A stretch of DNA of 35,815 bases from a virus: positions 1 through 35,815 of the IMG/VR virus record IMGVR_UViG_3300044632_001245; one strand, written 5' to 3'. Positions 1-35,815 of this stretch are shown piece by piece. The notes under the pieces are model-generated. The model made no database searches. It saw only the letters and a program-made list of their open reading frames with translations, and was not told where the DNA came from. Numbering within the stretch: position 1 is the stretch's first letter; every line of letters begins with the position of its first letter. Made by a program: the position numbers and the translations under genes.

Positions 1-1685
1 GTGCCTTCGTAGCCTTCGTAGCGCACTCTGCGCCCCACGGCTTCTGGGGCGGGCTTGATGCTTACGGCAGGTTTGATTCCGTAATCCCGAAGCACATCGG
101 CATTGGGGTCAGCTTCGCCCTCGGTGGATAAATCAAAGTCCAGTGGTTCCCGCTTCTCGGGTTCTTTGGATTGCTCCTCCTGATCGTCGTCCTCTTGGAT
201 TTTCCCTAGGGCCTTGGCGCGGGCGGTATCGCCACGAACGGCCAGCGTATTGCCTGCACTGTTAGCGGTGAGGATGAGTTTGCCATCATCCACATACCCA
301 CTGTTTCCAAATTCCTTGAGCACGGCTTCGGTGGGATTGTCGATCGCCCAGCCGGTCGTCTCGGTGCCTTTGATCTTGAAACGGCGAGCATTGATGCCGT
401 TGCCAATGTCGTAGGCTTCCGGCTCGTATTCGCGGGCTTCGCTGGTGAACGGATCGGTTTCGTTCGGGGGGAGCCCTGTCTCGGGATCGCTGAGAGGTTT
501 CTGCACGAGCCCTTGCAGCGCGTTTTTGGTTCTTGGGGCGAGTGCCTCCAGCGCCCCACCCACAGGTCCGATGGTGCCGCCCACCACGGAGCCTGCTGCC
601 ATGGCGTTGAGCCGCTCGCGCTTGGCTTGTTCGCTGTCGATGCCGTCTGGACCGTAATAGTTCGGGTCTTTTTCGAGCTTCGCCAACTGCTCGATGTAGG
701 TCTGCGGGTATTCTTCTAGCGGGCCCTCCACGGCCACACCTTTGACGAAACCTTTGCCAGCCTCGGCAAGGACGCTCTTGTTTTTGGCAGACCGCTCGGC
801 GACATCCACGCCAAAAGCCCGCTTGGCAAAGGGGCTGAAAAGCACCGTGTCGGCGAGACCTTCGACCGCACCGGCAGCGGCTCCGTAAGTAACCGCCAGC
901 CCCGCGTCTTCCGTATCTCCGTAAATCGAACCCATCGACATCGCTTGCCCGGAAGCGATATTACCGGCGGCGACTCCCACCTGGGGCGCGAGCTTACCGG
1001 CAGCGACACGCCCTAGGGCGGCTTCAGTGGCTTCGCGGGAGAACCCACCCTCCATCAACTGACGGGCAGCGGCTTTGTCCACGGTTCCCGTGAGGAAGGC
1101 TTTCGCCCCGCCTCGGGACGCAACGGCATTGGCGACCGCGGCTTCCGCCGCTTTGCGCGAGAGTCCGGCGCTGACGCCTTCTTCGATGACTTCCTGCAAC
1201 CCCTTTTTGACGAGTTGCCTGCCTGCTATGCCGCCCGCTCCACCGAGCGCAAGCGTCGGGGCGAGTTGGGGCAGTTGCTCTAAAAGAGTTCCATACGCCC
1301 ATTTCCCCGCGCTGCCGACTCCGTCGATCTCGTCGAAATCCACCATGCCCGCTTCTTCACGGGCCACGGCGGCATCCTGCATATTTCGCTGGTAGCCTTC
1401 GAGTCCGAAATCTTTGATCGCCTCCGACCCAACCACATCGCCAGCCAGCCCCACAACCCCATAACCCAAGCCCTGCACCTGATCCGTCCCAGCGCCCAGC
1501 ATCTTGCCGGTGAACTCACCGAGGGTGGGGCGTTCTTGGAAGAGGTATTTTGCGTCTCGATCGGCGATTGGGGTCCCGTCCTCATTAAAATACTTTGGGG
1601 TAGATAAAACATTTTCATCCTCTGCTGGCGTTTTCTCTACTTCCGGCTCTCCCCACCCAAGTTCCTCGCGAGTAAAAGTAAACAT
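1..1685 (-). CDS. Large virion/ejection-type protein, N-terminal part (runs off left edge)
   Basis: An uninterrupted reading frame starts at ATG 1685-1683 and is still open at position 1, giving 561 visible residues. The start abuts the TAA of the upstream gene. The N-terminus is acidic. It is followed by alanine/glycine-rich, weakly hydrophobic helical stretches (about residues 60-270), a segment ending in LEEYPQTYIEQLAKLEKDP, and a more globular region that reaches a V-R-Y-E-G-Y-type motif at the edge. Large genes of this kind placed last in the tail/internal-protein block of podoviruses often encode ejection proteins or 'large polyvalent proteins' carrying enzymatic domains. That role is inferred from position and composition; no catalytic motif is visible in this part. 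The downstream, probably larger, portion lies outside the window. Confidence 0.75.
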   Translation of the reverse strand, partial: MFTFTREELGWGEPEVEKTPAEDENVLSTPKYFNEDGTPIADRDAKYLFQERPTLGEFTGKMLGAGTDQVQGLGYGVVGLAGDVVGSEAIKDFGLEGYQRNMQDAAVAREEAGMVDFDEIDGVGSAGKWAYGTLLEQLPQLAPTLALGGAGGIAGRQLVKKGLQEVIEEGVSAGLSRKAAEAAVANAVASRGGAKAFLTGTVDKAAARQLMEGGFSREATEAALGRVAAGKLAPQVGVAAGNIASGQAMSMGSIYGDTEDAGLAVTYGAAAGAVEGLADTVLFSPFAKRAFGVDVAERSAKNKSVLAEAGKGFVKGVAVEGPLEEYPQTYIEQLAKLEKDPNYYGPDGIDSEQAKRERLNAMAAGSVVGGTIGPVGGALEALAPRTKNALQGLVQKPLSDPETGLPPNETDPFTSEAREYEPEAYDIGNGINARRFKIKGTETTGWAIDNPTEAVLKEFGNSGYVDDGKLILTANSAGNTLAVRGDTARAKALGKIQEDDDQEEQSKEPEKREPLDFDLSTEGEADPNADVLRDYGIKPAVSIKPAPEAVGRRVRYEGYEG

Positions 1686-3188
1686 TTATTTTCCCAGTTT
1701 GTTTTTCTTGGCTCTTTCTTCTAAATAGTCCATGCGGGGTAAGTTCAAGGGCGTGTCAAAAACCCCCGCCGCTCCTTCTATAACGGAGGCCCCCGTATTT
1801 ACGGAAAGTGGGAGGAGGTCAGCTACGGCGGCTCCCGCCCTAGCAACTCCTGCTTCAGCCGCTCCTGCTAGTTTACCTGCGGCCTTGCGTAGCTTTTGAC
1901 CCGTCTGCCCTGCTTTACTAAACTCAGAATTTGTTTCCGGCTCCTCCGAAGTGGCGGTGGGCTGTGGCTTATTGAAATCCGCAATTTTCCACTGTTTTTC
2001 TATCGGGCTCCAGCGGCGATAGATATTTTCTTTACCTGTCGGCTCAAAAGTTCCAGCCCCATCAGAAAGTATCGCGTTAAACGGCAGAGACTTCGTTTCG
2101 TTTTTACTTAGCCAATCCTGCATTCGAGCCTTATCGGCGGGGTCGGTCATGTTAAATGTCGGGGCTCGTTCGATAGCCAGAGCGATTTTTTGCTCGTTTA
2201 GATTTGCGAGTTCTTGAGGGATAGAATCCTTTGAAATATCTCCAAAATTGACTCCGTTGGCGAGGGCTAGGTTAAGTTTACGCTCGCGATCTGAAAGCCT
2301 GCTAAACTGGTCGGAGAAACGAGAAACCCCCGTAGGAAGTTTAAGCAGCGCATCTTTACGAGAGGTTAGAGATTCATACTCTGCTTCTCTTCCTTGAAGA
2401 GGGTTCCCATTTTCATCTGAAACCGACTTTAATGCCGTATTGATTTTATTCGTTTCCCCTACAATATCTCCTTCACTAGCCCCAGCGCCTTTAGTTCGGG
2501 ATTTTAACTCTTGTGCCCACACAAGTTTATCAGCTTCAAACGCCCGATCCCAGTCGAGTCCTTTTTCAATAACGACTTCATTGCCGTTGTCGTCCTTCAG
2601 CACAGCGCCCTCGCGGCGGATGCGATCCACTCGGTCGATCTCTTCCGCAGTGCGAAACCCGCCGCCTGGCAAAGCTCCTAACCTACTAACAAGGTTGCGA
2701 TCCATGTTCCGCTCCTCAAACAAATCCCCCATGCGGCTATACACCTGACCGATAAATTGCTCGTCGATAGCTTTTTCTCTGGCGACTTCGCGGGCATTCG
2801 CGCCGGTCCTTCCGTTCTTGAGTTTTTGGACTTGGCTTATCAAGCCGTAGCCTTCTGCCACAATTTCTCCTATTGTAAGTTCTTTTTTAGACGGCGATTG
2901 TTGAGGAGCTTGTTTAACCTCAAAGTTATCGAGGGGGTTGCCAGTCTCTTCCGCTTTTGCCCTTCGTAGTTCCGAGTTCACGGAGGCTCTGGTTTTAATG
3001 TCTTCCAAGGGAGCGATGTTAGACCCCGAAACAAATGACCCCTTTGAGTTCTCATTGAGGTCGCCGCCTGAATCAATGACCCTTACAGCTTCTTCTTTTC
3101 GTAATTGATCCACCGCAGAGGGCAGACTGTCGAAAAGCGACTCTGAGCCCATGTCGGTATTAAGTTGGTCTGCGAGATTCCAAGCCAT
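1686..3188 (-). CDS. Putative internal virion protein, 500 aa
   Basis: A 500-residue protein starting MAWNLADQLN, charged and predominantly helical in appearance, with several probable coiled-coil stretches (about residues 60-130 and 240-340). The C-terminal 80 residues turn alanine-rich and hydrophobic (KLAGAAEAGVARAGAAVADL), as in proteins that insert into or cross a membrane during DNA ejection. Its stop abuts the start of the next gene, and it lies 3 nt downstream of the preceding one, so it belongs to one transcription unit with the other putative internal proteins. The DNA here is visibly richer in A/T than the neighbouring head genes. I do not recognise a specific family. Assignment as an internal or ejection protein rests on position after the tail adaptor and on composition. 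Confidence 0.8.
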   Translation of the reverse strand: MAWNLADQLNTDMGSESLFDSLPSAVDQLRKEEAVRVIDSGGDLNENSKGSFVSGSNIAPLEDIKTRASVNSELRRAKAEETGNPLDNFEVKQAPQQSPSKKELTIGEIVAEGYGLISQVQKLKNGRTGANAREVAREKAIDEQFIGQVYSRMGDLFEERNMDRNLVSRLGALPGGGFRTAEEIDRVDRIRREGAVLKDDNGNEVVIEKGLDWDRAFEADKLVWAQELKSRTKGAGASEGDIVGETNKINTALKSVSDENGNPLQGREAEYESLTSRKDALLKLPTGVSRFSDQFSRLSDRERKLNLALANGVNFGDISKDSIPQELANLNEQKIALAIERAPTFNMTDPADKARMQDWLSKNETKSLPFNAILSDGAGTFEPTGKENIYRRWSPIEKQWKIADFNKPQPTATSEEPETNSEFSKAGQTGQKLRKAAGKLAGAAEAGVARAGAAVADLLPLSVNTGASVIEGAAGVFDTPLNLPRMDYLEERAKKNKLGK

Positions 3189-3191
3189 AAG

Positions 3192-3644
3192 TTAAAAAAA
3201 TGAAGTATCAGAGTATAAACTAAAAGGGTTGTTACCCTGGGGCGTTTGTGTCACAGGCTGTGCGGAATCACCAGAAAGCCAAAGCCGCGAGTTTTTCACG
3301 AGATCACCATATCTTGCGTCAATTACGGAGCCTGAGACGCTAGAACCCATCAAAAATTTGGAGTCATACATTCCTTTAAGCCTTTCTGCGTTAGCATTAT
3401 TCTCATTGATCTCGGACTGCATTTTCACGAGTTGAAGCTCTGCGGCCTTCTGCTTGGAAGGGAAGAGGAGTTTTTCCATCTCGAACTCCTCCTGCTTGCG
3501 CTTTTCTTCCTTGTTGCCTTGGACCATGCTGTAAGTCGTCTTGGCAGCATTCATGGCCGTGTCAAAAGGCTTCCAATCCCACTGGGCGAGATTGGCCCCG
3601 TATTCACTGGCCCCTGTGGTAGGGTCGATTATTGGAACTCTCAT
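3192..3644 (-). CDS. Small putative internal virion protein, 150 aa
   Basis: A 150-residue protein starting MRVPIIDPTTGASEYGANLA, with a charged helical middle (about residues 40-95, rich in K, E and Q) and a polar tail ending in FF. It is separated by 3 nt from the genes on both sides. The first residues resemble the short N-terminal segments of phage virion proteins that name their own assembly partner, but that is weak. No enzymatic motif is visible. It is most simply read as a small structural or internal protein of the same ejection module as its neighbours. I do not recognise the family. Confidence 0.75.
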   Translation of the reverse strand: MRVPIIDPTTGASEYGANLAQWDWKPFDTAMNAAKTTYSMVQGNKEEKRKQEEFEMEKLLFPSKQKAAELQLVKMQSEINENNANAERLKGMYDSKFLMGSSVSGSVIDARYGDLVKNSRLWLSGDSAQPVTQTPQGNNPFSLYSDTSFF

Positions 3645-3647
3645 AGA

Positions 3648-4967
3648 TTAACCCCCAAGCCCCCAAGCGGATGCTTCCGCGTTACTCATCGTGCTTGTTC
3701 TGACGGCGTTACCCGCTCCGATCCCACTGCCTGCGCCTCTTCCCGCCCCCGCGCCATACGCGCTCATTCCAAACCCCATCAAAGACCCGCCGATCTGGGC
3801 CGAGGTGTTGCTCACGAGTTGCGCGTTTGCTACGGCACTTGCCATGGAACGGTTGGCGTTGGCGTAAGCATTGGAGAGCCCCTGCCCCGCGATGCCGAGC
3901 TTGGCATTCGTGCGGGCTTCTGCTGCCGCCGCCTCCATGGCAGCCATGGCGCGAGCGGTCTCGCTCTCCTGCCCATAAACATTGGAGTAGGTCGTGTGCA
4001 AGAAGCTCGCTTGGTTCGTCGCCAAGTCGAACCGCTTGTCGAGTGCGGTGTTCAGTCCCACCATCTTGTAGTCGAGAGGCACTTTCTGAGCTTGGAAGAG
4101 ATTCCAGCTATTCTCGTTATTGACATCAATGACCTTGTTCACATTGAGTCCCATCCAGTTGTAAACATCATTCACCCCGACCTGTGTGCCCGCGACCAGC
4201 GTGTTGTAATCTTGAAGCTGACGAGCTTGGAAATTCTGCTGGCCCTGCTGGATGCCAGCCATGGAGGAAAGCCCCAAGTCACGCATCGACAAGTTGTTTT
4301 TAAGTTGGCTCCCCGCGCCGGTTCCCGCCCCTAGGGCGCGTTGGGCGGCTGCGCGCTCGATCTCGGCCTGCACCGAGGCTGGCACGATCCCTTGGGTAAG
4401 CTGAAGATCGTTGAGCGCCATCTGGGAGCGGGTCTCGTCAAAGAGCGGCGTCGCCGCTCGGGCAAGGTTCAACCGGATTTTCTGGTTCTCCTCGCTCAGA
4501 CGGGTCGCGAAATTGGTGAAATCGTCGAACCGCGAAAGGTTGTAGTCGTAGGTCTGATCCGCCGATTCCTTGATGAGATTTCTGGAGCGCGTCTCGTAAT
4601 CCGTGACATTCTGTTCGGCTTTGTCGATGACCTCGGAAGTGCCGGTAAAGTAATCAGGAAAATTCCCCAGGGCTTCTTTGACTTGCTGCCCGTATTGATC
4701 CACGAGCTTGCCCGTTCGGTCGATGTAAGTGTTTGAAAGCCCCGACTGCGATCCTCCCAACTTCCCGATCGCCGCCATCATGTCGCCGTAGCCCCGCTCG
4801 GCTTCCTGCGAAGCCATCTTCATGAATTTCTTGGTGGCTTTGCTGGATGAAGCGTTGGCTTTCCGCGTGGCGTCGGATTGCATTGCCCCTGCTGCGAGAG
4901 CCCCGCCGCCTGCAAGGGCTCCTCCTACCACCGCCGTCGTCCCGGCTATTAAAAGTAATGAAGCCAT
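3648..4967 (-). CDS. Putative internal virion/ejection protein with N-terminal hydrophobic segment
   Basis: A 439-residue protein. Residues 3-28 (LLLIAGTTAVVGGALAGGG and following) form a glycine/alanine-rich hydrophobic segment able to cross a membrane. A long alanine- and glutamine-rich helical body follows, then a glycine-rich C-terminus from about residue 395. This pattern of glycine-rich hydrophobic start, helical body and flexible end is typical of podoviral ejection proteins that build a channel across the host envelope. Its ATG directly abuts the TAA of the cupin-like gene upstream. The precise family is not recognised, and the function is inferred from topology and neighbours. Confidence 0.78.
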   Translation of the reverse strand: MASLLLIAGTTAVVGGALAGGGALAAGAMQSDATRKANASSSKATKKFMKMASQEAERGYGDMMAAIGKLGGSQSGLSNTYIDRTGKLVDQYGQQVKEALGNFPDYFTGTSEVIDKAEQNVTDYETRSRNLIKESADQTYDYNLSRFDDFTNFATRLSEENQKIRLNLARAATPLFDETRSQMALNDLQLTQGIVPASVQAEIERAAAQRALGAGTGAGSQLKNNLSMRDLGLSSMAGIQQGQQNFQARQLQDYNTLVAGTQVGVNDVYNWMGLNVNKVIDVNNENSWNLFQAQKVPLDYKMVGLNTALDKRFDLATNQASFLHTTYSNVYGQESETARAMAAMEAAAAEARTNAKLGIAGQGLSNAYANANRSMASAVANAQLVSNTSAQIGGSLMGFGMSAYGAGAGRGAGSGIGAGNAVRTSTMSNAEASAWGLGG

Positions 4968-5627
4968 TTAGTTCAATTTTTTATTTGTAAAGCACTTAAA
5001 AGCGACCTTGTCCGGCAGCCGCTCATTTTCAGATAGCGTGTTCTCCAAGAGCCACTCATCGGGGTCGGTAAGGTTCGTTGCGTGAAATGTGGTGAGGACC
5101 AAGTCTTTGTGGACCATGAAAATCCGTCGCGTGCCTGGCATCGTTATCCCCGTATGCGGGGCACTCAGTCTTTGGACTTCCCCGACCTCGTTGCAAATGT
5201 CGCAAACTCCTTTGGAGATGACAAAAGGGTGCTGGGTCTTATGGGTAGCTGAAGTGAAAATCGTGTCTGCGGGGATGTGAATCTCGCGGATATACATCCC
5301 TGGGGTGAATTTGTGAAACACGGGGGCCTCTTCAGGAAAATACTTGTCGAGCTTTTCCAGCCCGATCTCAAGCAAGTCAATTACCGGCTTGAACTTGCTT
5401 CTTTTTTCCTCGTAGTCCTCTCCCTCGATAGGGGATGCCCCTATTCTGAAATGCGGGTAGGTAAACTCGATAAGCCCCCATGCCTCTTGCACCTCGGCCA
5501 ACTCCTCTTCGTTAAGCTGGCTTATGATTTCGGAGGCTTTCTCCTCCGCAGCCATCCTGCGAGACTCATAATGAACAAGTTCTTCGTCTTGGCAGAATCG
5601 AGGAGTGGGTTCGAGTGCGGTTTCCAT
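4968..5627 (-). CDS. Cupin-like jelly-roll protein, 219 aa
   Basis: The central part (about residues 108-185) reads as a small beta-barrel of the cupin type: PGMYIREIHIPADTIF, then a THKTQHPF segment, then FVISKGVCDIC, then PGTRRIFMVHKDLVLTTFHA. Conserved histidines (HKTQH, TTFH) sit where cupins usually bind metal. Phages carry similar single-cupin proteins, but their role is not established. Here the N-terminal 100 residues are a charged helical extension. The gene is first after a promoter-like element (5644-5672) and is followed without a gap by the putative ejection proteins, so it may be virion-associated or an assembly factor. A catalytic role, for example on a sugar, cannot be excluded. 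Confidence is high for the fold and low for the function. Confidence 0.78.
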   Translation of the reverse strand: METALEPTPRFCQDEELVHYESRRMAAEEKASEIISQLNEEELAEVQEAWGLIEFTYPHFRIGASPIEGEDYEEKRSKFKPVIDLLEIGLEKLDKYFPEEAPVFHKFTPGMYIREIHIPADTIFTSATHKTQHPFVISKGVCDICNEVGEVQRLSAPHTGITMPGTRRIFMVHKDLVLTTFHATNLTDPDEWLLENTLSENERLPDKVAFKCFTNKKLN

Positions 5628-5643
5628 TTAATAACCTTCGCTG

Positions 5644-5672
5644 TTATTACACCATGCCCTAGCGCAAGGCAA
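5644..5672 (-). promoter_or_regulatory. Promoter-like element upstream of cupin/internal protein genes
   Basis: On the minus strand TTGCCT (5672-5667) is followed after 17 nt by TAATAA (5649-5644), preceded by GGTG. The sequence then runs through a short leader containing GGTTATTAA to the ATG at 5627. It sits in the only gap between the adaptor gene and the cupin-like gene and matches the element found upstream of five other minus-strand genes. Promoter function is inferred. Confidence 0.6.
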
Positions 5673-7287
5673 GGACAGGTTTGTTGTGAACTCCATAAAG
5701 TTGTGGCTTGAAGTATTGCTGGTAAACCTGCGCGGCGAGAAGTTGCTTCGCCGCTTCAAAGTTCCCCTGCTGCCCGTTGGTCAGGACCGCCATCGCCGCT
5801 TGGGCGATCGCCTCGTAGTTGTTCAGATACATGGGCTCCGAGTCGCTGGTGTGCGGCACGAAACGGCGTTTGGCGAGGTAACGGATCACGGTCGCCTTGT
5901 CCTCCTGCGGCACAGTCACAAAGTATTTGCGCTTCGTCTTTCCATCCACAGGGTCCACCGAGTCGCCAAGGTCCGAGAAGCCACTGCGCCCAGGGTTCTC
6001 GGTCGTGCGGATGCCGGTGCCGCCGGTCATGTATTCGGCGAACCGGTCGTGGACGGGGCGCGGGTCGCCGTCGAAGGAGACGAACAACACGGTCTCGATT
6101 TCCCTGGGGAGAAAAACCTCGCCGGAGTTCGAGAGGGTCAAGGTGTATTCGGCAATCGTGCCGACCCACTTGCCAGAGTTCATCAGGGATTCCTCGGCGC
6201 TCGTCACCGCCCGCTTGATCGCATTGTTGGAAAAGGTGAGCGAGTTCTCGAAGCCCAGCCCCACGCGGCCCCAGTGGTAGCCGAAGCTACCAGGCGAGGT
6301 CTGTGAGAGGTCGTAGCGTGTCGTGCGGCGGAGCGTCTGGTCGTGCGCGTCCACATCGCGCTGGATCAAGTCAAGCGCGGTTTTCTTCAGCCCCAGGGCG
6401 ACTTCCGTGGCCCCCTCCAGCGAGGCCAGATAACTCTCCACGAGCGCCCGCTTGATCTCGAAAGTCACGGGCGGCGCGGCGAAGTCGTCATCATCCGGCT
6501 TTTGCAGGAACTTCTGGTGGGCAATCGCGTCGCTCACCGCTTGGTTGAGGAGCTTCGTCATGCGCGAAGTCGGCACCTTCAGCCCCGTGGCAAGCTCGTT
6601 GTGGAGCCGCCCCACTTCGCCCGTTGTGGCTTTGCGGAGCTTCTGGACCGCCGCGATCGTGTCGCGTTCGAGTAGATCGAGCGCGTCTTTTTTAAGCGCC
6701 ATCGCAGGCTCGACTGCCGCTTGGGAAGTGGCGAGGTAGGACTCGACGAGTTTTTTCCTCACCTCGAAAGAGGCTGTCAAAGTCACGCCTTCCAATTCCT
6801 CCCGCCTTTGAAGAAACTCCAAATGGGCCGTCGCCTCCGTCGCCGCCTGCCCGAGCAAAGTCGTCAACCGCGAAGTCGAGAATTTCAACCCCTCGGGAAG
6901 CTCGTTGTGGAGCCGCCCCACTTCGCCGGTAACGACGCGGCGTGCGCGTTGCACCTCGGCCATGAGATTGCGCTCCACAAAAGCCAGAGCTTTTTGCTCC
7001 AGCCCTGTCGCAATTTCCAGTTCGTTGTTCTCCTCGCGCCATAGGGCGAGGATCATCACCTTGGTCGCGTCGAGATCATCAAGGGTGAGGTATCCACTGG
7101 TTCCATTTTCTACATAGACCAACGGGTCCTTCTCTAACTCCTCGCGACGGGAGAGAAAGTTGTAGTGGTCGATCAACCGGCGCTGGGCCTCATTGATCCT
7201 TGCCGTGACGCGGGCATTCTCTGGGTCAATTCCGTTGTCCACATACGGCGCGAGCGCCGCTTTGGCGGCTTGAAAGCTAGTAGCCAT
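5659..7287 (-). CDS. Head-tail adaptor (tail tubular protein A-like) with repeated core
   Basis: This is a 542-residue protein. The C-terminal half (about 350-542) looks like the podoviral adaptor fold: a helix AIKRAVTSAEESLMNSGKW, a beta-rich insert with LPREIETVLFVSFDG, a late YFVTVPQEDKATVIRYLAKR strand pair, and an end helix NNYEAIAQAAMAVL with AAKQLLAAQVYQQYF. Upstream, the helical part of the fold appears again about three times. The units carry start helices such as RINEAQRRLIDHYNFL and TLLGQAATEATAHLEFLQRR, and joining segments TGEVGRLHNEL at about residues 124 and 224. Family adaptors are usually around 200 residues or slightly more, so this one is more than doubled. The start chosen is ATG 7287 (MATSFQ), preceded by GGAGGG; a longer GTG start at 7353 would overlap the previous gene by 77 nt. 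It overlaps the upstream gene by 11 nt. Confidence 0.82.
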   Translation of the reverse strand: MATSFQAAKAALAPYVDNGIDPENARVTARINEAQRRLIDHYNFLSRREELEKDPLVYVENGTSGYLTLDDLDATKVMILALWREENNELEIATGLEQKALAFVERNLMAEVQRARRVVTGEVGRLHNELPEGLKFSTSRLTTLLGQAATEATAHLEFLQRREELEGVTLTASFEVRKKLVESYLATSQAAVEPAMALKKDALDLLERDTIAAVQKLRKATTGEVGRLHNELATGLKVPTSRMTKLLNQAVSDAIAHQKFLQKPDDDDFAAPPVTFEIKRALVESYLASLEGATEVALGLKKTALDLIQRDVDAHDQTLRRTTRYDLSQTSPGSFGYHWGRVGLGFENSLTFSNNAIKRAVTSAEESLMNSGKWVGTIAEYTLTLSNSGEVFLPREIETVLFVSFDGDPRPVHDRFAEYMTGGTGIRTTENPGRSGFSDLGDSVDPVDGKTKRKYFVTVPQEDKATVIRYLAKRRFVPHTSDSEPMYLNNYEAIAQAAMAVLTNGQQGNFEAAKQLLAAQVYQQYFKPQLYGVHNKPVLALR

Positions 7288-7870
7288 AAGCAAAAACCCT
7301 CCAGCCTTGAGTAGTTCCTTCGTAGCGCAGCAGTATTTCCCCTGTGGTGTCACAAACGAGGTTCTCCGCCAGCCCGTTGATGAGGCTGTTGTTTCGAGCT
7401 ACCGTTAAATTGTTGGTGCCCCATTTTTGCGCGATGTCGGAGATCAGCACCCAATCCAACGCGGCAGGGCTGGCGGGGAGCGTGATCGTGAAAGCCCCCG
7501 CTGTCGTATCCGCCGCAATCCGGTCGCACGCGATAGCCGTGTAGTTGGCGGTTTTTTTCGCCCAAGCGTTCACGCGAACCGAAGGCGCGAGCTTCGCGGA
7601 TGTTACAGCGTTGTCGGCGATGCCTAGCGGGGCAGTGAAATTTTCAAAAGTGATTCCCTCCACCACCGGAACTCCGCCCGCATAAGAAACAATGGGGACG
7701 ATCTTTCCCGAAGGATCGGTCGCCGCCGACCGTTGCCGGAAGATCAGCTTGTCGAGGTTCTCCCCTTTGACTTTTCGCGTTCCGTTTGCCGAAGTCGCCC
7801 AGACCACGAACTGATCGTTCGTTGCGAGGGTTGTGACTTCCGAGAGCCCGTTGATTGTGGAGTTTGCCAT
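7277..7870 (-). CDS. Short tail-fibre-like protein, 197 aa
   Basis: The N-terminus (MANSTINGLSEVTTLATNDQ followed by FVVWATSANGTRKV) resembles the virion-attachment starts of small fibre proteins. The C-terminal 90 residues (YTAIACDRIAADTT, AFTITLPASPA, NNLTVARN, RYEGTTQGWRVF) match the C-terminal domain of the 558-residue fibre protein at 25547-27223, so the two proteins share a terminal domain. The gene lies between the nozzle and the adaptor, away from the main fibre cluster. Its ATG overlaps the nozzle stop in a TAATG junction, which suggests translational coupling. It is probably a tail accessory or receptor-contact protein; that role is inferred from the shared domain and position. Confidence 0.78.
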   Translation of the reverse strand: MANSTINGLSEVTTLATNDQFVVWATSANGTRKVKGENLDKLIFRQRSAATDPSGKIVPIVSYAGGVPVVEGITFENFTAPLGIADNAVTSAKLAPSVRVNAWAKKTANYTAIACDRIAADTTAGAFTITLPASPAALDWVLISDIAQKWGTNNLTVARNNSLINGLAENLVCDTTGEILLRYEGTTQGWRVFAYGY

Positions 7871-10080
7871 TAGATGTATTTTTGGTAGCCGATGAGTAAA
7901 CCGCCGGTTTCAGTGGAGAGGTAGTCCACGCCGCCGGTTGTGAGTTGAATGAAGTAGTCGAGCGTCTGCCCGTCGGGCTCCCACGCCTTGTAGGTGTTTT
8001 CCAAAGTCTCCTCGACGCTGTCTGGCAAAACCAAAACGCAGCCCCCCGTGTCGCGTTGCGCCCCAGCTCCGACGGACTCGATGAGTTGCAGGGAGTGAAC
8101 GAGGAGCTTTTCCAGCTTCGCCCGCCCGCGCCATTCGACGCGCAGCTTGAAGTCATACCCACGCCCGATCGTGCGGTCGGTGAAGTCATTGGTCGTCACC
8201 TCGGGCACCACGGCGCGAAGTTGTGGCGCGTATCCCCGGAGCGCCCTAGGTTCATCGCCCGGATCGTTTGGATTGTCCTCCGAAAAACAAAGTTCCCAGT
8301 CACCCCAATCCGTCCAATTTGGATTGTTGTCGGGCCGGAATTTCAAGTCGGCGGTGAATTTTTTATTCTCCTGGCTCCACCCGCCCACCTCGCTGAACCA
8401 CAGATCACCGTGGATGAGTTTCTTTTCCGAGTAGGGGGATTTGAAATCGTAGGCTTTCGTCAGCACCAGCGAGCGGATGAAGCGATACTCGTTACCTTGA
8501 TAGGAATTTTTGTCTTGAACTTCGTTCTTCGTAATCTCCCAGAGTTGATGCTGGTCGATGTCGTCGCCGTGGTAGCAGAGGGCAAAAGCGCGGGGCGTGT
8601 CGTTGAATACCCCCGTGAGCAGCGTCACCACTTGCAGTCCGCCCCAGACCCCATCGTAGATTGCATATCCCTTGCCGCTGTTGGCCGACACGGGGCGGAA
8701 ATCCATCGCCGTGATCCCGCGATAGACCTGCCGCCCATCCACCGCGGCGGGCTTGCAAGTCATAAGCAGGCGGTCGTCGAAATAAATCATCGAGACGCGG
8801 GAGAGCTTGCTCAAATCCTCCTTGTCGAAGATCGGGTCCATCTCGGCAGAGATCGGCGTTTGCCCGAAGGAACTGAACTCCGCCCTCGCATTGCGGTAGG
8901 AGCGGATGCCGTTCCCCTCGCGGGAACGGAAAAAGATGTCGCCATTGATCGTGCAGGTCGTCTCGGCCAGTGAGCCGATGTTAGAGAACAGCACCCGCTG
9001 GAACCCTGCCGTCTCCTTCCATTGCGTGCGCGGCGTGGAGACCGCGAAACTCGTCGCCGCCCGTTCACCGAAGACAATCAAGTCGCCCTGCCCCGTGCTC
9101 ACATCCTGGATCGGGAGGAACTCCATCGTCTTCACAGGCCCCATCTCCAGCGGGATCACAAAATTCCCACCCTCGTTGATAAAAGTGTTTTCGCTGAAGT
9201 TGAGCGCGTCGGAGGAAGTTCCTGCGTTGAACTTCGTCGCCTGCCCGCCCGAGCCTGGCACGCCGACCGCTGCTGCGATCGTGAACTTATTGGTCGCAGG
9301 CTTGGACTCGATTTTGAAAGTGCCGTTGATCGCCGGAAGCGAGCTATGCCCCGTGATTGTCACATAGTCGCCGACACTCCAACCGTGCGCCGTGGCCGTG
9401 GTGATGACCACTTGGTCGTCGTCGGAGGAAGAAACGATGTCTTTCGAGGTCAGGCTACCGCCGAAGGCGATGTCCCCAGCCGTGATTTCCCGACCGTTCG
9501 GAGTGGTTACAAACAACCGTCCATGACCGTAAGCCATCTGCTTTCCGACAGGGATCGGCGTCTCTGCCGAATAATAGGTCGCCAGATTCAACCGCATGGT
9601 CGTCGAGTTGGTGAAGACCAAAACCCGAGGCGTCGAAACCCCGTCTTGGAGGACTAAAAATTCTTCAACCTGACAAGCGTAGCACGGACCCGTGCGATTC
9701 GTGAAAACCGGCACGATGGCGTTGTTTTGGTCGGTGTTCACATAGGTCACTTCCTTCCCGACCAGATCGACCGCGATCACATTGCCGTCCGCCACAAAGA
9801 CCATCACGGGCTCGCGGTTCGGAGGGTTGAAGACCGTCGCGCATTGAACGACCGTGGCCCCTGTCAGAAGCCCCGTTCCGCCGTTGATGGCGGTAAAAGT
9901 GCCGAAGAGGTCCACATAATGAAACCCAGGGCGCGTCCTCGGCCCCGCCCCTCCGCGGAAGACCACATTCTCGGCGTAGTAAACCGAAGTCTCGGGCGTC
10001 AAGACAGGGTCTTGGCTCCCGTCCATTCCGCCGGGAAGCCCTCGAAACCCATCTACGAGCCTGAGCTTGTCGGCGACCAT
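7870..10080 (-). CDS. Tail nozzle (tail tubular protein B-like), 736 aa
   Basis: A 736-residue, beta-rich protein starting with a segment typical of podoviral nozzle proteins: DGFRGLPGGMDGSQDPVL, then ETSVYYAENVVFRGG, then PRTRPGF. In that family this start introduces a beta-propeller-like nozzle through which DNA leaves the particle. The rest is a long series of beta strands with many aromatic and glycine residues. Size and placement, between the capsid gene and the adaptor, fit the family. It overlaps the next gene by one base and lies 6 nt after the small acidic gene upstream. Annotation as nozzle rests on the N-terminal signature, size and gene order. Confidence 0.85.
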   Translation of the reverse strand: MVADKLRLVDGFRGLPGGMDGSQDPVLTPETSVYYAENVVFRGGAGPRTRPGFHYVDLFGTFTAINGGTGLLTGATVVQCATVFNPPNREPVMVFVADGNVIAVDLVGKEVTYVNTDQNNAIVPVFTNRTGPCYACQVEEFLVLQDGVSTPRVLVFTNSTTMRLNLATYYSAETPIPVGKQMAYGHGRLFVTTPNGREITAGDIAFGGSLTSKDIVSSSDDDQVVITTATAHGWSVGDYVTITGHSSLPAINGTFKIESKPATNKFTIAAAVGVPGSGGQATKFNAGTSSDALNFSENTFINEGGNFVIPLEMGPVKTMEFLPIQDVSTGQGDLIVFGERAATSFAVSTPRTQWKETAGFQRVLFSNIGSLAETTCTINGDIFFRSREGNGIRSYRNARAEFSSFGQTPISAEMDPIFDKEDLSKLSRVSMIYFDDRLLMTCKPAAVDGRQVYRGITAMDFRPVSANSGKGYAIYDGVWGGLQVVTLLTGVFNDTPRAFALCYHGDDIDQHQLWEITKNEVQDKNSYQGNEYRFIRSLVLTKAYDFKSPYSEKKLIHGDLWFSEVGGWSQENKKFTADLKFRPDNNPNWTDWGDWELCFSEDNPNDPGDEPRALRGYAPQLRAVVPEVTTNDFTDRTIGRGYDFKLRVEWRGRAKLEKLLVHSLQLIESVGAGAQRDTGGCVLVLPDSVEETLENTYKAWEPDGQTLDYFIQLTTGGVDYLSTETGGLLIGYQKYI

Positions 10081-10086
10081 GGAGAA

Positions 10087-10335
10087 CTACCGTCCCATGC
10101 CCATCGCCACGGCCTTTTGGAAATCCCCAGTGTCGGGGTTGGTGGCTTCGGCGTAGGCTTCGTCTTCTTCGTCCGTCTCCTTTGATTCATCACCCTCGCC
10201 GCCGACGGGGAGGCCGTCGATCGCGGTGAGCACGAGGCTTTCGCCATCGACTTCCAAAGTTGCAAGGGCCTCGAAGGTGCCTTTGTCAGCGCCCTCGGGG
10301 AGTGTGTAGCCTTCCGGCATCGGGAATTTAATCAT
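10087..10335 (-). CDS. Small acidic protein between capsid and nozzle, 82 aa
   Basis: An 82-residue acidic protein starting MIKFPMPEGYTLPEGADKGT, with a probable compact beta start and a glutamate/aspartate-rich second half (DESKETDEEDEAYAEA). It follows the capsid gene after a hairpin and precedes the nozzle gene by 6 nt. Small acidic products here may be decoration or head-completion proteins, but nothing in the sequence fixes this. Its leader is CA-rich and lacks a clear ribosome-binding site. Family not recognised. Confidence 0.7.
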   Translation of the reverse strand: MIKFPMPEGYTLPEGADKGTFEALATLEVDGESLVLTAIDGLPVGGEGDESKETDEEDEAYAEATNPDTGDFQKAVAMGMGR

Positions 10336-10367
10336 GTGGGTTGGTCGGGTTTGATGTGTTGGTCAAA

Positions 10368-10416
10368 CCTCAAGACCGCCCCCGATCCCCTAGGGAACCG
10401 GAGGCGGGGTTTGAGG
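10368..10416 (-). terminator. Imperfect hairpin after major capsid gene (terminator or attenuator)
   Basis: An inverted repeat pairs CCTCAA with TTGAGG and continues, with a bulge and a mismatch, through GC-rich arms. The loop holds a CCCTAGGG palindrome. It lies in the gap after the capsid stop and before the small acidic gene. A clear T-run is lacking, so partial termination or mRNA 3'-end protection is more likely than a full stop. Confidence 0.5.
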
Positions 10417-10425
10417 CTTACCTAA

Positions 10426-11760
10426 TCAAGGAGCCACAGGAGGGCAGACATGGTCGCCGTCGCAATCGGTGAGATCGTTCGCACGATCCACGCAACGGAG
10501 GTGGCGGACCACAAAGCCCAACTCGGGGCGCTCGACTTTCGAGCCGTAGGCGTAGAGCGCACGGAAGAAGCCGGTGGAACCGTCGATGTTGCTCTCGCGG
10601 TCAGGGATGTTCCTCCACACGAACTCGCCAGCCCAGCTATAAGATGGGTTGTAGGTCATGCCGCCCTTGCTGGTGCGGGGCGAAGGAGTGAGAACTTTCA
10701 TCACATCCTGGTGGTAGATAACGGTGTCGGTGTAAGGAGCGGCCTTGTAACGGGCGCTGATCTCCCAACGCATTCCACGCGAGGTCGCGATAGCCTCGTA
10801 TGGGAACACACGGACCCAGTCACCAGCCACAGCGTCAAACTCATAGCGCGGCGGCAACTCAACCGTGAAAAACTTGAAGCCACGGTAGATGGCATTGAGG
10901 CCAGGGGCCGCAAGCATCGGGTTGCTGTCGCCGTTGCCCATGTAGGCATAGCGGAAGTCGTCGCGGACATTGGCGTCTTGGCGCTTGAGGTCCGAGAAGG
11001 TGTAACGCTCGCCGACAGCGGCATAGATCGGAGTCATCTCGTCCACGCGGGCGAACGGGTTGATTGACCCGCCGTTGTAGCCGAGTTGCTCGTAGATCGC
11101 TTCGAGGATGCCCCAAGTGAGCTTCGAGGTCGCCGGAGTGGTGTCGAAGTCGGTCGTGGTGGGGTCGAAGCTGGAGACCGCCACGGACTTGTTGCCGCAG
11201 GCGTTGACATACTCGTCTTGGTAAGTGTTGGTCCAGACATACTTGGTATTCTCGGAAAGGACGCGGATCACATTCTTGACCTGGTCCTCAACCTGCCAAG
11301 CGAATTGGAGGTCATCGAGGTTGATGTCGGGGCTGTTGAGAGCCGCTTTTTTGAGGCTCATCGTGCGAACGGTCACGCCGAAGCTGTCGATCTTCTGACC
11401 GACGATGTGGCTTCCGCCGCCGAGCATACCCGTGCGGGGGAGCGGACCGCCGTTGGCTCCAACGAGGTTGGAGTTATTCGGGGAAGCGGTGTAGGTGCCG
11501 CTCTTGGTGGCGTTGTCGCCATCGCCGCCCGAGGAGGTCCAGTTCTCAAAAATCACGCCACCTGGAGTCGAGACCGCGGCGCTGGAAAGCGAACGCTCGA
11601 AAATGGGGTAGCTGACTTGGTTGCCCTGACCGTCCACCCACTTATCTTTGGGAAGATATTTGAGGTAGAAGTCGGAGGTTACGATGTTCTTCGCGACATT
11701 GTTGCGGATCAAACCGCCCCACTCCACGAAAAGTTGTTCGATGTTTTGTAGTGCTGCCAT
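10426..11760 (-). CDS. Major capsid protein
   Basis: A 444-residue protein starting MAALQNIEQLFVEWGGLIRN. It is mixed alpha/beta, cysteine-poor, and contains an extended segment (about residues 55-110, glycine/serine-rich) followed by a helix-rich stretch (MSLKKAALNSPDINLDDLQF) and many aromatic beta segments, as expected for a phage shell protein. It directly follows the scaffold-like gene, has its own promoter (11888-11916), and is bracketed by a terminator upstream and a hairpin downstream. This is consistent with separate high-level expression. The C-terminus has cysteines (RCVDRANDLTDCDGDHVC) that could bind metal or crosslink. I did not identify the exact capsid family; gene order and size support the call. 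Confidence 0.85.
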   Translation of the reverse strand: MAALQNIEQLFVEWGGLIRNNVAKNIVTSDFYLKYLPKDKWVDGQGNQVSYPIFERSLSSAAVSTPGGVIFENWTSSGGDGDNATKSGTYTASPNNSNLVGANGGPLPRTGMLGGGSHIVGQKIDSFGVTVRTMSLKKAALNSPDINLDDLQFAWQVEDQVKNVIRVLSENTKYVWTNTYQDEYVNACGNKSVAVSSFDPTTTDFDTTPATSKLTWGILEAIYEQLGYNGGSINPFARVDEMTPIYAAVGERYTFSDLKRQDANVRDDFRYAYMGNGDSNPMLAAPGLNAIYRGFKFFTVELPPRYEFDAVAGDWVRVFPYEAIATSRGMRWEISARYKAAPYTDTVIYHQDVMKVLTPSPRTSKGGMTYNPSYSWAGEFVWRNIPDRESNIDGSTGFFRALYAYGSKVERPELGFVVRHLRCVDRANDLTDCDGDHVCPPVAP

Positions 11761-11780
11761 AGGATTAGAAAAAACAAAAA

Positions 11781-11805
11781 GTTTAGGTTATGAGGTTGTT
11801 ACACC
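11781..11805 (-). promoter_or_regulatory. Conserved leader element in capsid 5' untranslated region
   Basis: On the minus strand GGTGTAACAACC is followed by TCATAACCTAAAC, a variant of the element seen upstream of other late genes. No -35-like hexamer is present at the right distance, so here the element is more likely part of the leader than a promoter. A short hairpin GAGGT...ACCTC overlaps it. It lies 21 nt before the capsid start codon. Confidence 0.5.
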
Positions 11806-11887
11806 TCGTTCGTTTTTTCCGTGCGGGGATCGGAATTACACGCAAGTAATGTCCATGCAGTTACCGCCTGCAAGCAGCGTCAGGAAT

Positions 11888-11916
11888 GTAATAACCCTGC
11901 AACCTCGCAAAGTCAA
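11888..11916 (-). promoter_or_regulatory. Sigma70-like promoter of major capsid gene
   Basis: On the minus strand TTGACT (11916-11911), a 17-nt spacer and TATTAC (11893-11888) form the best canonical promoter in the window. It lies between the terminator after the scaffold gene and the capsid start, leaving an untranslated leader of about 120 nt. The same stretch read on the plus strand contains GTAATAACCCTGCAACC, an inverted copy of the recurring late element. Confidence 0.65.
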
Positions 11917-11940
11917 CAGACAATTTTCAAAGAGTTGCAA

Positions 11941-11979
11941 AAAAGAAAAACCCCACAGAGATCGAGTCCCTGTGGGGTT
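11941..11979 (-). terminator. Intrinsic terminator after scaffold gene
   Basis: On the minus strand a perfect 10-bp stem (AACCCCACAG with CTGTGGGGTT, 11-nt loop) is followed by a T-rich run (TTTCTTTTTTG). It begins 9 nt after the stop codon of the scaffold-like gene and precedes the capsid promoter. This is a classical rho-independent terminator oriented with the late genes. Confidence 0.8.
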
Positions 11980-11987
11980 AGCTACGA

Positions 11988-13229
11988 TCAGCGCAAATTG
12001 GCTTTAAGCGCCGACATGAAGTCCTCGAACTCTTCTTTGGCTGGGGCCGCTGGGGCGCTCCCGCCGCCGCCCGCCTTGGGCGTGGCTTTCTGGTATTTCT
12101 CCAGGGACTTCTCAAGCTCCTGATACCGATTGTAGAGCGAGACGAACTGGCCGTAGATGATCGGGGCCACCGCAGAGCGGTAAGCCACACGGGCGCGGGA
12201 ATCCTCGTTGAGCCCATCGAAGTCGAGTTCGCGAACGAATTTCTCGGCTCCGGCGAGTTGGCCGTTCCACTCATCATCGCCGTCGATCGGGCGCAAGAGC
12301 GGCACTGCTTGTCGGCCCTCCTCGATGACCTTGTCCACCACGCCATTGTATCGCTTGCCGTATTCCTCTTTTTGAAGTTTGGACTGCTCCTCGCGGTGTT
12401 GTTCGATTTTTTCGAGGGCGAGCTTGGCGTTGTTGACCACTTTCTGACGGGTGCTTTGCACCTTGGCGAAACGGGTCTCCAAGTCGTAGAGGGCGAATTT
12501 GTCGCGGTCGTTCATTCCTGCCGCGATGTCGCTGAGTTTGTCGGCGCGGGCGCTGGAGTCAGACTCGGCAAAGGCATTGACGATGTCGGCCTCCACAATC
12601 TCGTATTTTGCGGCGATCTGGCTGATCGACTCGCGAATCGCCTGCATGGGGGCGACCACCGCGTCCTTGAACTCCTTGGTGGCCTCGACACGGGCGACTT
12701 GTAGCTCCCGCTCGTATTCCTCATTGAGTTGGCGGAGTCGCTGCACCTCCTCGGGGTCGGTCTCGGCTTTGGCCTTTTCAAGATCGGCGAGTCGGGCTTC
12801 CAGCGCGGCGGCTTTCTCCCGCTCGGCCTTGAGGTCCTTTCGCATCGCGGCAAAAGCGTTCTTGGCGTTCTCGCTGGCGTTCTCCAACCCTTTTTCCTCG
12901 GCAGGTTCGGCAGGGGCCTCCTCTTTTTTCTTCGAGGGGGCTTTTTTCCCGCGCAGCTTGGCGAGGTCGTCGGAGGTGGGGACTTTGATCTCCTTCTCCT
13001 CGGATTCGGGCTTGCCTGCCTCGCCCTCGGGTCCCTTCTCCCCAGAGTGGTTTGTGGGCCCTGTGGGCTCGGTTTCGATCGGCGCGTCGGGGGCGGCGTC
13101 GCCATCTTGGAGCTTGGCGAAAGCGTCCGCGATACTCGCGGCGGCGTCGAAGCTCATCATTCCTCCCTTGCCTTGGGGTTCCCCTTCAGGCGCGGGTGTT
13201 GTTTGTGTGGTTTCGGTGGTGTCTGACAT
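11988..13229 (-). CDS. Putative scaffolding protein, 413 aa
   Basis: A highly charged 413-residue protein. The first 120 residues are disordered and rich in P, E, T and G. The middle (about 115-200) is a probable coiled coil (KAEREKAAALEARLADLEKA), and the C-terminal region ends in a helix with EEFEDFMSALKANLR. This is the usual design of tailed-phage scaffolds, and the gene lies immediately before the capsid gene. The start chosen is ATG 13229 (MSDTTE), with GAGG upstream; a TTG three codons earlier is possible but overlaps the preceding stop. An intrinsic terminator follows. The scaffold role is inferred from composition and position. Confidence 0.8.
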   Translation of the reverse strand: MSDTTETTQTTPAPEGEPQGKGGMMSFDAAASIADAFAKLQDGDAAPDAPIETEPTGPTNHSGEKGPEGEAGKPESEEKEIKVPTSDDLAKLRGKKAPSKKKEEAPAEPAEEKGLENASENAKNAFAAMRKDLKAEREKAAALEARLADLEKAKAETDPEEVQRLRQLNEEYERELQVARVEATKEFKDAVVAPMQAIRESISQIAAKYEIVEADIVNAFAESDSSARADKLSDIAAGMNDRDKFALYDLETRFAKVQSTRQKVVNNAKLALEKIEQHREEQSKLQKEEYGKRYNGVVDKVIEEGRQAVPLLRPIDGDDEWNGQLAGAEKFVRELDFDGLNEDSRARVAYRSAVAPIIYGQFVSLYNRYQELEKSLEKYQKATPKAGGGGSAPAAPAKEEFEDFMSALKANLR

Positions 13230-13234
13230 AAAGT

Positions 13235-13522
13235 TCAATCCTCGGGTTCGAGGCTGGGCATGAGGTCGCTATCGCCTTTACGCGGTTTGATCGGAACGCC
13301 GAGGGCGAGAAGAGCGTCGATCGCTTGGTTGAAGCCCTCGAAGCGCGTGTTTTGGTGCGAGTTCCATTCGGAGAACCCCACACCGGTCGGCGGCGAGATT
13401 TCCCTGGGGCACCCCAAATCGCGCAACGCCTCGACGGCGGCTTTCATCTCGGGGCGTTTTAACAAGTCCGCAAAGGCGCTCGTAAGCACCTCGCTGGATC
13501 GGAAGGTTTCAATCGTGGTCAT
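13235..13522 (-). CDS. Small head-region protein, 95 aa, unknown
   Basis: A 95-residue protein starting MTTIETFRSSEVLTSAFADL. It has helical N- and C-terminal parts and a central loop with GFSEWNSHQNTRFEGFNQAIDALLALG, a segment resembling short phage proteins that end in a helix after an aromatic motif. The start overlaps the upstream stop as ATGA, and the stop lies 5 nt before the scaffold start. It probably belongs to head assembly by location only. Family not firmly recognised. Confidence 0.72.
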   Translation of the reverse strand: MTTIETFRSSEVLTSAFADLLKRPEMKAAVEALRDLGCPREISPPTGVGFSEWNSHQNTRFEGFNQAIDALLALGVPIKPRKGDSDLMPSLEPED

Positions 13523-14001
13523 GGTGAGTCGTAGGCGTCGATATTCACGGAGGCGTCTCCCGTGAAGGTCATCACATAAATAAACGCGACATTGTCCCCG
13601 TTGTTGTCAGCCACAGGGGTCGCAGTAATCGCCGTGCTGGGAAGCGTGGTGATCGCGGCGATTTGATCGGGGGCCAAATACACGCCGACAGCGTAGGAGG
13701 CGGTGTTGCTGGCCGTGTCGTCGATCAGAACCTCGTGCGTGTAGGTTCCTGGCTCGTCGATCGTTTTCACATAGGCTGCATCGGCGCGGGCCACGACCAC
13801 CCTGGGGAGGATGCCCACGGAGGAAACCTCGCGGGTCGCCGTGGTGGTAAACCCAATCGTCACCGTCTTCGCCATCGGGTCTTCCCGCTTCACCCACTCC
13901 AGCTTTCCGTTGCGGGCGGCGAGTTGATAAAACCCCTCGGCCTGCGGCTTCGGGATCACCGTGAAATTCTTCGTGAACGGGTTGAAAAGAAATCGGCCCA
14001 T
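13519..14001 (-). CDS. Beta-rich head-region protein, 160 aa, possible decoration protein
   Basis: A 160-residue protein starting MGRFLFNPFTKNFTVI. The F-N-P-F opening resembles the start of the fibre protein at 25547-27223 (MRFFFNPVSGQL) and other phage attachment segments. The body is beta-rich (threonine, valine and alanine), with an Ig-like appearance from about residue 45. Position between the zinc-ribbon protein and the scaffold suggests a head decoration or accessory protein, but this is inferred. Its ATG abuts the previous stop, and its TGA overlaps the next ATG. Confidence 0.72.
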   Translation of the reverse strand: MGRFLFNPFTKNFTVIPKPQAEGFYQLAARNGKLEWVKREDPMAKTVTIGFTTTATREVSSVGILPRVVVARADAAYVKTIDEPGTYTHEVLIDDTASNTASYAVGVYLAPDQIAAITTLPSTAITATPVADNNGDNVAFIYVMTFTGDASVNIDAYDSP

Positions 14002-14238
14002 CTACCATTTCCCTTTCGGGCATTTGGAGGTTTCGAGAACGAGCTTGGCCTTGGTCGAGCAACCGCAGACCGTGCATTTGCCGGAGCCGCCCCACGCCTT
14101 CGAGTTCCAAAACGGGCACGCTTGGCACTGCTCGAACCGCTTCGTGATGACTTCCCCCGAGGCGAGCTTGAAGCCTTTCTTGGCCCATTTCGCGGTGTCG
14201 GTAAGCAGACTTTTCGCCATGTCGAAGGCGCTCGGCAT
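14002..14238 (-). CDS. Zinc-ribbon small phage protein, 78 aa
   Basis: A 78-residue protein with a cysteine pattern C38-x2-C41 ... C55-x2-C58-x-C60 ... C73, ending in KCPKGKW. This arrangement (FEQCQACPFW, then GKCTVCGCSTK) recurs in small phage proteins of unknown function and should bind one zinc ion, perhaps two. The N-terminal 30 residues are helical. Its start abuts the TAA of the HNH-like gene. Role unknown; a structural or regulatory zinc protein made with the head genes. Confidence 0.78.
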   Translation of the reverse strand: MPSAFDMAKSLLTDTAKWAKKGFKLASGEVITKRFEQCQACPFWNSKAWGGSGKCTVCGCSTKAKLVLETSKCPKGKW

Positions 14239-14457
14239 TTACTTCAAAGAGCGGTTGATCTTGGCCCGCAGGGCTTGCAGGTTGCCAGGGTTGTTGTTGA
14301 GCGGGTTGCCGTCCTTGTGGTGGACATCCATCCCGTCGCCTTTCTTCACGCGGCCCTCTGCCGCTAGCTTTCGCCGAGCGGCGTTGCGGTTCGCCCGTTT
14401 CTTCTTCTGATCGGGGCGGGCGTGGTAGTTGTCGTATTCGGCGCGGTAGTTTCTCAT
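14239..14457 (-). CDS. Minimal HNH-like protein, 72 aa
   Basis: A 72-residue, very basic protein. Residues 44-60 (DVHHKDGNPLNNNPGNLQ) match the core of HNH nucleases: the first histidine pair, a glycine/asparagine turn, then NNNPxNL. HNH proteins are often coded near packaging or portal genes and may assist terminase. This copy lacks the CxxC zinc pairs of larger HNH proteins, so activity is uncertain. The start overlaps the portal stop (ATGA). Confidence 0.75.
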   Translation of the reverse strand: MRNYRAEYDNYHARPDQKKKRANRNAARRKLAAEGRVKKGDGMDVHHKDGNPLNNNPGNLQALRAKINRSLK

Positions 14458-16784
14458 GGTTGCGGGGTGCTGGCTGCGGTCGTGGCACGAATCTTGGCGG
14501 CAGCTTTGGCGTCTTCTAAAGCGAGCTTCTGGGCGGTCTGCGCGTCTTTCATTTGCAGGTCGGCTTGGTGCTTCTCGATTTTCATTTGAAGTTCGGCGCG
14601 GCGCTCCATGAGCCGTTGCTGGGCCTCGGGGCTCAACTGCTCGGACTCAGCGAGCTTCTTCTGCATCGCCTGATACTCGGCCATGAGGGCGGTCTGCTGG
14701 CGCTCGGCTTCGGCCTGCTGGGCTTTCTGCTGGTTCTCCTGCATCGCCTGCAACTCGTCGGCGAGCCGTTGGGCACTCGCGGTGAGTTGCTGGTGGCGCT
14801 GGCGCATGAGGGCGACTTGGTCTTTCCGCACAAGATCGCTGCCCAACTGGGCGAGGTGTTCGCCCAAATGCGGCAGGAACATTTGGAAGGCGCTCAATGC
14901 CTCCATCGGGTTGCTTGCCCCCTCGGCCACGGCGCGGTCGAGTTGATCCACCGCGTTGAGGTGGGTGGAGGCGTGGATGAAATGGTTTTCCCCAGGGCTC
15001 ACGGGGATCGGGCTTCCCGTGGACATCGTTGCGTTCTCCAAGACCGCGATCTTGAAATCCAATGGCGGGCGGAGCGTCGTCTGCGGGGAAGGAATGTAGC
15101 GGTCCACCACTTCCTGTCCGAAACGAGCCGCCACGCGGTCGCGCAGCAGGTTGATGCGCCCCATTTCATCGAGCGAGCCGAAGATCGACATGGTCTCGTC
15201 GATCGCTGCCATACGCATCGCGGGGCTTCCGTAGCCGATCGCCCGCACGGGCTCGACATGGATGACGCGATGAATCGCTTCCTCAGGCACCCCGCGTTTG
15301 AGGCAGCGTTTGCGGAACTCTACCGCTTCCTTGCCGCCTGGCTCGCGGGCGTTGTAATCACGGCGCGTGAGGCGGCGGAAGACCTCGGTGAGAAGCCGCT
15401 TCCACGGGTGGTAGAACAAATTGATCGAGGCGTTGGAGAGCACGGCCTCTTTCTGCAACTGCGCCTTCACCTCGTAGGCGGTGCGGGCTTGATTGCTGTC
15501 GCCCGTATTGGCGCGGGTCTGGTAGGCCCCCGTGTTGTTGCTCATCTGCATCGCCATGTCATTGATGACGGGGATGATGTTCTGCTGAAGGTTCGGGACG
15601 GCTTTGTCCACGATCTTCAAGCCAGGCGGGAACAGGGCGTAAGGGCCGTAGTAGGTGAGCGTCAGGTCATCGAGAGCGCGGGTGCTGCTGTCGCTCGGTT
15701 GCACGATGAGCGAGGAGGAGAGCAGCGCCCCATCCACCATGCCGCAACGCAGGCGGTTGAGCACTTGGATGTGCGGGTAGATTTTGAAGCCCAGCCCGCG
15801 GATGCCGTGGTAGGTGCCGTTGCCGACGCCGTAGGTGAATGTCACCCAGCATTGCGTCGGCGTGTCGAAGCGTTTTTCTTTTCGGTAAAGGAAGCTCTCC
15901 TTGATCGCGCCGACATCGGTGGGAAGCGGCTCTTGCAGGAAAATCAAATGCGAGACGCACCCACAAAATTCCTTCACCCACATATGAACGACCTTCACGA
16001 CCTTGCTCTTGGCAGTGCCGTAAAGGATGTCGTTGTTTTTTAGCTCTACCTCCAGTTTCTCCCAGTCCCCCAGGGAGGTCGTGGTGTCTTGGGCGCAAGC
16101 CCGCTTCAGGGCTTCTTTGACCGTGGCGACATCCCACCCCAGGGAGGCGGCGATCTCAGGGTCGCGGATAAATCCGTAAAGCTCGTCGGCGCGGTATTCG
16201 CGGTCCACTGTGGCGACCTCGATCTCGGCCTCGCTCGCCCGCGTGCCTCGGGGGATGCGAAATTCATTGAGCCCCGTTACGCGCCAACGCCAGTCGAGTT
16301 CGTCCTCGAAATACGAGACACCGACGCCGTGGCTCACGAAATAATCCGAGAGCCGCTGGTGGTTAAATTCAAACTCGCTCCATCCACGAAGGGTGCGGTG
16401 GAACTCCTCGCCGATGATTTCGCTCCACTCGGCGGCTTGCTCGGGGCTTCCGTAGGTGGTGCGAACGCGGGCGAGCATATCGACCGAGTTGGTCAGGTCG
16501 TAGTAGCCTGCGAGGGCTTGATCCTTGAGCGCGGCGGCTTCGCCGAAATCCAGATTCGTGCGCTCGCCTTGCCCGACCTCTTTCAGATCGTTGGCGTTGA
16601 AGGGGGGCGCTCCGTTGAACATCCCGTCGATGAGAGCGCGGTTGCGGCTGCTGCCTTCGTCGGCTTTTTTTAGCGAGAGGTAAATCGAGCGGGCGGCGTC
16701 CACATCGCCCACGCGGGCGCAAGGGACTTCGCCGGTCACGGGGTCAAGCCCCTTCAGTTCAAGCGGAGAGTGGTTCAGGTTCAT
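14454..16784 (-). CDS. Portal protein, 776 aa
   Basis: A large protein with the general look of podoviral head-tail connectors: a helical N-terminus with NRALIDGMFNGAPPFNANDL, a mixed core with YFVSHGVGVSYFEDELDWRW, conserved-looking MVDGALLSSSLIVQPSD and QNIIPVINDMAMQMSNNTGA segments, and a long C-terminal helical, glutamine/alanine-rich tail (about 640-776) that could form the barrel or coiled coil. ATG 16784 (MNLNHS) was chosen because the longer frame from 16841 would overlap the upstream gene by 83 nt and has an unlikely basic start. The overlap with the upstream gene is 26 nt. Order before the scaffold and capsid genes fits portal. Confidence 0.85.
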   Translation of the reverse strand: MNLNHSPLELKGLDPVTGEVPCARVGDVDAARSIYLSLKKADEGSSRNRALIDGMFNGAPPFNANDLKEVGQGERTNLDFGEAAALKDQALAGYYDLTNSVDMLARVRTTYGSPEQAAEWSEIIGEEFHRTLRGWSEFEFNHQRLSDYFVSHGVGVSYFEDELDWRWRVTGLNEFRIPRGTRASEAEIEVATVDREYRADELYGFIRDPEIAASLGWDVATVKEALKRACAQDTTTSLGDWEKLEVELKNNDILYGTAKSKVVKVVHMWVKEFCGCVSHLIFLQEPLPTDVGAIKESFLYRKEKRFDTPTQCWVTFTYGVGNGTYHGIRGLGFKIYPHIQVLNRLRCGMVDGALLSSSLIVQPSDSSTRALDDLTLTYYGPYALFPPGLKIVDKAVPNLQQNIIPVINDMAMQMSNNTGAYQTRANTGDSNQARTAYEVKAQLQKEAVLSNASINLFYHPWKRLLTEVFRRLTRRDYNAREPGGKEAVEFRKRCLKRGVPEEAIHRVIHVEPVRAIGYGSPAMRMAAIDETMSIFGSLDEMGRINLLRDRVAARFGQEVVDRYIPSPQTTLRPPLDFKIAVLENATMSTGSPIPVSPGENHFIHASTHLNAVDQLDRAVAEGASNPMEALSAFQMFLPHLGEHLAQLGSDLVRKDQVALMRQRHQQLTASAQRLADELQAMQENQQKAQQAEAERQQTALMAEYQAMQKKLAESEQLSPEAQQRLMERRAELQMKIEKHQADLQMKDAQTAQKLALEDAKAAAKIRATTAASTPQP

Positions 16785-17526
16785 CGGTCTTTTTCTTTGC
16801 CGGTTTGGGCTTGGGGTTGAGGATTTCGAGCACCGAGCCATCGGCGACTCCGGCGATCACGGCGGTCTGCGGGGCGATCGGTTCGGCGTTCACGCCAGGG
16901 GCTTCTTTGAAGAAATACTTACCATCCGCGCCGCCGCGGTATTCGGAGGTGCCCGCTTGGTTTTGGATCAGCTTCGAGACCGCCGACTCACGGCGCATCT
17001 CGAATCGCATCTGCACATTCCACGGCGTCGCCTTCGGGCCGTAGCCGAGACGCCGCACGAGGGCCGAGCGGTGGTAAAGGTCGGGCGGGTAGATCGAAGA
17101 GGCGATGAGCCGCGGGGGTTCCTGCCGCATCTTCCCTGTGGCAGGGTCGCGCTCCACGCTCGGCTCGGTGGCTCCGAGGAAAGGCATCTTCGCGGCGAAA
17201 TACTCCTTCGCGATTTCCGTCAGCCACGAGGGCCGCAGCGGGCAACAGGTCTCATCGAACCAATACCACGGGTCGGTGCATCCCACGAGGTCGAGGTAGT
17301 GCGTGGTGTCGTGAAAGAGCTTGTTGCGCGAGGTGTAGGTCTGGTCGCCTGTGAAAATGTCCGCATTCGCAAAAGCTCCCTTCAAAATGTTGAGCGCCTT
17401 TTCGATCTCGGCCACATCGCGGTTCCCGCCGACCAGCAGGACATCGTGCATCGCCACGCCCCCTAGGGAGAAAAGGTGCTGATACAGAGGAAGGGCTTTT
17501 TGCGAGAACGGAATGACAAGCAGCAT
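16759..17526 (-). CDS. Glycosyltransferase-like (GT-A fold) protein, 255 aa
   Basis: The first 110 residues look like a nucleotide-diphospho-sugar transferase: a hydrophobic start LLVIPFSQKA, LLVGGNRDVAEIEKAL, and a metal-site-like WYWFDETCCPLRPSWL at about residues 87-102, where D91-E-T stands where DxD is expected. A SxYPPDLYHRSALV segment follows. The C-terminal 40 residues are proline/lysine-rich. Some phages carry such genes near the portal, possibly to modify a virion or host component. The DxD is incomplete, so catalysis is unproven. It is the first gene after the promoter-like element at 17546-17574, and its end overlaps the portal. Confidence 0.6.
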   Translation of the reverse strand: MLLVIPFSQKALPLYQHLFSLGGVAMHDVLLVGGNRDVAEIEKALNILKGAFANADIFTGDQTYTSRNKLFHDTTHYLDLVGCTDPWYWFDETCCPLRPSWLTEIAKEYFAAKMPFLGATEPSVERDPATGKMRQEPPRLIASSIYPPDLYHRSALVRRLGYGPKATPWNVQMRFEMRRESAVSKLIQNQAGTSEYRGGADGKYFFKEAPGVNAEPIAPQTAVIAGVADGSVLEILNPKPKPAKKKTDEPEPLSA

Positions 17527-17545
17527 GGGTTATTATTCTACAAGG

Positions 17546-17574
17546 TTATTAACAACCGGCAACCAATTTTTCAA
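17546..17574 (-). promoter_or_regulatory. Promoter-like element upstream of portal operon
   Basis: On the minus strand TTGAAA (17574-17569), a 17-nt spacer and TAATAA (17551-17546) precede a short leader that repeats AATAATAACCC just before ATG 17526. The -10-like hexamer overlaps the stop of the preceding peptidase gene. It matches the recurring late element. Confidence 0.6.
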
Positions 17575-17836
17575 AAACTTTGTCGGCATTTTCGTGGGCG
17601 TCTTCGATCTCCTCCACCGTGGGCTCGTCGAGATCGGGCTGGCAGGCGTGGGTTACTTCATGCCGGAGAGTGGCTTTCATATTGAACTGCGGGTTCAGGT
17701 AGATCGTCCGTTGGGCGTAGTCACAGAGCCCGTGAAGGGAAGACCAGTGCCCATCTTTTTTAATCGGCGCAAGGCGCTTGATTTCGATTTTCCACCACTT
17801 GCCACGGATTCGGACCCTGCCAGAGGTTTTTTTCAC
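17549..17836 (-). CDS. Small HExxH metallopeptidase-like protein, 95 aa
   Basis: A 95-residue protein with LRHEVTHACQPDL: H59-E60-x2-H63 is the zinc-peptidase signature, and a glutamate-rich EPTVEEIEDAHENAD follows, giving a third ligand candidate near E75-E78. A GLCDYAQRTIYLNP strand precedes the helix, as in small single-domain peptidases of the SprT/ImmA type. The start codon is GTG at 17836, overlapping the TGA of the upstream gene (GTGA). The target is unknown; it might act on a repressor or in capsid maturation, but the sequence does not decide. Confidence 0.72.
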   Translation of the reverse strand: MKKTSGRVRIRGKWWKIEIKRLAPIKKDGHWSSLHGLCDYAQRTIYLNPQFNMKATLRHEVTHACQPDLDEPTVEEIEDAHENADKVFEKLVAGC

Positions 17837-18255
17837 ACTGCGAGAATCTTCCTGGTCGTGCTTCCCTTGGGAGTGCTAATTGCTCCACTGGCCCATTCGA
17901 CGCGCGCGCCTGAAATCACGACCCCCGTTTGGGCGCTGTCATACCGGCGCACTTTTGTCCCCACAGGGAAAGGCCAGCGCCCCGGCTTGCTTTTCGCCGG
18001 AGCAGCATCCGAGGTTTTGCGGGCGGCGATCGAATAACAGGGGATCGAAACGACCTTGCCTTCGAGGGCGTCCCAAACCGCAAATTTATCCATCAAAACA
18101 TCTTTGGCCTTGATCGCCGATCGGAGGTTTTCGTTCACTCGGGACTCCGAGCATCCGAGCTTTTCGGCGACTTGGGCGCGGGTCAACCACCCTTCGGGGA
18201 TGGGCTTCACGCTTTTGGCTTTGTGTTTAACGACGAGGGCTTTCCAAGGATTCAT
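17833..18255 (-). CDS. Helix-turn-helix protein with C-terminal beta domain, 140 aa
   Basis: From ATG 18255 (MNPWKALV) the protein carries a helix-turn-helix at about residues 22-45 (GWLTRAQVAEKLGCSESRVN) followed by an AIKAKDVLMDKFAVWDALEG segment. A small basic beta domain from about residue 97 (FPVGTKVRRYDSAQTGVVIS) resembles an SH3/KOW-type barrel. It may be a transcription factor. A small terminase subunit is an alternative, since no other candidate is visible and such subunits use HTH domains, though the large subunit lies 11 kb away. The earlier ATG at 18291 would overlap the metallophosphoesterase gene and is less likely. The leader is TAACCCAACAATCT. Confidence 0.7.
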   Translation of the reverse strand: MNPWKALVVKHKAKSVKPIPEGWLTRAQVAEKLGCSESRVNENLRSAIKAKDVLMDKFAVWDALEGKVVSIPCYSIAARKTSDAAPAKSKPGRWPFPVGTKVRRYDSAQTGVVISGARVEWASGAISTPKGSTTRKILAV

Positions 18256-18266
18256 AGATTGTTGGG

Positions 18267-19301
18267 TTAATCTTCTAAAAAGATGGGCCAAGTGCCCGTG
18301 CGTCCGCGCTTCGCATTGAAAAGAAAGAGCGTTTGCTGGGGCGGTTCATAGGGCGCTTTGATGGCGATGGAGTAGGCGTTGTGGCCGATGAGACTCCCGT
18401 TCGATACCCACTTCGGATTTTGTTGGCTTTGATGCCAATGCCCGAAAATATCGAGGTCGGCCACGCGGCCCTTGTTCCAGTTCGCAATCGCCTTTTCTAC
18501 GGGTATGGTCAAACCGCCCACGCCCCCCATAAACTTCAGTCCATCACCATGATGCAGACGAAATGTTTTACCATAAACATCGAGGTAGGTGTGATACGAT
18601 TCCCCGATCACCCATGTCACCTTGTCGGTGATCTCTTGCTCCAGAATCTTATACAGCAGCCACTCGTAGGAGTTCTTCCAACTCGTCCCATGGCGGGGCT
18701 TGACTGTGGTGCGCCCGTGGTTGCCCACCGAGCAGGGAATGATGATGTGGTCAAAGCCTCCCTCTTTGCGGAAGGTGTTGATGAATTTCGCCACGCGCTC
18801 TTTGAGCCACAGAACAGTCTGCGTGGGAGTAAGTTCGTTTTCCTCCCGCAATTCCTCGTGAATGAAGCCGGACATTAAATCGCCCAACAGCGCGAGAACG
18901 CAGATCGGGATGTCGCAGCCGCCGCGCTGGATTTCGAGGAGTCGGATCGCCGACTTGGCAAACCGCTCGATGCGTTGATCGGCCACCTCCAAGTTAAAGG
19001 TGTTGAGGTGCGAGACCGTGCGGGGATCGACCGATTCCTCGCAGTGCCAATCGCTCGCTACGACAACCGCGGCGGATTCCGTGGAGGATTTGCCTTTGCG
19101 CTCGATGGCGTAGGTGCGGTTGCTTGCGGGCGACTCCTTCAGCAGGGACGCGACATCCATGCTGGCGCTCAACTCTTCGATCGCCTGCTGGTAGCTTGCG
19201 ATTTGTTTCTTCAGGTCGTCCACCTCGGAGCGGTGGGCGCGAGTCGTGGAGGAGCGTTCGATCTCCTGCCACACATTGTTGGCTGCGGGTTTTTTTGGCA
19301 T
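18267..19301 (-). CDS. Calcineurin-like metallophosphoesterase, 344 aa
   Basis: All five metal-binding motifs are visible: D84-x-H86 (ASDWHCEE), G-D141 (LLGDLMSG), G-N194-H195 (SVGNHGR), H251 (LHHGDG) and G-H288-x-H290 (FGHWHQS). The first 75 residues are a helical extension with a coiled-coil part. The fold uses two metals to hydrolyse phosphoesters, and phage members may act on nucleic acids or nucleotides. The gene sits between the endolysin and the HTH gene in the late operon, an unusual place for a replication enzyme, so a role in packaging, DNA clearance or protection is possible. Strong as to fold; substrate unknown. Confidence 0.85.
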   Translation of the reverse strand: MPKKPAANNVWQEIERSSTTRAHRSEVDDLKKQIASYQQAIEELSASMDVASLLKESPASNRTYAIERKGKSSTESAAVVVASDWHCEESVDPRTVSHLNTFNLEVADQRIERFAKSAIRLLEIQRGGCDIPICVLALLGDLMSGFIHEELREENELTPTQTVLWLKERVAKFINTFRKEGGFDHIIIPCSVGNHGRTTVKPRHGTSWKNSYEWLLYKILEQEITDKVTWVIGESYHTYLDVYGKTFRLHHGDGLKFMGGVGGLTIPVEKAIANWNKGRVADLDIFGHWHQSQQNPKWVSNGSLIGHNAYSIAIKAPYEPPQQTLFLFNAKRGRTGTWPIFLED

Positions 19302-19305
19302 AAAT

Positions 19306-19890
19306 TCAAGCCCTAGGGCGGGTCGCCTCGAAGTGCATGGCGTCGTAGCCCCAGAAGGCTCCGGCGCTCTGCCAGCCTTCGCGGGCGAAAGCCTCCATGA
19401 TCTCCAGGGGCATATCGGCCTTCAGCGGCCAGGTGTCTCGAAAAGTGTTGTCGTCGGCGTCGAGGTCGATTGCCGCCCCCCAAGCATGGACAGAAAACGA
19501 GTTTCCGCCGCGTTTTTGTCGAAAGTTGAAGATACCGCCATAGTCTTCGGCCTCTTCCATCACCTCGCGATCTTTGCCGTGCAGGCTCCCGATCGCTTGG
19601 AGAACCCGTGTCAGGGAGGGCGCGACCTTCAAATGGCAGCGGGATTTTTTGACGAGCTTCCCGCCGTAATACATGGGGAATGGAAACTCGATCGTGACAA
19701 GGTTCGATTCATCCCCAGGTTCGCCATAGAACTCACGGAGCGCCGCTTGCGTGGAGTGCGGCCATGGGTTCGGGCTCGGCATCAGCGAGCGCAGATGCTC
19801 GCGGCAACGGGCCTGGGACTTGGGGCCCCAGAACCCGTCCGGCACCACGCCGATCCGGCGCTGCATCCGTTGGATTTGCTCGGTTGTCAA
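19306..19890 (-). CDS. Endolysin, M15-type D,D/L,D-peptidase with N-terminal binding segment
   Basis: A 194-residue protein. The catalytic part contains NSFSVHAWGAAIDLDADDN (H135, D142) and GYDAMHFEAT (H186), the zinc ligands of the M15 peptidase family that cuts peptidoglycan cross-bridges. The N-terminal 35 residues (QRRIGVVPDGFWGPKSQA) resemble a short peptidoglycan-binding repeat. It directly follows the holin-like gene by one base and ends the lysis cassette. The reading frame opens with TTG at 19890; ATG at 19866 is an alternative start but would cut the binding segment. No signal peptide is seen, so release needs a holin. Confidence 0.85.
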   Translation of the reverse strand: MTTEQIQRMQRRIGVVPDGFWGPKSQARCREHLRSLMPSPNPWPHSTQAALREFYGEPGDESNLVTIEFPFPMYYGGKLVKKSRCHLKVAPSLTRVLQAIGSLHGKDREVMEEAEDYGGIFNFRQKRGGNSFSVHAWGAAIDLDADDNTFRDTWPLKADMPLEIMEAFAREGWQSAGAFWGYDAMHFEATRPRA

Positions 19891-19891
19891 A

Positions 19892-20068
19892 TCACTTCTT
19901 TTCTTTGCGAACGATGTTGATGAGGCCGACCAAAGAGAGGCCCGCCATCACGATTTGGTTCTGAAGCTCGGGCTCCAGCTTGAGCCCCAGGGCGGTGCCC
20001 ACGAGGATCAGCCCGCGCCAGGTGGAATTTTCACTAAGCCGTTCGATGAGGATGTTTACGATTTTCAT
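19892..20068 (-). CDS. Holin-like small membrane protein, 58 aa
   Basis: A 58-residue protein starting MKIVNILIERLSENSTWRGL. Two hydrophobic stretches (about residues 18-28 and 37-51) are separated by LEPELQNQ, and the end is basic (RKEKK). Small proteins with STWRG followed by two such helices are common phage holins. The start overlaps the lipoprotein stop (ATGA), and the gene immediately precedes the endolysin. A much longer frame beginning at 20269 exists, but it overlaps the lipoprotein gene and lacks plausible composition. Confidence 0.75.
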   Translation of the reverse strand: MKIVNILIERLSENSTWRGLILVGTALGLKLEPELQNQIVMAGLSLVGLINIVRKEKK

Positions 20069-20289
20069 TTGTCTTTTAACAGTTTGGGTTGCGTTAAGCC
20101 GAATTGCTCCCAGGCAAATTGCATGGAATCGCTCGGCGGTCGTTCGGGGGAGGATTTGGGTTCGTAGGAAACTTTGACGCTGAGTTTGAGGTTGCCTAAT
20201 TCTCCCACGCGATCGCCGATCGGAGGGATAGGGACGCTGACACAGCCGGTAAAAACTAATGTGATACAAAATAGTAGGACTTTACTCAT
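20065..20289 (-). CDS. Small lipoprotein, candidate outer-membrane spanin
   Basis: A 74-residue protein with a typical lipoprotein signal: MSK, a hydrophobic LLFCITLVF, then TGC, with C16 as the lipidated residue. The mature part begins with prolines (VSVPIPPIGD) and is short and polar. Outer-membrane spanins (Rz1 type) are small proline-rich lipoproteins coded next to or inside an inner-membrane partner. Here the preceding gene has the right topology and overlaps by ATGA. A link to envelope disruption in a Gram-negative-type host is inferred. Confidence 0.68.
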   Translation of the reverse strand: MSKVLLFCITLVFTGCVSVPIPPIGDRVGELGNLKLSVKVSYEPKSSPERPPSDSMQFAWEQFGLTQPKLLKDK

Positions 20290-20528
20290 TTGCGTTCGAG
20301 AGCGCGGATGCGGTTTTCGTGGTCGTTAAGCAGGTTGTCGTGCCGTGCGTCAGTGACCGCGTTTTGTTCCATGCGGATCAGGACGGCTTCGATTTTCTCG
20401 ATGCGGGTATTTGCGGCGACGAACTCCTCCTTGGTCACGAATTTCGTGCCGAGGAGGGCCACGGCGAGGAGGGCGACCGTCGTGGCGATTTTGAGGACGA
20501 GGTCGAAATGTTTTCCGAGGTCGCTCAT
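20286..20528 (-). CDS. Single-helix membrane protein with coiled coil, candidate inner-membrane spanin
   Basis: An 80-residue protein with one hydrophobic segment at about residues 11-29 (VLKIATTVALLAVALLG), followed by a charged heptad-like helix to the end (TRIEKIEAVLIRMEQN ... ENRIRALERK). This is the layout of Rz-type inner-membrane spanins, though it is also shared with XhlA-like lysis helpers. It overlaps both neighbours by 4 nt and is followed by the lipoprotein, which supports a two-component spanin pair. The exact role is unproven. Confidence 0.65.
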   Translation of the reverse strand: MSDLGKHFDLVLKIATTVALLAVALLGTKFVTKEEFVAANTRIEKIEAVLIRMEQNAVTDARHDNLLNDHENRIRALERK

Positions 20529-20731
20529 TGCTGTTCTTCTTTCAAGCCCAAGCGGGCGACTTCAGCGCGGCACTCTTCCTCAGTTTCGCAGACAACCATG
20601 GTGTGCGGGGAGGAGGTGCGCCCGCTGCACTGCATTGGGGGCAACACTAGGGTAAGCGCGGATTCGTCGTAGATAAACCACCACTGCTCCGGCGCAGTCT
20701 CGACTTCGTTGGGCTGTTTGATGATTTGCAT
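20525..20731 (-). CDS. Small conserved-looking phage protein, 68 aa
   Basis: A 68-residue protein starting MQIIKQPNEVETAPEQWWFI, with a WWFIYDESALTLVLPP strand pair and a C-terminal helix ETEEECRAEVARLG. Two cysteines (C35, C48) may be structural. It opens the lysis cassette, overlapping the next start by ATGA, and lies one base after the leucine-rich-repeat gene. Function unknown. Placement suggests lysis or fibre accessory, but nothing more can be said. Confidence 0.7.
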   Translation of the reverse strand: MQIIKQPNEVETAPEQWWFIYDESALTLVLPPMQCSGRTSSPHTMVVCETEEECRAEVARLGLKEEQQ

Positions 20732-20732
20732 A

Positions 20733-21941
20733 TTAGTTAGTCGTCACTGTCCAACCTCGGCTTTGCAGGGTGGCTTTGTCGGTGATTCCTTGACCTGTCG
20801 GGGCTGCATTGCCTGTGCCGCCAAGGTTAAGAACGCGCGTCCCTGCCGAGCGCCCTGCGGCGACGAATGCGGCGAGGATGGCGTTCACGGCAGAAGCGGT
20901 GAGTTGGTTATCGTTTGCCCAAAAATCTCCGAGCGTCGCGGATACCGTCCCGCCTGCGAAGCCTGTGAGTTTGGTTGTGCCTCTCTGACCATTTGCGCGG
21001 AATACGCCAAGGGCGGTGTTGGAAGAAAGATTCGGGATGTTTCCAGTGTGAAAATTCCCACTGCACCAGAAATTCGTCAGCGTCGGGCGCACACTTAAAC
21101 TCTGTATAGGGCCAGTAGCGTCATTGTTGGAATACGCAAGGCTAGTGCAAAAAGGGTGATCCGTGAGGAGCGGCGGAGTCCCTGTGAAGCGTGTCGATTT
21201 GTTCTGACCTACATTTATGGAAACAATCTTCGAGCTTGCTCCAGTGGGGAGAATAGGGAATGCGCCGGACAGTAGGTTGGAGTGGATAGATAAAGTCGCG
21301 AGATTCGTCAGCGCGGAGAGATTCAGATTGCTGCCCGTCAATGAGGAGTTGTTGATATTGACTGTGGCCAGAGTTGTAATAGCCGAGAGGTCTGGGAATG
21401 CTCCTGTCCAATTTATGTATTGATTGCTTACGCTGCCCGAAAAATTCAGCGTGCGCAGCCCCGGCTTGTTGGAGAGAGTCTCAAATCCGACTTGATTGAG
21501 TTCGTTGTTGCTTAAATTTATCTCAATCAGATTTGTAAGCGCGCCGTAGCCTTGGAACTTGGTGATGCCGTTACCCGCACAAGTGATACTGGTGAGGTTC
21601 GGGAATGACGAAACATCTATCGTGCCGCCCAACTTAGGAGAGCTTGTGCCGCAAACGATGCTGGTGACGCTGGCGGGCGAGGAAAGCGAAAGAGTCGGCG
21701 TGCCGGAGGAGACATTGTGATTGGTCGTGGCGTTGCTAGTGAGGGCCGTGGATGTATTGCCGAGGAGGAGGTTTACGGCCCCCGTAAAAACGGCACGGAA
21801 GCCAGTGATCGCGCTAGACACACTAGAGGCGAAAGTCCACAACTCTTCCTTGGCCGCAGACCATACAAGCGTCGTGCCCCGATACACTGCCATGACATCG
21901 GTAGTGCCTTTTTCGATTCTTTTCGCCTGATTAAGAATCAT
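20733..21941 (-). CDS. Leucine-rich-repeat fibre/adhesin protein, 402 aa
   Basis: A 402-residue protein. The N-terminal 40 residues (VMAVYRGTTLVWSAAK) resemble a virion-attachment start. From about residue 105 to 345 the sequence shows irregular leucine-rich repeats such as LTNLIEINLSNNELNQ, GLRTLNFSGS and LTNLATLSIHSNLLSG, with asparagine ladders. The end (TGQGITDKATLQSRGWTVTT) resembles the closing segment of bacterial surface LRR proteins. LRR solenoids bind proteins or glycans, so the gene is a good candidate for receptor binding. It is the last gene of the fibre cluster, overlapping its upstream neighbour by ATGA, and precedes the lysis genes. Confidence 0.8.
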   Translation of the reverse strand: MILNQAKRIEKGTTDVMAVYRGTTLVWSAAKEELWTFASSVSSAITGFRAVFTGAVNLLLGNTSTALTSNATTNHNVSSGTPTLSLSSPASVTSIVCGTSSPKLGGTIDVSSFPNLTSITCAGNGITKFQGYGALTNLIEINLSNNELNQVGFETLSNKPGLRTLNFSGSVSNQYINWTGAFPDLSAITTLATVNINNSSLTGSNLNLSALTNLATLSIHSNLLSGAFPILPTGASSKIVSINVGQNKSTRFTGTPPLLTDHPFCTSLAYSNNDATGPIQSLSVRPTLTNFWCSGNFHTGNIPNLSSNTALGVFRANGQRGTTKLTGFAGGTVSATLGDFWANDNQLTASAVNAILAAFVAAGRSAGTRVLNLGGTGNAAPTGQGITDKATLQSRGWTVTTN

Positions 21942-22264
21942 ATCAAGATATAAATTGTGTTGTTATCTTTGGTCGGTAGGGCTGTGTAGGCGGCTTCAGT
22001 CATGACGGAGATGGTGGATGCGCCACCGCCGTTGGCTACTGCGCCAATATCGGCAGGCGACAAAGCATCCGCGCCACCTGTGGCGTGGGTCGATTTGTGG
22101 GATGTGCTGGCCGCAATCTGCACGACTGCGCCGGAGCCAGGGTGTTTGCCAAAAATTTTCTTGTCAGCATAGTTGACCGCCAACTCGCCGACGGCCATGG
22201 CAGAGGCCGTGGGGAGTTGCCCCACGACCTCGCTTTTTAGCAGTGATACTCTACTATAACCCAT
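21938..22264 (-). CDS. Small fibre-type protein, 108 aa
   Basis: A 108-residue protein whose start (GELAVNYADKKIFGKHPGSG, with VVQIA) is a common virion-attachment module of fibre proteins. A STHATGGADALSPADIGA segment and the end AAYTALPTKDNNTIYIL follow, both frequent in short phage fibre or baseplate proteins. The ATG overlaps the upstream stop by one base (TGATG). It may form a trimer with, or serve as adaptor for, the larger neighbours. Confidence 0.75.
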   Translation of the reverse strand: MGYSRVSLLKSEVVGQLPTASAMAVGELAVNYADKKIFGKHPGSGAVVQIAASTSHKSTHATGGADALSPADIGAVANGGGASTISVMTEAAYTALPTKDNNTIYILI

Positions 22265-23298
22265 CAGAATGTTCCCGCGTCAATGATGCAGTCGGTGATT
22301 TCGGTCGAGCCGTCACCCACGATGTTGCCACTGAAGGTCACATTTCCAGAGGCCGAAACCGTGGTGAACGAACCGGCAACGGCAGTGGTGCCGCCGATGA
22401 CCATGTTGTCGATCGTGCCGCCCGTAAGGGTCGCGCCGGAACTGGCAAGGGTGTTCAGGGTCGCGGTCGAGGAAGCTGTAAGCGTGGTGAACGCGCCCGC
22501 CGCCGCAGTCGTTCCGCCGATCGCCGTGCCGTTGATCGTGCCGCCTGTGATGGCGACCGCGTCGGCGTCCTGCGTGGAAATGGTGCCGAGGTTCGAGGCG
22601 GTGGTCTCCAGCGCAGTCACGCGGCCCGAGAAAGCGGCGTCGATCGCCACGGTGTAGCCCGTGTCGGTAGAGCCGGTCACGGCGATTTCGTTCGCGGTGC
22701 CCGAGACATTCGAGTTGGTATTGTCGATCTTGTCGATGCCGCCCGTGAGGTTGAAGACAAGGCCGTCTCCGCTGTTAGCGAAGAACGAAGCTGCCGGAGC
22801 GAGGACGAAGTGCCCCGCGGTGCCGACTTTGTAGTAATCGCCCGCGTCTTTTTCAGTCAGGGCCGAGAGGTCGGTCGCCGCGCCGGAGTTTGCTCCACCG
22901 TTGATGGTGCCAACATAGTTGAAGGCGCTCCCTAGGGCGTCGATACGAAGGCCGAGGGCGTCGTCCGCTTGCTCGCGGGTTGTCGCCTCGGTCGTGATGG
23001 CGCTCTGGAGCGCAGAGACCTCAGTATCAAGATCGGTCTTGCGAACCGCGTCGTTGGCATCCGCAGGGGTCGTGGAAACCGTGATTGCAGTGAAATTCTT
23101 CTTGCCGGTGACGGTCTGTTCGGAGCCCTTGTCCACGAACTCGCCCTTGCCCGCCACAGGAATTGCGGAAGTGCCATTGTGAATGTAAACTTTTTCGTCA
23201 ACGGAATTTATTGCGATCTGCCCCGCTTCCATGTCGGAAGGGGCACCGACCGCGCCGGACAAGCGGCGGCGGACGACTTTGAGGTTGGGATTAGCCAT
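22264..23298 (-). CDS. Tail-fibre protein with beta-repeat shaft, 344 aa
   Basis: A 344-residue protein starting [20 protein letters not shown]. The N-terminal [17 protein letters not shown] is the attachment module also seen in the next gene. A helical connector ([20 protein letters not shown]) follows, and then serine/threonine/glycine/alanine-rich repeats with [19 protein letters not shown]-type units typical of a beta-helical shaft. The last residues IIDAGTF match the end of the collagen-like protein at 23352-23693. The gene has its own promoter-like element. It is one of several fibre subunits. Confidence 0.8.
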
Positions 23299-23326
23299 GT
23301 TGTTTTATTTGGGTTGGGTTATGTGG

Positions 23327-23355
23327 TTATTACTGCTGGTTCTGGGAAAAGTCAA
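23327..23355 (-). promoter_or_regulatory. Promoter-like element upstream of 344-aa fibre gene
   Basis: On the minus strand TTGACT (23355-23350), a 17-nt spacer and TAATAA (23332-23327) are followed by CCACATAACCCAACCC and a G-poor leader to ATG 23298. The -35 hexamer overlaps the stop of the collagen-like gene. This is the closest to a sigma70 consensus among the repeated elements. Confidence 0.65.
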
Positions 23356-23693
23356 AAAGTTCCGGCATCAAAGTCCAAAGTGGAGGAAGCCACGCCACTC
23401 TCCACATATACAAAGCCGGTGCCTGAAGGGGCTGGCCCTGGAGGCCCTGGATCGCCTGGTGCGCCAGCGGGTCCGGCGGGGCCTGGAGGCCCTGCGGGGC
23501 CTGGATCGCCCTGGCTTCCGGCGGGTCCCTGGGGGCCTTCTGGTCCTTCGGGTCCCTGTGGCCCTGGGGGTCCCTCCACGCCCGGAGGCCCGGAGGAAGG
23601 AGCCGCCGACCACACCGCGCCAGACCACACCCACGACCGAACGCCGTAGGTGTAGATGTCGCCAATGTTGGGGCTGGATGGAAAGTTGAGCAT
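23352..23693 (-). CDS. Collagen-like fibre protein, 113 aa
   Basis: A 113-residue protein. After a 30-residue start ([20 protein letters not shown]) come about 20 Gly-X-Y triplets ([11 protein letters not shown] and similar), ending [15 protein letters not shown] and the tail DFDAGTF. Gly-X-Y repeats form a collagen-like triple helix, used by phages as fibre shaft. It shares its DAGTF end with the adjacent fibre gene. The start is ATG 23693, just after a promoter-like element. The GC-rich repeats produce long antisense frames that are not genes. Confidence 0.8.
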
Positions 23694-23702
23694 CTTATGT
23701 TT

Positions 23703-23731
23703 TTATTACACCGGAGTCGGCGGCCAGACAA
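23703..23731 (-). promoter_or_regulatory. Promoter-like element upstream of collagen-like gene 23352-23693
   Basis: On the minus strand TTGTCT (23731-23726), a 17-nt spacer and TAATAA (23708-23703) are preceded by GGTG and followed by AAACATAAG directly before ATG 23693. The hexamer overlaps the stop codon of the preceding gene. The leader is only about 10 nt. Confidence 0.6.
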
Positions 23732-24074
23732 CTTCTTCTGGAGTGGAGGCGCTGGATGGCACATCGCGAAGGGCTTGCCGATAAGCAGCCCAAGCATTCT
23801 TTTGTTCTTGGGTGAGCGGAGCATCGGCGAGTTGAGTCCAGTCGCTTTGCGACAAGCGTTGGTTGCGATTAGCGCGTAAAGAATCCCAGGTGTGCAGTCT
23901 ATTGTTTTCGATCCAAACATTGATTTTGTTTAAGGCTTCAACTTCGTTTTCATACACTTCAGGAGCCGTGAAGAACACTTCACGGGTCTCTGCGTCTTGG
24001 AGATCAAGCTCTACGCCGCCCTCCACAGGTCTAAAACTAAAAATATACGCTTTAGGTATTGTGATCTTTTCCAT
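23706..24074 (-). CDS. Tail-fibre assembly protein (Phage_tail_APC-like), 122 aa
   Basis: A 122-residue protein. Its second half (RLSQSDWTQLADAPLTQEQK, then AWAAYRQALRDVP, then PEEVVWPPTP) matches the signature of the phage tail-assembly chaperone family: an S-D-W-T-Q motif followed by W-x-x-Y-R-Q-A-L-R-D. Such proteins help fold or attach fibres coded nearby. The N-terminal 60 residues form a beta domain with FRPVEGGVELDLQDAETREV. It lies between the DUF6065-like gene and the collagen-like fibre gene, so one of these fibres is the likely client. Confidence 0.82.
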   Translation of the reverse strand: MEKITIPKAYIFSFRPVEGGVELDLQDAETREVFFTAPEVYENEVEALNKINVWIENNRLHTWDSLRANRNQRLSQSDWTQLADAPLTQEQKNAWAAYRQALRDVPSSASTPEEVVWPPTPV

Positions 24075-24080
24075 AAATTT

Positions 24081-24851
24081 TTATTGTTCGTCGTAAAGAT
24101 TTTCGGCCATTTGCTTAAACTCTTTTCCATAGAACGGGCATTTATGACGCTTACTATAACTTAACAGAGCGTCAATTTTTTGCATCCGTTTTTCAGGAAC
24201 TTTGTCGTCCATCCGCCAAGAAGAGTAACACTGGTTCCTTGGGACAGGAATGAGTTGTGCAAGAGGCGTGTGAACTTTGATTTCTTCGTAATCTTCCGAA
24301 AACCACCAAAGCATGACATGGATGTCTTTGGAATACAGCGGATCGAGAACGCCAGGCACAACACTGAACCGAGCGTCGTCAGCATAAAAAACAGGCAGCA
24401 TAAGAAAGACTACATCTTTCGGAGCTGAAAAATGCCATGGCGTTGTAAAACGAATTATTCTCTTAGAGGCGCCTTTGGGCGGGGTCATGTGGTCCGCCAA
24501 CAATCCAGGGTCCATGAAGCTCAAGACCGTCTTATCATTGCAATCCACACGGATTTCGCTGAAATCTTCCGAGAGCTTGATCCCAAAATCGACATGAGAC
24601 TCGATGATAAACCCCGTGTTCATCAACTGTTGAATCCCCAAGCACTTCGCCGCAGTGGAGACAGGAGATAAGGGCTCGCTCTGCGACAGCCTATTGTGGT
24701 AATCATTGAAGGCTTTCTTGAGCCACTGCCTTTTTACTTTCCCCGCATCTAAAATCTGAGTTGTTAGATGCCCGTAGGGGAGCTTGTTGTGGAAAACAAG
24801 TTCCCTTTTACTCTTCCAAAAATGAGGGCAGAAGTATTTCAAAAAACTCAT
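24081..24851 (-). CDS. DUF6065-like protein in fibre cluster, 256 aa
   Basis: A 256-residue protein. The central part (about 115-215: RFTTPWHFSAPKDVVFLMLP, then FSVVPGVLDPLYSKDIHVML, then HTPLAQLIPVPRNQCY) resembles DUF6065-type proteins, which carry a P-W-x-x-x-T/S-x-x start, a central P-G-x-x-D turn and T-P-x-A/V-Q-x-I-P. Their function is not established. An aromatic, cysteine-containing start (FLKYFCPHFW) and a basic end (SYSKRHKCPFYG) flank it. The gene is visibly richer in A/T than most of the operon, suggesting recent acquisition. It is separated by 3-6 nt from its neighbours and may modify or accompany a fibre. Confidence 0.65.
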   Translation of the reverse strand: MSFLKYFCPHFWKSKRELVFHNKLPYGHLTTQILDAGKVKRQWLKKAFNDYHNRLSQSEPLSPVSTAAKCLGIQQLMNTGFIIESHVDFGIKLSEDFSEIRVDCNDKTVLSFMDPGLLADHMTPPKGASKRIIRFTTPWHFSAPKDVVFLMLPVFYADDARFSVVPGVLDPLYSKDIHVMLWWFSEDYEEIKVHTPLAQLIPVPRNQCYSSWRMDDKVPEKRMQKIDALLSYSKRHKCPFYGKEFKQMAENLYDEQ

Positions 24852-24854
24852 GCT

Positions 24855-25550
24855 TCAGATTTTGTAAACATAAGATGTGCATCGGCTTCCACCCAAAGCT
24901 CCGATGCCGCCGGTAACATTTGAAATGTTTCTAATTGGAGTCACATAGCCAGTTGTCGTCACTTTAACCTGAACAACTGAGTCAGATGTGTCGCGGCCTA
25001 AGCCTCCAAGACCGGCAGACCCAGTGGTAGTATAAAGGCCAGACCCGTCCAGAGTAACTGTTATGTTACCTCCGTCGATTTCTAACTTTGATTTTAAGAT
25101 TTGATCTGAATACATTCCGCCTAACCATCCGCTCCAACTCTGGTAATACCCAGAAAAAACAGTCTCTATTTGCCAATTCCCAGAGCCCAACTGTATTCGG
25201 TTAGAGTTTACACTTACCGCCAATCCAAACGGGTTGTAAGCCAACGACATGCTCGCGGGAAGGTTGTCCCCAGAGCCAATCCCGCAGGTAAAAGTAACAA
25301 TAGCTAATTGTGAAGTTGTATTTGCTTTCATAAAAGTAAGTAAGTCATTGATTGCAACTTTTCTAACAGCGGCAGCCGAAGTGTCAGAAACTAAAATAGC
25401 GTCATCCCCCGCCACCGCAGTCAGAGCGGTCTCTCCAGTAATGGCGCTATTCGCCAAAGAAACAGCGACTTTTCCGCTCGCGTCCCGTTGGACCAAAGTA
25501 TTTGCCGTATTAGCCGTGCTGAAATTGGGTTTAATGCTGCTTAGATTCAT
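24855..25550 (-). CDS. Tail-fibre protein, 231 aa
   Basis: A 231-residue protein starting MNLSSIKPNFSTANTANTLV. The segment TLVQRDASGKVAVSLANSAI also occurs, slightly changed (TLVQRDASGNFSAGVITG), in the fibre protein immediately upstream. A linker with GDDAILVSDTSAAAVRKVAI follows, then a C-terminal beta-sandwich-like domain from about residue 82 with many aromatic and serine/threonine strands. This is probably a separate fibre tip. The ATG overlaps the upstream stop, with GGAGGATATACAC as a good ribosome-binding site. The gene is A/T-richer than its upstream neighbour. Confidence 0.78.
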   Translation of the reverse strand: MNLSSIKPNFSTANTANTLVQRDASGKVAVSLANSAITGETALTAVAGDDAILVSDTSAAAVRKVAINDLLTFMKANTTSQLAIVTFTCGIGSGDNLPASMSLAYNPFGLAVSVNSNRIQLGSGNWQIETVFSGYYQSWSGWLGGMYSDQILKSKLEIDGGNITVTLDGSGLYTTTGSAGLGGLGRDTSDSVVQVKVTTTGYVTPIRNISNVTGGIGALGGSRCTSYVYKI

Positions 25551-27223
25551 GTGTATATCCTCCAGGTTGTTCCTTCATATCTCATGGTAAATTGAACCCC
25601 CGCGACATTGCAGACGAGGTCTTCGCCGAGACCCTCGATGTTTTGTCCGTTGCGAGCAATCGTCAGGTTGCGAGTTGCCCACTGGTTGTAGTGGTCGGCA
25701 AAAACGATTTCCGCGTAGTTAGCGGGAGACGCGGGGAGCGTGATTGTAAAAGCGGCAGCCGTGGTATTCGCCACGATCCGGTCGCCCGCGACGGCGGTGT
25801 AAGCGGATGTCCGTGTAACCCACGGACCAGGTATGCGCGAATCATTGCCTTGGCAAAAAGTGCCAGCAGTCGTTCCGAAAGAGCCTGCTTGGAGGACGCC
25901 GCCCGTGCCGGTTATGATCGGCAAGCTCGCGGTTGTGCCGATCGCGCCCGCGTTTGTGATATTGCCGTGGGTGTGATTCGTAGGGGCGGCAGAAATTGTG
26001 ATGTCCGCCGTTCCGTCAAAAGACACCCCGTTGATATTCCTAGCCGTCGTGAGCTTTGCGGCGGAGCTGGCTGTGCTGGCGTTTCCAGAGAACAAGTCGG
26101 CAGTAATCGTGCCAGCCGAGAAATTGCCGTTCGTGTCCCGCGCCACAATCGCGCTGTTGGTGTTCGCCGAGGTCGCGGTGGTGGCGGAGTTGGAAACTTT
26201 TCCAGCCGTTGAAATCGTAGCGAGCTTGGTATCGGCAATCGCGGCGGCGGCGTTGATGTCGGCGTTCACAATTACTCCAGGCGCAATCGCTGTGGGGATC
26301 GTAATCGCGGCACTACCGTCGAAACTCTGGGCGGTGCCGGTGACATCGCCACTGACATTGATCGTCTGCGCGGTGGCTAATTTGGAAGCCGTGCTGGCAT
26401 TTCCTGTCACATTGCCTGTGACGCCTCCCGTTACATTGCCGGTTAAATTACCCGTAATGACGCCTGCTGAAAAATTACCGGAAGCATCGCGCTGAACAAG
26501 CGTGCTGGCAATGTTGGTCGTGCCATACCCCACCGGGGTTCCCGCGACGCCATTGCTCACCACCACTGCGCCTGTGCCCGACGGAGCCGGACCTGCGGGG
26601 CCTTGAGCGCCCGTGTCGCCTTTCGGCCCGCGAATCTGACCCACATTGACCCAAGTAGAGCCATCCCACACATAACCGTTGCCGTCGCTTTGGGCGACAT
26701 ACAGGTCTCCTTTAACTTTGACCGCGATCGAAGTGAGGTTAGCCGGGGTTGCCACCGCGCCTTTCAGGGCGATACTCGCGCCATCGTCGCCCTTCACGCC
26801 CTGAATCCCCTGTGGCCCCTGCGGCCCAATGTTCCCCGTATCGCCTTTGGCGCCCTGGGGAATTGTAAAATCAAAAACTGCCGCTCCGCTTGTGCCGGAG
26901 TTGGACACCGAAGCGTTGGTTCCAGCGGCTCCCGTCGTCACCGTGCCTACCGCAACCGTCGCAGCCGGACCCTGCGGCCCAACAGGGCCAACATTTCCGA
27001 TGTCGCCCTTATCCCCTTTATCCCCCGTATCGCCTTTTACTCCGGCTGGGCCGACGCCGCTCTCCACCCACGCTGTCCCCGTATAAACATACTCACGCAA
27101 ATTGATCGTATCAAACCAGCGCGAGCCTTCTAACGGATACAGCGGAGCCGTGTCGGAATAAACGATCTCTGGCGGCGGCCCCGCGTTCAACTGACCAGAG
27201 ACGGGGTTGAAGAAAAACCTCAT
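25547..27223 (-). CDS. Large collagen-containing tail-fibre protein, 558 aa
   Basis: A 558-residue modular fibre. The start MRFFFNPVSGQLNAGPPPE is followed by YPLEGSRWFDTINLREYVYT, a first collagen run (GVKGDTGDKGDKGDIGNVGP), a second (KGDTGNIGPQGPQGIQGVKG), a small domain with VKGDLYVAQSDGNGYVWDGS and a third short collagen run. A serine/threonine/glycine-rich beta shaft follows with repeats such as GNASTASKLATAQTINVSGD and FDGTADITISA. The C-terminal domain (DRIVANTTAAAFTITLPASP ... RYEGTTWRIYT) is shared with the protein at 7277-7870. It overlaps both neighbours (ATGA). It probably acts as a main receptor-contact fibre. Confidence 0.82.
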   Translation of the reverse strand: MRFFFNPVSGQLNAGPPPEIVYSDTAPLYPLEGSRWFDTINLREYVYTGTAWVESGVGPAGVKGDTGDKGDKGDIGNVGPVGPQGPAATVAVGTVTTGAAGTNASVSNSGTSGAAVFDFTIPQGAKGDTGNIGPQGPQGIQGVKGDDGASIALKGAVATPANLTSIAVKVKGDLYVAQSDGNGYVWDGSTWVNVGQIRGPKGDTGAQGPAGPAPSGTGAVVVSNGVAGTPVGYGTTNIASTLVQRDASGNFSAGVITGNLTGNVTGGVTGNVTGNASTASKLATAQTINVSGDVTGTAQSFDGSAAITIPTAIAPGVIVNADINAAAAIADTKLATISTAGKVSNSATTATSANTNSAIVARDTNGNFSAGTITADLFSGNASTASSAAKLTTARNINGVSFDGTADITISAAPTNHTHGNITNAGAIGTTASLPIITGTGGVLQAGSFGTTAGTFCQGNDSRIPGPWVTRTSAYTAVAGDRIVANTTAAAFTITLPASPANYAEIVFADHYNQWATRNLTIARNGQNIEGLGEDLVCNVAGVQFTMRYEGTTWRIYT

Positions 27224-27930
27224 GTCGGGATGACGCTCACCAAGTTACCTTGGGCGTCGTAATTCATGTTGAGGGTTTTAAGCGTCGTCCCCGCCTTAGA
27301 AAAAACCACTTGGCTCATGCCAAACGAGCCGTAGGACATATTGATCGTAATGTCATTTGTAGGCTCGTATTTCCCTAGGGTCTCGACAGGGATGCGCCCC
27401 GCCACCGGATCGGGGAGCTTGGTTCCGAGAAGTGCCTGAGTTTCGTCCGACTCTGTCTTAACCTCCGTCTTAAAATCCGTCAGTGTCGTGCTCGCGGTGT
27501 CGAGTTCGGTTTTAATCTCCGAAAGGATAACTTGAGTGGCGTCTGACTCAGATTTGACCTCGGCTTTGAACGCAGTGAGCGTGGTGTTCGCATCCTCAAG
27601 CTCGGACTGAATATCAGTTAGAATGACTTGAGTTTGATCGCTCTCATCTTTGATGAGCTTCCCAAGATCAACTCCGTCATCGTAGAAAATCGAGAGGGCG
27701 TCCGTCGCTCGGTGCGTATCGCAGTCCTTATACTGCGGAAAAACAATAACCGTATTTCCGCCAGTAATCGTGATGTCCGCGTTCGGGTCAGCGGCGAAAT
27801 TGTGATAAACGAAACCAACCGTAGAGTTCACCACCAGCAACAGACGCTCGGGCAGAATCTCAATGCCGAGCAGGGTAATAGTCCTGCTCGCAACATCAAA
27901 AGTGTGGGTGCCCTTAAATTGTTGCTTCAT
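27220..27930 (-). CDS. Coiled-coil fibre-associated protein, copy 2 of a tandem pair, 236 aa
   Basis: A 236-residue protein. The N-terminal 75 residues (FDVASRTITLLGIEILPERL, LLVVNSTVGFVYHNF, TVIVFPQYKDCDTHRATDAL) form a beta domain. About three 32-residue helical repeats of the form ESDxTQxILxxIxxELxxA follow (from about residue 90), then a beta end domain (YGSFGMSQVVFSKAGTTLKT). It is a paralogue of the 241-residue protein directly upstream. The repeat design resembles a fibre stalk or connector. It has its own promoter-like element, overlaps the next gene by ATGA, and starts at ATG 27930. Confidence 0.78.
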   Translation of the reverse strand: MKQQFKGTHTFDVASRTITLLGIEILPERLLLVVNSTVGFVYHNFAADPNADITITGGNTVIVFPQYKDCDTHRATDALSIFYDDGVDLGKLIKDESDQTQVILTDIQSELEDANTTLTAFKAEVKSESDATQVILSEIKTELDTASTTLTDFKTEVKTESDETQALLGTKLPDPVAGRIPVETLGKYEPTNDITINMSYGSFGMSQVVFSKAGTTLKTLNMNYDAQGNLVSVIPT

Positions 27931-27947
27931 CTTACGCGGTTATGTTT

Positions 27948-27975
27948 TTATTACACCAGTCAAGCCAAAAAGCAA
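27948..27975 (-). promoter_or_regulatory. Promoter-like element between the two coiled-coil paralogues
   Basis: On the minus strand TTGCTT (27975-27970), a 16-nt spacer and TAATAA (27953-27948) are followed by AAACATAACCGCG and ATG 27930. The stretch TTGCYTTTTGG...GGTGTAATAAAA is nearly identical to that at 29595-29622. Confidence 0.65.
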
Positions 27976-27980
27976 GTGAA

Positions 27981-28706
27981 TTATGGCGCGGGGGTAATAG
28001 AAATAACCTTTCCAAGGGAGTCGCCGGAGGTTCCGTAGGTCAGATTCAGAGTCTTCAAAGTTACGCTACCCCTGGAAAAAATAATCTGTGATGGGCCGTA
28101 ACCGCCCGCCACATAGCTCACATCAACACCGTTGGACGGCTCAAGCATACCTAAAAATTCGATCGGCACCATGCCTTCAGTGAAGGTAGGGAGCTTGCTA
28201 CCTAGGAGAGTTTGCAACTCATCCGATTCGGCCTTTGCCTCGGTCTTAAAAGCCGCCAATGTAGCGTTCGCGTCAGCTATCTCAGTCTCGATGTCAGAAA
28301 GAAGCCCTTGAGTCTCATCAGATTCAGACTTCGCTTCGGCCTTAAAAGCCGTCAGCGTAGCGTTGGCTTCCTCCAACTCGCTATGAATATCTGAAAGAAT
28401 CCCTTGTGTTTCGTCGCTCTCGTCTTTTATCAACTGCCCGAGATCAATCCCGTCGTCATAGAATATCGAAAGCGCGTCCGAGTTCCGATGTGTCGAGCAG
28501 TCCTTATACTGCGGAAATACAATGGTCGTGTCCCCGCCAGAAACCGCCACCGTGGCCGTAGGCTCATGCTCAATGTTGTGGTAAACAAACCCGACCGTGG
28601 AATTGATAACAACCGCCAGCCGCTCGGGCGGAATTTCGATGCCCGACAACACAATCGTCCGGCTCGCGACATCTAGCGTGTAGCTGCCGGTAAACTGCTG
28701 CTTCAC
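27981..28706 (-). CDS. Coiled-coil fibre-associated protein, copy 1 of a tandem pair, 241 aa
   Basis: A 241-residue paralogue of the next gene: LDVASRTIVLSGIEIPPERL, VNSTVGFVYHNIEHEP and VFPQYKDCSTHRNSDALSIF align residue by residue. About three 32-residue helical repeats of the form ESDETQGxLSDIxxE follow. The C-terminal beta domain is also conserved. The start codon is GTG at 28706, abutting the stop of the collagen-like gene, with GGGGGAG as ribosome-binding site. The copies differ enough that duplication is not recent. They may form a heteromeric stalk. Confidence 0.78.
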   Translation of the reverse strand: MKQQFTGSYTLDVASRTIVLSGIEIPPERLAVVINSTVGFVYHNIEHEPTATVAVSGGDTTIVFPQYKDCSTHRNSDALSIFYDDGIDLGQLIKDESDETQGILSDIHSELEEANATLTAFKAEAKSESDETQGLLSDIETEIADANATLAAFKTEAKAESDELQTLLGSKLPTFTEGMVPIEFLGMLEPSNGVDVSYVAGGYGPSQIIFSRGSVTLKTLNLTYGTSGDSLGKVISITPAP

Positions 28707-29240
28707 TTAAACTCCCCCTAGGGCGATAGAAAACGCCATGACCGAACCTTTAGAAACTTCGCCCTGCGGACCCTGCGGACCTGTGTAGCCGCGTAACCCC
28801 ATAATTCCTTGTGGTCCTTCCGGGCCGCGTTCTCCAGCCGGGCCTTGCAATCCGCGAGGGCCCTCAATGCCCTGCGGTCCGGGGTCGCCGCGAAGTCCTT
28901 GAAAACCGCGAGGGCCCATTGATCCGGCGGGGCCGACTGGGCCGTCACCTCCGCGATCGCCTTTTGGCCCTTGGGGGCCAGGAGCGCCAGCGGCTCCAAC
29001 CAAACCGCGAGGGCCGGGCTCGCCCTGGGGTCCAACAATACTATCGCCTTTAAGACCCTGCAAACCGCGATCGCCTTGATCGCCCTTATCGCCTTTCGGG
29101 CCAACAGGCCCGATTGGCCCTTCCGGCCCTTGAGGGCCCGCCGCGCCCGCCGCCCCTGGGGCACCGTTCAATCCGGGCAATCCTTGAGGTCCCTGCGGGC
29201 CGGTCAAGCCGGAGCCGATAATTTCGATAATCTCAGCCAT
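28707..29240 (-). CDS. Collagen-like fibre protein, 177 aa
   Basis: A 177-residue protein that is almost entirely collagen-like. After MAEIIEIIGS come about 50 Gly-X-Y triplets (GPQGPQGLPGLNGAPG ... GYTGPQGPQGEV) with one visible break near residue 68 (GDSIVGPQ), then a 15-residue end (GSVMAFSIALGGV). It has the properties of a long triple-helical shaft or spacer without a globular tip, so it probably joins with another fibre protein. ATG 29240 was chosen; it lies one base after the upstream stop and has GGAGG upstream. A frame nine codons longer would overlap the previous gene. Confidence 0.8.
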   Translation of the reverse strand: MAEIIEIIGSGLTGPQGPQGLPGLNGAPGAAGAAGPQGPEGPIGPVGPKGDKGDQGDRGLQGLKGDSIVGPQGEPGPRGLVGAAGAPGPQGPKGDRGGDGPVGPAGSMGPRGFQGLRGDPGPQGIEGPRGLQGPAGERGPEGPQGIMGLRGYTGPQGPQGEVSKGSVMAFSIALGGV

Positions 29241-29241
29241 A

Positions 29242-29583
29242 TTAGATCGTTGCCTCCGGCACGACAACCACCGTCCCGCGAATGAGTTTCCTCACCACGC
29301 CGCCGTTGGTCAGTTCCAAATCGTAAACATAATTCCCAGCGGGCAACCCTGCCGTCTCCTGCGGTGCAAGCTCTAGGGAAACAGTCCCTCCAGCGCCGCC
29401 CAACAAAATCCGGCTGTTCTCGGTGCTGAGTTCAAAAGCCACCACGCCGCCGTAATTTTTCTTCATCTGCATCTTGGCGGTATAACCCGTGAGGTTCATA
29501 ACCTGCCCGTCCACCTTCCAGCGAAATTGCTTCTGAAAAGTGGAGCCCTGCTCAATCGTCAACGGGTATTCAACGGCTTCCAT
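29242..29583 (-). CDS. BppU-like baseplate/fibre attachment protein, 113 aa
   Basis: A 113-residue beta protein. The pattern PLTIEQGSTFQKQFRWKVDG, NLTGYTAKMQMKK, LGGAGGTVSLELAPQET and PAGNYVYDLELTNGGVVRKL matches a common small phage protein related to the N-terminal domain of BppU baseplate proteins. Such proteins connect fibres with the tail. It is first in the fibre cluster, just after terminase, with its own promoter-like element whose -35 hexamer lies in the end of the terminase gene. The start is ATG 29583, with only a very short leader. Confidence 0.78.
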   Translation of the reverse strand: MEAVEYPLTIEQGSTFQKQFRWKVDGQVMNLTGYTAKMQMKKNYGGVVAFELSTENSRILLGGAGGTVSLELAPQETAGLPAGNYVYDLELTNGGVVRKLIRGTVVVVPEATI

Positions 29584-29594
29584 AGGTTATACTT

Positions 29595-29622
29595 TTATTA
29601 CACCTACACCTCCAAAAGGCAA
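29595..29622 (-). promoter_or_regulatory. Promoter-like element at the terminase/fibre junction
   Basis: On the minus strand TTGCCT (29622-29617), a 16-nt spacer and TAATAA (29600-29595) are preceded by GGTG and followed by AAGTATAACCT and ATG 29583. The -35 lies within the last codons of the terminase gene. The element would allow fibre genes to be expressed independently of terminase. Confidence 0.65.
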
Positions 29623-31373
29623 GTTGAATTTGCCTTGACATCAAAGCGTCTCATCATTTTTCGCCACGGCCTTACCGCGCGCCCTGCACTTTCCTGCGGG
29701 GGGCGTAGCCCCATTCGCTCGCGCACGACTTCCAACAAAACAAACGCCGCGTCGGCGATGTCGGGGGATTTTCCCATCCGCGCCTTCATGTCGCTCTTCG
29801 GCTCCACGCACAACTTCATGCCCCCTGATTTTCGAGTCTCGTAGTTTCTTGCCGTCATCTCCTGGGCAAGGTCCGAGTTAATCCCGCGCAGTTGTCCGTT
29901 CTGCAAATACTCTTTCGCGCCGAACCACAGCTCTGTGACTCGATTCACATATTTGTCCCCAGCCTTCGTGGGGTCGTAGGCCGACAGCGAGCGGTCGCTC
30001 GGAGAGCCCCCGAAATGCACGCGCAAAAAATCATTCGACCCCAGCACGCGGGAAAGGGCGTCACAGAACGGCACTCCGCCACCTGTCACATCGACGCCGA
30101 GATGGTAGGGCTCCACCCGCTCGCGCCGCAAAATCTTTGCAATCTTCTCGGCCACCTGGAATGTGCGCGGGTCTGACGATGAAGCGTCGTCCTCAATAAA
30201 ATGGAATGTATCAAATGATACCTGCTCAATGCCGTCTCGGTTCAGGCCATACGACCCAATGAACAGCACGCAGCGGTCGCCACCAGAAACAAACGAAGGG
30301 TCCACGCCCGCGATCCGCGTCGTCGCGCCTTGCCAGACCGGAGGCTGGTCCGCTTTGAATTTGACGATTTCCGTTTCGGAGTAGATCGCCTTGCTCACGC
30401 CCTGCGGAGCCCAAAACCCTCGGTAGTCGCGCCAGAACATCGGAGAGTCTTCCCCTAACCTATCGACCGCTTCCTCGATTTTTTCCCATTTCTGAATCGG
30501 CCACAGGTTTTCCCTCGCGAGGTAATTCGGATTCCGCATCGCATCAAAATGCAAGCACACCCCACCAAGCTTCGTCTCCCACCTGTCGTCGTTGACCGAG
30601 ATTGCTCCCCAGCCCGCAGTCGGCTCCACGAATTTTCCAAATGGATCGTAATATGAAACGGGGTTTGCCGCCGCGCAGATGTGGAGAATGGCGTTGTTCG
30701 CGAGGTTCGACATCGCGGTGTCCAAAAGAGAATGCGATAGCTCGGACAACTCATCCGCCGCTAGAAAGACTCGCGGCGCTTTCATGCCGCGCATCTTGCC
30801 CGTCACCTCATTCGTCTTCTTGGCTTCAGCGGGGATGAGATACACGCCTGCCTGCTCCATGCGAACCTTGTCGCGCATCACATAGATCGCCGGAGTCGGC
30901 GTGTCCGTGAGCTTCGCCGGAGCGACAGGCGCAATCGCAGGCCAGTAGCGGGCCACCGCGCCCCAAACACGCTTCTTGGAATCACGAATCGAGGTCGAGG
31001 TCAGGAGCCCGAGCGTGTGATACGGCGCAGCGAGCCAATTCAAAAGAATCCACACCGCCATGAAATCTGATTTGCCCGACGAGCCGCAGCCAGCGAAGCC
31101 CACGAACTGCGAGTAGCAGCACTCATAGAGCATATCCTCGGCCCACGGGTGCCAGATAAACGGCTCCGATTTCTTGGAGAAAAACATCATCGCCGCGCGC
31201 TTGAAATTTTCCTCTCGCGGCGTCCCGTCTTTTGCTAGGGCTCGATACGCATGAAGCTCGATCGTCCAATCCGCGGTGCCCGGAGGATAAACATATCCAT
31301 AGCGAACGACGCTGTTTTTTGGGATCGGGGTTTTTCCGTCATCGACAAAAATCCCAAACTTTTTTTGAACCAT
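29604..31373 (-). CDS. terL: Terminase large subunit, 589 aa
   Basis: A 589-residue packaging motor. The ATPase has a Walker A-type GCGSSGKS at residues 95-102, a Walker B-type VFLAADE at 202-208, and a TSTS-type coupling segment at about 125. The nuclease has acidic residues at expected places: D358 (AGVDPSF), D428 (LGVDVTGG) and D538/D541 (SPDIADA). It would cut and pump phage DNA through the portal into the prohead. The gene starts the late minus-strand block and follows an A/T-rich intergenic region. Unusually, it is separated from portal by about 13 kb of fibre and lysis genes, and no small subunit is recognised next to it. Confidence 0.9.
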   Translation of the reverse strand: MVQKKFGIFVDDGKTPIPKNSVVRYGYVYPPGTADWTIELHAYRALAKDGTPREENFKRAAMMFFSKKSEPFIWHPWAEDMLYECCYSQFVGFAGCGSSGKSDFMAVWILLNWLAAPYHTLGLLTSTSIRDSKKRVWGAVARYWPAIAPVAPAKLTDTPTPAIYVMRDKVRMEQAGVYLIPAEAKKTNEVTGKMRGMKAPRVFLAADELSELSHSLLDTAMSNLANNAILHICAAANPVSYYDPFGKFVEPTAGWGAISVNDDRWETKLGGVCLHFDAMRNPNYLARENLWPIQKWEKIEEAVDRLGEDSPMFWRDYRGFWAPQGVSKAIYSETEIVKFKADQPPVWQGATTRIAGVDPSFVSGGDRCVLFIGSYGLNRDGIEQVSFDTFHFIEDDASSSDPRTFQVAEKIAKILRRERVEPYHLGVDVTGGGVPFCDALSRVLGSNDFLRVHFGGSPSDRSLSAYDPTKAGDKYVNRVTELWFGAKEYLQNGQLRGINSDLAQEMTARNYETRKSGGMKLCVEPKSDMKARMGKSPDIADAAFVLLEVVRERMGLRPPQESAGRAVRPWRKMMRRFDVKANSTCLLEV

Positions 31374-31424
31374 TCTGGGGGAAAGTAGGTCTAACTTGGG
31401 GAAGAGTCAAAATCAATTTTACAT

Positions 31425-31453
31425 AAAATAAATGCTTTCAACTGTTTGTGCAA
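31425..31453 (-). promoter_or_regulatory. Possible promoter of terminase gene
   Basis: On the minus strand TTGCAC, a 17-nt spacer and TATTTT lie roughly 50-80 nt before the terminase start. The surrounding sequence is A/T-rich and offers several alternatives, such as TTGAAA or TTGATT. The match is moderate and the assignment tentative. Confidence 0.35.
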
Positions 31454-31473
31454 TTTTCAACACGATTTCGAGC

Positions 31474-31546
31474 CCCGTAGGCTCCGCATTTTTTTGCCCC
31501 AAATTTCTTGGGGGAAAATCTAAACTCTCCTACGCAAGCCTACGGG
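31474..31546. repeat. Inverted repeat CCCGTAGGCT / AGCCTACGGG
   Basis: Perfect 10-bp arms at 31474-31483 and 31537-31546, 53 bp apart, flank the left arm of the larger inverted repeat. An attachment-site core or regulator site upstream of the recombinase is possible; no matching host sequence is available to test this. Confidence 0.6.
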
Positions 31547-31626
31547 TTTTTTCTTTCGGGTTGTATACAGTTGTGCAAGGTTATTACACCTTTTCCCCAA
31601 CTTTCCCCCAAGTTTTTGGGGCAAAA
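31492..31626. repeat. About 25-bp inverted repeat, each arm also a hairpin
   Basis: The left arm 31492-31517 and right arm 31602-31626 are reverse complements apart from the middle 3-4 bases. Each arm also contains CCCCAA...TTGGGG, which can fold on itself. Together with the boxes and the 10-bp repeat it makes this 288-bp region, which holds no gene, the most structured in the window. Confidence 0.7.
31579..31590 (-). promoter_or_regulatory. Copy of the late GGTGTAATAACC element in the divergent region
   Basis: The minus strand reads GGTGTAATAACC followed by TTGCACAACTG. No -35-like hexamer is present at the proper distance, so this copy may be a regulator-binding site or a weak promoter directed toward terminase, about 210 nt before its start. 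Confidence 0.45.
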
Positions 31627-31661
31627 GTGAGCAACAAAACGAACAACCAAAACACCGAAAA

Positions 31662-32873
31662 ATGAAAATCCGAACCGACAAAATTGACGACGCGACCAGC
31701 GTAATGAAATGCGGGCACATTCAAGTCCGCGTGAAAAAATCCACGCACGGCGGCTACACGCGGCACCGCCTCTCCTGGCGCGTGGGAAAGAAAGGACATC
31801 GCCGCGACTACTCGGACGAGACTGCCGCGCTCGCCGAAGCAGAGCGCATCGTAAAAAATCTCGTGAAGAGTGACGGGGCCGCCACGGGCTTGAGTGGCGA
31901 GGATGTCTTTTACTTCACCGAATGCGCTCGCAAGCTCGGCAAGACACCGATGCACGCGGCAGTGGAGTTCTATCTGAAGTTCCACGAATACACGGACCGC
32001 AATCCGAAAACCTTCACCGAGGTCTTCGACCTGTTTTACAAAAAGAGCGAGGAACGAAAACTCTCCGACCGCTACTACCAGACGCTCCGCCACCACCGCA
32101 ATGTGTGGGAGCCGGAGTTCGGGAGCCGGTTCATCGACACGATCGCGCCCGAGGAGTATCTGAACTTTTTGAACCGATCGCCCAAATACTCGGATCGCTC
32201 GAAATACAATTTATTCGGAACGCTCTCAACGATCCTTCGGTTCGCGAGAAAACAACGCTTCATCTCCGAGGACAAAGTGGAGATCGAAGCGAACTTTGGG
32301 AAACTAAACGCGACGACTCCCGAATACTACACGCCGGAGGAACTCTGCCGGTTGTTCATTGTCGCTCCGAAATACTACCTGCCTTATCTGGCACTGATGG
32401 CGTTTGGCGGGACGCGTAGCGCGGAAGCGAGTCACAAAAAACTCAAATACCGAAATGTGCTTTTCGAGGAGAAGATGATCCGCCTCGGACCGGAGATCAC
32501 CAAAACCCGCACAGGGCGAACCATCGACATCCCCGATAATCTGGCGGCATGGCTGCAAGAGTTCGGAGGAAAGAGCGAGGACTCCATTTTCCCGAGATCA
32601 AAAGTTTTCCCTCTCGCGGAGGAAAAATTAAAGGCCGTCGGGGTGACTACCAAGAGCAATGCCCTGCGCCATTCATTTTGCTCCTACCATTTGGCGCTTC
32701 ACCGCAGCGCCTCGCACACCGCAGAGGTCGCGGGTAACTCGCCGCGTATGCTCAACGAGCACTACAAGGCCCTCGTGAGCCGCATCGCGGCAGAAGATTG
32801 GTTCTCGATCACGCCCGAAAAAGTAAGGTGTTTTGCTAAGGAAAAATCCCTTGACGGGTTAATAACTTGGTAG
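31662..32873 (+). CDS. int: Tyrosine recombinase (integrase), 403 aa
   Basis: A 403-residue protein. The N-terminal part (QVRVKKSTHGGYTRHRLSWR) looks like an arm-binding domain. A SAM-like core-binding domain lies at about 115-205, and the catalytic domain follows from about 220. Candidate catalytic residues are R252 (FGGTRSAEA), K281 (TKTRTGR), R336 (NALRHSF) and the nucleophile Y368 (NEHYKAL). The two usual histidines are replaced by N333 and N359 (AGNSPRML). I recall this G-N-S-P...H-Y ending as frequent in Verrucomicrobiota/Planctomycetes integrases. It would integrate or excise the phage at a host att site. The leader is G-poor and lacks a ribosome-binding site. It diverges from terminase. 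Confidence 0.85.
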   Translation: MKIRTDKIDDATSVMKCGHIQVRVKKSTHGGYTRHRLSWRVGKKGHRRDYSDETAALAEAERIVKNLVKSDGAATGLSGEDVFYFTECARKLGKTPMHAAVEFYLKFHEYTDRNPKTFTEVFDLFYKKSEERKLSDRYYQTLRHHRNVWEPEFGSRFIDTIAPEEYLNFLNRSPKYSDRSKYNLFGTLSTILRFARKQRFISEDKVEIEANFGKLNATTPEYYTPEELCRLFIVAPKYYLPYLALMAFGGTRSAEASHKKLKYRNVLFEEKMIRLGPEITKTRTGRTIDIPDNLAAWLQEFGGKSEDSIFPRSKVFPLAEEKLKAVGVTTKSNALRHSFCSYHLALHRSASHTAEVAGNSPRMLNEHYKALVSRIAAEDWFSITPEKVRCFAKEKSLDGLITW

Positions 32874-32906
32874 AAGGTTGCTGATGCCGGTAACACGGTA
32901 TTAACC
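32857..32906. repeat. Operator-like inverted repeat before the ribbon-helix-helix gene
   Basis: GGTTAATA at 32857-32864 and TATTAACC at 32899-32906 form perfect 8-bp arms, overlapping the end of the recombinase gene and the intergenic stretch. A weak TTGCTG...TATTAA promoter match includes the right arm. This may be a site for the RHH protein coded directly downstream. Confidence 0.5.
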
Positions 32907-32934
32907 AAAACAACCAAACAACTGAAAGACTAAA

Positions 32935-33225
32935 ATGCCAAATCAACTCAAACAAGGTTCACTCCGCGTCTCGTATGTGGAAGAGATAGAAGTTCACAAA
33001 GCCATGAAAATCCTTGCGGCCACGCAGGGCGTGACAATCAGCGCCTTGACCCGCAAAGCCACCGAGCAATTCCTAAAACAAGAAGACCCTAGCGGCGTCC
33101 TCCGCTCGTCCGCCAAAAAACTTGCTCAAAAACAAGGCGCTACCGCCAACGAGCGGTTGGAGGAAAACATGGACCCCGAGATCATCCAACTTGCCAAGCA
33201 CCTCCAGAAGCAATTCAAGAAATAG
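32935..33225 (+). CDS. Ribbon-helix-helix DNA-binding protein, 96 aa
   Basis: A 96-residue protein. Residues 9-47 (SLRVSYVEEIEVHKAMKILA, then GVTISALTRKATEQFL) fit a ribbon-helix-helix fold: a beta strand with alternating residues followed by two helices. The C-terminal half is a basic helical extension. RHH dimers usually bind short inverted repeats and repress promoters. The inverted repeat at 32857-32906 and the boxes upstream of the recombinase are candidate targets. The leader is A/C-rich (AACCAAAACAACCAAACAAC) without an evident ribosome-binding site. Confidence 0.75.
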   Translation: MPNQLKQGSLRVSYVEEIEVHKAMKILAATQGVTISALTRKATEQFLKQEDPSGVLRSSAKKLAQKQGATANERLEENMDPEIIQLAKHLQKQFKK

Positions 33226-33270
33226 TTTCCCGCAGAACAAAACCATGCTCATCAGAGCCTAAAACCCCAA

Positions 33271-33294
33271 AGTAATAACCTAACAACCTCAAAC
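33271..33294 (+). promoter_or_regulatory. Plus-strand copy of the late/leader element
   Basis: AGTAATAACCTAACAACCTC lies 5-28 nt before ATG 33299. It matches the minus-strand elements but lacks a -35-like hexamer, so a leader or regulator-site role is as likely as a promoter. Confidence 0.5.
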
Positions 33295-33298
33295 ATAT

Positions 33299-33481
33299 AT
33301 GACGATTCAGATAACCCTCACAAACGCATCCTCCACCTCGCTCCTCTCCTTGGCGCGGTTCGTGGATTCAACGCCCGAAAAGCTGGCTCTGCTTTTCGTG
33401 GAAGACGGTGTGCGTGCTTATGAGGATCAACCCGAAGAACTCAAAGCCAGCCTGAATGGAGAAGAAACCAGCGAACCCTAA
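33299..33481 (+). CDS. Small protein upstream of second RHH gene, 60 aa
   Basis: A 60-residue protein starting MTIQITLTNASSTSLLSLAR, with a strand followed by two helices (RFVDSTPEKLALLFVEDGVR, acidic end). The shape is compatible with a small helix-rich or RHH-like protein, but no family is recognised. It overlaps the next small gene by 26 nt in another frame. The acidic tail suggests it may pair with the basic partner downstream. Confidence 0.6.
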   Translation: MTIQITLTNASSTSLLSLARFVDSTPEKLALLFVEDGVRAYEDQPEELKASLNGEETSEP

Positions 33482-33605
33482 ACTCATTCGATCCTTCCCC
33501 TCCGATCCAGACCTCGAAAGGGGTCTGGCTCGTGAGAAGGACAAAACCGGAATGTCGGTATCCGCGATTATTCGCGAAGCCCTCAGAAAATTCCTCGGAC
33601 TATGA
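33456..33605 (+). CDS. Tiny ribbon-helix-helix protein, 49 aa
   Basis: A 49-residue frame from ATG 33456 to TGA 33605. The segment RSFPSDPDLERGLAREKDKT is followed by GMSVSAIIREALRKFLGL, the pattern of a minimal ribbon-helix-helix protein (strand, helix, S-x-S-A-I-I-R-E-A-L helix). It fits a chain of overlapping genes: 26-nt overlap with the previous frame and an ATGA junction with the next. It probably dimerises and binds DNA. Confidence 0.7.
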   Translation: MEKKPANPKLIRSFPSDPDLERGLAREKDKTGMSVSAIIREALRKFLGL

Positions 33606-33904
33606 CCACCATGATTATTGATTGCCGCTCGTTCACCGCGACCCCGCTCGGGGAAGGAAGAGTGCGGTTGGAAATCGCGGGAGCGGCAGCGGGCAAACGC
33701 GACCCGAACCAAACATACAGCGCCTCGGAGGTCGTGAAACGACTTTCGGAACTGATGGGAAAAGAAGTCCACCGCAACTGCCTCGTTTATTGGCGAGACA
33801 ACCTCGGACTCCCTTACAAAAAACTCGGCCCTCGAAAATTTCTCTACCAGGAAAGCGAGATTGCGCGTTGGGCCAACGGGAGGACTTCGCTTTTCAATCT
33901 ATGA
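33602..33904 (+). CDS. Excisionase-like helix-turn-helix protein, 100 aa
   Basis: A 100-residue protein. Residues 38-94 (QTYSASEVVKRLSELMGKEV, then WRDNLGLPYKKLGPRKFLYQ, then SEIARWANG) resemble the winged helix-turn-helix of excisionase/HTH_17 proteins. Those begin with an S/A-x-E helix and end with a G-x-x-x-x-Y wing and W. An excision or regulatory role near the recombinase is plausible. It is linked to both neighbours by ATGA overlaps. A role as a small terminase subunit cannot be excluded. Confidence 0.68.
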   Translation: MTTMIIDCRSFTATPLGEGRVRLEIAGAAAGKRDPNQTYSASEVVKRLSELMGKEVHRNCLVYWRDNLGLPYKKLGPRKFLYQESEIARWANGRTSLFNL

Positions 33905-34245
33905 AGCGGATCAATTCACGCGCCAAAGGCGCACGGGGCGAGCGAGAGCTTGCCGGATTTTTGACGGAACAGGGGTTCCCCGCGAAGCGTGGGGTTCAGT
34001 TCTCGCAAGGGCGCTTCGGTCTGACCGAAAGCGATGTCGTGTGCGACTCTCTGCCGCTGCATATCGAGTGCAAGCGGGTGGAGGCGGGGAACCCCTACCA
34101 GTGGCTCTCCCAAGCCCAGCGCGACGCAAAGCCAGGGAAAATTCCCGTCGTTTTCCACAAGCGCAACGACCACGAATGGATCGTGGTTCTCTCCGCCGAA
34201 AAATTTATCGAAATCCTCCGCGAGTCTTCTTTAGTGAATGAGTAA
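33901..34245 (+). CDS. PD-(D/E)XK nuclease, Holliday-junction-resolvase-like, 114 aa
   Basis: A 114-residue protein. SRAKGARGERELAGFL with E14, then ESDVV with D45 and HIECKRVE with E56-x-K58 form the PD-(D/E)XK core (E ... D ... ExK). GNPYQWLSQAQRDAKPGKIP is usual for phage resolvase-like members. It would cut branched DNA or other structured substrates during replication or packaging. The ATG overlaps the previous stop; a longer upstream frame starting at 33622 runs out of frame through the preceding gene and is rejected. Confidence 0.8.
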   Translation: MKRINSRAKGARGERELAGFLTEQGFPAKRGVQFSQGRFGLTESDVVCDSLPLHIECKRVEAGNPYQWLSQAQRDAKPGKIPVVFHKRNDHEWIVVLSAEKFIEILRESSLVNE

Positions 34246-34534
34246 TAACCGCATAACCTCGATTCTTGAAACTGCCCTGGAAGTGACCAGTGGCGACCGT
34301 CGCCGCGATTACGACCGAGCCAAGCCCAACCATGAGCGGATCGCGGCGCACTGGAACGCCTACATCCAGTCGCGCAAAGACCCGAACGCCCCGCTTTCGG
34401 CTCTGGATGTGGCCCACCTGATGATCCTCCTCAAGGTTGCTCGGGCTGTTTATACGCCGACTCGCGATTCCTATGTGGACATCGCCGGTTACGCCCGATG
34501 CTCGGCGCAAATTGCGGGCTTCGAGGAGGAATGA
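34238..34534 (+). CDS. DUF6378-like phage protein, 98 aa
   Basis: A 98-residue protein with the features of DUF6378: ILETALEVTSGDRRRDYDRA, NHERIAAHWNAYIQSR, LDVAHLMILLKVARAV and RDSYVDIAGYARCSAQIAG. The family is common in phages, mostly near replication genes, and has unknown function. A MazG/nucleotide-hydrolase-like helical fold has been considered for similar proteins, but this is uncertain. The start overlaps the nuclease gene by 8 nt. The first codons contain another copy of the GTAATAACC-n-CATAACC element (34241-34260). Confidence 0.78.
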   Translation: MSNNRITSILETALEVTSGDRRRDYDRAKPNHERIAAHWNAYIQSRKDPNAPLSALDVAHLMILLKVARAVYTPTRDSYVDIAGYARCSAQIAGFEEE

Positions 34535-35815
34535 GGTTCTCCCTCTACCCCTTTCAAAAAGACGCCGTAGAAGCCAACCTGCGAAGCCTCGACGCCAACG
34601 GGGCCTCGCTGGAGGCAACCGGATGCGGCGGGGGTAAAACAATCATCGCCTGCGAAGTGGCGCGGCGCTACGGGCTACCCGTGGGAGTCGTCTGCCCAAA
34701 GAGCGTCAAAGCCAAGTGGCAAGCCACTCTGGAGGCTTTTGGCATCGAGCCGGTGTTCGTTGAAAACCCTGAAAAGCTCCGTGCTGGAAACACCCCATGG
34801 GTCAAAAAGTCAGGCAAAGATTTTAAGTGGACTCCTGAAACACTCCTCCTGGTCGTTGACGAAGTTCATATGTTCGCGGGCTACAAAAGCACGAACAGCA
34901 AGATGCTCGAAGCGGCTCCCTACCGCACGCTGATGCTGTCAGCAACGGCGGCGGAAAGCCCGCTTCGCATGAAAGCGATCGGCTCCAAGCTCGGCCTGTT
35001 TCACCCTAGGGCGTTCTGGGGCTGGGTGCGAAACATGGGCGCGGAGAACGGACGCTGGGGCGGGCTCGAATGGGACCCGAAGACCACGCACAACAAACTT
35101 CGCATGGAATACCTGCACTACTCGATTTTCACGACGCGGGGGAACCGCACTCCTGACGAAGTCTTAGCCGATCAACTTCCCGAACTCCGGCTCTGCGACG
35201 AGCCGATCCATCTTTCAAGCGAAGACCGCGACGAAATCCTCAAGCTCTATTCGGAGATGATCGACATTGAAGACCCCGCCGCCGTTAAAAATCTCCGGCA
35301 GAGACAAGCGATCGAACTCATCAAAGTCCCCTACCTTGTGGAGCGAGCGAAAGAGATCGTTGAGGAGGGCGGGAGCGTCGTGCTTTTTCTCAATTTCCAC
35401 GAGTCGATCGACAAAGCCGCCGCGCTACTGGGTGAGATGTCGGAGACGATTGACGGCAGGGTGTCGCAGGAATTGCGACAGGGTAGCCGCGATAGATTTC
35501 AAGCCAATGTTCTGCGTTGTCTCGTTGTCCAAATCGGAGCCGGAGGTCAATCCATCGACCTCCACGACACCCACGGGAATGCCCCGAGGACGGCCCTTCT
35601 TTGCCCGCAATTCAGCGGAACGGCGGAGGAACAAGCCATCGGGCGGGTGCGGCGGGTCGGGGCTAAAAATCGCGCTCTGGCGTTGCGCCTCTACGCGCCA
35701 GGAACAGTCGAGCAAGCCGCCCTGCACCTCACGCGCCACAAGCGAGAAAACCAGCAAATTTTGAACGAAGGAATTATGACACAGGAAACCAACCGCGATA
35801 TTGCAGAGGTGTCGA
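34531..35815 (+). CDS. Superfamily 2 DEVH-type helicase, N-terminal part (runs off right edge)
   Basis: A reading frame opens at ATG 34531 and is still open at 35815, giving 428 visible residues. The start overlaps the DUF6378 stop (ATGA) and is preceded by a strong GAGGAGGA. Motifs in order: SLYPFQKDAV (Q-like), Walker A GCGGGKT at 31-37, DEVH at 110-113, SAT at 137-139, and motif VI QAIGRVRRVG at 368-377. The gene encodes a DNA helicase/translocase of the kind phages use in replication or recombination. The missing C-terminus lies beyond the window; a SNF2-like identity is possible. Confidence 0.85.
   Translation, partial: MRFSLYPFQKDAVEANLRSLDANGASLEATGCGGGKTIIACEVARRYGLPVGVVCPKSVKAKWQATLEAFGIEPVFVENPEKLRAGNTPWVKKSGKDFKWTPETLLLVVDEVHMFAGYKSTNSKMLEAAPYRTLMLSATAAESPLRMKAIGSKLGLFHPRAFWGWVRNMGAENGRWGGLEWDPKTTHNKLRMEYLHYSIFTTRGNRTPDEVLADQLPELRLCDEPIHLSSEDRDEILKLYSEMIDIEDPAAVKNLRQRQAIELIKVPYLVERAKEIVEEGGSVVLFLNFHESIDKAAALLGEMSETIDGRVSQELRQGSRDRFQANVLRCLVVQIGAGGQSIDLHDTHGNAPRTALLCPQFSGTAEEQAIGRVRRVGAKNRALALRLYAPGTVEQAALHLTRHKRENQQILNEGIMTQETNRDIAEVS

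Follow-up and report, generated by a model that had tools for sequence, protein, structure and literature searches.

A probable temperate-phage attachment site with a tRNA-Asp 3' end as core between divergent terminase and integrase genes of a metagenomic virus

The 288-bp gap at positions 31374-31661 of the window (the whole stretch of 35,815 nucleotides analyzed here) is very likely the attachment site (attP) of a temperate phage, with the end of a tRNA-Asp gene as its core and short boxes in its arms; this was the full explanation found to fit the region best. The first-pass annotation had proposed an attachment site, a lysis/lysogeny switch or a replication origin, and it is the attachment site that was borne out, by the 3' end of a tRNA-Asp gene at the center of the gap, by the tRNA-Glu and tmRNA ends that take its place in relatives, and by one natural junction with host DNA. 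The region is bounded, as described in that annotation, by divergent genes, with terminase on the minus strand to the left and integrase on the plus strand to the right. The features of the locus are as follows.

29604-31373, minus strand: terminase large subunit, the left-side marker of attP
31374-31661: probable attP region (left arm, core and right arm), between terminase and integrase
31375-31384, plus strand: left-arm box P1, CTGGGGGAAA (box scan and alignment of relatives)
31395-31405, plus strand: left-arm box P2, CTTGGGGAAGA, 21 bp after P1 (box scan and alignment of relatives)
31467-31486, plus strand: attP core TTCGAGCCCCGTAGGCTCCG, the 3' end of tRNA-Asp(GUC) (genomic matches, relatives and junction), composed of the T-loop (31467-31473, the proposed 7-bp overlap), the T-stem 3' strand, the acceptor 3' strand and the discriminator
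31493-31502, minus strand: right-arm inner pair, box 1, TTGGGGCAAA
31507-31517, plus strand: right-arm inner pair, box 2, exact CTTGGGGGAAA
31537-31546, plus strand: AGCCTACGGG, the right half of the core in inverted copy
31581-31590, minus strand: 'late element' GGTGTAATAA, also kept in the attP of close relatives
31591-31600, minus strand: extra box TTGGGGAAAA, confined to the clade of the window
31602-31612, minus strand: right-arm outer pair, box 1, exact CTTGGGGGAAA
31616-31625, plus strand: right-arm outer pair, box 2, TTGGGGCAAA
31662-32873, plus strand: tyrosine recombinase (integrase), 403 aa
32935-33225, plus strand: ribbon-helix-helix (RHH) protein, found after the integrase gene in nearly all relatives
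33602-33904, plus strand: conserved 100-aa protein with weak HTH_17-like similarity, a putative excisionase (RDF)

Elsewhere in the window, a DUF6378 protein with the PHROGs label phosphofructokinase (34238-34534) was found to be highly conserved among the closer relatives within the phage group, and the structural region (23330-29267) encodes several proteins with collagen-like Gly-X-Y repeats.

The identity of the core was established by comparison with bacterial genomes and with the cores of related phages. TTCGAGCCCCGTAGGCTCCG spans the T-loop through the discriminator base of tRNA-Asp(GUC), and its first 19 bases had four exact matches in 388 Verrucomicrobiota genomes, all of them 3' ends of tRNA-Asp(GUC). 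Cores with one mismatch in genomes G004 and G009 were also from tRNA-Asp, and the G004 version is the core of relatives L003, L008 and L126. The window itself contains only this tRNA fragment, with no complete tRNA or Rfam match. When the relatives were aligned, the central segment was found to consist of TTCGANNCCCGT followed by 7-10 variable bases, and in the relatives as in the window the core corresponds to a host-type tRNA or tmRNA 3' end. The cores TTCGAATCCCGTGCGCGCTGCC and ..AGGCGCTGCC are ends of tRNA-Glu(CTC); that of L013 and L016 (..ATGCGCTGCC) appears tRNA-Glu-like, by similarity only, and that of L127 and L130 looks like another tRNA-Glu end, a near match to it lying in a tRNA-Glu at locus L188. 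For L017 and L020, five genomic loci matching the first 19 bases of the core were scanned: four proved to be tmRNA ends, and the remaining one, in a short contig, received no call. The integrases of L013 (5773-6963) and L017 (6001-7203) are 91% identical, and their attP cores fit different genes (tRNA-Glu-like and tmRNA, respectively). A tRNA-Asp end likewise lies between integrase and terminase in distant phages, with identities of 38-41% for the terminase and about 28-32% for the integrase.

These comparisons bear on the proposal that the palindromes serve solely as transcription terminators or promoters, the tRNA end being a disused fossil of an old integration. A terminator-like hairpin was called by a scanner at 31470-31484 and a late element is located in the gap, as this proposal would have it. 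By contrast, a scan of the region for sigma-70-like promoters found none, the cores match present-day tRNA and tmRNA genes exactly, and the targets differ between phages with 91% identical integrases, the latter two findings pointing to ongoing use; we consider a fossil very improbable. The hairpin at 31470-31484 was rejected as a terminator, as it is the tRNA end itself.

A comparison with host att junctions, as suggested in the first-pass annotation, yielded one natural junction of tRNA-Asp, right arm and integrase, albeit in a decayed relative, and the second junction was not found. A profile search with the integrase gave one close bacterial match, on contig C65 of genome G442 (locus L169). 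Read from the host side, L169 has a host gene and a complete tRNA-Asp that continues unbroken into a phage right arm and the start of an integrase gene. The right arm carries both box pairs, TTTTGTCC..GGGACAAA, the CGGGTTTTT motif, GTTATTACACC, TTTTGTCCCAACTTTCGGGACAAAA and the TTATTACACC element, and the integrase is 58-60% identical to that of the window over residues 14-113. To the left of the core, L169 resembles an unoccupied tRNA-Asp locus and not the phage left arm, whereas to the right of the core the reverse was observed; host DNA stands in place of the left arm and terminase. Integration at 31467-31486 would be expected to give this layout. The copy shows decay in the form of an in-frame TAG and of integrase homology that ends around residue 113, not far from the end of the contig.

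For G442, neither a second junction nor a terminase relative was found, and it gave the only close match when 213 and 388 genomes were searched with a profile of the integrase N-terminal domain. Because a close terminase relative was missing from all 213 genomes of the order of G442, we infer the hosts, which are likely Verrucomicrobiota-like. In a collection of named phage genomes, the integrase had no match and the terminase weak matches only. Distant integrases in host genomes were found to adjoin the downstream end of tRNA-Asp, -His, -Glu, -Arg or -Thr, and at other loci a tmRNA lies upstream. At one of these distant loci (L107, tRNA-His), a 29-bp tRNA end is repeated 8.2 kb away in the manner of a classic attL/attR pair. 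The 8.2-kb element so delimited (L107, 9684-17950) has the complete tRNA-His on one side and the 29-bp end copy on the other, and it encloses a relative of the integrase together with a weak terminase-like match; it is possibly a phage satellite or remnant.

The repeats of the region were examined next to those expected by chance. The 25-bp inverted repeat reported earlier (31493-31517 and 31602-31626) exists and its arms do fold, each being a palindromic box pair, although the two arms are only 76% complementary; the 10-bp inverted repeat (31474-31483 and 31537-31546) is 100% complementary, as claimed. Five boxes had been counted, yet exact CTTGGGGGAAA occurs only twice (31507-31517, plus strand; 31602-31612, minus strand), and five weaker copies with one or two mismatches to TTGGGGGAAA were found at 31375, 31396, 31493 (minus), 31591 (minus) and 31616. 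Matches with at most two mismatches numbered 51 in the window, and 11 of these (some being shifted overlaps of a single box) lie inside the 288 bp, compared to approximately 0.35 expected from whole-window shuffles. The contrast with a local shuffle was milder (12 near-copies of GGGGAAAA, the shuffles giving 11 at most), and chance alone produces longer imperfect inverted repeats at other places in the window. On their own, the repeats are only moderately above chance locally and no more than suggestive.

The attP architecture is considered real because some 40 related viral loci share it. The first-pass annotation had advised looking for the boxes in related phages and had named a lack of conservation there as speaking against its proposal; when this was checked, the layout was found to be kept, closely in the nearer loci and in outline only in the more distant ones. 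Box offsets are nearly constant, with the left boxes at approximately -90 and -69 from the core, the inner inverted pair directly after the core and the outer inverted pair approximately 115 bp further on. The P1 position (approximately -90) in relatives holds, for example, GGGACAAG/GGTGCAAA. A replication origin with iterons, for which the short boxes repeated in an A+T-rich gap might speak, is scarcely credible here: the adjacent genes are terminase and integrase with no replication or initiator gene beside them, the tDNA end at the center of the gap changes with the target, and the right arm is kept beside a host tRNA gene. The origin reading of the first-pass annotation was thus left without support.

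The letters of the boxes shift in concert by clade, from GGGGGAAA in the window to GGGACAAA, TGGACAAA, GGTGCAAA (L126) and GGTACAAA (L127), and this variation was used to ask which protein reads them. Box type was found to track integrase residues 1-75 and not the catalytic part. The boxes of L013 and L020 are the same, and their integrases are 92% identical in the first 75 residues compared to 66% in the rest; the window and L006 differ in their boxes and have 56% N-terminal identity. The short repeated boxes flank the core on both sides, as arm-type sites do, and exact copies are almost absent outside attP within the loci. An automatic inner/outer box test (p = 0.005, with some palindromes mis-assigned and phylogeny uncontrolled) lent mild support. 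The association of boxes and N-terminal domain could reflect physical linkage, the two being adjacent. It may instead be proposed that the region is an attP in which the GGGGGAAA boxes are repressor operators, bound by the RHH or HTH-like protein and controlling divergent promoters of the integrase gene and the terminase operon. The inverted arrangement of the box pairs resembles that of repressor operators, the genes for RHH and HTH-like proteins are conserved beside the integrase gene, and the gap sits between divergent genes. However, the RHH beta strand RVSYVE is identical across all box types, including the change from GGGGGAAA to GGTGCAAA, and because this DNA-contacting strand is invariant while the boxes change, the RHH protein is disfavored as their reader. 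The boxes are also rare elsewhere in the loci, where a repressor regulon might need them, and they lie to either side of the tDNA core, as arm sites do. From these sequence comparisons, the boxes appear to fit integrase arm-type sites better than RHH operators and the integrase is probably the protein that reads them, an operator function being unlikely. The lysis/lysogeny switch suggested earlier was not supported as such, and any regulatory role of the region is secondary and putative.

The integrase gene that adjoins attP encodes a tyrosine recombinase, the alignment of which retains R252, K281, R336 and Y368 (here and below, positions assigned by eye). No Pfam model matched its N-terminal domain. 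The integrase family has Asn in place of the customary HxxR histidine (N333), and again where a His or Trp normally stands further on (N359); across 21 relatives with identities as low as 27%, N333 never varies and N359 hardly does.

The single late-element copy noted earlier in the gap was confirmed at 31581-31590 (minus strand). GGTGTAATAA occurs six times in the window, compared to 0.54 expected, and all copies are on the minus strand (5644, 11796, 23703, 27948, 29595 and 31581). Several copies are followed after approximately 5 bases by ATAACC, and five of the six lie within approximately 40 bases of a minus-strand gene start codon, the element recurring just upstream of such genes; it is possibly a late-promoter or leader element. 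At the inverted core copy (31537-31546), the TACGGGTTTT motif is kept in nearly all close relatives, and this segment is possibly an extra core-type site.

Taken together, we propose that the integrase encoded by the neighboring gene would bind a core-type sequence around the T-loop of the tRNA-Asp end (31467-31486) and, most likely with its N-terminal domain, the GGGGGAAA boxes to the left and right of it, forming an intasome. The left arm would contribute two direct boxes, and the right arm an additional single box besides its two inverted pairs. The strands would probably be exchanged within the 7-bp T-loop, making the body of the host tRNA-Asp continuous with the core and right arm of the phage; the outcome would be a restored tRNA gene with the integrase gene directly downstream and terminase at the opposite end of the prophage. 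The tRNA gene would be left unbroken by the insertion because attP carries the tRNA-Asp gene end. We infer the T-loop crossover from where attP/attB identity starts in the sequences compared; telling a T-loop crossover from one at the T/acceptor junction is difficult (PMC4383910). A more specific scheme is tentative: the integrase may at the core read mainly TTCGANNCCCGT, the part that most of these tDNA ends have in common, while its Pfam-less N-terminal domain reads the fast-changing, clade-specific inverted box pairs, such that 91% identical integrases could switch between tRNA-Glu and tmRNA (tRNA-Asp in other clades) by swapping the tDNA end of attP, with 31537-31546 serving as a further integrase site for the control of directionality.

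The site resembles the lambda-type tDNA attP, and attL of KplE1 with argW is a close architectural parallel (PMC2951348). In both KplE1 and the window, a tRNA 3' end forms the core and has short repeated arm boxes next to it; the integrase gene follows directly downstream, pointing away from the tRNA, with sites in its promoter region. By analogy with KplE1, autoregulation of the integrase gene from overlapping sites is likely, because any promoter of this gene would necessarily coincide in part with the boxes and core. Unlike the KplE1/lambda type, the window has right-arm boxes in two inverted pairs, a terminase gene on the far side, an inverted copy of the core right half 53 bp away and an integrase N-terminal domain without a Pfam match. 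Islander-type islands in tRNA and tmRNA genes, T-loop/T-stem (J) class (PMC4383910), provide a second comparison. As in these, the attP of the window holds a 3' tDNA fragment from the T-loop on and integration would restore the tDNA; by contrast, the target varies among close relatives of the phage (tRNA-Asp, tRNA-Glu and tmRNA), and a complete island of this phage was not found.

Attachment by a tRNA-Asp end is ordinary phage biology, here unusually well documented by comparison. For a phage group known from metagenome contigs alone (up to about 72 kb), the analysis maps the attachment site, predicts the gene it targets and points to a likely host phylum, and the natural series of attP sites with altered boxes and tDNA targets opens integrase specificity to dissection.
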